Assembly (NCBI GenBank): GCA_030374765.1
Contig: JARGXX010000016.1
Span: 310,001-374,000 of the forward strand
DNA from: Agarophyton chilense
Taxonomy: Eukaryota > Rhodophyta > Florideophyceae > Gracilariales > Gracilariaceae
DNA: 64,000 nt
Reading direction: 5' to 3'
Below are positions 1 through 64,000 of this stretch, piece after piece. Both the position numbers and the translations under genes were made by a program. The stretch's first letter is position 1. The number at the start of each line of letters is the position of its first letter. The notes beneath the pieces were generated by a model. That model was not told where the DNA came from. It made no database searches and was given only the letters and a program-made list of their open reading frames with translations.

Positions 1-32
1 TCGAGGCCGATCATCTTGTCCCGACTCCAAAC

Positions 33-2822
33 ATGCAGGCTTTCGAAGAACATGAAGCCTACCAGGACCTTGTTTTCGCATTGGGTCAGTCGCTCAAGAT
101 GTTTTGGGCACCTTACGGTTCCATGACGAGTGTTTACCGTAACCATTGTAATGATCCCATGCTCAAATGGGTCCGTTGCGATGTTTGTGCTCGGTGGCGT
201 CGCCTAGGTCCCAATGTCCCTCACCCATCCGACACTTCATGCGCGCTGTGGACTTGCATCATGAATACGGGAGGCACAAATGCGTGTAATCAAGCAGATG
301 ATGCTGATGACTGTAAAGTACCAGTCAGCACACTAGCCCAAAGACCTATATCACCTATATCACCGTACACCGAGTGTCAGAAACGACCGTCTTCCTCGAG
401 CTCACCTTCAAAGGGTCGAATGAAAAGACCACGACACTCAACAACAGTTGTTCCTAGTTTATTGCATATCGAGCCCACTCAACAAGATGAAGCACTTGGA
501 ACGACGTCCCCCATTCCAAACTTGCAGAGTCCTATCGGCCTTGATAGCTGTACGCCCGAGCTGGTGGTTTCGGAGGGCGCGGAACTTGGAACTGATCCGT
601 TCAGTCTCAACGAGAGAGATAGTCCGTTTTGCAGTTCAACATCCTCGCCGGACAACATGCTAGAGAAAGCTGCCAGAGCAAAACCATTACCAAATGCCGT
701 GCGTGAAGAAGATTCGGATGTCAAGTGTTTGGAAACTTCGATCCTGGCGCCAGAGTTCGCAAAACCTCCACCAATTAAGTCTTCATTTGCTACCATAGAA
801 AATCCATCCAAAGAGTTCGGTTTTGAGAAGGGGATATCCGCAGCAGACGCTCATATTCAAGATTTTTTCAAGAGCTCTGCGCAAACGACTAAATCGCTTC
901 TTGGCGATCAAATGAATAGGAAGGACCTTTCATATGCTAAAACTCACGACACACGAGAGGAATGCGTAATACAAGCTCACAAGAAAGAACGGGAAAACAA
1001 TGGTGGACAAAAATTTACTCCTGCCATCGTACCAGAGTCTCAGGCCAAGCCAAATAACATTAGTATACAAGGTTTGACTCGCCCGGAGGTCGTCCGTCAC
1101 ACAACTCCGGTAGTTATACCTTTGGTCAGGGAAGTTGTTGTCCATCATAGCTCTCAATTTGTTGATGTCAATAACGGGACAACTTCTGTGCAAAAACTAC
1201 CTGTAACTCGAAAAGGGGTCCCCGACGCAATGATCCTAGCCTCAGAAGGTGTATCTTCTCCCCTTGTGGCTCAAAATCCTGCGCCATATGATGCCCAACC
1301 TTCATATAATTCTACTGAAAGGAACTGCACGCAAATCGGAAACAGATGTGAAAACGAAGAAGCCATCAAGCTTCTTCTAAATCTTCGTACTCGAGAGTTG
1401 GCCGAAGGTCAGTGGGACCTTGTAGAAGGCTCGAAAACCTTAACACAGGAACGAGGTTCGGATGATATCGAACCAGAACGAAACAACGAAACGAAGGTAG
1501 TGGCTGACTTGACGGGTGCTTCAAGATCACAAAAAGTTGCGGGAGCTGATGTGGATGATTATCGCCAAGTTGGTCGTGATATCCCAGACCCGTTTGGGGA
1601 GCGGAGCAAGCCCGTGTCCCCGGCTCAGAACTTGCTACAAACTCCCACCAGGTCAGTTTACAATATTCCACCAAGGGGGCTCTCTGGTAACTTCGGATAT
1701 ATGCCGGGAATGCCATCTCCAAACACAGCAAATCCTTTTCTCGATTTAACCGCTGATGACATGCTTGGGGGCACGCCTCTCAATGATGTCGACTTGTCAA
1801 AAGATTTTCTGGACCTAGATGACGTGGGCAGATTAAAAACGCCTGCACAAAGAAAGATTCCAAGCAAGGGTACTCCTTCAAATTCGCGCTTTGCTGTGCG
1901 GAAAAGTCAGCTACACGTCCTTGACCAGTTCTCGCCTGATACACTGCTTCCTGAGATAGCGATCGGACCGGGTCTTGCAAAACAGATCGTTTCAGATGTG
2001 GAAACCCGGGGGAATGAGGGAATCAACAATGAAACGAATGAGAGACCTCACAATCCAAACGCTTTGGACATGGATGAAAGAATGGATGCGAGAGAGGAAG
2101 GAGGGCATACATGCTTTGGAGATCGGGTAGGACCACGACGTCGATCTCGCGACAATTTGGTTCGTCGCTCGGATCGGATTGACGACGGCGGGAATGAAAT
2201 CAAAAGCATGGGATCTCCGAAAAGAGTGAATTCGGAGTCCTTAAAAGCTTCTGACATATCATCTTTAATTCCATGGTCACAAATTGCCGCAACTGCCGCA
2301 GCGGCGGGAGCCGTCGCAGCAGCTGCAGCTGCGCGAGACGGAGGGGACCAAAAAAAGCGGAACGCACCCGAACGAAAGTCATCGGATGAATCAGGTGAAG
2401 TCCAAGCGTCCCAGCAAAAGGTCGAGGAGTTAAAGAAGGATGTACAGGACCAAAAGAATCTAACAGAAATTTACAAAGAAAAGCTTCAGGAGCTAATCTG
2501 TTCACTGGCACCGACTGTAGCAGGTGGAGTGACGAAACTCCTGAAGAACCCTAGTGAAATCGACGTTCCTCAATTATCGAGAGACATATTGACGAGTGTA
2601 ACTGAAAAGGCGAAGGAAGAGGCAGGCATGGAACAACTACAGACTATTCAATCTTGCAAGGCAAGCGAGCAAATTGCCTGTTCCGCACTGGAACGGCTGA
2701 GAGGTCTTGTCCGCTCTTTTTTGGAAGAAGCCGTTGGCTTCAGAACGAAAAATGAACAAGACAAACCTGTTGACAGGCACTTTGAAGAATACTTGAACGC
2801 TCTTGACGTGTTTCCTTTATAG
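33..2822 (+). CDS. CW-type zinc finger protein, large and mostly disordered (possibly 5' partial)
   Basis: A long frame encodes about 929 residues. Near the N-terminus is a CW-type zinc finger, with W46, the motif CDVCARWR (C49, C52, W55), W73, C75 and C85 in the expected spacing. CW domains in other eukaryotes read histone H3 lysine-4 methylation, so a nuclear chromatin role is inferred. The rest is low-complexity and charged. An alanine run lies near residues 750-765, and a probable coiled coil follows (around QKVEELKKDVQDQKNLTEIY). No catalytic domain was recognised. The frame stays open upstream of this ATG to the window edge, so the true start may lie outside. It converges on the TFIIF-alpha gene. 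Confidence is high for a coding gene and for the CW domain, low for biological role. Confidence 0.85.
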   Translation: MQAFEEHEAYQDLVFALGQSLKMFWAPYGSMTSVYRNHCNDPMLKWVRCDVCARWRRLGPNVPHPSDTSCALWTCIMNTGGTNACNQADDADDCKVPVSTLAQRPISPISPYTECQKRPSSSSSPSKGRMKRPRHSTTVVPSLLHIEPTQQDEALGTTSPIPNLQSPIGLDSCTPELVVSEGAELGTDPFSLNERDSPFCSSTSSPDNMLEKAARAKPLPNAVREEDSDVKCLETSILAPEFAKPPPIKSSFATIENPSKEFGFEKGISAADAHIQDFFKSSAQTTKSLLGDQMNRKDLSYAKTHDTREECVIQAHKKERENNGGQKFTPAIVPESQAKPNNISIQGLTRPEVVRHTTPVVIPLVREVVVHHSSQFVDVNNGTTSVQKLPVTRKGVPDAMILASEGVSSPLVAQNPAPYDAQPSYNSTERNCTQIGNRCENEEAIKLLLNLRTRELAEGQWDLVEGSKTLTQERGSDDIEPERNNETKVVADLTGASRSQKVAGADVDDYRQVGRDIPDPFGERSKPVSPAQNLLQTPTRSVYNIPPRGLSGNFGYMPGMPSPNTANPFLDLTADDMLGGTPLNDVDLSKDFLDLDDVGRLKTPAQRKIPSKGTPSNSRFAVRKSQLHVLDQFSPDTLLPEIAIGPGLAKQIVSDVETRGNEGINNETNERPHNPNALDMDERMDAREEGGHTCFGDRVGPRRRSRDNLVRRSDRIDDGGNEIKSMGSPKRVNSESLKASDISSLIPWSQIAATAAAAGAVAAAAAARDGGDQKKRNAPERKSSDESGEVQASQQKVEELKKDVQDQKNLTEIYKEKLQELICSLAPTVAGGVTKLLKNPSEIDVPQLSRDILTSVTEKAKEEAGMEQLQTIQSCKASEQIACSALERLRGLVRSFLEEAVGFRTKNEQDKPVDRHFEEYLNALDVFPL

Positions 2823-3162
2823 TATCCCGAGCCATGAGAATCTCATCAGGGCTCGGCTTCGTTTTTATTTTGTACAGTGCTCCGTGTCAATTGGGAGCGA
2901 AATGATGATCACCATGACCAGGTCCCACTGGCTTGCATCGACGAGTGTAATGCTCCTGGCTTGGCTAGATTCATTAAAACAATAACATGATGGGATACAG
3001 CTTAACTTGTTCTCGTGTTTGGGTTTCATATAAAAGACACGATCTAAGAAATTTGTGTCGAGTACTTTTAGTAGACCATGATGAACTTGCATAGAGGCAG
3101 AGGCTTCTTCTTCCTCTCTCAGCTCTATGGAGCTCTGAAAATCATGGTGTTCTCAGTGAAGT

Positions 3163-4842
3163 TCAGCCTGATGCATTCGATGCATTCGCGGTCGGTGCTT
3201 CCCTTGCTTTAGGTACGAGAAAAACCTTTCTTGGGTTGTTAGGGTCTTTTGTGAAGTTTGCAACCCGCTTAAGGTGATCACTGAGGTTCGTCTTCTTATC
3301 GGGTTTGTCAATCTCAAAGTAGCTGCACACTTTCTTCAGTGTTATCCGTCTCTTGCCTTCAATGAGAGCAAGAAGAACACTTCTAACGTGTTCTTCCGTG
3401 GGTAAAACTCCGGGTGGTGGTAACAGGTGGGAAAGATCTATTCTCTTCGGCGTATTGCCCCGAGAACTTCTGTTCGGAGACGGACTGATACGCAATGAGG
3501 ACGTTGGTCGCGGAGATGTTTCGTTTTGGGACAGTTTTGACTGAGGAATATTGCGACTTTTGGGCGATGTCCTTGGTCCCGATGGAGGACGGGACGAGGT
3601 CGGAGACGGGCTCCTTGTCCCTTGGCTTTTAGATGCGTCTTCATCGTCTGAAACAGGGGACTTGGGTGGAGATAACATCGGGTCATCCTTTAACATCTTC
3701 TCGAGGTCATGACGTCTCTTTGCATCAACGTGAATATATTTTTCAGGCTTCTCTACCAATTCAAGATCAACTTGAGCAACATCGTCATCATCAAATACTT
3801 GGTCAAAGTCTAAAGCTTCGGCATCACCATCATCAGCGCTAGACGCTTTCTTTCTCTTTATGCCGAAACTCGCTATTCCGTCGGTATGCTTCTGAAGGCG
3901 ACTGTCATCACCCATATCGTGCTCACGCCACGCCCGATTGATTTCATATCGATCTTGGTATTTCTGAAGCCTGGCCTCGAGTTTGTCTTTCTTTGGTTTG
4001 GGTTCATTCACAATATTGCGAACACTGGGTGGCAAATTTCTCTTTGCACGAAAAGTGAACCAAGACGTATCGTCAACTGGGTACACCTCCACTGTTCTGC
4101 TTCCCTTCTGCATCACCAAGAACGCATAACTTGTCCTCGTATTCCTTCCCTCGAAAACTCCGTTGAAGGTATCGACTTTTGCTAGAAGCTCTTGCTCATC
4201 AACGGGCTCTGGAGAGTCCGGTTCTTCATCATTCTTCTCCTGTGCAGCTCTTGATGCCTTCTTCAGCATTCTGGACCGCTTTTTCTCAGCAAGTTGATCT
4301 GCTACGTCGCGAGGAGCAACCTCCATGGTCCATCCTTTTTTAGCTCGATCACGGACGTTTATGATTCCAAGGTTTCGATATCTCTCCACCTTTCGACTTC
4401 CAGTGAAGGAGTTATAACTCTCTATTTGCTTCTTATCCGCATCCAGTCCGGCTTTTCTAGACTTGACGGTCCCTTCGCCATCGCGGAAAACACGCATGTT
4501 CGGAAGGCTAGAAAGGTCCGGTGCGCGATCCATGAACTTAGCAATAACAAATTCTCTGTCCGCCTTATTTCCAGCGGCTTTTAGAAAATAATCGTTGTGG
4601 TGAGCGTCAGACCCTTTCAAACGTTTTGCCTGCGGGGCTTCGGTAGCTGTTGGAGCCCTTATTCTCTTCTTGACTACCTTCGGAGTGGACGGCGCGGATG
4701 CCTTTCCGATCTTTAAAATGGGGTCATCATCATCTTCGTCATCATCGATTTCAATATCATCATCAACATACCCTCCGCCGTTAAACTCAACGTCATTTTC
4801 GGCAGTGTCGACCTGGTCTACGTCATAAGTCTCATCAGCCAT
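3163..4842 (-). CDS. Transcription initiation factor IIF subunit alpha (RAP74-like)
   Basis: The 559-residue protein has the layout of TFIIF-alpha. An acidic N-terminus (DDDIEIDDDEDDDDPI) comes first. The conserved N-terminal region around residues 90-330 includes FNGVFEGRNTRTSYAFLV, VYPVDDTSWFTFRAK and the family-like stretch YEINRAWREHDMGDD. A long Ser/Pro/acidic linker follows, and a C-terminal winged helix (about residues 480-547, starting LPTEEHVRSVLLALIEGKR) closes it. In other eukaryotes TFIIF escorts RNA polymerase II into the pre-initiation complex, with the beta subunit binding the N-terminal domain and FCP1 phosphatase binding the winged helix. The ATG is well defined and no intron is needed. 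It is divergent from RPL11 across a roughly 0.5-kb shared upstream region. The assignment rests on domain layout and motif resemblance read by eye. Confidence 0.85.
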   Translation of the reverse strand: MADETYDVDQVDTAENDVEFNGGGYVDDDIEIDDDEDDDDPILKIGKASAPSTPKVVKKRIRAPTATEAPQAKRLKGSDAHHNDYFLKAAGNKADREFVIAKFMDRAPDLSSLPNMRVFRDGEGTVKSRKAGLDADKKQIESYNSFTGSRKVERYRNLGIINVRDRAKKGWTMEVAPRDVADQLAEKKRSRMLKKASRAAQEKNDEEPDSPEPVDEQELLAKVDTFNGVFEGRNTRTSYAFLVMQKGSRTVEVYPVDDTSWFTFRAKRNLPPSVRNIVNEPKPKKDKLEARLQKYQDRYEINRAWREHDMGDDSRLQKHTDGIASFGIKRKKASSADDGDAEALDFDQVFDDDDVAQVDLELVEKPEKYIHVDAKRRHDLEKMLKDDPMLSPPKSPVSDDEDASKSQGTRSPSPTSSRPPSGPRTSPKSRNIPQSKLSQNETSPRPTSSLRISPSPNRSSRGNTPKRIDLSHLLPPPGVLPTEEHVRSVLLALIEGKRRITLKKVCSYFEIDKPDKKTNLSDHLKRVANFTKDPNNPRKVFLVPKAREAPTANASNASG

Positions 4843-5361
4843 GCTTGACAGACGATAAAGAACTACTCACCGGCGAGGCTGAGATAAGAATGAACGGACT
4901 TCTGCTGTATCAGGTGTCAGAAGAACATACGAACGAGCTTTAGTACGTGAGACTTAACTAGCAAGGGTTGGGAACACGGCGTTTACTGTTCACCTACCAT
5001 TCTTTCATTTCAGTGCCGACAGAAGGGTAGGCATCATGGAGGGGCTGGTGCTGCTGGTGCAAACTGTATCAGTCCATCTCGCTCTTTCGTGCATGGATGA
5101 GTACGAAATTGTGAGAAAACCCAAGAAATTTTCATTGACAAAAATCCGACCAAAACTTCTGAGTTTTCTCTTTGCATTAATAAGCGAGAACCGATTTGAA
5201 ATCTAATTAGATGGCCACGATCTTATTTCCATCCCATCGATCCGACGACGGTGCGCAGCTGTGCTTTGTATTGCCACGGCCTCTCTAGTCCGCATCGTGA
5301 GGATCAACCTATCGCACTAGTCATTCGTACAAGTTTGCTGATACTTTTAAGTTCATTCACG
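4843..5361. promoter_or_regulatory. Divergent intergenic region between TFIIF-alpha and RPL11
   Basis: About 520 bases lie between the two divergent start codons and must hold both promoters and both 5' leaders. The open frame of RPL11 extends into this region only through a GTG codon at 5251, so that extension is not taken as coding. No clear TATA element or repeat was identified by eye. Confidence 0.4.
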
Positions 5362-5910
5362 ATGGTGTCGGGTCAGAAAAACGCTGCCAACCCTATGCGT
5401 GAGCTCAAGGTACACAAGCTGGTTCTCAACATTTGCGTCGGGGAATCTGGAGATAGGCTGACCAGAGCTGCCCGAGTGCTCGAGCAGCTCACCGGACAGC
5501 AACCGGTTTACTCTAAGTCCAGGCTTACAATTCGTACTTTTGGAATCCGCCGAAATGAGAAGATCTCGACACATGTGACTATCCGTGGACCGAAGGCTGA
5601 TGAGATTTTGGAACGCGCGCTCAAAGTCAAAGAATACGAGCTCCGTGAGTCTAATTTCAGTGACGGCGGTGCCGCCACTCGCGCCGCTGGTGGTTTCGGG
5701 TTTGGCATCAATGAGCACATTGATCTAGGTTTGAAATACGATCCGACTACTGGCATCTACGGTATGGACGTCTACGTCGTTCTTAAGCGTGCCGGTGATC
5801 GTGTCTCAAAGCGTCGCCGAGCTCCGCAAAGGATTGGAAAGCTCCAGACCGTCTCAAAAGATGACGCCATTAAGTGGTTCCAGACCAAGCATGAAGGCAT
5901 CGTGTTGTAA
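5362..5910 (+). CDS. RPL11: 60S ribosomal protein L11 (uL5 family)
   Basis: The 182-residue product starts [20 protein letters not shown] and contains hallmark RPL11 stretches: [57 protein letters not shown] and [11 protein letters not shown]. uL5 sits in the central protuberance of the large subunit and contacts 5S rRNA. Length and sequence match the eukaryotic cytosolic protein from end to end. The reading frame is open further upstream, but only from a GTG at 5251 with no family similarity, so the ATG at 5362 is chosen. It is intronless and converges on the PPR/GTPase gene, with only about 125 bases between stop codons. Confidence 0.97.
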
Positions 5911-6036
5911 AGCAACTGACTACGCGTCTCGCATTATTCATCAAGGGTGTCACCAATAGAGTCCATTCAACCCCCTTCTAAACTTTAGTGAGACATTTTC
6001 AATATATCTGAGCTCGTGCTGCCAGTGAAGTCGGGT

Positions 6037-7566
6037 TTAAAGATTCTGGGGCTGTCTACGCCCTAGCAACTTCAGTGCGTTTTGCATATGTCTCCACATC
6101 TCATCTCGACCGAGACGAGTCGAGGACGACGTTAGAACGATAGGAGTGTCTGCTGAACATCGGTTCCGGACGAGAGAACGCCTGATAGATTCCAGTATCT
6201 CCCGCTTTGCCTTCTGCCTATCCAGCTTGTCCATCTTCGTCAAGACAACGACGTATTCGAGTTGCCCTGCATGATTTGCAATTTCTTCCATGAGCTCTTC
6301 GTCGTCTCTCAGAGCACCATGTCTTCCGTCAATCAGATGGAAAACTAGACTTAGGCTGGTGCGACTTTTAAGATACGTTCTCATGAAACGCAGCCATTCT
6401 TCCTTGACTGGTAATGGGACCTTGGCATATCCCACTCCGGGAAGATCAACAATGTAAAACTGCGACTCGGGACTCCTCTCGTTGACCAGAAAATAGTTGA
6501 ATTGTTGAGTCTTACCGGGGCGTCCGCTTACGTACGCCAACGCTTTCCGATTGCAAATCATGTTCACCAGCGAACTTTTCCCGACGTTTGATCTCCCGAT
6601 AAAGGCAACTTCAGCTCCAAGCGGGTCAGGTAGAGTCTCCATGGACACTGCCCCTGTGATAAATCGAACTTGCCGCACAGCTGCGTTCGCTAGAAACTCG
6701 AAAGTCTCATTATCTGGTTGCACGTGCGTCATTCTCATCATGTCCAAAATATCAAACACGTTGTCTAACAGTTTGCTCTTTCCAAGCATTCGTATCGTTG
6801 TATTAAATACATTTGTTTCCACTGCAGCCAATTTTCCACACATCGCCACACCTCGTGCCAATTCCAAAAGCTTGCCCGCTACCTGAGTCTCGCCCTTCTC
6901 CAGAAAAGTTTGAACAGTAGACAGGAGGGTTGTCATTATCTTTCTCATTCCTTGGCGATGATTTTCCGGTTCTTCTACCACACTTGAACACTCTTTCTTC
7001 AGATCTTCAAATAGACTCACGAAGGCAGACCCTCGTTCTTTTCGTTTTAAATCATCTCGAAGCGTCATGCGGAGCAATGTAGTAGTCAGTGGTATATCGC
7101 CGGGGAGAGTCTCAGGACGAGACTCTTGTGCTTTTTTTCGGACGTAGTAGAGATCCAAAGCTAAATCGGAACGTCCAAGCTTAAGCTGAGAGCGAATAGC
7201 AGAGCTATACATCGATGCGTCCGGACGATTGGAAACATTTTCGTCGTTCTCGGCATCAATTATCAGGTTGTGAAGCTTGCGCGCGGCTTTTCTTCGTGCA
7301 AGTTCAGAAATCTGGGACTTTAGGGAGACTTGTTCAGGTGAAGAAGTAGAGAATGTCGAAGATGGAGTCGCTGACATGAACGGTGCCCTCCGATTGAAAT
7401 TTGGTTGCACAATGGCATGGTACCGTTTTCTTTTGTTGACAGAATAACAAGCTGGAGGTGCTATTGAGAAGCGAGATCTTGAAAGCATGCACGATGGCAG
7501 ATAATTGTGGAAAGCAAGTTTGTGCATCCTTCCGGCTTGGAGTCTTCGCAGCACCATGCTTGTCAT
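6037..7566 (-). CDS. PPR-repeat / EngB (YihA-YsxC) family GTPase fusion, organelle-targeted
   Basis: The 509-residue protein joins two modules. The C-terminal part (about residues 318-505) is a complete EngB-type GTPase: G1 GRSNVGKS (324-331), the typical RPGKTQQFNYF switch-I region, G3 DLPGVGYAKVP (374 onward), G4 TKMD (443-446) and a Ser/Thr-rich G5 near 479-482. Bacterial EngB assists late large-subunit ribosome assembly. The N-terminal half begins with an Arg/Ser-rich, acid-poor stretch typical of an organelle presequence. It then contains at least one convincing pentatricopeptide-like repeat (about 253-287, ending HVQPDNETFEFLANAAV) and a weaker one near 117-145. PPR repeats bind organellar RNA, so the fusion suggests an RNA-tethered assembly GTPase in plastid or mitochondrion (inference). 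The ATG at 7566 is used. Confidence 0.88.
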   Translation of the reverse strand: MTSMVLRRLQAGRMHKLAFHNYLPSCMLSRSRFSIAPPACYSVNKRKRYHAIVQPNFNRRAPFMSATPSSTFSTSSPEQVSLKSQISELARRKAARKLHNLIIDAENDENVSNRPDASMYSSAIRSQLKLGRSDLALDLYYVRKKAQESRPETLPGDIPLTTTLLRMTLRDDLKRKERGSAFVSLFEDLKKECSSVVEEPENHRQGMRKIMTTLLSTVQTFLEKGETQVAGKLLELARGVAMCGKLAAVETNVFNTTIRMLGKSKLLDNVFDILDMMRMTHVQPDNETFEFLANAAVRQVRFITGAVSMETLPDPLGAEVAFIGRSNVGKSSLVNMICNRKALAYVSGRPGKTQQFNYFLVNERSPESQFYIVDLPGVGYAKVPLPVKEEWLRFMRTYLKSRTSLSLVFHLIDGRHGALRDDEELMEEIANHAGQLEYVVVLTKMDKLDRQKAKREILESIRRSLVRNRCSADTPIVLTSSSTRLGRDEMWRHMQNALKLLGRRQPQNL

Positions 7567-9005
7567 AGCTTTGAAATGATGCTCAAGTTATCTCAACCGG
7601 TTTTGAGAATATCAAAAGTTGAAGGTTGGGCGTCTCAGCAAGACCGCAAACGCGTCTATCATGTAAATGGAGATATTTTCGCCAGTTTTGCTTGTTTTCT
7701 GTTTGTATTGGTTGCTAGCAAGAAGCCTACAGCACCAGTGCCCTCTCTAGAGAGAGAGAGCTAGAGTCAAATCTCGGGTGGCTTCTTGCGCGACCATACG
7801 GAGCTCTACATACTCGCTGGTGGACCCGCTCTCAGGTTATTGCAGTGCAGCACGACATAAAGGTCGTCTTAGTCGTGTTGCTGTTGTTATAGAGTATTGT
7901 GTTCAAAGAACCGATCATCGGTAGGTGTGTTTTTGTTTTTTACCGTTCTACATTATATTACATTACAACGCAGTGGCGTTTCGATAGCGGCGAGTACTAT
8001 ATCACCTGGACTGAAGCCTGCTCATTTAGCGTTCCATAAATCTTCGGCAGAGGGGTAAAGGGTTGTACCGCAAGCCACAGTTCCATCAATGCGCTGGGAT
8101 GTGGTGGTGAACTCTGCTGGCCATTGTGAATATCGTTCAGTTTGAGCATAATCTTCTGTTGAACAATCTCCAGCTCATTGCGAAGCAAACGCAGATGGCA
8201 AGGCGCCGCTCGCAATCTTTTTCTACAAGAAGTGTTCCCTTCTCTTTGCGAGACGATGCCGCCTACGCCGGGCTCTTACACTGCGTCTTTGCGTCGCTTC
8301 TTTAGCACCTCGCCTTCGCTCACGCATTTCGAAGCGGGCCCTCTCATCATCTGTTTATTTCGACGCTACACAGCATTGATTACATCTTACGATGTGTGTC
8401 ATTATCTCGTCGCTCCTGGCCGCTTGCACAACCTGCCTGACCTTAATGTTAGGCCCTGAAAGTTGCAAATGCAACATTCCTGACTTGTAATTTCTTCTTG
8501 TACACAACCGTACTGTGCAAGTGATGATCTTCTCATCTTCTTTCGCGCACCAGCTCTCTCAAGATCGGTGGTTAAGCGCTCAAATACTTGTGCGTGTGTT
8601 CATGTTCGCCTTTCCTGCGATTGACATTGTTCAGCTCTCTCATGACCGAACCCACGAGGATGGATGATACTGTGTCCAGTACTCCTGTTGAGGGTCACAT
8701 TCGCTTCGAAAACACTGACTTCAACAACCGTAAGCGCATCGTGGAGGAAGACAAGCAGAGTTTGTTTTCCACAGCATCGAACTGAAGATTTTGGTTCGAA
8801 GTTTGGTAGGGTTCCGCGATGGGTCGGACAATGGTCGCTCGATTCATCCAATACTATTGTGACCTCCTTAGCGGCTGTAAGTGCCCACCGTCACCTCAAC
8901 CGGAAAAGGCTTGTTCGTAACAATTTTACGAGCGCGAGAACAAAATCGAGTAGGTTCTAAACAAAAATAATGCATGGATAACCACTGAACAGGACACAAA
9001 AGCAA
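7567..9005. other. Intergenic region without a convincing gene
   Basis: About 1.4 kb separates the 5' end of the GTPase gene from the 3' end of the lysyl-tRNA synthetase gene. It contains a short CT/GA simple repeat near 7741-7762 and pyrimidine-rich stretches around 8210-8340. The only protein-like open frame is a 47-codon ORF from the ATG at 8642 to the stop ending at 8785. Its composition is acidic and basic like a real peptide, but it has no recognisable motif and is too short to call. Confidence 0.4.
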
Positions 9006-10814
9006 TCAGTCCGTGTTCGAGACCGTTGAGAGAGCCGGAAAAGCGATGACATCTCGAATGCTCGCAGAATCGGTCAACAACATCACGAGCCTATCAATCC
9101 CAATCCCAGTGCCGCCGGTTGGCGGCATACCTTGCTCTAGGGCGCTCAAAAACTCTTCGTCCACCCCGCATGCCTCCTCATCACCCGCCTCTTTCTTCTC
9201 AGCCTGCGCCTCGAAACGCATTCGTTGTTCAACAGGATCCGTCAATTCTGAGTAGCTATTTGCCATCTCTTGTCCAATACAAAACATTTCAAAACGCTCA
9301 ACAAGGCCTGGTTTGGAACGATGAGGCTTTGCAAGCGGACTAATTTCCACGGGGTAATCAGTAACAAAAGTTGGCTGAATCAGATTCTGTTCACATAATT
9401 CTTCGAAACACTTGCTGACAATCTCCCCTACTGATTTGACCTTTTCCAGAACTCCTGATGGCACTCCCGAATCCAGAGCCTTCCGCTTCGCTTCCTCGAT
9501 ACTGGATATATGAGAAAAATCGGTATTTGTGGCTTCTAGCACAAGGTCGTGCATACTTACCCTGCGCCACGGAGTAGTTAAATCAACATTCTGCCCCTGA
9601 TACGAGATCTTTGTGGTTCCAAGTACTTGCTGAGCTGTATGAGCTATCAAGCTTTCCGTAAGCTGCATGCAGCGAAAGTAGTCTGTGTAGCCTTCATATA
9701 TCTCGATGCTCGTGAACTCAGGGTTGTGTCTCGAACTCACGCCCTCATTTCTGTACAGTCGGCCAAGTTCATAAACCTTGTCAAAACCGCCTACAACGAG
9801 TCGCTTCAGATGAAGCTCGGTAGCAATTCTGAGCGTCAACTGCTGCTCTAAAGCATTGTGAAAGGTGGTGAACGGACGGGCTTCAGCCCCTCCTGGTTCC
9901 TTGTGCAAGGCCGGGGTCTCCATTTCCAAAAAGCCTAAACCATCGAGATACCTCCGAATCTCAGATGTGATGCGCGCGCGAAGACGGAAAGTTCGTCGTA
10001 CTTGAGGGTTGACAATCATGTCAACGTGACGTAGTCGATATCGTTTCTCGACGTCAGTGAGACCGTGGAATTTGTCCGGCAGAGGAAGAAGGCTCTTGGT
10101 TAGCATTTGCCAATGCGACACTTTTACGCTGAGTTCGCCCTTCTCCGTTCGTTTGGCCACGCCGCGCACGCCAATGATATCACTGCCATCCGTCCAGGCC
10201 TTGATATTGGCAAACGAACCAGAGCCCATTTCCGAATCAAGATGCTTTTTGTCGAGGTAAAGCTGTATGGTACCGCTGCGATCCTGCAGAGTGAAAAACG
10301 CAAGCTTTCCAAACACTCTTCTAACGATAATTCGACCAGCAATTGAGATTTGATAGCCATCCGAAGTCTGTTCGCCGGGCTGCAGATGCTCATACTTGGT
10401 GTGCAAAATGGAAGCTTGGTCGCGATTGTCAAACGAGTATTCATATGGATTGACACCCGCGTCGCGCATGGCGGCGACCTTGTCCAGCCTCGCGGCCCTC
10501 AAATCGGCCGGCGCGGGCGGCTTCTGCGGAGCGCCGCGTTTTGCGGGGGGGGATGGGTTCCGCTGCTGAGCGCTGTTCGGCTTAGGTTGCGGGTCGCGTC
10601 GCTTGGCGGCGACCGACATGCAAGGCTGAGGCAGTGAACACAGGGGGCGGGGGCTGGGGGACGTGGCGCACAGCGGCCCGAAAGCGGCATTCAAGAAGGC
10701 CATGGCGGAGGAGGAAGGAGAAGTAGAGGTGGTGCTGGTGGGCGATAGGCGAGAGTTGGAGAGCAATGCCGGCTGTAGCGCGGCAGCAATTCGCGCACAG
10801 CGCAGGCGGCTCAT
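9006..10814 (-). CDS. Lysyl-tRNA synthetase, class II, organelle-targeted
   Basis: This class II LysRS charges tRNA-Lys. From the ATG at 10814 the protein is 602 residues. Residues 1 to about 105 are Ser/Arg/Ala/Pro-rich and acid-poor, like a plastid and/or mitochondrial transit peptide. An OB-fold anticodon-binding domain follows (around [20 protein letters not shown], residues about 160-180). The catalytic core has class II motif 2 ([18 protein letters not shown], about 354-371) and motif 3 near the C-terminus ([15 protein letters not shown]). The typical LysRS insert SYSELTDP is present. The open frame extends 46 codons further upstream, but only to a TTG, so it is not used. The sequence resembles the bacterial/organellar LysS form. 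It is intronless. Confidence 0.93.
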
Positions 10815-11207
10815 GGGATCGATTTCGGGCAGACGCGGAGGAGATTGGCGACTTGACAAACGTTGAAGGGAAAAGAACGAGTGCAGGCCGCGTATGAGAT
10901 CAAGCGGGGCCGTGACGCGTGTGCACGATGTACACGCTGTACACGTAAGCAACGTATAACACGTTTCTGAATTGAATCATCTTTGCGTCGCAGTGTAGCG
11001 GAGAGAGCGATGAGGGATGAGGGAATGATTATTGGTAAAAATGGGCGCTCCTCCTCCCGCCCGTAGACGTACTGTGCTGCTTGCCTCCCGCCGAGCACGT
11101 AGCGCCCCGAGCGAGCGGGTCGAATTGAAGCCGCCTTAGGAACGTCCGCTCCACTCACGCACCACTCAATCTGTTCGCGTCACCTTCTCCGCGTCTTGCA
11201 ACTGATA
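10815..11207. promoter_or_regulatory. Upstream region of the LysRS gene
   Basis: About 390 bases lie upstream of the LysRS start, before a possible small divergent ORF. The segment is open in the LysRS frame for a short distance but begins at TTG. It most likely holds the LysRS promoter and 5' leader. No specific element was recognised. Confidence 0.3.
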
Positions 11208-11411
11208 ATGGACTTCCCACAGCGTCCGGGTGGCGATGACGGCGACGACCCGTCGAGGCCACCTCGAAAGGTCGCTCACCCCTCCGAGCACCAGGACCAC
11301 GCTCAGCGCACCATCGAAGCGTTTGGCGACGTTACTGAACTTCCTCTCTGGGTGTTCCTCTTTCTGGCCGCCATTTTAGCTGAGCATTTCCGCAGCTACT
11401 GCGTCTGTTGA
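11208..11411 (+). CDS. Possible small single-pass membrane protein, unknown
   Basis: A 67-codon ORF runs from ATG to stop. Its N-terminal two thirds are hydrophilic and rich in Asp, Pro and Arg, followed by a hydrophobic segment (PLWVFLFLAAILAEHF) that could be one transmembrane helix. I do not recognise a family. It lies alone between the LysRS 5' end and the UBA2 3' end, in a gap large enough to hold a small gene. No clear splice pattern extends it. It could equally be chance open frame in a promoter region. Confidence 0.3.
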   Translation: MDFPQRPGGDDGDDPSRPPRKVAHPSEHQDHAQRTIEAFGDVTELPLWVFLFLAAILAEHFRSYCVC

Positions 11412-11771
11412 ACGCTCTGTCTGCTCAGCCCAGTCCTGTTGGACGTCGTCACCTTGTACCATCTCAACCTGCCTTTCTCAGCTATGCCCCGCCTACGGTC
11501 ACGCTTCCTACACCTCGTCTAGCAATCTTCTTCAAAGCCCTCCGGAAACACCTCCTCTGTGCATACGCACTATCTTCCTATGCCGCTGCTACACCCCTCA
11601 AGTTGTGTTTCTCCGCGTAATATCTATGTAGTAAAACTGCTCCCCATTGCATCACTCTTTGACCTCGGTTCGTTACGAAAACAAAACAGCACGAGCGCTC
11701 GTTTAATTCACTCATGCCCTCTGTAGCTCGCGTTGGTTATGGCATAGTTTGCAGATTGTTCCCAACGTCAT
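11412..11771. other. Intergenic region, nothing recognised
   Basis: About 360 bases lie between the small ORF and the UBA2 stop codon. An open frame here begins only at TTG and gives a peptide without motif. The segment probably holds 3' untranslated sequence. Confidence 0.4.
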
Positions 11772-13772
11772 TTACGAGCGCGCCTTTTTCAGCACACCCT
11801 CATCTGCCACCGTGCCAACCTCTCGTTGTCTCTTTGTGCCCCCCTCTTTCTCTTGCACATACACTTCTTTGATATCCTTTTCAGTGCCGCCGTTAACTTC
11901 GGCTTCTCGCTCTACTGTACCTGGCGTCGGTACTTCCACAACCTCGTACGCATCCAAATCCTCCGCCACCTCTTTGTCATTGCCAGCGTCTGTCGCCTCC
12001 TGACCGTTTGCCATCGCCACACTTCCGTCCAGAACAAAGCGCTCTTCTGGCGACTTGTCTGGAAGAAGGTTTTCAATATGCGATACGTGAATGGTGCAGT
12101 TGAGCGTCTGTGCAAAGTCGCTAATCGACAATTGACTTCCGTTTTCAACCTTAAGTTGGCCAAGTTTCTTTGCCTCATTTTTCTGGTATACCTCTATTTC
12201 ATCTTCCTCCAGCCCTTCCCCACTCTCATACAGCGTGTCATGATAGTCGCCAGTGGTGACGTAAACATCGGGTTTTACCATGCTCAGCTTCTTTTGCAAA
12301 ACAAAGTGAATAAGTTGCTTGAGCGTCATTTGGTTGATATCTACTGACAGGTGGAGTTGGCCTTTGGAGCACACAAAGCATTTAGGATTAGGTTTTTGCA
12401 GCCTTTCTGGGCAAAGAATAGTCTTCACCCTCGAACCGCGAGGCGCTTGACTAACAAATGTTGTCAAACAATCATCAATACGTCCACCAGAAGTAGTGAT
12501 CTTCAGTGCCTCCAAAACAATAATACCGCCCACTACGGCGTTGGTGGTTGCAATGGCATGTATGATGTTTCCGGCAATGCCCTTAGCGGCAAAAGGACTT
12601 TGTAAGGCGACGCCGTATGCGTGAGCACGCAGATTGGAAGCGGCAGCAACAAACAGCATCGCGTCTCTGTCATCCTTGTCAAAAGTCAGAGATCCAATCT
12701 CCTTGTGTCGACAGTTCACAATGCTCTTTACCACGGCCATGAACACAGCTGCACTCATATTAACGTCCCATACGCTCTGCGACAGAAGGTGTAACTTGTC
12801 AAGTTGAATGGGCGTAGACGCTACAGCCGATGCTACTTCAAACGTTAGGGGTGGATCGCGCTGGCGCCAAAGGTCCGTCATTGCCCGTTGGCGTTCTATG
12901 TCGTTAACAAAGACTCGACGGGCAACCCGTTGCGCAAAACTATCAGGCGTGTCGTCTTGGTCATACCGCAATCGCTTCTGTGTGTGTCGTTGCGCTTGTG
13001 AATGGGGAGTGTCGCCATTGGCAGAGTGTTCGTTGTGTTGCTTGCGCGATGGGTCAGAGTGGCCGTTCTCAGGCGGCACAGCTTGACCAGCTTCATGGCC
13101 GTTTTGGTCTGGAACAGATGGTGGAATGGAATCCGATATGTCGAGATCTTTGAGGACGTTGGCATCATCGTCTGGACCGAAGAGAAGATCAAAGAGATAT
13201 TTTGCCCACACAACACAATGGACAGGCTTATCAGGGGTAGAGCGAATAGTGCAAACAGCATAACTTTTCTGCGGAATTCGCTCTACGCAGTCGTAGCACT
13301 CAACACCGGCGGCAATGACGGAAGCCTGACCGTTGTAGCCCGTACTGCCGCTTTCAATAAGCGGAACGGCGGCAGCCAGACACATGCGATTGACATGGCG
13401 TCTGGCTTCAAGATTGTCCAGGGCATTACAAACTAACGTAAAGCGACGAAAGAAGTTGACGTCAAAGGTGTTGTTCTTGATGTTGGCCATGACGGCAGTG
13501 ATTTTCGTGGCGGGTGCAATGGCTGAGACGGCTTTGGCAGCCTCCGTAGCCTTCGACTTGCCGACATGATGACGGCGGAATAGAAACTGGCGATTGAGGT
13601 TGGACACATCGATGGTATCCAGGTCGATGACGGTGATTCGGGGGAAGCCCGCGATGGCCAGGTTCTTTAGTAGTTCGCAACCCACGCCGCCGGCGCCGAC
13701 GACGAGCACGGAGGAGTCGGCGACGCGCTGCGCGGCGTGGGCGCCGTAGATGACGTCGAGCTGACTGCACAT
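11772..13772 (-). CDS. UBA2: SUMO-activating enzyme subunit 2 (E1 catalytic subunit)
   Basis: UBA2 pairs with SAE1 to adenylate SUMO and carry it as a thioester before transfer to UBC9. From the ATG at 13772 the protein is 666 residues. It has the nucleotide-binding loop VVGAGGVGCELLKNL (about 24-38), then NLNRQFLFRR and the adenylation core. A zinc-binding CYDC pair sits at Cys159/Cys162, and the catalytic cysteine is Cys174 in AVCTIRSTPDKPVHC, numbering almost identical to the human enzyme. A second zinc pair (CFVC) precedes the ubiquitin-fold domain. The acidic C-terminal tail ends in a basic KKARS, a probable nuclear signal. An upstream extension starts at GTG and is not used. All key residues are present. 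Confidence 0.95.
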   Translation of the reverse strand: MCSQLDVIYGAHAAQRVADSSVLVVGAGGVGCELLKNLAIAGFPRITVIDLDTIDVSNLNRQFLFRRHHVGKSKATEAAKAVSAIAPATKITAVMANIKNNTFDVNFFRRFTLVCNALDNLEARRHVNRMCLAAAVPLIESGSTGYNGQASVIAAGVECYDCVERIPQKSYAVCTIRSTPDKPVHCVVWAKYLFDLLFGPDDDANVLKDLDISDSIPPSVPDQNGHEAGQAVPPENGHSDPSRKQHNEHSANGDTPHSQAQRHTQKRLRYDQDDTPDSFAQRVARRVFVNDIERQRAMTDLWRQRDPPLTFEVASAVASTPIQLDKLHLLSQSVWDVNMSAAVFMAVVKSIVNCRHKEIGSLTFDKDDRDAMLFVAAASNLRAHAYGVALQSPFAAKGIAGNIIHAIATTNAVVGGIIVLEALKITTSGGRIDDCLTTFVSQAPRGSRVKTILCPERLQKPNPKCFVCSKGQLHLSVDINQMTLKQLIHFVLQKKLSMVKPDVYVTTGDYHDTLYESGEGLEEDEIEVYQKNEAKKLGQLKVENGSQLSISDFAQTLNCTIHVSHIENLLPDKSPEERFVLDGSVAMANGQEATDAGNDKEVAEDLDAYEVVEVPTPGTVEREAEVNGGTEKDIKEVYVQEKEGGTKRQREVGTVADEGVLKKARS

Positions 13773-14217
13773 GTGCGAAATGGTGGCAAACACGCCGGCG
13801 CGGGCTGGGAGCGGATGGGAGGTAAGGGGGCGGCGGCGACGTTGAGGGAGGAGGGTGAAGACACGGCGGGGCGGCCGTCAGCGTGGCACGCGCAACAGGC
13901 GGGCACCACACGCTCAGAGCAGTTAAGCCACGGTAGGCGCGCGTTGATGGCGCGCTCTGCGCGTAGACGATCGACGATCACGCGCTCGCCGACGCGGCCA
14001 ATTGCAGTCGCCCGTCTTTCTGGGCACCAAGGCAGAAGCGCTTTTGGGCGATAATTGCAGCGCCACGCGCCTTCATTGCGCGTCGCCCAGCGCATGCGCA
14101 TCGGGAGCTAGCGTCAAGGGCGACGTGCCCTTCGTCGCACTCGGCCGCGCCGCGGTCTTACGTCTCCCTCCACTCCTCCCCCTCTCTCCCCCCTTCCCTC
14201 CCTTCCTCCCTTCCCCA
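13773..14217. promoter_or_regulatory. Divergent promoter region of UBA2 and the LRR-protein gene, with pyrimidine tract
   Basis: About 445 bases separate the two ATG codons. The last 50 or so bases before the plus-strand ATG (roughly 14164-14216) are almost pure C and T, a tract that probably lies in the 5' leader of the LRR gene. The frame is open upstream to a TTG at 14002, but the encoded peptide has no similarity, so this stretch is treated as regulatory. Confidence 0.5.
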
Positions 14218-16281
14218 ATGAATTCCGCCCCCTTCTCCTTTCCCAAGCCTCCCGCCGCGGGCGCGTCCGACCCGCCCACGCGTGCGTCCTCAAACTCGTA
14301 TCTGGGTGGTGACTTCTTCAAGGAGTCGCCCATGCTCAAGCCCGCCCGCGCCCCGACCCCGCCCACTTTTTTGACGCGTTCTTCCTCCCGTCAGTTGTCG
14401 CTGCACCCGTCCACTGGTCGCGTGCCCGAACGCCTTTCCTCCGGCCCTTCCAGCTCTTCCAGCCCTTCCGGTCCGTCCGGTCCTTCCGGTCCGTCCGGTC
14501 CTTCGGCCTTTCAGCCGCGCTGCCGCGGCCAGCGCCACCCCCCGCAGAGCAGGCTATCTACCTCTCCCGCCGCTCTACACGATGCTTCTCCTTCGCGCTC
14601 CCGCCGCCTCAGCTGCACCCCGCGCTTCATATCAAACGGTGTCAAACGGGACGTGCAAACCAAAAAGGCTCCAACGTTGTTCTTTTCCGAATCTACTGTC
14701 AACTCCTTTCAGTTTAAACACTTTCCTCCGCCTCTTCCGCCCAGGCAGACGCCAAACGTTGTCGACTTGGTCGACGATGCCCCTCCAACTTCCACGTGCC
14801 CCCCCCGCGACAAACTCTCCGAAATTGCACGCCACCCTTCCCCATCCCCGTTGGGCCAATCTGCTGTCGACGCTTACCCTCCAGTGCCCAAAAAGGATTC
14901 TAAACAACCAAGGAATCGCCATCGCAACCAACTCAAGTCCTTGCTCAATCCAGTCAAAACTGTCGTAAAACCCCCTTCCATAATGCTGCGCTCCATGCTT
15001 CCGCCACCTGGCTATTCACAACAACGAAAACGTCAGCAAATGGAAACCATTAATGTGGAGGACGAGTCGCCATCACTTCCGCTCCCTAAACAGAAACAAC
15101 AAACCTCTCAAACCCAGCAAACCGTCGTCCTCACCTCTTGTTCTCCATCATCTCCGCTCACCCTAAATAACACCGCAAAGCCACAACAGTCAGAGGAGGC
15201 CAGGGAGGTCCCAAAATTTGCTAGGAAGCGACCACGTCAAACCTCTCAGCTCGCACAGTCTAGCCAAAGGCGTTCCGTTCGGCTACAGGATAAAAGCACG
15301 CTAGACCCTGCCCATTCCACCCCCATGCATCCTGCTACACCAGGTTTTACCACCGGCGAGAAACGTTTGCCTGATGCACATATAACCCCTACGTCTGTGG
15401 CCACCAAGCGTCCGCGCAATTCCACCCCATCGGATAGCGATGATACTGTGACTGTTGTCAAATCCACAGGCACCAAGCGCGCTCGCCAAAAATTGTTCTT
15501 GTGTCATGAGCAAACTCCGTATGACCACAAACGAGCCATATCTCTTCTGCACAGTCAGAACTCAAGGTATATTGTGCTCTCCTTTTTGGGTATGTGCGAC
15601 AAAGACCTTCGGAACCTGCTCGATTATGACATTCCAGACGTCTCGTCTGGTGGTCGTCATATTGAACTTGGTAATAACCGCCTACGCTGTATTTCTGCAT
15701 GTCTCTTTCGCCGCCTCAAAGATATGCAGGTCATATCTCTCATTGTATCATCTAACAAACTAACCCAAATCCACCAATCCATAGCAACTTGCTCTGAACT
15801 GAAAACTCTGGATCTCAGTCGCAATTACCTCAAGAGCCTCCCTGTGCAAATCTGTGATTTGTCAAATTTGTTGTGCCTTAACGTCTCCGATAACAAACTC
15901 ACGAAACTACCTTCAGCCCTTTCTCTACTTAGAAAGCTGAAAATTTTAAACGTCGCTAGAAACAATCTGGAATCTCTGCCAGAGGATATTACTGAAGCTG
16001 GGAATGCGTTGACAGCGCTCGACATTTCTGGTAATAAGGGCTTTCAATTTTTCCCCAGGATTTGTAAGAACTGGCGTAACCTGGAAGACTTGATCTTGAC
16101 AAATACTGAGGTGTTCATGTATCTTACAAAGAGGGAGCGCAAGTTGCGAGCACCGGTGCTCATAGAGGAATTGGCTGGAAAGTCTTTGGACAATTTGAAG
16201 AATAGAACAAGGAGGAGGAAACCGCCTGTGCGTTATAAAGGAGCGCCAGATGTTTCAGCAGCAGCCGTCACACAGATTTGA
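14218..16281 (+). CDS. Leucine-rich-repeat protein with long disordered N-terminus
   Basis: From the first ATG the product is 687 residues. About two thirds (residues 1-450) is Ser/Pro/Arg-rich and disordered, and includes a short tandem Gly-Pro-Ser repeat encoded near 14460-14515. The C-terminal part (about 481-630) carries six or so leucine-rich repeats of the typical LxxLxLxxNxLxxLP form, for example LKTLDLSRNYLKSLP, LLCLNVSDNKLTKLP and LKILNVARNNLESLP. A basic tail (KNRTRRRKPPVRYKG) follows. The repeats indicate a protein-binding scaffold, and the basic clusters suggest nuclear location (inference). No kinase, GTPase or signal peptide was found, so it is not a receptor kinase. The function is unknown. 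Confidence 0.82.
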   Translation: MNSAPFSFPKPPAAGASDPPTRASSNSYLGGDFFKESPMLKPARAPTPPTFLTRSSSRQLSLHPSTGRVPERLSSGPSSSSSPSGPSGPSGPSGPSAFQPRCRGQRHPPQSRLSTSPAALHDASPSRSRRLSCTPRFISNGVKRDVQTKKAPTLFFSESTVNSFQFKHFPPPLPPRQTPNVVDLVDDAPPTSTCPPRDKLSEIARHPSPSPLGQSAVDAYPPVPKKDSKQPRNRHRNQLKSLLNPVKTVVKPPSIMLRSMLPPPGYSQQRKRQQMETINVEDESPSLPLPKQKQQTSQTQQTVVLTSCSPSSPLTLNNTAKPQQSEEAREVPKFARKRPRQTSQLAQSSQRRSVRLQDKSTLDPAHSTPMHPATPGFTTGEKRLPDAHITPTSVATKRPRNSTPSDSDDTVTVVKSTGTKRARQKLFLCHEQTPYDHKRAISLLHSQNSRYIVLSFLGMCDKDLRNLLDYDIPDVSSGGRHIELGNNRLRCISACLFRRLKDMQVISLIVSSNKLTQIHQSIATCSELKTLDLSRNYLKSLPVQICDLSNLLCLNVSDNKLTKLPSALSLLRKLKILNVARNNLESLPEDITEAGNALTALDISGNKGFQFFPRICKNWRNLEDLILTNTEVFMYLTKRERKLRAPVLIEELAGKSLDNLKNRTRRRKPPVRYKGAPDVSAAAVTQI

Positions 16282-16965
16282 CAGTGCAGTAGATGTAGAC
16301 GTGCACACCCCACGAATATCGTTCTGGAAGCGAATGTTTATCCTTTCTCATCGTTATCACTTACAGGCGAGCTACTTTTGTCGTGAGCCGCAATTTTCCG
16401 ACGCTTTTAGACATTTCCCAACCTTGTGCTTCTTGTTTGCCGACGAGAAGTTAAAAAGAGCGCTCGGAACAATGTTGAAATCTAAGACAAGAGCATCTGC
16501 TCTGAAATAAAAGCTATTCCATTCTTCCGCGCTGTTCTGCAGGGTTTTTATTCGTTGTGAACTGGTCTGTATGGTAAGAAAAACTGTTGAAAGAAGAACT
16601 TGGCTCTCCTCAAGAAGCTGAAGACCCTGCAAGATTAAAACAAATAACACATCGAACACGATAATCGATCCTAAACTAACCTTTAACTGCATTTTTTCAA
16701 CGTCAACCGTCATGCATACTCTGTACCTTCATTCTTTCAGTTGTACAGATAAGATGAATTTCTACTGTTTGCCGCATCGTAGGTCTGTCGGTTAGCCTCC
16801 AAAATTATCAGCAGCTGCCTCCCGTGGCACATATAAACATTTCCAGTTGTCCAAACATCTTTTTGAGCTTGTGTCTCAGCCGAAAGGCGAAAGTCACCAG
16901 CTAAAGCGGATTTTAAAAGTTGAGAACTCGTAATCTCCCTGAAGCACGGATCTTACGGAAGAAAA
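16282..16965. other. Intergenic region, nothing recognised
   Basis: Nearly 700 bases contain only short open frames in all frames. They presumably hold the 3' end of the LRR-gene transcript and the promoter of the following orphan ORF, if that ORF is real. Confidence 0.4.
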
Positions 16966-17490
16966 ATGGGAATCCAAACAAGGAGCGGAACATCTCCTGT
17001 CTTCATTCAAATCAAGAACGCAAATCGCGAGGTTTCGGACGTGGACGGTGAAAGGTTTGAAGGTTTCGCCGAAGAGGCCACCGAAGAGTACCTCCAAGGG
17101 CCCTGCTACGAGAGGAAGATGGTGAGAGAATTTACAAAAGAGGTCGCGCCCACGGTACAAACTGATATCAATTTTCATGTGAGTTACACGTCAGCTGTCA
17201 GCGGGCAAGAACAATGGAACAAGCCGAGCGAGGTGGAAGAGCAAGCAAACACTGAAGAGGTTTGCAGATCATTCAAAGGCACCCCCACTTTAACTCCTTT
17301 CGATGCCCTACGGCAGAAGGCTTACAGGTTTTTCGGCAAACTTTCCGGTTTTCAAGAGGGCATAGAGGACATGGGCTTCAATGCAGACAATGGAAAAAAT
17401 CAAAAACAGCTTGCAAAGATAGGGGACTATCTCGTGCTATCAATGCCGATTGACGACGAGATCAGCGGTGAGGTACGCTACTGTGGGTAG
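16966..17490 (+). CDS. Orphan protein, 174 residues, unknown
   Basis: An ATG-initiated frame of 174 codons has protein-like composition, balanced in charged, polar and hydrophobic residues and without repeats. No domain, signal peptide or membrane segment was recognised. A slightly hydrophobic patch lies near the C-terminus (GDYLVLSMPID). It sits between the LRR gene and the convergent YebC gene. The antisense strand also has a shorter open frame, which is taken as a shadow. It may be a lineage-specific gene, or one exon of a larger gene. Confidence that it is coding is moderate. Confidence 0.42.
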   Translation: MGIQTRSGTSPVFIQIKNANREVSDVDGERFEGFAEEATEEYLQGPCYERKMVREFTKEVAPTVQTDINFHVSYTSAVSGQEQWNKPSEVEEQANTEEVCRSFKGTPTLTPFDALRQKAYRFFGKLSGFQEGIEDMGFNADNGKNQKQLAKIGDYLVLSMPIDDEISGEVRYCG

Positions 17491-17743
17491 AAGAGAATGG
17501 AAGCTTTAAAAAGCCTTGTCGGTGTCCGTGTGTAATGTCTAAGATCGATCTCGCTGTTTTCAGCAGGAACATCATTATCGCCTCGATAACTGTCATCGAA
17601 GCCTAATGCGGGAAAAAAGCAGTGTGCTTGTCCACCCACCTGTGAATTTGTATTAAGTTTGAAGTACCTCACAAGGCCTAGCCGGAGGAATTTCTTCGAC
17701 CAAAGAGAAGGTGACGATGTTGAGAAGTAAATCGTCTGTGAAA

Positions 17744-18625
17744 TCAGTCCAGAGTAGCATTTATAAACACATCATCGACATCCTCTACAGCCTGAATCAT
17801 ATCCATACCGTCCATGTTCTTCTCCATGTCCTCTTCTGAGACACTTACGAAGGTTTTTGGCACCATGGCAAGCTGGGCAAGTTCAATTTGGAATCCAGCA
17901 GTTTCTAATTGCTTCCTTGCGTCGTTGAGAGATGTGGCGTTGGTAAGCACTCGATACATGGAAGCGTTATTGGGATCCAGGTCGCATTCCTCTGCACCTG
18001 CTTCTATAGCAGCCATGAATAAATCGTCCTCATGTTCCACCGACTCCTTTGGCACTTGAATCTTTCCCATTCGCTCAAAATTAAACGCCACGCTTCCAGG
18101 CGAGGCTACCTTAAATTTACTCTTGTTGATAGCAGTACGAATGTCAGCTGCAGCGCGATTAGGATTATCAGTTAGGACGTCAATGTAAATGGCAGCTCCA
18201 CCATGACCATAAGCCTCAAACGAGCTTCGTTTGTAGTCTGCTTGATCGGGACTGGTAGCTCGAGCAATGGCCTTTTCCATGGTGTCTTTTGGAAAGTTGA
18301 CGCTCTTCGCTGCCTCTATGGCTTCTGCGAGGGCTCTGTTTGCCACAACATCAGCACCGCCCTGTTTGGCGGCCATGGTGATCATCTTTCCCACACGGGC
18401 AAATACCTTAGCTTTGGCTTGTGACTGGGCATCCTTGCGACTTTTAATCTTCTCGCTGCGGCGCCCCATGTAGAGGCGGTATGGTGGTGCACTTTTACAT
18501 GTGCGCGGAAGGGGCGCTGAGCGCGATTGAGCAAAAGTGCCTGGCGAAGGTGGCGCAAAGGCGATGAGGGAAGGGTTCTGCATTGTTACAGGGACAGAAG
18601 CCATTGCCGTAGCTTCACGCCGCAT
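17744..18625 (-). CDS. YebC/PmpR/TACO1 family protein, organelle-targeted
   Basis: From the ATG at 18625 the product is 293 residues. After an N-terminal extension of about 50 residues rich in Ser, Pro, Ala and Arg comes the complete YebC fold. It starts MGRRSEKIKSRKDAQSQAKA and includes NFPKDTMEKAIARA, the conserved EAYGHGGAAIYIDVLTDNPN and GSVAFNFERMGKIQVP. Bacterial YebC proteins act as transcription regulators or help ribosomes on difficult sequences. The mitochondrial homologue TACO1 supports translation of COX1, so an organellar gene-expression role is likely. The open frame reaches an ATG at 19042, but that extension runs through a hexanucleotide microsatellite coding Thr-Ala repeats. 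The later ATG at 18625 (or 18604) gives a typical targeting peptide. It is divergent from the RING gene. Confidence 0.88.
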   Translation of the reverse strand: MRREATAMASVPVTMQNPSLIAFAPPSPGTFAQSRSAPLPRTCKSAPPYRLYMGRRSEKIKSRKDAQSQAKAKVFARVGKMITMAAKQGGADVVANRALAEAIEAAKSVNFPKDTMEKAIARATSPDQADYKRSSFEAYGHGGAAIYIDVLTDNPNRAAADIRTAINKSKFKVASPGSVAFNFERMGKIQVPKESVEHEDDLFMAAIEAGAEECDLDPNNASMYRVLTNATSLNDARKQLETAGFQIELAQLAMVPKTFVSVSEEDMEKNMDGMDMIQAVEDVDDVFINATLD

Positions 18626-18959
18626 GGGCGGGAGGACGGAGATGGCAGCAAGACGCACGTATGCAGCCGCATGTGATCTCAAGGTGGCAGATGATCGAGA
18701 GCACAAATGCGGCACGCGCTGAACGGCTGCGCCACGAAAAACGGCGAAAAGGGACACACAAAAGGCCAAAAGGAGGCCGTCTACGAAGGGTACTACATAG
18801 ATGCCGCGCCACGTCCCGTGCCAGCAAGGGCATATGAGTCGCTTCGACACACGAGCACGACGCGCACGGGAGTGCGTGGTTGCTATCTGCCCTACTTCAG
18901 TCGCTTTTTCTCCGGCCTCCCGACGCGCTTCGTGCCGTGCCGCCGTCGTCGGAACTTTC

Positions 18960-18994
18960 GCCATCACTGTCTCCGTCGTAGTCGCTGTCGTAGC

Positions 18995-19030
<36 letters not shown>

Positions 19031-19045
19031 TGCCGTCACCATCCC
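18960..19045. repeat. Hexanucleotide-type microsatellite (imperfect GTCGCC repeats)
   Basis: An imperfect run of GTCGCC/GTCGCT/GTCGTA units lies in the shared upstream region of the YebC and RING genes. Read on the minus strand it gives a Thr-Ala repeat that artificially lengthens the YebC frame. Confidence 0.75.
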
Positions 19046-19234
19046 TTTCGCGGTCGCCTCGCATCATGCTCAAAGCTGCCGCTCCCACCTGAGATATCGG
19101 TTCGAGTTTGGGAAAATTCGCCCTCAAGCTGTCTTGTCCGCCTAACCACGCTCACAGAACCTGCGACCGCACTTCGTTGCCGACGCGCGTAGCTCAAATA
19201 TCGTGTCACCCTTGTCGTTTTGCAGCAAAATCAA

Positions 19235-20443
19235 ATGGGAATCGCTCCCTCTCAGGACGAGGATAGCCCTCCAAGCGTTTCTTTTCCGCAGCCGAGGCCT
19301 TCATTGGGTCCGCGTCCGCACAACGCGCAAAACGTTCCGTTTGCAACATTTCGCCCTGCTTCCCATTTCATGCGCCCTGTTGAATACCTTCGACCTGTCA
19401 AAATAGGGCGTAGAGTGGAGAACGTCTTTGTGCTTCACAGACGAAACATTCGCCTACTTCCTTGCGACTCAAATCCATCCGTTTATGTCCTTGACTTTGA
19501 ATTCAAGGCCGATGTGCCAGGTACTCTTGCTGTATACTTTAAAGCTCGAGAAAGATTGCATCAAACAAAAGTCGGCGACGAGACCGTTGTCACAGACATT
19601 GCTTATACGCCGCTTGGGCATCTTCCGTCAAGGCATTCATTTGATAGAGGAGATAATCAAGTGTACCGCCAGCGCGCCGAGGATGGCCTTGACCTACCGC
19701 GACATAGTGAGGCTGACCTCAAGTATTCGCACGGCGCCGTGTATCCGCTTGTCATCAGACTCGACGCATCAAACCAAAGCGAACAACACTCTCAGAATCT
19801 GGCTAGCGTCAAGTCCCATATTACTTTAGCTCAAATTGTCTTTGATGAAGGACAACCCACTGTTAGTGTAATCGAGCAGAAAGTGTTCATCGGTACGAGC
19901 ATTTTTTCGATGGAAGATATGTACGGCATTCAAGCTTCCTACAACGCCGGTCACTCCGACCAGACAGACGCTCAAGGAGATTCCATGGCAGAGTGCGTCG
20001 TATGTCTCACAGAGCCAAGTACAACAGCGGTTCAGCCATGCAAACACCTTTGCTTGTGCGATGATTGTGCAAGAATACTTACTTTGGAGGTGGAAGCCCA
20101 GCAAAAGTGCCCAGTCTGTCGAAGTTCTATTGGAAAACTCTTAAGAATCCTCAACCCAAGTCGCGAAAACTTAGAAACTGAAGGTGCTGGTAATGATGAT
20201 GGTTCTATTCCAGGCACAGGTGCTACCACCACAAGCTCGGTCTTACCGAATTGGCATCCCATGCAGTACACACCGTTACGATCGATGCAAGCGCCTTTCG
20301 CAACATCCATTCGGGATAGCGCAGCGCCCATGTCAACTACCCACACACACCGTCGAAACCCTCTTCACACGCAGGAAATGGGACACGCTGCCAACCTCAG
20401 TGAAGAAGCGACGCATCCGCCAGGCAGATTGCACCTCGAATAG
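19235..20443 (+). CDS. MGRN1/LOG2-like RING-finger E3 ubiquitin ligase
   Basis: The 402-residue protein carries a RING finger at about residues 254-297: ECVVC, then CKHLCLCDDC, then CPVCRSSIGKLLRIL. The C-x-x-C, C-x-H-x-x-x-x-C-x-x-C and C-P-x-C pattern is that of Mahogunin (MGRN1) and plant LOG2/LUL ligases. Upstream is the family's beta-rich substrate or adaptor region (about 45-235), with VYVLDFEFKADVPGTLAVYF, a long loop and VYPLVIRLD. These enzymes ubiquitinate membrane or trafficking proteins. A plant-type N-myristoylation glycine is not seen at the ATG used. The frame opens upstream only at a TTG (19220). The C-terminal 100 residues are low complexity. No intron is needed. Confidence 0.87.
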   Translation: MGIAPSQDEDSPPSVSFPQPRPSLGPRPHNAQNVPFATFRPASHFMRPVEYLRPVKIGRRVENVFVLHRRNIRLLPCDSNPSVYVLDFEFKADVPGTLAVYFKARERLHQTKVGDETVVTDIAYTPLGHLPSRHSFDRGDNQVYRQRAEDGLDLPRHSEADLKYSHGAVYPLVIRLDASNQSEQHSQNLASVKSHITLAQIVFDEGQPTVSVIEQKVFIGTSIFSMEDMYGIQASYNAGHSDQTDAQGDSMAECVVCLTEPSTTAVQPCKHLCLCDDCARILTLEVEAQQKCPVCRSSIGKLLRILNPSRENLETEGAGNDDGSIPGTGATTTSSVLPNWHPMQYTPLRSMQAPFATSIRDSAAPMSTTHTHRRNPLHTQEMGHAANLSEEATHPPGRLHLE

Positions 20444-20644
20444 AACAAGAGGTTGCACCATAGCGGTCAACAACCTTCAGCTCTGAACTCCACCTAGATA
20501 GAGAAACGCAAGCCTTAGCAAACATGATAAGCCGCAATAAAGACAGCCAACGATTCTGGCGAAAGCCATTCAAGACAAACCCCGGCCAAAACTGGGTGCA
20601 AAAGCCACAAGAGTTAACAGCGTAAACTTAAACAAATATAAGCT

Positions 20645-22219
20645 CTAGAATCTTTGTTCGATCTTTGTATCCAGCGGAGGCGGCAATACCGGATACTCAC
20701 CCGAAAAGCACGCATCACAGAAGGTCGGGGCTTCATCGCCCAGAAACTCATGCATGGAAGGCAGCGGTAGAAATGCGAGCGAATCCGCTCCTATATATTG
20801 GCAAGCCTCTTCGTCAGACATTCGATGAGAAAGCAGTTTTTCCTTATCCGGAGTATCAACCCCATAAAAGCATCCTCCCGTAATCGGTGGAGAGGCAATC
20901 CGCATATGCACCTCCTTGGCACCAGCCTCCCTTAACATGTGAACGATTTTCTTGGACGTGGTCCCCCGTACAATCGAGTCGTCTACGACTACAACACTCT
21001 TACCTCTGATTAGGGCTTCGACCGGCGCTAGTTTGAGTCTCACACCTATATCTCGAGCAGTCTGCGTGGGTTGTATGAATGTGCGTCCGACATAATGACT
21101 CCGAATAATAGCTTGTTGATACTGAATACCTGATGCAGATGCATACCCCAAGGCCGCAGGAACACCACTTTCCGGCACGGGTACTACAGCATCAGCTTTT
21201 GGTAGCGGACAAGAGGAGGCCAAAAGCTGTCCAAAACGATAACGACTGAGATAAACGGAACGGCCAAAGACAATAGAACTAGGTTTGGAGAAGTAAATGT
21301 GTTCAAACACACAAGCATGACGACGAACTGAAGGAAACGGAAACCAGCTTGATACATGCCCCTGCCGATCTACGACAACCATTTCTCCTGGTTCGATCTC
21401 CCGCGTCATGCGTGCGTTGACAATATCAAGTGCACACGACTCAGACGCGAAAACGTGCGCCGGGGATCGCCCCTCCATTGGTAATTCACCCATGACGAGT
21501 GGACGAAAGCCGTAGGGATCGCGCACGGCGATTAATTGTTGAGTGGTGAGCAACAAAATAGAAAACGCACCTTCCACACGATTCAGAGCATCAGCAGCCT
21601 TTCGCGAGAGACCGCCCGATGAACTGACGGAAGTTGCCATCAGATGCAACACTACCTCTGTGTCACTACTGGTGGCAAAAATGCTGCCACGGAGTTCCAG
21701 TTCAATTCTTAATTGCTCTGCGTTGGTAAGATTTCCATTGTGGGCAATAGCCACCTGCCCTTCGCGGAAACTTGCGCGGAAAGGTTGTACATTTCGAACA
21801 TTCTTCTCTCCTGCGGTAGAATAACGATTGTGAGCAATTGCAGTGTCACCCGGTATTTGATGTAGCGCGTTTTCAAATACCTCCGACACAAGGCCGAGTC
21901 CCTTATATTCGTGAAGCGATTGCTCTGTGGCGGATACGATGCCGGCGCCCTCTTGGCCTCGATGCTGCAACGCGTGTAACGCGTAATATGCAACTGCAGA
22001 TGCCTCGGGGTGATTCCATACGCCCACTACACCACATTCCTCTCGGAAGTCATGTTTTTTTGATGGCAGGGGCGGCTGAATTAGTCTGGATGAAGCTGTT
22101 GTGATGGGTGGCGGTGAGCAGCTTTTACATGTGTGATTGATCGATGTTCGGATTCGATGTACTGGCGTTGGTCGCAGTGATGCGGCGGTAGCAAAGAAGA
22201 TTGTCATGGTGCAATGCAT
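20645..22219 (-). CDS. purF: Amidophosphoribosyltransferase, plastid-targeted
   Basis: This enzyme makes 5-phosphoribosylamine from PRPP and glutamine, the first step of purine synthesis. The 524-residue protein has a 60-residue Ser/Thr/Pro-rich leader, then REECGVVGVWNHPEAS, where Cys62 is the N-terminal nucleophile exposed after processing. The glutaminase domain includes LQHRGQEGAGIVS, HNRYSTAGE and AHNGNLTN. The transferase domain has the PRPP motif VVVVDDSIVRGTTSKKIV. Four cysteines match the positions that bind a 4Fe-4S cluster in the Bacillus enzyme (in ACVFEHIYFSKP, GGCFYGVDTP and the CDAC pair near the C-terminus), so this is the Fe-S form, as in plants. ATGs at 22219 and 22207 are both plausible. 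It converges on the RING gene. Confidence 0.95.
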   Translation of the reverse strand: MHCTMTIFFATAASLRPTPVHRIRTSINHTCKSCSPPPITTASSRLIQPPLPSKKHDFREECGVVGVWNHPEASAVAYYALHALQHRGQEGAGIVSATEQSLHEYKGLGLVSEVFENALHQIPGDTAIAHNRYSTAGEKNVRNVQPFRASFREGQVAIAHNGNLTNAEQLRIELELRGSIFATSSDTEVVLHLMATSVSSSGGLSRKAADALNRVEGAFSILLLTTQQLIAVRDPYGFRPLVMGELPMEGRSPAHVFASESCALDIVNARMTREIEPGEMVVVDRQGHVSSWFPFPSVRRHACVFEHIYFSKPSSIVFGRSVYLSRYRFGQLLASSCPLPKADAVVPVPESGVPAALGYASASGIQYQQAIIRSHYVGRTFIQPTQTARDIGVRLKLAPVEALIRGKSVVVVDDSIVRGTTSKKIVHMLREAGAKEVHMRIASPPITGGCFYGVDTPDKEKLLSHRMSDEEACQYIGADSLAFLPLPSMHEFLGDEAPTFCDACFSGEYPVLPPPLDTKIEQRF

Positions 22220-22381
22220 TTAGTCATGTCACTGTGAGAGGGCGGTCTTGTCTCATTTTAGTGCCAAGTATGGTGGATCTCGGTGCCAGTGATGCGGGAG
22301 CTGACCCTCTCCCGATCTTGTGTAATAGTTGAAAAAACTATATAGACACATATTTTCTGTAGATTTTTTGAAGCGTTTCAT

Positions 22382-22455
22382 GCCGGCTTAGCTCAGTTGG
22401 TTAGAGCGCGCCCTTCGTAAGGGTGAGGTCGCGAGTTCGAATCTCGCATTCGGCT
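22382..22455 (+). tRNA. tRNA-Thr (anticodon CGU)
   Basis: The 74-base gene folds as a cloverleaf. The D-arm is GCTC..GAGC. The anticodon stem is CGCCC/GGGTG with loop TTCGTAA (anticodon CGT at 22416-22418). The T-arm is GCGAG/CTCGC with loop TTCGAAT. The acceptor stem GCCGGCT/ATTCGGC has one mismatch and one G-U pair. Internal A and B boxes are recognisable, there is no intron and no encoded CCA. Anticodon CGU reads the threonine codon ACG. Confidence 0.93.
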
Positions 22456-22471
22456 GCCACTTCGTCAGATC

Positions 22472-22478
22472 TTTTTTT
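22472..22478 (+). terminator. RNA polymerase III terminator of tRNA-Thr
   Basis: Seven T residues lie about 16 bases beyond the tRNA 3' end, the usual signal for polymerase III termination. Confidence 0.75.
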
Positions 22479-22585
22479 CAACTTTCCATCAGTTGTCCCG
22501 CCACAGCATTGCTGGCAGTGTGTAAAGTCCACACAGATCTCAGCTGGTCGAGTGTGCCTCGCGCTTCCATCCCCCTCAACAACAG

Positions 22586-23662
22586 ATGGGCGCAAATTCT
22601 CCCGAACCGTCGCATCCGGCGTTGCGGGCTCCACCGCTCATCCGCGTCGCCCCAGAAATGGCGTTCAGTGCTTTTGTACAGAGAATACCTGCATTACCCA
22701 ACTTCGCCACAACTCTCATCCCCGCCATCTCTCGACGAACAACTCCTCTTCTTTCCTTGCCGTCAAACCAATATCTTCGGCACTCTCACTACGGAAATGC
22801 CGTCTCCAATTTAACTACCAAAGCCTCTGCAGATGCTCCGCACGTTGCGGTCATCGGAGCCGGTGGCAATATGGCTACCGCTCTTATCAATGGTTTGGTA
22901 TCTCAACAATCCACTCCCGTAATATACGCCTCTGCTCCTTCTCTTGAGCTCCTCTCGCATCTTCCAGAGGCTGCTAAGCGATATCAAACCACTTCAAATA
23001 CCGACGCTTGCCTGCAAGCAAATGTTGTTCTGTTGTGCGTCAAGCCGAATGTTGTTCCACTTGTTCTTTCGGAAATCGCTCCTACACTTCTTCACTCGAA
23101 AAACGATCCCGTCCTTGTTTCTATTGCCGCCGGTATAAACACCACAACCCTACAAAAGCATTTGTCAACACCCGATCATTCAGCTGAAAATATACCGATT
23201 GTGAGGGCCATGCCTAACTTACCTGCTTCAACACAATCTGCGTGCACTGTGATCTGCTCAAACAATGCGGCACAAAAATATCATATAAGTCTCGCCGAGC
23301 GAATCCTAACTGCGGTGGGCACGGTATATGGCGCACCTGAAAGTCTCATGGCATCTGCTTCTGGCCTCTCTGGTGCAGGTGTCGCCTATGTGTTTATGAT
23401 GGCTGAAGCTTTGGCTGACGCTGGCGTTAAACAAGGGTTTTCAAGGGAACATGCCATGGCCATGGCTGCTGACACGATTAAGGGTGCCGGAGATTTGCTG
23501 CAACAAAAGAAACACCCTGCTGTTTTGAGAAATATGGTGGAGAGTCCGGGAGGGGTTACTGTTGTTGGTACTTCTCAGTTGGAGGAAAAGGGTTTTCGAG
23601 CAGCGATTGGGGCTGCTGTTGAGGGAGCAGTAAACAGAGCTCGTCAAATGGGCGACAACTGA
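22586..23662 (+). CDS. proC: Pyrroline-5-carboxylate reductase
   Basis: This enzyme catalyses the last step of proline synthesis, NAD(P)H-dependent reduction of pyrroline-5-carboxylate. The 358-residue product shows the Rossmann motif VAVIGAGGNMATALINGL (about 88-105), VVLLCVKPNVV, VSIAAGIN, VRAMPNLPA and the C-terminal signature region (SGLSGAGVAYVFMMAEALADAG and VESPGGVT). The bacterial and plant enzyme is usually about 270-280 residues. The extra 80 N-terminal residues are rich in Arg, Ser, Pro and Thr, suggesting an organelle-targeting leader. A second ATG (22658) would shorten the leader. It begins about 130 bases after the tRNA-Thr gene. No intron is needed. Confidence 0.94.
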   Translation: MGANSPEPSHPALRAPPLIRVAPEMAFSAFVQRIPALPNFATTLIPAISRRTTPLLSLPSNQYLRHSHYGNAVSNLTTKASADAPHVAVIGAGGNMATALINGLVSQQSTPVIYASAPSLELLSHLPEAAKRYQTTSNTDACLQANVVLLCVKPNVVPLVLSEIAPTLLHSKNDPVLVSIAAGINTTTLQKHLSTPDHSAENIPIVRAMPNLPASTQSACTVICSNNAAQKYHISLAERILTAVGTVYGAPESLMASASGLSGAGVAYVFMMAEALADAGVKQGFSREHAMAMAADTIKGAGDLLQQKKHPAVLRNMVESPGGVTVVGTSQLEEKGFRAAIGAAVEGAVNRARQMGDN

Positions 23663-24797
23663 AGCATTTCGGAGGCCATTATTTTTGCTACCTTTGCATG
23701 TCCAGCCTCGCACCCACCTGAGTTCTTGCGATTAACTCTATTCATGTAGGTATACTGAACATCGAAGTGGTCGCGTTGGCTTGGCGAACCAACACTTTGG
23801 GATCAATTGCGAGCGATAGATAGCTCATAGTCGCAATGTATAGTAACTCCCACTTTGAACACCATATGCCACAGATCAGAACATATGCAAATTTTTCGTT
23901 TTATCTCTGCTGTGTCGGTACGACGGTAAAGGGTTAGCGATCGCAATTGTTGGCATTTGTTAGCAATCCCTCTACTTTCAGCTCCTTGAAAGTTACAGAC
24001 TTCATTTTCAGCAAGTTGTTGTAGAATAGCGGCAGTTTACAGTAGTTTCTCCATCCTCACTCTGGGGCATTTGTCATTGGAATGCTGGTTTCAAAGGGTT
24101 GGTGCTTGCGGATGACAATGCGAACGACTGCTTTATGTAGGTATGCAGCAATAAAAGCTTGCGCTGGGGCGGAGTGGAAGACACAAAAGAAAAGTCTTTT
24201 ATGGGCCACGAGACGTTTGTAACAGCCAGGTTGTTAGCTCTGTGATCCACAAAGAGCGCTTCAGATTGGTCATCAGAACCGAAGAACGTTCATTTGGCGA
24301 ACTGCTCTTGGTTGTGGAAGTGAGGCAACTTCCTTATTCCACTTTTAGGCTCGAACGAAAACCGCAGGTCCAGCATTCTAGTCATTTCGGTCAACCCAGA
24401 AGAAATCTGGACCAGTCTGCAGAACAGTTAACGAACATCACTCGTTCTCAGAGTACATTAGTATTGACAAGTATTGCCCATTAGAGTACAATATTCCTTA
24501 CTGCCAGTACCAGTACAGCATGGGCCATACTTGCCACAAGTTTGGCCGTTGTTCTTTGTCCAAGCATGCCATGGTTTTGAGCACCTCTCCAGTCGAGGTT
24601 TCGATTAACGGCCGCAAGTCACGCAATCGCAAGTCCTAAAAAGCTAGATAGACCCACACCTTTCATCCTTCACAAACTATTAGTCAGATGCAAGCGTCAT
24701 CATCTACGGAAACCTCAAGTCTGCGACACTGTCGCACTCGCTGCACAAGTTGCAGCGAATACAGGCTTTTACGCCGATAAAGGAACAACTCTCAACA
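23663..24797. other. Intergenic region, nothing recognised
   Basis: About 1.1 kb lies between the reductase stop and the first exon of the LPMO-like gene. The only sizeable open frame (near 24242-24484) starts at GTG and has no motif. The segment probably holds a 3' UTR and the promoter of the secreted protein gene. Confidence 0.4.
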
Positions 24798-26611
24798 ATG
24801 AAAATTCAAGTTGCTCTGCTGGCTCTGTTCATGGGAACATGGTCACGTTCCAACGCTCATAGGTACGGCATTGTCATTGTGTAGCAAAGCATGAAACTCA
24901 TGGTTTCACCTCTTTCAACATTGTACTTACAAGTTGTCTATTTACCTCTACTCCGACTGCGTGTTTTGGATACAGTTTCCTCACTAGTCCCCATCCCATG
25001 TCAACCATAGATGGATGCCGTATAGGTGGTACCGGAGGATTCATCGGCAACTGTCCAGGTCCATGCCCAAACTACAACATTGGAGCAGATGCAGACCCGT
25101 CAAACCCAACGGTTATATTCCAACGTGGTGGATACCACAGAGTAGTGTGGACGAGAAATAATCATGAAGGTGGTTTTGTTCGATGGACTATGGTACCGCT
25201 AAACAAGAAAGATTCCAAACTCTGGCACTCAAAGATGGCATTTCACTATAACTGCTGGAGTGCTGGCCGATTTAGCTGCAATGACTTCGATTTCCATCGC
25301 GACTGCAACTACGACAGACAGAACGAAGCGTATGCGAAAATGCTGTACATTCCACCTGTCTTTCCGGATGGAGACTATGTGCTTGGGTGGACCTGGTATG
25401 GTGGGGGAGTCGGCTTCGGCCACTTCGGGGATTACTACGACTGCGCTTATGTTAGGGTAAGCGGCGGAGAACCGGTTCAAGAATCGTACGTTCCAGAATT
25501 TGTCAGCGGAGGCGGAAGCTCCTATGACGATGGCTGTGAAGCAACAGTCGATGATCTGGGGATCTGCTGGAGAGAACCGTGCCTTCCAATGCGCAAAACA
25601 GAAAAGAGAGTTCCTGCGCCTTTCAAGGACGGCAAGAGCCCGGAACCAATTCTTGCAGAGTGGTACGGAGATGGAAAAAGCGCAAATCCTGCGTCAGTCG
25701 GTCTCTCCCGTATCTTGCTGGTAGATGCTAAGCAAGACAGGGTTCTTGAGGTTGACCTTAAAGAAATTATTCGTCTCAACAGTAATGACGAAATTTCTCT
25801 CTTGGCAGAGACAACTGGTGATGTTGAATACGTTGAATGGTACACTAATGGCAAAGTGAATGGAAAAGACTACTCCGCCCCGTACACAGTGGCAGGGGAT
25901 TTCAAAGAGGACATATATCCTTGGATGCACCCATTGTTCAATCGACGGATGCGAGTGTCCGTTAAGATTGTCGGAAAGGATGGAACTTTCTCATGGGGTA
26001 ACGTTGAGTTGAGGTTCAAAGAAAAAGGTGCGGGAGCATCGACTTTTCCAGGTCAATCTATTCATGACTACTTGGGATCCCATAATGCGCACGAGGAAGG
26101 AGATGGTGATGGTTCGGAAGAAAATACAGAATGGATTCAGGAACCTATCTCGGATGCGGACATTACTGGAACTCATGACACCGATTCGACCGTAATCGAA
26201 GAAAGTGAAACATCTCAAGTAGGCTCGCACACTGAGAACCCCCAAGATCACAACCAGGGCAGTGAGTCTTCATCGGAGGTTGCCCTCCAGCCACCAGCAG
26301 ATACCATGACGGAGTCTGGTACTTCTGAAGCACATGATTCATCAGGTAGTACTGGTGCTCCGCCGCAACCTGTCGCCGTGGAAGATCCAGAGTCTAATGG
26401 ATCTTTCGGTGGTTCGTCATCATCAACAAACTCTGGCTCATCTGTATCTGCAGGTGGTTCTTCATTGTTTCCAAACAGCATTTTCGGGAGAGGAGGTAGT
26501 GGCAGTGGTGCGGGATCGAAGCGAGGCCGGGCCACAGAAAGAACTGCTGCTTTCCTCGTTGTTGACGAGCGCGAAGATGCGATGAGAAAAGCCTACGGAC
26601 GGTTCGCTTAG
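24798..26611 (+). CDS. Secreted LPMO-like protein (candidate copper polysaccharide mono-oxygenase), two exons
   Basis: Exon 1 (24798-24862) encodes a signal peptide, MKIQVALLALFMGTWSRSNA, then His21. A 113-base GT-AG intron (24863-24975) follows, and exon 2 (24976-26611) keeps the frame; total 566 residues. Cleavage after Ala20 would expose His as residue 1 (HSFLTSPHP), as in lytic polysaccharide mono-oxygenases, where the N-terminal His and a second His form the copper brace. A second candidate is His85 in TRNNHEGGFVRW. The stretches PDGDYVLGWTWYGGG and GDYYDCAYVRVSGG resemble the last LPMO strands with an axial Tyr (175/176). Paired cysteines suggest disulfides. Next come an Ig-like segment (about 235-345, with VEYVEWYTNGKV and SAPYTV) and an acidic Ser/Gly-rich tail. 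The substrate is unknown; wall polysaccharides are an inference. The family is not assigned to a known AA class. Confidence 0.75.
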
Positions 26612-26719
26612 TCTCTCCCAACTCCTAATGTACAGTTGAAATCCAGAACAGAGTAAGGATAGATCTAAATTGCAGCCTTTCAACCCTGGAGCCTTGTACT
26701 TCACTATTCACAATCTAGA

Positions 26720-28111
26720 TTATGCATGGCATACTTTTACGTCCTTACACGACTCCATCGTCAGTTCTAAACGGCGGGCTTCAAGTGGTATTAAGAGCTC
26801 GTTCCCTGCAACAATTGCATGGGCGAGCATTCGTCCAAGATATGCATGATGTAGTAAACCCCGGGATCCCAAGCCCGTGAAGAGCCAACACGAGGTTCTT
26901 GTATCCGTTCCTGATAATTTACAGACAATGGGGATAGACCCAATTGCTGAACGAGGAGGCAAAGCTCGCGTGCCAGATGTTGTACCTACTACAGTGCAGT
27001 TTTCAAACATGCTTGGGCTTATTGCTTCCAAAGGTTTTTGCAACTCCGAAACAGCCCGCTGGGTATCTTGTTTGCAAAGCTCCTGCATAAAGCCTTCAGG
27101 GTCCTCTTCATCTCGTTGATGCTCGAAAGTTGCGCCTGCAACGAGATGTGATGATTTCTTCCGACCAAACAAGTCCGGAACAATGTATTTGCCACTAATG
27201 ACAGGTAGCTCTTGTGCGTATGCCCCTTCACATGGTTGCAAAATCAAATTCTGACCGCGACACAACTGAATAGGAACATGTTCCATTCCTTGTATACCTG
27301 GGATTGTAGCACCTGCGCAAACGACAACGGTGTCAAATGAGGATTCGCTTTCACCCAAGAGGTGTCCCACGTCATGCACACCCTCATTGCGCCACTCGAT
27401 TCGCCCTGACTTTTTGCACAGACTCCATAACGCTTGAAGGTATTCAGTTGTATTCACCACAGCAGCGTTACTCAATAGCACAGCTGGAACTTGGTGGTTA
27501 ACGTGTGGAAAACGGCTGGCAACCTCATGAGGCTCTAAAAACTGTACCTCCTTCGGAAAGCGGTTTGCCGCAATTCGAAAGTCGACTCGCTGCTGCTCTC
27601 GAACAGCAAGTCGAAGTAGACCCGGGAACGAAACGAGCGGGTTTTGAGAACAAGACTGAGCCTCCTTGACGAGATGTAGAGCTGCGTCAATAGCTTTCAC
27701 TGACTGCCACACCTTTCTCTTAACCCTTGGAGCAAATGGATGCAACAAGCCTGCAGCAACTGCACTGGCTCCTCCCTTACCAGGCATGTTGGGGTCAAAT
27801 ACTGTGAGATGCAAATCTGTGTGCGCGAAATTTCTCTTTCGTGCATAGCGAGCGGTTGAATGGAGAAGGTGGTAAGCAGTGGCCAAACCGGCTAGACCGC
27901 CACCGACAATGGCCACGCGGCGTGGATGAGGAACATCGGGAGGGGCAACATTTGAGCGCGGTGCTCGTCGACTCTTTGTTTTTGGGGCGAAGTGATGTAG
28001 CGTCAGAGTGGCTCCTTGGCGTGTTTGTAATGTGAGTGGTTGCGATACGGCGAAGGTTGGTAAAGAAAATATTGATCGATGAAACGCCATTCGAATGTGT
28101 TCATAGGCCAT
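26720..28111 (-). CDS. FAD-dependent oxidoreductase, DAO/glycine-oxidase-like
   Basis: From the ATG at 28111 the product is 463 residues; an ATG at 28090 is also possible. After about 60 residues of Ser/Thr/Arg-rich leader, compatible with organelle targeting, comes the FAD dinucleotide motif RRVAIVGGGLAGLATAYHLL. The DAO-type second motif follows (ASAVAAGLLHPFAPRVKRKVW). The C-terminal FAD-binding stretch is SCWLFTGLGSRGLLHHAYLG. This is the D-amino-acid-oxidase/glycine-oxidase/MnmC-C superfamily, which oxidises amines or amino acids with oxygen. The substrate cannot be told from sequence. A frame extension to 28129 begins at TTG. It converges on the LPMO-like gene, with only about 110 bases between stop codons. 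Confidence 0.85.
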   Translation of the reverse strand: MAYEHIRMAFHRSIFSLPTFAVSQPLTLQTRQGATLTLHHFAPKTKSRRAPRSNVAPPDVPHPRRVAIVGGGLAGLATAYHLLHSTARYARKRNFAHTDLHLTVFDPNMPGKGGASAVAAGLLHPFAPRVKRKVWQSVKAIDAALHLVKEAQSCSQNPLVSFPGLLRLAVREQQRVDFRIAANRFPKEVQFLEPHEVASRFPHVNHQVPAVLLSNAAVVNTTEYLQALWSLCKKSGRIEWRNEGVHDVGHLLGESESSFDTVVVCAGATIPGIQGMEHVPIQLCRGQNLILQPCEGAYAQELPVISGKYIVPDLFGRKKSSHLVAGATFEHQRDEEDPEGFMQELCKQDTQRAVSELQKPLEAISPSMFENCTVVGTTSGTRALPPRSAIGSIPIVCKLSGTDTRTSCWLFTGLGSRGLLHHAYLGRMLAHAIVAGNELLIPLEARRLELTMESCKDVKVCHA

Positions 28112-28469
28112 GTTGTCCCAGATAAACAATAGCGTTGCAGAGTTCGCTTCTGCCTCCTCACATTGCGTATGCCGTATTAACGGAGTTGCTAGCTAGAAAC
28201 GGAAAAGGAAGGTACCAAACCGCGATGAGCTTCGCTATCATTTAGTGGCACTTTCACTATGCTCTATGTGTCTGAGATGAAGTCTGATCTTAGAAGCGAT
28301 GGGAGTTCCACAAACATGAGCAGATCGGTATTGGATCAAGCGTTTTCGCGCCACCAGCAAGGCTGCAATACTGCACAGCACAGCACAGCACAGCACGGTA
28401 CGTACGGCACGGCAGTATGTACATCATGCATGATGATCTATCCGAGTGCAATGCGCATGTCGGGAAAAC
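28112..28469. other. Intergenic region with short pentanucleotide repeat
   Basis: About 360 bases lie between the oxidoreductase start and the tRNA-Pro terminator. They contain a small tandem ACAGC repeat (about 28373-28397). An open frame spanning the repeat looks like chance. Confidence 0.5.
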
Positions 28470-28474
28470 AAAAA
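28470..28474 (-). terminator. RNA polymerase III terminator of tRNA-Pro
   Basis: On the minus strand a run of five T residues lies 13 bases past the tRNA 3' end, followed closely by four more T residues. Confidence 0.65.
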
Positions 28475-28487
28475 GTCACGCGGCTGT

Positions 28488-28561
28488 AGGCGTCTACCGG
28501 GGTTCGAACCCGGGACCTCTTGCACCCAAAGCAAGAATCTTACCTCTAGACCATAGACGCC
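28488..28561 (-). tRNA. tRNA-Pro (anticodon UGG)
   Basis: Read on the minus strand, the acceptor GGCGTCT pairs perfectly with AGACGCC. The D-arm region is GGTCTAGAGGTAAGATT, as is usual for eukaryotic tRNA-Pro. The anticodon stem is CTTGC/GCAAG with loop TTTGGGT (anticodon TGG). The T-arm is CCGGG/CCCGG with loop TTCGAAC. There is no intron and no encoded CCA. It reads CCA and, by wobble, other proline codons. Confidence 0.95.
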
Positions 28562-28824
28562 CAGGAGGTGCCGAAACCACTTGAAAGTGCTGGCCAACTG
28601 TTTTTTATATAAACTATTGAGCTATTGTTTTCATTCGTTCCTAATTTATTAACAAAGCATCGGCAAATGACAAGCCGAAATCTCGCATCTCCTGCGCACT
28701 GCACTTCGCACCACCACATCCAAATCTCACACAACCATGTGCTGGGCTGAGTATTCATCCTTGCATCCTTGTCCTCCATCCCACTCCACCCACAGCACAC
28801 TAGTCTAAATCTTGCACGAATCTC

Positions 28825-29670
28825 ATGCCTTCTTTCACCGCAATGGCGTACACCGCTTTCACTGCCCCACTGCTCGTCAATGCCCGCCCGTTGTCTTTTG
28901 TAGCGCGTCAACCTCTCGCTGCACCCGTCACAACACGTACTGCTCCCTCCCGCTGCACGCCGCGGATGGCATTTTCTTCTATTGACCGAATCCTCACAAC
29001 GGACCCTGTATCCATGCCCGATGACGTAAGCGTAGCAATCGATGCAATTTACAAGCAGGTGCTCGGTAATGCCTACCTCATGCAATCTGAGCGCCAAGAG
29101 TTGGCGGCCGCAGAAAGTCAATTTTGTCGCTCAGGCAGTGTACGCGAATTCGTGCGCGCCATTGCAAAGTCCAATGCCTATGTATCTCGCTTTTTTGATC
29201 CGGTATCTCAGTATCGTTTCATCGAGTTAGCTTTCAAGCATCTTTTGGGAAGTGCTCCCGTCTCCAAAGCACAATACCGTGCGGCGATGGCCAAGTATCA
29301 TGAAGAAGGATATGAGGCCTGCATTGATTGGTTTGTGGACTCTATGGGATATGATAAGGATTTCGGAGAGTATACTGTGCCATACGGCGTGTACAAGGGT
29401 TGCTATGCGACTAATGAGCTTTTCAATCGTAGTGTAGCTATGCGTTTGGCGCCTGGCTCTAGTGATAAGGAGCGCTCAACCATGCTTCAATACTGTGTGT
29501 TGAGCGGTGGCAGCCCTAGCTGGTTGAGCATCGCCAAGGCCCTGCCTCCGGGAACTGAGAAAGGTACTGGATATTGCGTTGGCGGTCGTTATACTTCCAC
29601 TCAAAGGAACAAGAATGCCCCGGTCCGGATTGGCACCAAGATTCCTGGCGGGGTTGTCTTTTCAAACTGA
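28825..29670 (+). CDS. Phycobilisome linker polypeptide, plastid-targeted precursor
   Basis: Linker polypeptides hold phycobiliprotein discs together in phycobilisome rods and tune energy transfer. The 281-residue precursor begins with about 48 residues rich in Thr, Ala, Pro and Arg, a plastid transit peptide ending near CTPRMAFSS. A phycobilisome linker domain follows (about residues 65-200): IDAIYKQVLGNAYLMQSERQ, VREFVRAIAKSNAYVSRFF, QYRFIELAFKHLLGSAP and the end motif YEACIDWFVDSMGYDKDFGE. This is a single-domain rod linker, probably of the phycoerythrin-associated nuclear-encoded group of red algae. ATGs at 28825 and 28843 are both possible. No intron. This gene is the best evidence that the organism is a red alga. 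Confidence 0.94.
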   Translation: MPSFTAMAYTAFTAPLLVNARPLSFVARQPLAAPVTTRTAPSRCTPRMAFSSIDRILTTDPVSMPDDVSVAIDAIYKQVLGNAYLMQSERQELAAAESQFCRSGSVREFVRAIAKSNAYVSRFFDPVSQYRFIELAFKHLLGSAPVSKAQYRAAMAKYHEEGYEACIDWFVDSMGYDKDFGEYTVPYGVYKGCYATNELFNRSVAMRLAPGSSDKERSTMLQYCVLSGGSPSWLSIAKALPPGTEKGTGYCVGGRYTSTQRNKNAPVRIGTKIPGGVVFSN

Positions 29671-29900
29671 TTTCGCATGCTCAATGCGTTTGTTTTGTAT
29701 CTCGTCTTTCACCTTCCTAACAGTTTTTACGAAGTCCACCTCCACATTCCCCGTAAACAGTGGTATTATTCCTAGTCAGTCCTGTCAATACAACGTGTAG
29801 GACATAAAGCGTTCAGAAAGTAAAGGGAACAGCAGCTGGAGCCGTCCTTCCTGGCCAACTCCCTCAGTGACACAAGAGGTATCTTTTGCTTACCTGCTGC

Positions 29901-30295
29901 TCACTGATCTTTCTTCGACTCGCTTGTGCCTGACGGCTTGTCTCCCGTCGATGAGGTGGCGATGGTAGTAGTAGTAGTGGTAGTAGAAGCAGTAGTGGTC
30001 GAAGTCGGCGAGCGAACTCGTTGCTGCGGTTGCCGCCCTCTGCGGTCTGAAGCAAAATCATCATTACCAAGAACCGTTAGCATACGTCTATTCGAACTCG
30101 AGAGATGAAACTACTCTGAAATAGCGGCGACCTACCTTTCTCACCAGAGAGGAAGACCATCACCCAAACTCCTATTGCAACGGCGTGGAGAACTGTGATT
30201 ATCAAGACGATTATATGAATTGGCTTCAGTTCCAATGGATCGGCGTTTTCCGCGCTCAAGGTCTCTTCTACTTTCGCTTCCACTTCTGAGTCCAT
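29901..30295 (-). CDS. Small single-pass membrane protein, two exons, unknown
   Basis: Exon 1 (30295-30136) encodes 53 residues: an acidic N-terminus and a hydrophobic segment, IHIIVLIITVLHAVAIGVWV. An 89-base intron with GTAGGT...TTCAG borders (30135-30047) separates it from exon 2 (30046-29901). Exon 2 continues in frame with a basic stretch, a Ser/Thr run coded by a GTA-type simple repeat, and the end TGDKPSGTSESKKDQ. The total is 101 residues. An alternative donor nine bases earlier keeps the same phase. The layout suggests a small membrane protein with an acidic tail on one side and a Lys/Thr-rich tail on the other. No family was recognised. It marks the right edge of the gene island and converges on the linker gene. 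Confidence 0.55.
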
Positions 30296-33200
30296 GATGA
30301 TTCTCGCCTGTTACTCGGCGGGCTCCTGTACTTGTCGAGTCTTTTGGTGTTGACAAAAAGAACAAGAGTCCTCCGAGTGTGGTACACTGTATGACAGGCT
30401 CTTTGAGTTTCGCTGCCTAAATCCTTGGGGGGGGGTTTTAATTTCAGATTCCGTCGATCGCAGTATTTGGTGCGCTACCCTAGGGAGAAACAAGGTTTTA
30501 ATCACCTCGTCTCCAAACGCTACGACGCTTTGAGCGCAGCGCAGTGTGACCTACTCCACTTTTGTCGTACTTCTTGCGTCCGGCAGGAGCCGAATCGACA
30601 GGACATCACTGGCGCCACGTTGTTAACCAATCAAACGGCGGGATTCAATATATGCTATTCAGCCAGTTTTGCCAATAAAGTTCGATAGACTGGTCGCCAA
30701 CCACCGCCTCATACTGCATCAAAAGCAGCGCGGCGTTCATCTTCAGAAGGCCCCGTCTTTTAGTAGGAACATCTTCCAAGGGGCCTTCTACAAGTAGAAA
30801 CATCTTCGAAGCATTTCTCAACACCATACCATACAACTGAGAAGTAGAAACGGCTTTAAACATGATCTTTGTCGAACAATAGGTTTAGATTATGGTCTGC
30901 ATATGGGAACGTTGGACATTCCCCAAAATCTGTACCCCGCTGGTGGTACTGTTCTCAGATGTTCTGCCACCCCCCTCCACAGGCACCGTATGGCTGGGTT
31001 CAGGATATTCCTGCACCCTCTCACTTACAGCTTACAAGTAACAAAGAGTGTGACTCTTTCGTCCCTTAAAAATCTTACAAGCTTTGAAACCCATTACTTG
31101 CACGGCTTTCCGAATTACGAGATAAATTGTTAAGATTTAGCAATCAGAACGGTTCAATTTGAAATAGAAATAACCTGACCAAAAATAGTCCTAGTGGTGT
31201 CAAAAACGCACAAAACATTCAACAGAGGAAACAAAAAGACCTCAAGGCTTTGTTCGAAACGTAAGAATCTCGCACTCACTTGCTTCTCGTTGACATCTTA
31301 ACAAAGCGAAGGCATCGCCAACAGCGCGTTTGCGCCTTTTGTCTGGTTTTTTAAGCACATGCATCAACCTAACTAGCTTCAATACACTGTCTGTGCCGCA
31401 ACAGAGCTGCGAGTGGCTTGTTGTCATCACCGTACTCCTTTAAGAGAAGCTAAACGGTGTTGCAACAAAGTGACACCGGCTACTCGTATCTCTTTTGATG
31501 ATTCGACTGTCATTTTTCTTGTCACTGTGACTCGTATCGAGTCCCCAACAGAAACGAAGACGATTGTCTGACGGTTTCAATAAGTGTATTTTTCATTTTC
31601 GCCAACTAAATTGCGAACCTTTCTCTGCGATTGTTTTGAATAGTTTTTGCGTCCCGTATAGGGGCTCGAAAAGGTCTTTATTTCTATAACACCCTGTTGA
31701 TCGTATGGTGTTCTTGGAGAACCTTCTCAAACTTTGTCAAAGATGTTGTAGCTTTCTCATCGGACAAATTTATAGGCTAAACTTTGTGATATACAACTGC
31801 GTTGCTTGCACAAAGGCGTTGCGAGCAACGTAAATCGTCGGTTCCAGCGTTCTTCGTCTGTGGTTTTTGATCATTAAAGCGTATGTTCTGGAGAAACGCC
31901 TTGTATATTGGCCACAGGCTCACATCTTTGAAGCTTTTTTGCGGTCCAGCGAGTTATTCGCGATACCGGGCCATACTAAGCTTTATTTTGAAAGTCATGT
32001 TGGAATTGGGGAACTCCTTGCTAAGAAGCAAGGCGTCGCGAACTTCTTTAGTTTCAGATTTGAATGTCTCATTGATGTATGAATCGCATGGTTGAAGAAA
32101 ATGAGAGATGTTGACTGGCAGTTAAATCACGTGGATACTATTCTCTTGGCATATTGAAATCCATTCCGTTCCTTTTCGAGAACTGTGTCCATCTATGAGA
32201 ATAAAAACAATCTTATCGTGATGAACACGTTTGCGAAGAAAGGAAACAAATTAATCCATTAAAAAGGCAAGATTTTTGTGATCCATAGAACCTTTTGGAG
32301 TAAATTTGACGGCAGCCTCGTTCGCTATTCAGCGTTGCTTGCCAAAGCCAGTGGTATTTACAGTGCGTTTCAAAAACATATCCTTTCCTAAAACCGGGCA
32401 AAAAATGGCGTTTTCTGTACTGTAGAGCGAATTTCTCACCGAGAAAAACCTTTTCAAGTAAAAAACCTTATTTCTTAAACATATCCTTTATACAATATAG
32501 AGCTCCATTATGACTTGTGTACCGCCTTTATCTCGCCAAAAATATATGAAAAGTATTAGAATGGACCTCAAAGGCATGATTTCAACTTTTATAGCGCAAA
32601 AACAAATAAAAATCCCAAAAACAAACAGTTATTACAGAACACTCTCTTTGGTATGAATTCAAGCGATGTTTGAGCCATACCGCATTCTTTCTAACAAAAA
32701 ACGCGTGTAAGTAAGCTTTATCTGTTCTGTGATACTTCATCGTGCAAAAATAATTGAAATAAAACAGTATTTGAATGTAAAAAGTTCTTAAATATGACGC
32801 AAATTAAAAATTAAAAATTGATTAAACTATACAACAACAAAAGAATCTTCTTTTGAAAATGCACCATAAACGCAAACGTGCGTTGTGTTCCTCAGAAAAG
32901 CCTCTTTAAAAAAAAGAGTATGAAAAAAAAGATAATGTTTTGGACGAAAACTGTTAATATGAACGGACCAGGTTTCTTTAAATTCTATTAGTATGATAAT
33001 GGCAAAAAAAAGTTGAGTTTTGTAAAAATGTTCTTTGGTTATAGATCTAAGATGGTTTTAGATGGCATATTTGAAGTAACATTAACTAAAATAGCGTTTT
33101 TAATTGCTTTAATGACTTAGAAACGTTATGATAAAGTGGTAGAAAGATTTGTGCTACTTTATTCCTACTTTACGTATGAATTGATTTATTAGTTTTAGCA

Positions 33201-33591
33201 AGATAGTGCGCTTATAAAACAGTCAGATGTTTAGAAACAGTACATGAATGGTTTAAATATGACTGATACGGATCTTTCATGACGAATTTCCAATGTTCAG
33301 TTTATTGAAAACACCAATGGAGTGCTAGATTAGATGATTTATGGGCAAATTAGACAGTTCAGTACAGTTTCTTATTCGAAAGTTTGTATCACAAATTACT
33401 GGGACAAAATAACGTTTAATTTAATTCATTTTTTATTGAATAAATGTTAACACACTCTGTAAGTGTCAGTAGGGTTAGAGAGGCGAAAACAAACTACTGA
33501 AAGCGCGCTGTAGAGAATATGGCTGACGAAAGGATATGTTTTTGAAACAGTTTTTTGACTTGATATTTTTCATGTGTTGTTTTTATTGAGT
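30296..33591. other. AT-rich region without recognisable genes
   Basis: Beyond the last island gene the base composition becomes visibly AT-rich and open frames are short. A G run lies at 30426-30434. A 9-base inverted repeat (GAAGGCCCC / GGGGCCTTC) lies within 30745-30790. No protein motif, tRNA or LTR end was recognised. It probably consists of old, eroded mobile DNA. Confidence 0.5.
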
Positions 33592-34414
33592 TTACTGTAG
33601 TCGAAAAGGCATTTTACGAAATATTTGTGCAAGGGATATGTTTTTGAAACAGACTTTATTTGGAAGTAAAAAAGCTTTTTCTTTATCAATCGGATGCATC
33701 CAAGCTGGGACTGTCTTCTTACCTGCTGCTATTACAAACTGTGGAGCGAGATAATCTGAAGCAGATTCCGCTATCACAGCTGTTTGGTATTTTTCATTTT
33801 CTTTGAGGTTGTGGCGCTTGCCCAAAAATCGTCCCTCGGATGAACTGAAAACTTTCGTGTGCTTACCGTGCTTCACATTGACACTGGTTTCATCTACATT
33901 TCATATATGGTCTGGGCCATGAAATAGAGTTGGTTCAATGGCCTGAAAGTCCTCTGGTGCTTCCTTCAGAGTCCTCACGTGTTGAAGGGTATCACCTTCG
34001 AATTATTTATGACACAAATGCTTCGCGTTGCGGAAGGTTAAGCGTCAATTTCTAGCCTGGAAGACACGTAATGCGTCACCAGAAGGTATTCCATTTCGAT
34101 AACTAACAAGGCGATCTGCTGTGATTTCTTCCATCATAATCTTCATAGTGTTTGCATCTAGCGCGATTTTTTCCGCAGCTATCATTGCGCCTTCAACCAT
34201 TGCGTTTCCTCCAGATGGTGATAGCAGAGTACGCCTACCTCGTGTATGCTTTATTGGATCAGGAAGTGTGTTTATTTCTTCCGTTTCCTTGGTTTTGTGT
34301 GCAGCTAGAACGCCGGTGGTTGTTTTCCATGATAAAGGACCGTGAGACGCAGCTTCGCGTGGTCTTTTGCCCGTCTTCAAGAGTTTTAACGCTTCTACAC
34401 GGTTTTTTTCTGTA
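33592..34414 (-). pseudogene. pogo/CENP-B-like DDE transposase relic
   Basis: One minus-strand frame can be followed across the region with three in-frame stop codons (near 34044, 34000 and 33906). It starts with an HTH_psq-like stretch (EKNRVEALKLLKTGKRPREA). It continues through PSGDALRVFQARN, and reaches the transposase core marker NVDETSVNVKHGKHTKVFSS, which carries the first catalytic Asp, followed by FLGKRHNLKENEKYQT and PQFVIAAGKK. The later catalytic Asp residues were not found, so the 3' part is lost. CENP-B/pogo-type transposases cut and paste DNA transposons. This copy is dead. No terminal inverted repeats were identified. Confidence 0.7.
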
Positions 34415-36281
34415 TAGGGCCGCGTTCATTTCGTCGTTTGATGCCAGCGGTCTGCCTTCTCCTTGAAAGAGGCATATTTGTCCTTCAACGAAATGTAACT
34501 CGGTGGAACAGCGCCGTGGGAAACGAAACAGAATCTTCAGCACATCTTGTTTACCAGGGATGGAAGCAACAAAATGGGTGGGTACAAAACAATGAGTGTT
34601 CGCTTCCCAATTTGAGCCGGTTCTCAAATTAAGCTGGTGTGATTGCTACCAGTTACGAGATACCAGATTTGAAATGATGCCGAGATTGCGCCAATTGAAA
34701 TTCGTTACGCAATCATATACATGTCCATTCACGGTTGTTAAAACGGCTCTCAAAGACCATTCTGTATCAGTCGGATTTGCGTATGCTCCATAAATGCTGA
34801 GTTCAATTCCAAACCCGCAGAAGACACAGCTTCCGACTGATCCCCATTACAGTTTCTTTTTAATTCTTTTTCTGCTATCTGGTTTAGTGTACACCTTTTT
34901 GTGCATTGCAGACACCCCATAAATCGTTTCATCTGTTTATCTTAACTAAATAGTAACGTTGTTCAACTAAAATATGAACATGTTTATCGCTATCACTGTG
35001 TTTCTCTTTTTTTGCCTCAAAAAATGTATCCACTACTCCAAAATCTATCATCTCCAAATTAGAATTGGTGAGCTTTATATTCATGAACGACACTTAGCTT
35101 CATCAAAATTTTCTCTATGCAGTGATTTATTCATCGAAGAAAGCTTAACGCAGTGGCTTGACTACAAAAACAGAAAGGACCCGCCTCGTCTTCCAAACAT
35201 TTCTGTGAACGAACAAAGTCGTCGTGTTAAAAAATGAAAAGAATGAAAAGAAGACTTCCAAAAAGCGGAAACCGATCTTGAAAACATGGCAAAACATGAG
35301 ACGGTTATTTACGACATGCATAGGTACTTTTTTTAATCCACCTCAACGCAAAGTATAGCTTTTCAAGTGCGGAAGAAGATAAGATATCGTTTTGTTTGGT
35401 ACTAGAAGTACAACATTCGCGGTTTACTGCTACTAATGAGATAGTAGACCGCTACGGCTTGTAGAACCCGTTAAAAGGTTGAGTTTATGTCTACGGAGTT
35501 TATTCGGAAGGGTCGCATTGCTTTTCGCAGGTGTTGGTAAGGATTGCAAACGTTCATATGCCCGTTGGTGGGATCCTGTTGTGATCACCTTGAAGGGTTA
35601 AATGATTAGCAATTCAACTCTCTTAGCAAACGGAAAGAAACTTTTTTTTCGAAACCCATTTCATGTAGAATGCGCATCTGTTTCTCGATTATTCCAGAGG
35701 ATTATTCCTTGACCAAATAGAAGTCTCTTTTATCACGTTTTGCCTTGAACAACCCATGAAAAGGATTAGGTTGTTTGTAATTGTCAGAAATCGATGATCT
35801 AGATTGTTCTGGATTAGAGTGCAGTTTTTACTGACTCTTAACCGTGTAGAGGCACACAAAAAGATGAGAAACAGACGGGCTTTTTTGGGAAAAAGTAATA
35901 CTCGAGAATAATAACTGCCTGCAGGAAGTTGTACGGTGCATTGCTCAGTGTGCCATACATACTTCGGCGTCTTTTTCGCTCAGTAGCGAAGTACTAATTC
36001 TGCATGTTTGCAACCCCATACGAGACGCATTCCATTGTATCGAAGCATAATGTAGTACAGTTGTTGGAGAAAGCGTAACACGTGACAGCGAAGGAACACG
36101 AGGAGCAAGAAGTCATATTGACAAAGGCGAGGGGTCACTAAATACACACATTGAAATGAAAGGGTAAGAGTACGTTTTATCAGAAAGCCTAACATGAATT
36201 CCAGCAGGCTGGAGGACAGACCGCTACTGAAAGTGGAAAAACGCTAATATAGAATGCAAAAAGTGGACAAACGTAACAGAG
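34415..36281. other. AT-rich region without recognisable genes
   Basis: Only short open frames are present. One plus-strand ORF (34974-35237) has a hydrophobic start and a basic end but no family resemblance. Nothing else is supported. Confidence 0.4.
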
Positions 36282-36653
36282 ATGACGATCGGACGGGAGA
36301 ACGCAAAGCGGAAGGAGCAACCGCTACTTAATCCGCTCAGACAGGCAGTGAGCGAGGCACTGAAGGAAATGGGAAAAGAAGCTTTCCCCAAAACACGCCA
36401 CGCTAAATACCCTCATAAACTGACCGCTGAGAAGTTCGACTTCTCTGGGGCATCCCGAATCACTTCGCCCTCATCTTTCCCCAACATTGAACGACCCAAT
36501 CCCGTCTTACAGCCTTCTCGTTTGAAATGTGTCATAGCCGATAGTGATCCAGCGAGAACAGTTAGCCACACCGATGAGGTAGTTATGACACGTGGTGGAC
36601 CTGGATGGTTGCGGGTATGCGCCGTGTACTACAGTGATTTAGTTAGCAATTAG
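36282..36653 (+). CDS. Unassigned ORF, 123 residues, at the edge of retroelement DNA
   Basis: An ATG-initiated frame of 123 codons lies just upstream of the plus-strand gypsy relic. The product is basic and Pro/Ser-rich in the middle (KFDFSGASRITSPSSFPNIE). It could be a gag fragment or a chance frame; no motif was recognised. Confidence 0.25.
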   Translation: MTIGRENAKRKEQPLLNPLRQAVSEALKEMGKEAFPKTRHAKYPHKLTAEKFDFSGASRITSPSSFPNIERPNPVLQPSRLKCVIADSDPARTVSHTDEVVMTRGGPGWLRVCAVYYSDLVSN

Positions 36654-36753
36654 CTTAGCTTTTGGCTAATTTAGTATTATTCAGATAGGAGTGAGTAGAT
36701 AGGGAGGCGCCCCTCTAAATCTACGTCTCCAAAAAGGTCAACCAGAAAGGTTT

Positions 36754-39330
36754 GTGTATCTAGAATACAAAGAACTGGACGCCTTCCATCTATTGAAATC
36801 GGCGCTTTTAAAACCTTCTATATTGGCATTGCCTAAACCGGGAAAGCCATACATATTGGATACTGATACCTCGGACGCCCAGATTGGTCGCTTTCTAATG
36901 CCTGAGCAGGACGATGAATCAATGGCACCAATTGGTTAATGGAGCCGAGCGCTCACACTGACGCAATAAAACTACTTCTTCACGAAAAAAGAATGCCTTG
37001 CGGTGATATGGAGCATGTCGATGCTGTGACCCCACTCATATGGTGCGATTTTTACTGTACGAACGGATCACGAGGCCTTCTAGTGGATATTAGGTCTGGC
37101 AGACGCCTCCGGACGGTTAGATCGATGAAGACTCCGACTCTCGGAGTTTGAATATGAAGTCAAATACGGTCCTAGTATAAAACATAACTTCGTTGATGCG
37201 ATGTCCTGTTTAAATACCGATGAGCTGGACACTGAATCAGTTAAAGATGATATAAAATGTTTCACGATTCAGCTGACAGAACCATATAATAAAGACAAAC
37301 AAAAAGGATCATGGGATGATGAAGAAGGAGGGGGGGAGGAATCATTGGAAATAAAATCACCTGAAAGGGTAGGAGCCATCGAAGAAGGGGAGGACACTCC
37401 CATATCTCGAGTGAGGTTCTTGCGAGCGCAAACTACGGACATCTATTGCAGAACATTGAAAAATCAAATTGGCGGCAAAGGATTGCAGTTCGACACAGAC
37501 CATTAAGGTTACCTAGTGCATCATTCTATCCTGGAAGGAGCACTCGAGAACGTGGTACCAGAATCTCTACTCACAAAAATATTGCATTTAGGGCATTACC
37601 GAAGACTTTCAGGTCATCCAGGAGCCACAAGGCTATATTATACCTTGAGGAAATACTTCTACTGGCCTCACATGGCCCAAAATGTGTACACCTGTTTGGC
37701 ACTCTCCGCTTCTTGGGTAAAGACCCGAAGTGGTTTTCGAAAGCACAAGAAGTCCCTGAAGCTTTTCTCCGTGGCTTGGCCCTTGGAATTTGTGGCTATC
37801 GACATTGTCGGCCCACTTCCAAAAACCTAAGAGGGTTACCAATTCGTGGTTGTCATCACCGATCGGTTTTCTAAACTCATAAGGTCGATACCTCTGAAGA
37901 GCACAACCTCGAAGGTCTTGGCAAGCGCCTTCCTGAATAATTGGGTATACCCGTACGGTGCCCCCATGTACCTACTCACCGACAATGGCTTGAACTTATC
38001 ATCGAAGTTCTTTTGAAGCAGTATGTACCATGCTTGGGGTGAAGCATTACTTCACCACGACGTACCATTCGCAGACGAACGGCCAAGTGGAACGCTACAA
38101 CAAAACCCTCGTGGCCAGACTACGAAAATATGTAGAAGAACATTAAACTAGATAGGCTGGTTATGTACAGCCCTTAAAAAAAGCCTACAACCTTCAAATA
38201 GACCAGTCTACGCGGACTACTCCTTTTGGTCTATTACTCTCAGGAACACCTTATTGTATTGTCCTTCAACCAGGACCCGAGAACTACCGAGCGACTGGTA
38301 CACTTACATCCGCTCAGGTCAATAAGAATATACTCAACAAGCTAAAAAAAACCTTAAGGGAAGCCAATGACAAATTGACAGTAGCCCAAAAGCGGTATAA
38401 AGCTTACTACGACCAAGGGGTGAAGAGGACTACCAAGGTGGCAACTGGGGACTATGTCTTCGTTGACATCCCTCCAAGTGAATTGCGACCGACACCATTC
38501 GAGGAAAGAGACGATATTCGAATTGATGCTGATAACAAATCGAAGCTACTACCAAAGCCTACAAGACCATATGAGGTAATCTTAGCAAATAATCACACCG
38601 TTACGATTCCAATGGATGGACTCGAAAACACCGTATCGGTAGACCAGGTCTCAATAGACCCCAATAAAGATAATACTACGGCGCCCAGTGGCTACGAGAT
38701 GGCCCTGAGGGCTTCGAAGCTGACTCTGAATAACTATCTGGATCAGCGATTGGAACAACCACAACTGCCCCGGTCCCCTGTCTAATACATCACCAATAAA
38801 CGCAAGGTATACTTGAAGCTACAGAGACCCAACCGTTGTCCCGACACCCCAGAACCAGAGTCTATTCCACCAAAGGGAGCCCAAGAGCAGGGCTCCGCAC
38901 CTCAATTAGGCGGGCACTCTGAGGTACCGGCCTCCCAAGGCGCGATCGACAGGGTCACAATCGAATACCAGCAGGTCTTCGTTATTTCGTACAGAAATAT
39001 GGCTTTAACCCAGATGATGATTCATTGGAACCTTTTCACGCAATATCACGCAACTTCCGATTGCGGTACTGGCGCACTCGCCACGAACGCCCACCAACCG
39101 ATGAATAAAGACCTACACTGGTGTGGTTTGCTACGGATGGGGATGAGAGACATGGGCTGTGCGATTAATCGGTGCGAGGGAATAACAAATATGTAGTCAA
39201 AAAAAGATCACGAGTGTATTGGAAGCCGCACTAGGTAAGAAACCTAAAAATACTATTCCAGGAAGTGGTCTGCATCATACGTGGTAGAATGTCCTCCAAA
39301 AGGCCCGGAACCGATTCCAGGGAGGTTCCG
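36754..39330 (+). pseudogene. Ty3/gypsy retrotransposon pol relic (RNase H to integrase C-terminus)
   Basis: Pieces of one gypsy pol appear in order with stops and frameshifts. An RT/RNase H connection (LLKSALLKPSILALPKPGKP, then ILDTDTSDAQIGRFL) breaks at a TAA near 36937. A stretch of acidic linker ends at a stop near 37504. The integrase zinc-binding region and core start follow (LSGHPGATRLYYTLRKYFYW, then FVAIDIVGPLPKT). Past another stop the core continues with TDRFSKLIRSIPL and LLTDNG. An integrase C-terminal barrel (38375-38785; VATGDYVFVDIPPSE, RPYEVILANNHTVTIPMDGL) and a tail follow. The reverse transcriptase core is missing. No LTR was identified. It is clearly non-functional. Confidence 0.85.
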
Positions 39331-39352
39331 AGTGTGGGACTGTAAGCCCGCA

Positions 39353-40471
39353 CTAGAACAATGTGTGAACATAACCCTGAGTAGTTAAAGGAAACGGCGG
39401 CAGACCTGAAGAGGTACCCGAGGGGAAAAGAGTAGGGAAAGATGAAGAGCCCGGTACGGACATTGGAATGTTACAGACAGAGTAATTGCTGGCGGGAGCC
39501 AGCAAAAGGCCAAAAATGGTGCCCATGAGGGGATCTCTCGAAGTGTCTGCTCGCTCCACAATGGTACTGAGATCTGCGACGTGATGCGTGACCGCCTGGT
39601 ACATGCCGCCCTGAAACCGATTACGAAAGGCAACCGCCTGGTTGATAGAGGCTACAACGTCTGCGTGACGAAGAATGAGCTGCTCCGGAAGTGCGAGAGT
39701 TTCGTGCAGGGAACGCAGACCGGGACGGTTGAGACGAGAAACACACACGCGCTGGATCTTTATAAGTGCACCACTAATGACAGGAGCCATAAGAGGCTGA
39801 ACACCACCAGCTGTGGTAGGATTCACCATAAGGGATTTCGCAGGCCCAGCAGAAGGGACAAAAACCGAACTGGGAACGCGGATAGAAGAAAGACCAGCGG
39901 AACTAGCAGGTGCGGGTGGTGTGGGTATGGGGGTAATACCCTCCGGATTCTCCACCTCTTGGGTAACGGACTGAGAGGATCCACCAGTGGGTTTCTCGCC
40001 TGGTAATAACCGATTCGCCTCACTGGGGATGGATAGCTTCTCGAAGCTCCAAACTTCCCGACATTGTTCATCCTTCCGTGGATGCGACTGTCACACTTCC
40101 AGGTAGGTCTCCAGCTGGGCAACGGTGTATTCCGTACCAAAGAGAATCTCATCGACATCAATCTGACGGATAAGATCCACTGTAGAGCGACGAAGACGGA
40201 AGATACGACGAACATGTGAGAAACCATCATTAGAAATCCGAGGGTTGGGGCAACGGCTGTCCCAGGTAATACCGTCGCGAGAGGCCTTGACAGCTAGAAC
40301 GGCAACAAGAACGGCCCACTTCGCGAGAGCTATAGACCGAACGATATGATAACACCCCTCCTTTCGGTCGCAATGGGTTCCGATGTATGCCAGAACGAGA
40401 AGAGTTGGAACGCACAACCATTGAGGTACGTCGTAGCCCGCCCACCATTCGGGACGGGTAACATACCATTT
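39353..40471 (-). pseudogene. Unassigned broken ORF region (left piece), possibly gag/capsid-like
   Basis: Several overlapping minus-strand frames look protein-like: a Pro/Ala/Ser-rich 200-codon frame (39955-39353, starting at GTG) and a frame upstream (40417-40091) with a hydrophobic stretch. They are probably parts of one larger frame broken by frameshifts. The right-hand 207 bases (40265-40471) are repeated almost exactly at 45831-46036. No RT, integrase, protease or zinc knuckle is visible. A structural protein of a retroelement or an integrated RNA virus is possible, but this is speculation. Confidence 0.35.
40265..40471 (+). repeat. Long direct repeat, copy 1 (flank of YR retrotransposon)
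   Basis: About 207 bases match 45831-46036 in the same orientation with only about eight differences by eye, including a one-base indel in a G run. The two copies immediately border the 5.36-kb YR element. Confidence 0.9.
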
Positions 40472-40799
40472 TCTCTCATTGATTACATGACAGCTCGCTA
40501 CGCTCGTACTATTACGTATCGCATTTTTAACTAAGTACTATGGACAAGTTAAAAAAATAATTTTTTGAAAACAACATTCCAATTTTTAATACGAAGCTAT
40601 AGTGTTTTAAACTACCACGCGATGGCATCCGAGCGACTTAACCAAAAAATAACTAAGTCCCAGCCAGCTCACCCCCACTCCCCAAAAACCAATCCTAGAC
40701 CAAAACCCATTAAATTCCTACAACCAAGTCCACTACTACTATCCGAACTAAACTTCCTTCTGATATAGGTTCCAAGCTCTAAGTTGATATTCCAGGACA

Positions 40800-40834
40800 C
40801 AGTTTTCTGTTATAATGATTTTTTCAGAAAACTG
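40800..40834. repeat. 10-bp inverted repeat at the YR-element end
   Basis: CAGTTTTCTG (40800-40809) and CAGAAAACTG (40825-40834) are perfect reverse complements separated by 15 bases. The motif TTTTTCAGAAAAC recurs near the other end of the element (about 45229-45241). Confidence 0.7.
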
Positions 40835-40843
40835 ATTCCGAGT

Positions 40844-40878
40844 GTCAGAATTCTGCGAGTCGGGTGCAGAATTCTGAC
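40844..40878. repeat. 13-9-13 inverted repeat, candidate recombinase site
   Basis: GTCAGAATTCTGC (40844-40856) and GCAGAATTCTGAC (40866-40878) are a perfect 13-base inverted pair around the 9-base spacer GAGTCGGGT. The layout resembles tyrosine-recombinase target sites such as loxP. It lies just downstream of the recombinase frame. Confidence 0.75.
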
Positions 40879-40909
40879 GAACTGACTTAAACGAAAAACG
40901 ATTTTCGGC

Positions 40910-41913
40910 TTAATTTTCTACATGATAATCCAAACCCCCAGCCCAATCTGGCGGCTGCACGTTGAAATATGTGTATGCCCTGGTGTAAACCGCCTCAAAT
41001 GACTGACGTTGGGCCGGGGATAGTTCGTTGAGCGCGTGGTATAATTTGTGTGGTTGAATATATCCCTTAAAATTCTTATCGCTTTGCCAACGTCCTCGGC
41101 ATTTTATATCCTGGTCGGTGAGACGAGCATAAAGCTTGTCGGTGGTCGCCCCGCCGTACCTAAGCATGTGTGGAGTGATCGCGAACGGAATCCCTAGACG
41201 TTCGACGGCTCTTCGGAGACCGGCCCGAAACCGGGCTGGATGATACGGGAAAAAGAACTTCTGCTTCTGCCAACTTCCTTCTTCTAACTAATTTGTTTAA
41301 CAAAACCGCCAAAAAATACGGCCTTATCGTGACGGATTCATTACGGCCACGTTTTACTATGGCAATGTTGAGCATCCCATAGTGCGGCCGCTTTTCTGTT
41401 AGTGGCAGCATGGCGACGTCCAATACTTTTAGCTGCAATAAATCCCCTAGCCTGAGATACCCATCAAACAGCAGCAGCAATCCTACCCCCAGATCCGGAT
41501 CTCCGTGTTTGAAAAGATCAAATGCCAATCCGTATACAACGATTTCCGGACACAAGCCAAAATGAAGGTTAGGGCGCGACGCTGTCCAGCCTTGTATACC
41601 TTTGATTCGCCAATACCAATTTCCCGCTGAGGTCGGGGAGAAACAATTCCAACGCTGATTTTGCCTGAGCTACACCTCCTGCCTTCAATTGTTGATTACC
41701 ATGAAAAAGATCAATGCAATACCTCGTGAACAACTTATCAACTTCTTCTGCGTTCTTACATCGATGGCGAGTGACTGGTGGTTGCGCCAGCCACTCCACG
41801 AAATAACCAAGGTTCTTACGGTATCCCTGCAACGTTGCCGGTTTTACCCGCCGGTGAGCTAGATCAAAAAGCCCGTGACGGTTCATCGGCTGGATTTTTC
41901 CCACTAGGGACAT
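40910..41913 (-). pseudogene. Tyrosine recombinase of the YR retrotransposon, frameshifted
   Basis: Three minus-strand frames in series make one phage-integrase-like protein. The N-terminal core-binding part (41913-41569, ATG start) has RRVKPATLQGYRKNLGYFVEW. The middle (41555-41160) carries the first catalytic Arg in the context GYLRLGDLLQL. The C-terminal part (41167-40910) follows H-M-L-R-Y-G-G, the HxxR box, then CRGRWQSDKNFKGYIQPHKLY with Trp and the candidate nucleophilic Tyr. All expected box residues are therefore visible, but frame breaks near 41560 and 41165 separate them. The start overlaps the end of the RNase H frame. In DIRS-like elements this enzyme inserts a circular cDNA. Confidence 0.8.
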
Positions 41914-43728
41914 AAAAATAATCCATTGTTAGGTCACCAACGAGTACCAAAGCGGCAACGCGTCTGCAGATCCGGTTAAAGCTTCGCTTCCTGCTACGTC
42001 CCTTTAGCAAAGCTCCAAGAAGCGACTGGCTATCAATGAACATAATTGCCCGTGTTCGATATTTATTCCGATTTCGAAGAAGCCAACGCAGACCGAGAAT
42101 GACTAATTCGCCCTCTAGAATGTGTATCGGGTGTTTTTTCTTCCAACGATGTCGTATCGCAGTTTTCCACTCCTGTTCTTCAATCCATTCAATACGATCC
42201 GATCCTTCGCAAATTTTCAAAGGATCTCGGCACTCCGTATAAACTACTCCTCCACCAATTAAGCTTGCGTCTATACAAAGGATTGTTGTGTTGAACGGCG
42301 TAGAAATATTAATCCGGATCAACGGTGCTAGTTTTAAAATTAATTCCATCTCCTTCCGGCTAACTACGTTGCCGCCAACATATTCTTTGGTTGAGGACGC
42401 AATGGAATATATTCTTTCGAAGACCGAAAGAAGTGGCCTCCTCAATAGCATAAACCAAGCCCATTTTCCAATTATGCTTTGTACTTCTTGTACCTTCCAT
42501 ATCTTCTTTTTCAGCATGTTTTCAGTAATTGTTATCAGCGTTTTCATTTTTTTCCGTTTTGGCATCAATACGCCATTTTTCCGACTTCAATTCCCAAGAC
42601 TTCTGTACTTTCTCCTTCTGCCGTCCATGATACTTTTGTCGCCTGCGAAGGCAAAGAGCTACGCTCAGACTTCTTTATCACGGCCCGCAGATTTCTTTCC
42701 GACATCTCTTTGCTTGTTCCAAATTAAAAATAATCGTCCACGTAAGCTCCAAATTTATATTCGCCAACAGAAATTGAATCCGCTACCCAGTCTTCCATGC
42801 AGCGCTTAGCGCGAGCTAAGATTTCTAGATAGATTTTCTGAGCCACAAAGACGGAGTGTGACCACCCCATGGGCATTGAGAGCATGACGGGGAATAATTT
42901 TTTCCTTCCGACTTCGATTGGGGGCAAACCAAAATACGTATTCATCCATCCTGGTAATTTCATTCGGTGGTATGGATTGTCCATGTCTGACTTTCCAACA
43001 TAAAGCGTTCGTCCTTCCGAGATGTGTAATCTCGCCAGATGCCCTGGGTTTGGAAGATCGATTTTTGGTGGGTCGGTAAACTGAAGGTTAGCGTTCCGAG
43101 GGTCGATTATGAGCCTTTGTTTTCCCTCTTTTTTAGGAACCGCAAAAACACCATTCACAACTTTCGGTTTTCTTTCCCTCAAATCTTCTAACCCCCCTTC
43201 CACCAATTTTCTAATCAGGGCATTGTAATCTTTCGCCATCACTCCACAAAACGTCTTCTTAGCTCCTTTCACCTCTTCATCTTCTCGGATAGTTTTTGTA
43301 GTCATATATAGTAGCTGTATATCCCCTGGTAGTAATGAGATAATATCAGCCGAGGCTGCCAGACCATTTTCTGGCAATGATACTCGGTCCGGATTCAGCC
43401 AGACCCATTGGTGTGAGTCACTGTATTCGAACGTAGAATCAACCTCTCCTACGGACTCCTCCGCAACGAAATAATTTCGGCGGTATGAGTCCTCCCCGAT
43501 GCCTTGCAAGATATTGCTCGCCAGGCTTTGGACAGCTTTCCTCTCTTGTACCGGTAGAAAGGGGTAGACATGCCCGGCATACAAGCAATGAAGCCCACTT
43601 CGAAGTCCCTCAAGTATACTCTGGATTTTCTTCTTGCGTTTCCACTTTTGTCGTTGTCGTGCGCTTGCTTTCTTTGTATCCCCGTCCTGTATATCAGACG
43701 CCCCTGACATAGAAAGCACGTCCCGCAT
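41864..43728 (-). pseudogene. Reverse transcriptase / RNase H of the YR retrotransposon
   Basis: The first frame (43728-42724) has RT motifs: VPKKEGKQRLIIDPRNANLQ, the motif A region KSDMDNPYHRMKLPGWM, motif B LSMPMGWSHSVFVAQK and the catalytic motif AYVDDYF. A TAA follows immediately, after which the same frame reads on for about 50 codons. A frameshift then leads into the second frame (42568-41864). That frame has a connection and an RNase H domain, with Asp in TTILCIDASLIGGGVVY, Glu in ILEGELVILGLRWLL, Asp in IMFIDSQSLLGALL and the ending GKNPADEPSRAF. The domain set and order match DIRS-like polyproteins. One nonsense codon and one frameshift make this copy non-functional. Confidence 0.85.
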
Positions 43729-43777
43729 GCCAGTCGAATTAAAAATTATTGTTGTTGTTGGTGTCGTTGATTTTATA

Positions 43778-44872
43778 TTAGTTTTCGTTCCCGTCTCCTG
43801 GCTTCCGCAAGGCAGACTTATCCTTCTTAAACTCCTTACGAAGTTTTGCCGACTTGTGAAGCCTTCGCTTCATTGACTCGCCTATCAAATTGTCGTGCTC
43901 CTCTTCGAGTTCTCTGGCCGCTTCCCAGTTACCAGTCTTATCAACCATTGTCACTGCGGCCAACCTGCGAATTTCCAACTCCACCGCCAACTCATTTTTA
44001 GCGCGCATAATGCCCAAAGAGCTGATGAGGCAGTCGATAACTCGAGCTAGTGTTGCAGCTTCCCGGCGGTTCCGAATGCCCGTCAAATGACGAGCTTCAA
44101 CCCACGCAGAGACCATAGGATAATTCGTCAGGGCTTTGCGGAGCATATCTTCCCTTTCAAGACTGTCAACCGAAACATATTGTTCAGGAAACGGTTTGCT
44201 AGCGAAAGCAACCCAGAACTTTTTGTTCGCCTTCTGCCGCTTCGAATTCAAAGCCTTCTTCGCAAAGCTCGAAATCCCCTCGTCTCCATCGTCGGACTCT
44301 GAACCAGATTCATTGCCGGAATCGACAACAACTCCTTCCATCGCCTGTCTGATGTCGACGAGAAAATCGTCCCCCTTTGACTTCTTCTTTGAATTTTTCC
44401 GCGACTCCTTCAATTCTTTAATGTCTTTAGTCATGCTTTTCTGCGCCTTCTCCAACCCCTTCATGAAAGAACGAATTTTCTGCATTTCACTGGGGCGCGT
44501 AGTAGCCTCTTCTTCAGAGTCAGAATCCGGAGCGGACTCGGACTCGTATTCATTCGAAGATTCACCCTCTTTGCCCCCCGTCATGCGTTTAGAACGCCCC
44601 CGAGGTTTTTGATCCGAGACGGTTACAACTCGAGTACTCGCTACTCCCTTAGAAGACCCCGCTTTCGACGCACTCCCTCCGAAACTTAGTGGGTATGTTT
44701 TATCTTCAATGCAATGGAACAAGACGTCCGTCTCTCCCTCTTTAGGGATTCCCGGAATCTCATTCCTGATTACACGAGGGAGAGCATTTTTGCTCTGTGA
44801 CATTTCTCCAAGGTAAACTGAAAGCCTACCCCGAAAAGCTTCTCTTTCGACGACCAAGGCGTCTTCCCCCAT
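43778..44872 (-). CDS. Gag-like ORF of the YR retrotransposon
   Basis: An intact 364-codon frame runs from the ATG at 44872. The open frame continues upstream to a TTG at 44950. The product is highly charged: a Ser/Glu-rich acidic region (SESAPDSDSEEEATTRPSE), a Lys-rich probable coiled coil (KSMTKDIKELKESRKNSKKK), a second acidic cluster, then an alpha-helical C-terminal region (around TLARVIDCLISSLGIMRAKN). Position and orientation just upstream of RT make it the gag-equivalent. No zinc knuckle is present, as is common in YR elements. The only protein of this element without a visible break. Confidence 0.65.
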   Translation of the reverse strand: MGEDALVVEREAFRGRLSVYLGEMSQSKNALPRVIRNEIPGIPKEGETDVLFHCIEDKTYPLSFGGSASKAGSSKGVASTRVVTVSDQKPRGRSKRMTGGKEGESSNEYESESAPDSDSEEEATTRPSEMQKIRSFMKGLEKAQKSMTKDIKELKESRKNSKKKSKGDDFLVDIRQAMEGVVVDSGNESGSESDDGDEGISSFAKKALNSKRQKANKKFWVAFASKPFPEQYVSVDSLEREDMLRKALTNYPMVSAWVEARHLTGIRNRREAATLARVIDCLISSLGIMRAKNELAVELEIRRLAAVTMVDKTGNWEAARELEEEHDNLIGESMKRRLHKSAKLRKEFKKDKSALRKPGDGNEN

Positions 44873-45830
44873 GCCCTCGATTTTCTGTCCGAGAGCCCTG
44901 CAGTTTGAAATTTTGTTTGTAGCAGGTCCATAACCTCTAAGGATGGTCAACCCATTCCGTCCTCGGGACTACTTTAACCCGTAGTGCAGGCTTGCGCTTT
45001 TAGGAGGGCTGCTCCTGGCTGAGTGCGCGACCTATATAGCTCCAGCCGTCACCCGACCCCCATACAAGTGGAATTAGGTCCGGGCCTCGTATCCGCCAGG
45101 TCCCTGAGATTCGTGCCTCGACAACACTACCCACAGTTACTACTGGACAGACGTTGGTGCTTTAAACACCCCCGCCTTACGTCATTACGCAAGGCGCATG
45201 GTACAGAAATTTGAACAATTGTTTTTCAGAAAACCCTTCAAAAACTAAACAGCAATAGCGCGAAAACCGTTAATTCCGATATGCAACTTTAAAAAACTTT
45301 ATAAGACTCGATTAAAAAACACGCAAAACCCCCAGCCAGATACGACCTTCACACGAGCTCCCGGATTGTCCTGACGATAAACTTGCGCACGTGGGAAAAA
45401 ACCCCTGATCACCCAATTAAGGAAAGAACTTACATAATTCCGTTTCCGGACTCTAACACAAGCAACGCCAGCAAAGCCCAATGGACAACAACCCATACGG
45501 TAACACACTTAAGCTCTGCATTTCGTCGAACCTAGCCTTAAAAAATTATTTTTCACCAGCATTCCGCAATGCCCTGTCTCGAAGTACCGATAATTTAATT
45601 TCCTCAGAAATTTGAAACAAGTTTCAAGAATTCCGAAAAACACACCAATTTGATAGGAATCACTGGCCTACGGAGGCCTGATCACTTCCCTCTCCAACAG
45701 GGATCCCTCCCTGACTTTCTCCGTTAGCCAGCTTGCGCTGCCCAGTCGACACCACTAGGAGGTGGAGTAAAGCTTTAGTCGACCAAACGCAGAGGCGTCA
45801 ATTTTCGTCAAGTCTCCGGAAATAATAATC

Positions 45831-46036
45831 GGTAATATTGTCGCGAGAGACCTTGACAGCTAGAACGGCAACAAGAACGGCCCACTTCGAGAGAGCTATA
45901 GACCAAACGATATGATAACACCCCTCCTTTCGGTCGCAATGGGTTCCGATGTATGCCAGAACGGGAAGAGTTGGAACGCACAACCATTGAGGTACTTCGT
46001 AGCCCGCCCACCATTCGGACGGGTAACATACCATTT
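45831..46036 (+). repeat. Long direct repeat, copy 2 (flank of YR retrotransposon)
   Basis: A near-identical partner of 40265-40471 in the same orientation. It forms the right-hand border of the YR element and continues into the other piece of the unassigned ORF region. Confidence 0.9.
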
Positions 46037-46658
46037 GCGGCGGTTCTCCGTCATCTGAGAGAAGAACTCAGTTCTATGGAAACCACGAATGGTACGAATG
46101 AGTCAATTCTGACAGCTGATCTGGGCCTCGCTGGCAGCTTCCTCGCCCCAACGATCACGATCTCGCCAGGGAATGGTGTTTAAGGGATTGTTGAACATCA
46201 CCGTTTCTAGGTCAACCTTCAGCCACTTCGTCGATCTACCAATACAGTGCAATAATCACACGAGGTTACGGAAGTATAATAAATCGTCGTTACACGGCAG
46301 ATATGATTGGTCACTCGGATTGGTGTTAGGAATGAAAAACCGAAACCGTGAGTGCTGTTGACGCTTTTGAAAGCAAGCCTTTCTTTCTGGACAGGAACGA
46401 TTCTCCCTTGACCGCATTGTTGGAGCCAATTGCTCGGTTCCAAGACGGTGGCTGTCCCAACGATTCCATGAGGCCGAACCAGGAAGGGTGAGATGCTTAA
46501 ACTGCGAACCCAACCCAGCGTCAGCATAGGAACCGACCAAGAGGTGGCCTCCAAGTGCAGCGCATTAGGCTCCTTGGGGAGCAGACAATAACGGTTGAGT
46601 GTTGCAGGCGGGGCGCTGAACCAGAACAGATCGTAATGCCCGGACCCAGGAGGAAAAC
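45831..46658 (-). pseudogene. Unassigned broken ORF region (right piece), cut by the gypsy LTR
   Basis: Minus-strand frames here (about 46658-46219, then 46034-45831) are protein-like but interrupted by stops. Their downstream end shares the 206-bp repeat with the left piece at 39353-40471, so the two pieces appear to be parts of one former ORF separated by the YR element. The region is truncated on the right, where the gypsy 3' LTR begins. The protein family is unknown. Confidence 0.35.
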
Positions 46659-47104
46659 TGTAACGCAATAACTGGTGGGTCAGCGTTCTGGTCTCAACCT
46701 CAGGTAGCGTGGTAGAGCGGTTCCTAATGTTTTTATCCTTGCCGGCGGCACTGCCAGAGTACTTGGTGCAATGGGCTGGCGTTTACTGCGTATTACTACA
46801 GGTCGTAGATACGGAAACGTTAGCTTGAAGACCAATTGGTGGAGCTAATGTACCAAAGAGGGTAATTTAGTATCCTAACGGTGCCTACCTTACTCTAAAG
46901 GAAAAGCGTCACTCGAGCCAAATAAATAACAATGGCGAGGCTTTGGGATCTCCCTGTTACTCTAATGCTAATCTATTACACTATACAAAATAAAATAATA
47001 ATCTAAATGAGCCCAGCCGAGGTCGGGCAGTCCCCGTGGCGTCTGTAAGATACCTCAGACTCCGGCGGCTTACAAGACTCAACCTTTATCGTTTCTCTTT
47101 CACA
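46659..47104 (-). repeat. Gypsy LTR A (3' LTR of the minus-strand element)
   Basis: The 446-base repeat begins TGTAACG and ends TTTCACA on the plus strand, so it has the usual TG...CA ends. It aligns along its length with 56357-56801 and, inverted, with 61283-61728, with scattered substitutions. Confidence 0.9.
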
Positions 47105-47117
47105 TATCTCCCTCCTT
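47105..47117 (-). promoter_or_regulatory. Polypurine tract of the gypsy element
   Basis: On the minus strand AAGGAGGGAGATA directly precedes the 3' LTR. This is the expected position and composition for the plus-strand primer of reverse transcription. Confidence 0.65.
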
Positions 47118-47541
47118 ACGATTCGACCGTCGCGGCGAAGTCCAGATTGCCTTTTGAGAGACCCAGGGGACGTGAGCGCTTATGCGCTCCCATTACCATT
47201 GTGTGCGACGGGACGTCGCGTCGTCATCACCTGTGGGGTTACGAGGAAGTGTGAGCTGACCATTGGCGCAGGGGTGGCAATTAATTTGTCTAAGGACTGA
47301 AACTCAAGCTTGCCTTCAGCGCTGGCCGTAAGTGCATCGCCAGCATATTCCTTTCGTCGCGTCGGCGAGATGGTCCCTTGGCTTCTTATCTCCTGACTGT
47401 CTTTGGGGCCTTCCGTAGTCACCACTCTTCCTTTGGCGACCCTCCGCGCTTTGTCCACCGGGGTTTACGTCTGTCAGTCCGCTCGGGTCAATTCCGTCAT
47501 CTTGTCTTCGCATCGTGGTACTTTTCCATTGGTCGCGCGCG

Positions 47542-49538
47542 ATGCCGAAATCGCGTTATAAGCCCGTCGGATACGCTATTCTCCCTCCTGACTTTGTCGC
47601 TTCCTTCGGTTTTCCTATTCATTTCCCGGCGTACCAGCCTGTGGGCTGCGACACCATGGCTTCAAACAAACAAGCAGAGAGCTCCTCGGGATACCAAGTG
47701 GCTTATGAACGTCCAGGGGACCGCTATGACCATACCATCGGAGGAAGTCCACGGGCAGTGCGTCATGCCATTCTTCCGTCCTCTGTGGAAGAATTCCAAA
47801 GGTTCTGTTATTTGTATCTCGACGCCCAGAAGTTCGCTAAGTTCCTCGATTTACGGAGGGGCAGTAAGAACGCGCGCAGCGTCTTGTGTTATAACCGGTG
47901 GTTGCATTCTCCTGTGGATCTGCGATCGGCGACGCGCTGTCGCACCCTCCTCCAAGCGGACATGCCGTACGTCCACTGCGAGGAGGAAGCCTAGTACCAG
48001 TTCAGGGTGAAAAAACTCCTTTGGGACCTATACGCGGGCTTATCTCGCCTCATGTGAGATTTCCTCCGGCGGGTCACAACCTCTGGGGGCTCATGTGCTT
48101 CCGAACGCCGTATGACCGGCTGTTTTGGATGTCCAATAGGGTCTATTGGAACGACAGGCACGAGCCCGATGGTCGTTTACGTCAATCCCTGGAACTCTTC
48201 TTCTGCTGGCACCAGGTGATATTTCACGACGTGAGCGCAGACAAACGTCCTCCGTCATATCTCTCGCTGCCCAGTGTGGATGAAAACCAGTGGGCCATGT
48301 AATGGCGTCTCTCGCCGCTCCTTTTGGTTCCCACGCCGTTCGTGGTGGCGTATCATTCGTCCCAACTCATGAGTGACGACAACGACCGAAGGGCTTTGTT
48401 GGCCTGACAGATACTCTTCGTCGAGTTCGGCTTCATGACTCTTATGGCCCTCCTGGATACCGCGAAGTACGGATTCCGTGGTAATTTCTGTTCGTATGAT
48501 TGGAGGGTACAGCACGACGAGAGCATACCCGGTCCTCGAGGTCGTCTAGTTCCACTCCCGGACATCATGATCCGTTTCCTAAGGAGCTTGGGCATCCAGA
48601 ATATCGTTCGTGGGACCCGGTTCGCCTGCGAGAAGGGCGAAGCCCTTTTGAATCATGTCCTACATGTGGAGTTGAGCAAGACTCCCGGGTTTCTTTGTAA
48701 TGACCACGACACCGACTCGTTCAAGCCGATTCCACTACATCCACAGGTTTGGGATGACACTAGTGCCTGTCCCGCCAAGCCTTTGAGGAATCAACCACCG
48801 GAAATTACGAGGCGTCATGTGCCTGACTATTACCCGAATGCTGTTGGTTTCGATTCCATGTGCTTCGAGCCTGACCTAAAAGCCACGCTGTTGGTTGCTG
48901 CTGGTATGTCCGATGGAGAATCCTTCGGTGAAAATATCTTCGTCCTACCCGTGGAGGGCCTCAATCCTTCGGTCGAGTCCGCTATTGTGTTGCCGACCGC
49001 TTCCCCTCCTCCAGCTTTTCCTTGCGTCGCTCCTCGGGATGAACTCTCTTATGAGCCGCCCGTCACCCAAGTGCACATCCCTCCTGGCGAGGTTACTGTC
49101 AAAGCCGAGAGTCCTGTAGGTGATGCGCTGGCTCATAAGTCCACTGGGGGCGTCGAAATCGCTCTGTTCTCTCCATTGCCGCATTTTTCCGCTTCGGTCA
49201 CTGCTGCAGCCGCAGATCTCCGTCATGTCTGCCGTACCGTTGGTATTACGGCCTCGATGGACATTGCGACAGTTTTGAGGAAAGCTTGCTCTTGGGCGTG
49301 TCGCTCGGCGCGTTGGCCCGCGATTATCCAACAGGGTCAGGATCTGAAGACCGCCATATTGAATATACTGCAGCAGAATGCCCAATTGAGGTCCCAGAAG
49401 GTTATTGTCGACTTGGATGCCTGGTGTGGTCTACATTTGAGCGATGGGGAGGCTTCCGATGGTGACAATAGTTCCTCAGGTGAATCTCCGCCGAAGAAGC
49501 ATGCTCGGCTCGCTAGGCCGGTCGAATTGGTACTTTAG
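47542..49538 (+). pseudogene. Antisense ORF within the gypsy element, unknown, broken
   Basis: On the strand opposite to pol, and between the integrase end and the 3' LTR, lies a former ORF of about 660 codons. The first segment (47542-47994) starts MPKSRYKPVGYAILPPDF. After a frameshift it continues in another frame with stops ending at 48302 and near 48408, then runs open for 367 codons (48435-49538). The last part has a Pro/Val-rich middle and an acidic Ser-rich C-terminus ending in a basic KKHARLARP, like a nuclear signal. No domain was recognised. Some plant gypsy families carry an antisense ORF at just this place. It may instead be the gag of a separate plus-strand insertion. Confidence 0.5.
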
Positions 49539-49815
49539 GCTTATCGAGTGACCTTAGTCCCGGTTTCGCTTCTGCAAGTTCCAATAAGGACGACGAAGCT
49601 ACTGTTTCGCTTTTCCAGTGAGTCCTGCTGGTGTTCCAAGCGCTTTCGCGAGCCTTGAGGTCATGGCGAAGGCTGTTAGGCCTCTGCTAATTAGTCAAAT
49701 AAAGTAATTCTTGTGCTTTTCCAAAGTTGCTCCTGTATTCCTCAAACGTGCGTGCCCCGGGACGGCTTCTGAACCTTGAGATTGTCTCAGGTCTTCCTTA
49801 GGTGTCGCCTGAAGA
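49539..49815. other. Spacer between antisense ORF and pol end
   Basis: About 280 bases separate the two converging frames inside the gypsy element. No motif was recognised. Confidence 0.4.
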
Positions 49816-51448
49816 CTAACTTTGTTTTCTGATGCGGGAGTTTCGGCGAACCGCCGTGTCGGGAGAGCGTTTGGGAGGCGTTTTGGTATTATTCAGGCCA
49901 ATAGTTGACCCCTCCTGAAGGCTTCGCTCCGTGCTGGCGAATTTGCGCCAATAGCGGGCGATAAAAATAGCCGGAATGGTTTGAGGATCTTGCCAAGTGT
50001 CATCCTCAGGGGTGTAACCGATCCAACGGTCACGATAGCGCATAATTCCGTCTACTCCCTGACCAGCCGAGATGATTCGTTCAATATCTTAATCCAGTTG
50101 GCTTTCATCCTCCGGAAGGAGAGTGTGGTCCAGAGGGGCGAGTTTATCGGAGTCGGTTGGGAGAGATGGATCATCGTCAGTGGCATTAACCATCGTGTAC
50201 ATGGGGCTAGTCGGGTCCGCGAGACCTGCGTTAGGAGTTGTGGGGATTTGAGCATCGACCCGAAGTCGTAGTGATTTCGTTGGGCCAAGGGGCTGTGACT
50301 TTGGTGATTCGGACGAGCTGGGGGCTCTTTTCACCCGATCAATAGACACAGTGTCCCGTAGGCCGTCAATTAGAAACGTAATGGTGTGTTGATTGGCCTT
50401 ACAGACTTTATATGGTCCCGTGGAGCGGGGTAAGAGCTTCCGCGTAGTGTCCTCAAGTTCATCAGTGTCCTTCGGTGGCCGGTGCAGGTAAACAAGTTTT
50501 CCTTTCCCAAAGGTTCGTGTGTTCCAATTGGCTTTGTCGAAATTGACCTTGTGGCGCCGTTGGGCTTTGGTTAGTACAGCTTTAGCGGATTGGATAATGC
50601 GGTCGATGCGTCGGCACGAGTAGCGCTTCGCCTGGGTAGGAGTCATTCCTTCGGTTATGTTCTGGGGCATGATAGACTCCTGAAGTTCAACTGCCATCGG
50701 CGGTGGCGATGTCGTCAGCGTTTTCTCGGAAGGTGTTGTCCCCGTGGAAGTGTGCACTTGCGTGTTTTAGGCATAAACCAGTGGCTAAACGTAGTCATCC
50801 CAGTCCAATTGGTGCTCCGATACGTAGTGTGCAAATCAGTTCAGAATAGTACAGTTGAAGCGTTTGGCTTTGCCATTGGTTTGCGGGTGGTACGCCGTCG
50901 GGGTCACATGTTTGATACCTTAGGTAGCACAAACTTGTGAGAAGAATTTGGATACAAACGGGCTGCCATTATCAGTAAGGAAGTAGAGTTGCATGCCATA
51001 TTGATATACCCAGTGGTACAAGAAGGCCGTGGCGACATCCGTGGCTGTTGTCTTCCCTAGAGGTAGGGCTCGTGTGAGTTTGGTTAACCTATCGAATATT
51101 ATAAAGACAAACCGTTTCCCATTGGACGACGTAGGCAAAGGCCCAAGTATATCCATTGCGACGTATTCCATCGGGCTTGTGACGGGGAAGAGTCTCAATT
51201 TTGCTTGATGGTTGCCGCGAGCCCTTCGGATTTGTGCGCACGATGTACAGTTCCGTGCGGTTTGCCATAGGTCCTGCGCTATTAGTGGCCAGTAGAAGAA
51301 CTTCCTTTGGGTCTGGTACATTCGTCGGCCTCCGGAGTGACAAGCCAAGCGAGGGAAATGGGCGAGGTATAGGAATCGCGCCCTTAGTGACCTTGGTACT
51401 ACCCTTTGGAGTGCGCAATCCAGTGATGAGCGGCGACGAAGTAGTCAA
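49816..51448 (-). pseudogene. Gypsy integrase with C-terminal chromodomain-like region
   Basis: The zinc-binding and catalytic core (51348-50920) reads FFYWPLIAQDLWQTARNCTSC, MDILGPLPTSSNGKRFVFII with the first catalytic Asp, and FLTDNGSPFVSKFFSQV with the second. After breaks, the C-terminal barrel follows (50757-50089: FGKGKLVYLHRPPKD, TGPYKVCKANQHTITFLIDG). A stop separates the last segment (50043-49816), which reads YRDRWIGYTPEDDTWQDPQT and resembles a chromodomain (hydrophobic-x-W-x-G-Y ... D-x-T-W-E/Q-P). Chromodomain integrases target chromatin and define chromoviruses. Several frameshifts and stops inactivate it. Confidence 0.82.
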
Positions 51449-51522
51449 AATCGGTCAATGTCCAATAGGAATTCATGGATTCCTACTAATTGGGCTGTTT
51501 TCTTGCAGTACTTGTGTTTGAC

Positions 51523-52840
51523 TTACGCCTGCAGGAGTTGCTCGATAGTTATAGGGAGCAGCTCTTTTTCTTCTGGGTTTATCACGTTAACCTGAGGTGG
51601 TGTCAAATGGGGCGTTACTGTATCCCAGTCAAACAGGTAGACTTCGTTCTCCTTTACATCAGGATCATCCGTTTTGACCTTTCCCATAAGATCATTCATT
51701 TCCGTATAGCCCTGAGGTCTATCATCCGTAAAGGGGGTAGGAATGAGATCGTCCAATGGCGTGTCATCAGATCCGTCGGTAATGATTCGCGAGACGGCAT
51801 CTGCTTCCTGGTGCTTGATGCCAGACCTATAGGATATATCGTAGTCATACTCTGACAGCCTGAGGCGCCAATGGGGGAGGTGAATTGATGCATCCGTCAT
51901 ATTAAGTATCCAGCGGAGTGAATCGTGGTCTGTCATTATGGTAAACCTAGTTCCCTCGAGGTATGGACGTAGTGTCAATACGGACCATACGATGGCTAGA
52001 CATTCCTTTTCGGTGGTACTATAGTTGCGCTCCGTGCTGGTGAGTATCCAATAGGTCGATAGTCGTTCGCTGACTCCTGTTCCAGTAGCAGTGCACAACC
52101 CACTTGGACATCAGAGGCATCTGTGTCCAGGACAAAGACCTATTGGGCTTTGGTAAAGCCAATATAGGTGGGTTCAACAATTTGTCCTTTAGGACCTGAA
52201 ATGCCTCGTACTGGTCGTCGCTAAGGCATTCAAACTCCGAAGGTGTTCCCTTTTTCAGCATTGCGTTGAGAGGGGCCGAGATTTTAGCAAACCCTTCGAC
52301 GAACCGTCGGTAAACATTGCACAAGCTCACCAAGGATCGTTTTTCCGTGTGGGTTCTGGGAGATTTAGCCTGGCGGAAAGCATTCGTGGTCCGTATGGCT
52401 ACCTTTAGCTTTCCTGGGAGGAAGACGTGACCGAGATAGTCCACCGAGGCCTGGAAGAAGGCGCATTTGCCGAGTTTCAGTGTTACTCCAGCGTCCTGTA
52501 GGATTTTTGGCACCGTCTTCACGTGGCGAAGGTGATTCTTTACGGTCCGTGAGAAGATTAGGAAGGCATCCAAATAGACCAGGGCGAATTTCCATTTGAC
52601 TCTGGACATTATAATGTCCATAATCCGTTGGAAGGATGCTGGCGCATTCTTTAAACCAAAGGGCACACAAGTAAATCTGAACTGACCTTCATGGTTAGTG
52701 AAGGTTATCAGCGCTCTCGCATCTTCGGCCGAAGAGATTTGCCAATATCCCGAGTTAGTGTCCAGTGTGGTAAATACGGCTGCTTCACGTAATGAATCTG
52801 GACAGTCATCCATACGGGGTATGGGGTATGACTCCCTCAT
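51523..52840 (-). pseudogene. Gypsy reverse transcriptase / RNase H with altered catalytic motif
   Basis: RT (52840-52019) shows YPIPRMDDCPDSL, motif A FTTLDTNSGYWQI, FTCVPFGLKNAPASFQRIM, and motif C as YLDAFLIFS, in which the second catalytic Asp of YLDD is Ala. The fingers/thumb parts continue with LKLGKCAFFQASVDYLGHVF and NVYRRFVEGFAKISAPLNAML. RNase H (52098-51523) has STTEKECLAIVWSVLTLRPY, TIMTDHDSLRWIL and the ending IKHQEADAVSR. A frameshift near 52090 separates RT from RNase H. The Asp-to-Ala change alone should abolish polymerase activity. Confidence 0.87.
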
Positions 52841-53007
52841 GGTTACTGCGTTCAGCTTCCTGTAATTGACAAAGAACCTGACGGAGCCATCCTTCTTATC
52901 CGGGAGGACAAGGGGGCTTGCTCATGCGGATTGGTTAGATGGCACCAGCTCTATGACGAAAGCTTAGCGCATTTTTTCCATCTGGTTGGCGACAATTTCC
53001 GTACCCT

Positions 53008-53917
53008 TCAAGCATGTACGGTATGGGTGTTGGAACTATGGTCTAGCATCATCCTGAAGGTCAATACGCTGTGTAGTGGCTCTGGTATTCCCAATCTACC
53101 TGACCACATGGTCTGGTACTCCCTGAGAAGATCAAGTATCTGGGGCCTATAGGTTTCGAATTCTGCGCCGATAGCGACCGTCCCATCCCAAGAGTCGACG
53201 TCCTCGTCGGGAGTTGGCGTGGAACGGTTATCCAATTGGGCCTCCATGATGGCTACGGGCTCGGGAAGAGTGATGCCAATCACTGTACCTTTAGGTAACC
53301 GTACGGGTTTTTCTCTGAAGTTGCTGATTGTGACAAAGAAGAGCCTGGTGGGGCAGATGTCCATTACTCCATTGGCCATCAAGGTTGGTTGCTTCAGAAC
53401 CATTTTCGGGTGGTTCTGAATCGCTACAATACCTGAGGACTGGGAATGGACCGATACGGTGATTTGGGTCATCGGAGGTGTTGTTATGGCCTTCGACAGG
53501 CCAACCTTCTTGTAATTCGTGCGTTCGAAGACAACCGCTCGTTTGCGGTTAGCTTCTGGGCCTGGGGCGGAACCAGGTATGGAGATGAAAGGCGCGCGGT
53601 AGAATGCGACTTCCCAAAGGCCTAAAGAAATGGCTTTAATGTATCGTTCGATAAAGAAGGTCCCTATTATTGCGTCACCGCACAAGTCAGGACAGACAAG
53701 GAACGACGTGCGGATTTTGAAGTGTCCTAACTGGAAATAAAGTGGTACTATAATTGTCCATAACTCTACGTGATGCATCGGTAATCCTGGGGGTCTTCCC
53801 TGCCTGAACGAAATCTAGCCAACCCAGTGGGAGTAGCTTAGGATGGGCAAAGTTGGGACCAGCGCCTGTGTCCAATACGGCCAGGGTCACTCGAGAGTTG
53901 TTGGAACGAACTCCCAC
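53008..53917 (-). pseudogene. Gypsy aspartic protease and pre-RT region
   Basis: The first frame (53917-53687) holds the protease active site VTLAVLDTGAGPNFAHP (D-T-G-A). The overlapping next frame (53778-53008) continues with CGDAIIGTFFIERYIKAI, a typical protease C-terminal strand. It then runs through the linker region upstream of RT, with KPVRLPKGTVIGIT. One frameshift separates them. The protease would cut the Gag-Pol polyprotein in an intact element. Confidence 0.75.
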
Positions 53918-54108
53918 GGTTTCTCGAACTTTTTAATTCTCTTTCCTGAGGATACAGACAGGGTCGTTACTGTGTTCCAATTCTGGTTCAACCTGAGTGG
54001 TTCATTGTCCGTGGTTTGTATTGGGAGGTGAAGAGCTCCTTGGCTCATGACTGTCCAACTGGTTCAGGTAGGCGCTTGAAGAGGGAGGATTTGCCTCGCG
54101 TCGACCCT

Positions 54109-56356
54109 CTAAGAGTTTTCCGGTGGGGTTTTCGTTTCTTCCTGAGGATAGGATTCCTCTTCGGGGTCGCCCATAGGGTCTACAATAGAATAGACCTGTG
54201 GGGCTTTGATCGGAGGCGTGGCATAGCGTGAGCTTCTAGGGATCCCTGTGGCTCTTTGCTGTGCCCTGTTAAACATTCCTTCCGATCGCAACACCCTGTT
54301 ATTCTCTTCCTTTAAGGCTTGGAGATGTTTGCGTGCATCGTCAGGCAAATAACTCGTGCATTCAAAAGGTTGGAAAGTAGAAAGGCACAGGAAGCAGGCC
54401 TTTGGTGAGCGAACAAAACGTCCTTGCGGGGTTGAAAGGGGGATACTTGGACGTGGGTGGTCCAATGGTCGCTTTAGTTCCCTGGGAGGGTTTTGACGGG
54501 GGCACAGACGGAGGAGCACAGTAATTAACGGCGAGGATATCTCCCGAGTCGGCATGATGGAGTGATGAATCCATGTCCGATTCGTTGGATCTAACTAAAT
54601 GGGCTTGGCTTGGATTACGCAATGGATTTGCGTGTCTTCTGGATATATAAACATTGCGCCTGGATGTCGTATAGGGTTTCCCATAACCTTTGGCATAAGT
54701 AGCGACCCTTCAAAAAAAGTGTTGTGGCTTTTTCCTGTGGTAATTGCGGATATGTGTCCGGATGGGAGGGAGTACTCCCGTGATGAAGTGAAGTTTAAGC
54801 CGTCCTTCGGAGAATACATTTCCACATCGGTAAGCCTTCTTCCATAGGTAGTCTGCGAAAGCCGATTTGGTCATGGTGGAGCTCTGCCTAAAGGATATTT
54901 CTTCCTGGTGGGCATTCATTATAACGTCATCCGTGGAATAAGTTTCCACGAGGTAATGAACAACCTGAGGTTTTCACTTGAGGAGTTCACGGTCTTGAGC
55001 ATCCACGAGGTCAGTTGTGCCAGATATCTTCGAAACCACTCCGTCACGTGCCTGTCCTGTGAAGAAGAATTGGAAAAGGTACAGAATGGCGACCTCGTGG
55101 ACAAAGTTCTAAGCGCAGGCCGTACGGATCAAACTGAGAAACCTAAAGACAGCAATGGGTTCGGAACCCGAGAATTTTGTCGGTAATGGTTAGTTGCATC
55201 CGTTTGGCCCATTTGGCGACTCTTAGAGCCACCGAACCAGAATAGGTCGGTGACCTGTCGGCCAGCCGGTAATTCCGGCAGTCTAGAACCTCAAGGAAAA
55301 GTTCGATGGTTGTTGTCAGTGGTTTGAGGCCTTTAACGGCAGGCTCATCCACTCCCGAGTCGGTCATTCCTGTCGAGGCCGATTCGGAATCACTCGTGGC
55401 CAAATGGTCTCTTCTTTTACTTCTTTTGTTCTTTTTCTTCATGCGGTCATTTCTTTTCTTTCCAACGGAATAGGGACCTGAAGGATCGATCTCTTCATCA
55501 GATCTGATGAAGCCCTGAGGTCGCTGTTCCTCATATTGTCCTTTGGGTAGGGAAACATGTCTCTCTTCTAGACGTGGAGCTTCCCTTCTGCTCCTAGATT
55601 GCCCTTCCATTGGATTTTCCTGATGGTGTTTCCGGCGAGGGGCGGGCAATACCGTAAATCCTGGGGGTTCGGTAGGGAGTGCTATATGGAAGCCGGATGG
55701 TTGACTTGTGGAGTGGTCCTAGGGAGCGTATTGCCTGACTGGTTGGTGACTGCTCCTTGAACGGCCTGGAGAAGGGAGCCTATGTATTTCTCAGACTCCA
55801 TGACCTTGGGGACGATTCGCATAAAGAGGTATTCCGTATGGTCAGCGATCGCCGTAGCAAGTCGCATGTCCACAATTGAATCCAAATGGGCTGAGCAGAG
55901 CTCACGGAGACGGGGCCAGAGAAGGTCGGCAAGCCCGGCGGGTATTCTCTTTAATTCCTTCGGTCTTACGCGGTTCTCCTTGGAATGTTACTTGCCTAGA
56001 AGTGGCCCTGGTAAGGCGTTCTCATAAATGCGATGCTACCATGGGTTCTCTGCGAATCCTTTCAGGGTCGTACAGGGGAGTCAGTACTCCTTGCGGCTGG
56101 CTTCTCGTGCTCCTGCGGTCAAGAACATTATCAATCTGAGTTTCAGGCGAAATAGTTGGCGTTGCAGTGGCAACTGTTTCTGCCGTAGGAGTCATATGGT
56201 CTGGTCGGTTGGGTGTGTTTCCGGCATCAATAATGGCGGTTGCTTCTGTACTTCTGGTCCGTTGGGTAATTAAACCAAAGGTTAGAAGCCGGATAATTCT
56301 TCTCTCCAGGGGCCCGTTCAATTATTCCTAAGGGATTCTAAATCGACAGACCAAAA
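54109..56356 (-). pseudogene. Gypsy gag region, fragmented
   Basis: Frames at 56321-56022, 55885-55682, 55649-55143 and 54555-54109 occupy the gag position between the 5' LTR and the protease. The first is Thr/Pro-rich. The third is Arg/Glu/Ser-rich (KKKNKRSKRRDHLATSDSES). The last contains a short Cys cluster (CFLCLSTFQPFEC) that may be a remnant of a nucleocapsid zinc knuckle, and a coiled-coil-like LQALKEENNRVLRSEG. Assignment is by position more than by sequence. Confidence 0.55.
56336..56353 (-). promoter_or_regulatory. Primer-binding-site candidate of the gypsy element
   Basis: Three bases inside the 5' LTR, the minus strand reads TGGTCTGTCGATTTAGAA. The leading TGG and the position fit a tRNA primer-binding site. 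The matching tRNA was not identified. Confidence 0.4.
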
Positions 56357-56801
56357 TGTAACGAAATGACTGGTGGGTCAGCGTACTGGTCTCAACCTGT
56401 GGTAGCATGGTGGAGGGAGTCCTAAGGTTTGTATCTTTGGCGGCGGCACTCTCAGAGTACTTGGTGCAATGGGCTGGCGTTTACTTGTAGTTCTACAGGT
56501 CAGAACTACGGAAACGATGGCTTGAAGACCAATTGGTGGAACTAGTCTACCAAAGGGGGTAATTTTGTATCCTAACGGTGCCTCCCTTACTCTAAGGGAG
56601 AAGCTTCATTCGAGCCAAGTAAAAGGTAGTGGCGAGGCGCTGGGATCTCCCTGGCACTGTAATGATAATCTATTACACTAGTTAAAATAAATTAATAATC
56701 TAAATGAGTCCAGCTGAGGTCGGGCAGTCCACGTGGCGTCTGTAAGATCCCTCAGGGCCTGGCGGCTTACACGGCTCAACCGTTATTGTTGCTCCTTCAC
56801 A
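56357..56801 (-). repeat. Gypsy LTR B (5' LTR of the minus-strand element)
   Basis: The 445-base repeat begins TGTAACG and ends CTTCACA on plus, matching LTR A along its length. A run of nine G residues follows directly on the right. Confidence 0.9.
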
Positions 56802-57767
56802 GGGGGGGGGTCACATTCCGTTCCACGGCGCCGCGCTCATCGTGATGGAACCCTCCAACGCCGTTGGGAATGGCGTGTAAAGCCGTACAAAAACATCCGT
56901 CGCCCAACTGCGCGTCCCGCGCGACCGCCGTGGCGGCCGCAACCGTGCCGCACTTGCTGTGTCAAAGCACCATCACTACTTTTGATTTGAGTTGTTGCAA
57001 GGAGTACTTAAAGCGAACGTGTACCGAATTCTCCCACGGGACGTTGCCGGCGTTGCAGATGACGAAAACCTCGCTGAGACCTGCACGGAAGATGATTTAG
57101 GGCGACACGCGAGAGTGGGCACATATGATGAAGATTGTGTGCGATTTCTGACTGTGGCGGACCAGGTGCGTGCAGTCGGCATCAGGTGCGCCGGGCGTGG
57201 CGGACTACTTCGGCGACGCGGCGTAAGTAGAGGAAAAGTTGAGTTCTGGCGCTGATTTTGGTATGTTCAAGTTTTGCAGGCCACGAGCAGCTAATTTAGC
57301 GAACGTGACGCTGGCAATCCGTGCACGTTGCGCTTGGCAGCATGATGTCCTGTCGCGTCATGGAACATGTGATATCTATGTATGCGTTTTCCACACGCAA
57401 AATCGGGGTGCGTGTTTTCGCGAGGTGGCAAAGGTGGCTTTTTTGTGCGCTGCTGGTGGCGATGGCCCACTCCAGCCGCGCCGCTTCGACGGATTTATGG
57501 CGAAAACAAGAAGCAGCCCAACAATATGTTTGTTCGTTTCGTGTTGGGTTGGGCTGGAGAAGTCATCGGCCTGAAGCCCACTTTTCATCGAACAGAACAA
57601 TCCTGTGCTGGTCTCAGTGTTTGATTCATGTATTAATGCGGCCACGGTTCCTGACCACCTCCTCACAGATCTCACAAAAAACATCTTGAAAATGTGTTTC
57701 GAAGAGTTGGCATCGGACATTCATCGAGCCGCAGTAGACTGGGGGTATTTTAGCGCTACTACAGTGA

Positions 57768-58589
57768 ATGGATGGTCTTCCCGTCCAGGGTAATATTCTG
57801 CGTTGGGAAATATCTGGCAAGCAGAAGGGACTCTTGGGATTGACGACGTCGGGACTGCTCTATGTTCTGATGTATGCATCTCCTGTGTCTGAAAAGTTGT
57901 GCGAGGGGATCGTGGAATTTGTTTTCGCGCTACAATTTCTTTTGCAAGATATGGTAGCCTGCGTCGACCTATGGCCAGCGAAGGGGAGAGATGATGTGGC
58001 GAGCATGCATTACGCGGACCACGAGGGTGCTCTACGGTATCAGTGGGAGATGAAGAGAGTAACGAAACGGTACTTGCAAACGACGATCACTATTTACTGC
58101 ACAAGTGGAGAGAGCGCGAAGGTTTTGAAAAATACAAACACTCATCGAGCTTTCGACCTGTGCGTTCAAACCATTCCAAAATTTGCAAAGGCCTGGAACT
58201 GCTCTGAAAAGGTTTTCGAGATGGTTCAGAGATTTTTCAAGGACTTTTTTGAAATGAATTCGCATCATGAATGGCATCTCACAGCCTTAGAGAGAGCCAT
58301 CGCTCGAGACTGTGTGGGGCAGCGGCCCACCCTCAACTCTTCATGTTCGACAGGGAGGAAGAATATAACGGGAATTTGCGATGGGGCTGCGCAGGCTGTT
58401 GTTGAGGAAAATGTATTTGAATTGGACGACACGGCAAGGGGTACAGCTGAAATACTGCAAGCTTTCAAGCAGAAGATGCAGGAGAGCTTTCGAGAACTGT
58501 TCATGACGCAACTGCGAGACTGTGGACTAGTTAATCTCCCGTGGCGACGACGCTTCGAATGGAAGGCAGTTATTCGAGACCGAGTGTAA
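57768..58589 (+). CDS. Orphan protein in the repeat region, 273 residues, possibly 5' broken
   Basis: An ATG-initiated 273-codon frame has normal protein composition: helical, Cys-containing (for example RAFDLCVQTIPKFAKAWNCS) and with a charged C-terminus (WRRRFEWKAVIRDRV). No family was recognised. A frame in another phase just upstream (57605-57793) reads similarly protein-like (LLTDLTKNILKMCFEELASD) and meets this frame at about 57785. The true gene may therefore be longer and joined by a frameshift or a missed intron. The surrounding 56.8-58.6 kb looks more GC-rich than the nearby relics. It may be a transposon-carried gene or a surviving host gene. Confidence 0.42.
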   Translation: MDGLPVQGNILRWEISGKQKGLLGLTTSGLLYVLMYASPVSEKLCEGIVEFVFALQFLLQDMVACVDLWPAKGRDDVASMHYADHEGALRYQWEMKRVTKRYLQTTITIYCTSGESAKVLKNTNTHRAFDLCVQTIPKFAKAWNCSEKVFEMVQRFFKDFFEMNSHHEWHLTALERAIARDCVGQRPTLNSSCSTGRKNITGICDGAAQAVVEENVFELDDTARGTAEILQAFKQKMQESFRELFMTQLRDCGLVNLPWRRRFEWKAVIRDRV

Positions 58590-60424
58590 TGCCGGCCTCC
58601 ATATAACTCGGAGGAAATCCGCCAGCTGTAGCAAATAGCAGGAACTCAAGAAAGGCAAGGAAAGAACGTAGAGATGTTCCGGCGGGATAGATACGTATCA
58701 GTGGAGTAGTACGGTCGGCGACAGCGCGCCTATTCGCACAACTCTGTTAAAGAGGGCAACGCAGCATCACTCACTCTTAAAGAATGCGGGGATACAGGTA
58801 TGGTGGTAGGTACGCAGGGTGACAGAGAAGGAGTTCAGAAACTATTCATGGTACTTTGGATTGCAAAGAACTATGACGCTGGGGTTTGCAGTTTTGTGAA
58901 AAGAATGGTAGAAGGCTAGGGAGAGAGTACATGCTCGCCAAGTTAAATGCAGCTCATGCAATTCGGAGTGGGTGTGCGCCGCGCGGGTTTAAATCATGTG
59001 TGTGACAATGGATGCCAATTCGTGAAAGAAGAAGAAACAGCCGAGCATAGAGCCACGAATGTGCATGGTGTGACGTACAAGTTATTGACGAGAATGGATG
59101 GATACCCCTCATGCCTAGGGTAGGTGAAAGGACGACGGGGCCCATGCAAAAGAGGTGGATCGCAATCAACGGTGATGCTGTTTTGGTTCTTGGTTGTTTC
59201 CTACACTATTATCGAGGGCAGTGATTGCGTGCAAATTTTTGGGCGCCAATGTACGCAAAATGGCTTGTAGCGCAGAGAATGGATTCCATTGGTTCTCAAT
59301 AATATGAAACAACTGTGATAAGCGTACAAACCAGTGTTTTAAGAAGTACTGCACAAATGCATTCCTTTGTGCACAACTACTTGGGTTTGCAAGGGACCAG
59401 CAACTCGAATCACTACACCAGTCTTCACATATATCGAACCACTAATATTAAATTATCACATCATTGTATTTCAGCAAACAACCAAAATTTCGAAGCAGCG
59501 TTCCATAATTTCCACTTTACCGCACCACCTTTCTTCAGTTGGTGTTCCTCTACTTCCTCGGCAGCGGGCTAATATTTTCACATCTGCGTACCACTATACG
59601 ATATAGAGCACCACCGCGCTTTGGTGGTGAGGCACGCGTAGAACCAACTTTTCCTTTGGAATTCCTTCCGCTTGGAGACTTGGATTTCTTACCGTATCTT
59701 TAAAGGCAGTGGCCCACAACACTATAACAGTCGAAATTTATCATGCAGCGTGGTTGTTCAGGATTCCATGGACCCAACCCAGGCGAAAGAGTCCCTGAAA
59801 AACTGATGGAGACAGTCTCTTCTACCGGGAGGGATCCTTAGCACCGAGGTTGTCGACGCCCGATGCATTTCGCCGATGTTGGTCCGTCTATCCAGTTTAT
59901 AGTGCGTTTTATTACTGTCCTGAGTACAGGTGACAGCCCGAAATTCATCGTGGTGGAACTTTTAACCTCCGCGTGTGCGTGCTCGAATCTACAATGGCGT
60001 GATCCTTGATGTCTTTTAACACGAATCACAATCCGCTAAAAACGGTTGATATAATAGACCTAGTTGTTCGGGTTGCATCTTTCCTGGTGAATCTCAAGTT
60101 TTTTATACCGGTCATTAGCCGCTCCAGTTACATTATCTTGTGACTTCTTTGATAGATTCCTCGATGCGACTAAGCCGCGCATAAAGTGTGTTGATATGGG
60201 CGGTGATTCATCAATCTCCATCGCCCGTCGTCCGCTAAAGCAGGCTTCGAAAAACTATGTACCATTTCCTGCGTGTGCAGAAACCACCACCTTCCTCCCA
60301 GGAATCAAGAAAGCTCCGCGCTGATATTTCTATCCAAATCGCAGCGGATTTCCGATTATGGGTAGTTGTTACTACCTGCTGACATGTTCTTTGGGTGATA
60401 TAACCTGTATCATCCCTTTAAGAC
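58590..60424. other. Non-coding stretch, nothing recognised
   Basis: About 1.8 kb has only short open frames and no motif, tRNA or LTR end by eye. It separates the orphan ORF from the older gypsy relic. Confidence 0.4.
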
Positions 60425-61282
60425 ATGTCTGATCTCGCCTTGGTGAATGGAATAGTGCACCTGGAACGTGACAAACCGTTCTACGTGTTAAATACCAACC
60501 TTGGTTCGACATCTTGGTTTTTGGTGAAAAGCCAAATGAATTGTTCGGTAATGACCCACCCCAGCACAATGATTCGTACTCTGGTAACTGCAGCCGAAAT
60601 AATCGGTCTCATTCACTTTAAGAACCAGGATAAGACTGTAGCCCAGTCTCGGAATGATTAAGAAGCGAAAAATGCAATGGACGAGAAGGGAAACCCCGCT
60701 TCAACGAGTAACGATCGAATTGATCTTGTGAACAAACTCGATGAACTCGATCTCGGTCACGTCCCGTAGTCACACTTTGAACAGTTGCGTGAATTGCTAC
60801 TGGACTTTACCAAAACTTGGGATGGCTCTCTTAGTGGGATAATTACAACGTAACACATGATTGATCTATTGCTACATGAAAGTCCAGTCGGTTTACACCC
60901 GTACAGGGCAGGTCCGAAGGCTTGTAAAGAGGAACAGTTTCAGGTGGGCAAAATTCTCTGCAGAGACGTGATAGAACCGGTTCAATCGCCTCGGGCATCT
61001 CCAGTTGTACTGGTTCCAAAATACGACGGACCGTCACACTTCTGTATCGACTATCGTTGCTTCAACGAAGTAAAGATCAAAAATGTGCATTTGATTCGAT
61101 TTATAGAAGAGTACATCGATTCCTCCGATACCGCTACCATTTTGACGGCGTTGGACGCCAATTGGGGAAATTGGCAGGTACCCATTAGAAAAAAGGACCG
61201 AGATGAGATCGCTTTTGTTTGCCACTGCGACCTCTACAGTGTCAAAATGATGCCTTTCGTTTTAACCAATGCTATGGCTACC

Positions 61283-61728
61283 TGTCAAGGAGCAGCGATA
61301 ACGGTTGAGCTCTGTGCGCCGACGGGGCCTGAGGTATCTTACAGACGCCACGTGGACTGGCCGACTTCAGCTGGGCTAATTTAGATTATTATTTTATTTT
61401 AATTAGTGTAATAGATTATCATTACAGTGCCAGGGAGATCCCAGCGCCTCGCCATTGTTTTTTACTTGGCTCGAGTGAAGCTTCTCTCTTAGAGAAATGT
61501 ATGCACCGTTAGGATACTAAAATATCCCTTTTGGTACATTAGGTCCACCAATTGGTCTTGAAGCCATCGTGTCAGTAGTTCCAATCTGTAGAACTAGGCA
61601 GTAAACGCCAGCTCATTGCGCCAAGTACTCTGGGAGTGCCGCCGTCAAGGAAACGGCCCTCAGGACCCGCTCTACCACGCTACCTCAGGTTGGGACCAGT
61701 ACGCTGATCCACCAGTCATTGCGTTACA
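61283..61728 (+). repeat. Solo LTR C of the gypsy family, with 5-bp target duplication
   Basis: The 446-base copy is inverted relative to LTRs A and B: it begins TGTCAAGG and ends GCGTTACA. It is flanked on both sides by CTACC (61278-61282 and 61729-61733). No internal element sequence accompanies it. It lies inside the RT of the older relic, whose reading frame resumes after the right-hand repeat. Confidence 0.92.
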
Positions 61729-62943
61729 CTACCTTTCAGTGTGCCAGAGACATTTCGTTGACCTGCCTTAATCGGGATACGCGTCTTATCTATCCGGACG
61801 ATATCATCGTCTTTTAATACGGTTATAACGACCACATCAATCATGTGGGGTATATAATGACCAAGTTGTGTATTGCTGGCATAAATCTCAAATTGAAGAA
61901 GTGGGAATTCTTACCGGATACATTCAAGTATTTTAGGCAAAAACTCCGTCGAGAAGGTTTATATATCGAGAAAGCTCGAGTAAATTCCCTTTGACAAGCG
62001 AATGAGCCCCGTAATCAAACAGAACTTTGTTCCTTTTTGGGGTTGGTCAATGTCTACCGACAGTTTGTTCCTAACTCTGCTGACACAGCAAACCCTTTAC
62101 ACGATCTTTTGCGGAAAGGCAAACCAGAGAAGCCGGAACGCTCTGCGTCCGCCCAGACGGATGTGCATTAAACTCCATAAAAAAGGCGATTATCTCAGAA
62201 CCGGTAATTCTGCTACCGAAACCCTGAATATCTTTTTCTGTATACAGGAACCCCAGTAGCTACCAAGTAGGATGAGGCCTGTTTCAGACAATCTCTGAAA
62301 AAGAACGGACACCTATTCGGTAATAGTCACGAACGGAACTACACCGTGTCGGAGAAAGAGGGCGTAGTTGTGGTATTTCCCCTACCAGCTCTTCACGCAT
62401 ACCTTATGGGATCGCTTATTACCGTTTACAAGGATTATTTTCTCTTACGGTGGCTTATGAACACATCGGAATCGTCAGGCCACCTTATACACTGTAGCTT
62501 CCGCCTATGAAACTATATCTTCAAAAAGATTCGCAAAAAGGGGATTCAGAACGCATGAGCGAAAAAAGTGTCACTTTTATCCAGAAATTGGAAAGTTTTG
62601 GCTTTCAATAGCGAAAATAACCCGTGTTTTCTTACCGACTATTCAAGACCAGAAGAACCCGACTCGAACGATGATTTTCTCATCACGAAAGAAGTTGAGA
62701 AACCTCTACCGAGCTATCTTGGCCGTGGAACTCCAGAAAAGATGTTGTAAAATCATCAAGGTGCCCTTTTTTGGACGATGATACGAACTCGTCTGAACTG
62801 TGTAATGGAACTCTCTTTTCAAAGGAACGAACTTGGTTAACTCGTAAGAACGGTGAAACGCTTGCCACATGTTGAAGTACTGCATGCATTATAAGCTAGG
62901 GTGTCACACCTATCGCATTACGAAAAGCTCAGGAGACACGCTG

Positions 62944-62978
62944 AGGGGGTGGAGGGAGACGGAGGGGGGAGGGGGGGG
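62944..62978 (+). repeat. G-rich tract, quadruplex-prone
   Basis: Five runs of three or more G occur within 35 bases, separated by short A/C/T-containing loops. Such a pattern can fold as a G-quadruplex. It lies in the integrase-proximal part of the older gypsy relic. Confidence 0.7.
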
Positions 62979-64000
62979 ACGTAGCTTTATGTCAGCTTCA
63001 GAAAGAGATTTCACTGGTCAGCTGTAGCTTTGAACTGTTACGAAGTCGTACGATTTTGATCCAATTGCTCGAGAAATCCGGAAAAGCTACGCCGTCACTC
63101 AAAAAGTTAATATCATTCCAGACAAAGGCGTTGCTTGCGCTCGTTGCAATTGACATAATCGAACCGATTGTATCTAATAAACGTATACAAGGGTTTATAT
63201 TATTTATCACGGATCGCTTTTCGAAACTGGTTTGAGCAGTATCTCTACAGATGATATTCAGTTTTACGGTGGCCCATGTGTTGGTTAAACTTGGCATATT
63301 CTTCTCTAATTCGTTGGTTAGCGTCCTTTGAGACAACGGGAAACAACTCGCATTGCGATTCTTCGAGGATGCGTGTTGCATTTTTGACGTCAGGATTTGC
63401 TTTAAAACGGTATAACATTTCTCATTTAATAAAAAAACTGAACCGTTCAACCGAATTCTGCTCTCTTCTATCTGTTAAAGCATTGAAAGGAACCCCAAAA
63501 CTTAAAAATTGTTACCCACGCTTTGACGTTCGAGTTTAACACGCAGGTACACAAAAAGACTGGTTTAAATGCAATTAAACAAATTTTATCGCTTACTTTC
63601 CCACCAATAAAATTTCATTCCATTCTTCGTTGGATTTGTTTTTTTTGGGAGATATTACTGCCAGGAATGGAAAGCCTAGTTCAAGACACCATTACGCATA
63701 GTATGTAGTTGCATGATTCGAATAAAACCACTTATTTGCGTGATTTAGACGCTTGCATCAAGATAAAATAACGCCAATTAAAGTCATTCATCATAAATGT
63801 ATATGAAAGAATTAAAGAGACCCCGACGTAACAAAACGTCACAAACTCTCACTCATCTTTGATGGACCATATAAAGTTATTTTTGTCAAAGATTTCGAAC
63901 AGGTCGTGAAAATATTCAACATTCAAGAGCGTATTTACAACGTTAGCGTTGTCTTAGCACTACCACTTTCCATGGAGTTATTCAACACGGAGACAAAAAC

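Follow-up and report, generated by a model that had tools for sequence, protein, structure and literature searches.

LPMOs are best known for degrading the biomass of other organisms; those of family AA11 are fungal and known mostly from chitin, and those of family AA15 (Pfam LPMO_10) are found in animals, oomycetes, and algae. A gene of the red alga Agarophyton chilense raises the question of whether an enzyme of this kind could be secreted by a wall-building organism, to which family it would belong, and on which polymers it might act. The window, i.e., the whole stretch of 64,000 nt that was analyzed, covers positions 310,001–374,000 of the forward strand of contig JARGXX010000016.1 (assembly GCA_030374765.1), and all coordinates of the gene refer to it. 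A phycobilisome linker gene nearby agrees with a red alga as the source. The surroundings further include a FAD-dependent oxidoreductase gene (DAO, E = 1.6e-36; 26720–28129, minus strand) convergent with the LPMO-like gene, a reverse transcriptase fragment of a mobile element (RVT_1, E = 3.7e-24; 52019–52840, minus strand), and a segment at 32001–34000 with a G+C content of 0.345 vs. 0.454 before and 0.408 after it (2-kb windows). In the 566-residue product, a signal peptide precedes a domain of 177 residues, which is followed by a Cys linker, an Ig-like module, and finally a tail of 194 residues; the gene was read as follows:

24798–26611, plus strand: whole gene, from the ATG at 24798 to the stop codon at 26609–26611, with one intron and a 566-aa product
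24798–24857, plus strand: signal peptide of 20 residues, MKIQVALLALFMGTWSRSNA, in exon 1, with a hydrophobic core, Ser at −3 and Ala at −1
24858–24860, plus strand: codon of the predicted mature His1 (His21 of the precursor), putative first brace residue, in exon 1
24863–24975, plus strand: GT-AG intron of 113 bases, phase 2, splitting the codon of Ser2 (donor after 24862, acceptor before 24976)
24858–25501, plus strand: LPMO-like domain, mature residues 1–177, with the intron 24863–24975 inside
25163–25165, plus strand: codon of His65 (precursor His85) in NNHEGGFVR, predicted second brace His, invariant in the family alignment and falling on the second AA11 His when the profiles are aligned end to end
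25433–25435, plus strand: codon of the putative axial Tyr, Tyr155 (precursor Tyr175), three residues before a Cys and adjoining the invariant Asp154
25535–25585, plus strand: Cys linker, CEATVDDLGICWREPCL, of the CxnGxCxxEPC type
25697–26026, plus strand: Ig-like accessory module, from Big_7 and module profile matches
26027–26608, plus strand: low-complexity acidic Ser/Thr/Gly tail of 194 residues, from composition

The domain is present at no fewer than 21 places of the same genome (tblastn, E ≤ 1e-3; 79.8 Mb, 135 contigs). The window gene and 18 paralogues (L002–L019) make up the 19 loci at which the gene start looks intact, and these represent 17 distinct proteins, as L005 is identical to L006 and L018 to L019. 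Both identical pairs lie in opposite orientation, the former about 10 kb apart (C135, ~795–809 kb) and the latter about 56 kb apart (C3, ~1.226–1.286 Mb), and are either recent inverted duplications or assembly copies. Two further copies are damaged, one without its 5′ part and close to L007 and L008 (L020, C75:1420500–1424000), the other with frame breaks (L021, C95:171800–174800). Identity to the window protein was 36–48% in an alignment of 16 proteins, in which 28 columns were invariant, including His65, Arg71, His86, Asp154, and Cys158; His1 was invariant among the 13 proteins aligned from the N-terminus. The second His was found in 19/19 loci (18 by pattern, and L013 once a GT-AG intron was removed by eye), and the residue three before the Cys was Tyr in 17, Phe in L010, and Gln in L015, i.e., aromatic at the axial place in 18 of the 19. 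The domain of one subgroup (L014, L016, and L017) was 207 residues long, with insertions at several places, vs. 165–181 in the others with His1; L012, L015, and L018 were placed with this subgroup by likeness, and an apparent intron about 13 residues downstream of the position seen in the window gene was found in L012, L015, L018, and L019. The C-termini varied across the family, being Cys-rich in L014–L017, and none of the open frames that were read ended in a strongly hydrophobic tail: the highest mean over 15 residues was 1.58, in L015, and the frames of L012 and L018 possibly stop at an intron.

According to the preliminary description, a 113-base GT-AG intron joins a signal peptide to a domain whose first mature residue would be His, and both parts were borne out. 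If the intron is read through, the frame of exon 1 ends at a stop codon just behind HRYGIVIV, so splicing is required for the frame to enter the domain, and in L002 an intron of 109 bases occupies the same position and phase. The His following the signal peptide is independent of the splice, because its codon lies within exon 1. The start Met and the cleavage point of the signal peptide were placed by eye and checked by hydrophobicity and by the residues at −3 and −1. At all 19 loci with an intact-looking start, the signal peptide is, as judged by sequence rule, directly followed by His; the leader is hydrophobic (best 8-residue mean 2.4–3.5), the residue at −1 is Ala, Gly, Ser, or Cys, and that at −3 is Ala, Ser, Thr, or Val. 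Since the L002 intron matches and the His pattern recurs at every one of these loci, intron and signal-peptide-then-His order are beyond chance. The predicted cleavage, which would leave His1 as the N-terminus, is strongly supported at the level of the sequence.

The order of motifs noticed earlier (His21, then His85 in NNHEGG, then Tyr175/176) was reproduced with the same numbering on the spliced product. Behind the domain, a motif similar to the Cys linker occurs in 16/16 paralogues scanned, with EKC instead of EPC in L010. The Ig-like segment previously pointed out was recognized by Big_7 at E = 0.015, below the cut-off, and by a module profile whose best PDB match was a chitodextrinase (E = 9.7e-12). 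The long acidic Ser/Gly tail was likewise recovered, with Ser + Thr amounting to 25%, Gly to 14%, Asp + Glu to 16%, and Lys + Arg to 5% of its 194 residues; this fits an LPMO, because PMC8615602 describes disordered Ser/Thr-rich C-terminal regions as common in these enzymes. A single-sequence AlphaFold2 model of the domain, in which the Tyr encoded by the unspliced frame stood for His1, reached a mean pLDDT of 30.4, too low to be of use.

The initial judgement that the protein falls outside the standard AA9 and AA10 types agrees with the HMM searches, which were run with Pfam on the whole window protein and with Pfam and NCBIfam on 16 family domains: no model reached its cut-off, and neither the AA9 nor the LPMO_10 model of Pfam matched above it. 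At E ≤ 1, LPMO_10 (the AA15/AA10 model) matched 0/16 members, and the AA9 model PF03443 matched one, L011 (residues 46–171, E = 0.0022, 18.4 bits vs. a cut-off of 27.8). The NCBIfam model SCE4755 (polysaccharide monooxygenase-like) matched 1/16 members at E = 0.031 and was left out of the evidence, and weak Pfam matches to DUF7492, TMEM18, Nis1, Alph_Pro_TM, EGF_BRNP1-3, and FLYWCH were judged to be chance. When run against the whole genome, the AA9 (E ≤ 1), DUF7492, and SCE4755 models gave no match, which says little, as the control genomes gave none either.

A search of the PDB (177,635 distinct sequences) with the family profile returned 12 matches at E ≤ 10, all weak, of which 10 were LPMOs belonging solely to AA11 (7p3u, 9exj, and 4mah) and AA9 (seven chains); the other two were PscG chains. 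The best match was an AA11 chain at E = 0.028, so that similarity to AA11 did not attain a significant E-value. The ten LPMO matches are not independent, because the AA9 chains 9d0z, 9bjq, 9bjt, and 9bjs look like near-identical variants of a single protein. All ten lie in profile positions 119–175, the stretch holding the axial Tyr, and in the two alignments viewed DYYDC was set on YMNC of the axial Tyr strand. No PDB match was obtained with the N-terminal half of the profile, so the LPMO link comes mainly from the C-terminal strands; with the window protein as a single sequence, no AA11 chain was obtained at E ≤ 10.

Profile-to-profile comparison (hhalign) with reference profiles that are thin (3 sequences for AA11, 4 for AA9, and 6 for AA15) gave the family scores of 43.2 with AA11 (probability 86.7), 29.9 with AA9, and 29.0 with AA15, over local matches of 46, 15, and 17 columns, respectively. 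None of 300 column shuffles per target reached these scores (highest 24.0), and background controls, i.e., reversed profiles and Ig modules, scored 9.5–16.8 with the family. The known families scored 28.4 (AA11-AA9), 18.4 (AA11-AA15), and 19.9 (AA15-AA9) against one another, and the LPMO-like family thus scores nearer to AA11 than AA9, AA11, and AA15 score to each other. End to end, the AA11 alignment (probability 84.6) brought His1 onto His1, His65 onto the second His, and Tyr155 onto the axial Tyr, all in register. The corresponding AA15 alignment was poor (probability 0.9), the axial strand pairing, the second His being one column off, and His1 remaining unpaired, and no end-to-end alignment formed with AA9.

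Likeness to AA11 extends to an N-terminus of the form HxxMxxPxP, a second His followed by Gly-Gly, and a Tyr three before the Cys of the axial strand, in addition to the best profile score among AA11, AA9, and AA15. The differences are that the family has three Cys in its first 32 residues, whereas 4mah has one, that it reads NNHxGGFxR where AA11 has HGGGSC, that it has the invariant Arg71 and His86 and an Ig-like module, and that its host is a red alga rather than a fungus. With AA15 it shares the NHxG(Y/F)-type second His, an acidic residue beside the aromatic three before the Cys, and the type of Ig-like module that follows five of the genome's LPMO_10 domains; the AA15-type domains that were read, however, are about 100 residues longer and have a different Cys pattern. 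An axial Tyr strand is also found in fungal AA9 (PF03443), the Pfam model of which L011 matches over most of the domain, below the cut-off, but L011 was the one member in 16 to match at E ≤ 1.

The LPMO_10 model matches 13 other places in the genome (L022–L029 and five more), none of which is a locus of the LPMO-like family. Those that were read start with HG after the leader, followed by a PRQRG- or PPQRG-type motif; some bear Ser/Thr- or acid-rich tails, and five bear an Ig-like module. L023, the one LPMO_10 gene tried against the PDB, had a sole match to 5msz, an AA15 of Thermobia (E = 3.4e-5). The Ig-like module of the window gene was found at 8 genomic places at E ≤ 0.01, all in the LPMO-like family. 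The L024 module, from an AA15-type gene, had 6 matches, namely L024, four further genes of the LPMO_10 set, and L011 from the LPMO-like family (E = 0.0012). Compared as profiles, the two module types scored 68.6 (probability 97.6) vs. at most 21.0 in 200 shuffles, and at least 11 family copies carry an Ig-like module of the type also present behind AA15-type domains. The joint module profile matched, in the PDB, the chitodextrinase noted above, a module of a GH9 enzyme (5.1e-10), titin in third place (7.5e-8), and then many Ig domains; the module is therefore Ig-like and goes with glycan-cutting enzymes, which is no proof of glycan binding.

The LPMO-like character first proposed for this protein is supported by His1 and the second His at 19/19 loci, with an aromatic axial residue in 18, by 10 LPMOs among 12 PDB matches, by the brace register with AA11, and by the module shared with the AA15-type set. 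The gene probably encodes a secreted LPMO of a family unrecognized by the models searched, with a histidine brace, a wall-glycan cutting activity, and attachment to the wall, and the best reading of the family from its sequences is that of a new LPMO family, nearest to AA11 and probably acting on wall glycans. Cleavage of the signal peptide would turn His1 into the N-terminus, and a single copper ion would be held in a T-shaped brace by the amino group and ring of His1 together with His65, as suggested by the alignment to AA11 and AA15, which would also place Tyr155 on the axial side of the copper with Asp154 beside it. Given a reductant plus O2 or H2O2, a hydrogen could then be abstracted from a sugar at the copper site, as expected from the superfamily, and a glycosidic bond of a wall polysaccharide would break. 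The Cys linker, the Ig-like module, and the tail may retain the enzyme at the wall or close to it, and its most likely role would be to remodel or loosen the extracellular matrix of the alga itself. As a substrate, cellulose is the first candidate, a guess that we make with considerable doubt, with chitin from intruding organisms and sulphated galactans as further options.

The brace could also belong to a copper protein without polysaccharide-cutting activity, e.g., a chaperone or uptake protein like the fungal X325/BIM1. According to PMC10952591, such LPMO-like, secreted copper proteins with an N-terminal His exist, and the copper of X325 has an Asp ligand, which recalls the invariant Asp154 adjoining the predicted axial Tyr. 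Yet the AA15-type proteins of this genome carry Glu at the same place, so that an acidic residue there is no mark of X325. BIM1 is GPI-anchored (PMC10952591), whereas the family frames were read without a strongly hydrophobic tail and many copies bear instead an Ig-like module, of the AA15-associated type in the 11 or more mentioned above; nineteen copies are also, in our judgement, many for a chaperone. We consider this explanation unlikely.

Conversion of a divergent relative into a structural or glycan-binding wall protein, with the LPMO fold and the N-terminal His retained, would be in line with the long tail and Ig-like module of the window protein and with the variation of the axial residue among the 19 loci (Tyr, Phe, or Gln). 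A loss of catalysis should, however, release His1, the second His, and Asp154, and their retention (19/19 for both His, 16/16 aligned proteins for Asp154) at 36–48% identity to the window protein counts against such a role, which appears quite improbable. The weak E-values, the absence of any model above cut-off, and the lack of PDB matches for the N-terminal half would suit a chance likeness, in which a secreted beta-rich family has a His after its signal peptide for some other reason, but ten of the 12 PDB matches are LPMOs, no shuffle (0/300 for each of the three LPMO families) reaches the observed scores, and Ig modules and reversed profiles stay at 9.5–16.8 vs. 43.2 for AA11; we regard a chance likeness as very improbable indeed. 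A secreted LPMO remains the reading that we prefer.

Relatives outside the alga were searched for in prokaryote genome contigs (with the family alignment) and in viral contigs (with the family alignment and L017), and none was convincing. Among phage records the window domain had no match, L017 had one that was dismissed (E = 0.6), and the AA15-type L026 had five from one phage group (E 0.06–0.2 or weaker), dismissed as well; as L026 gave dismissed matches only, the phage, viral, and prokaryote searches come without a strong positive control. The LPMO families are given as AA9-AA11 and AA13-AA18 in a paper of 2026 (PMC13431639), and among the openly licensed papers listed, judged by title and opening lines of the abstract, none described this red-algal family. 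Rhodophyta are already listed for AA15 LPMOs (PMC5823890), and LPMOs in red algae as such are thus already known. With no literature description and no convincing prokaryote, viral, or phage relative, the novelty appears to lie in the family, which on profile comparison with AA9, AA11, and AA15 appears to be new.

Oxidative self-cutting has been proposed for arthropods and their chitin (PMC5823890). The corresponding proposal for the alga, a new LPMO family of about 19 loci that, beside an AA15-type set, oxidatively remodels its own wall (cellulose or sulphated galactans), is in our view evenly balanced between being right and being wrong. If true, a wall-building photosynthetic red alga would turn oxidative cutting on itself, next to its AA15-type genes, and there would be an LPMO family centered on red algae and possibly active on agar- or carrageenan-type polymers. 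A sizeable LPMO-like family goes unrecognized by Pfam and NCBIfam, and its members would then be candidate enzymes for red seaweed polymers and would provide an explanation, open to testing, for the loosening of red algal walls.
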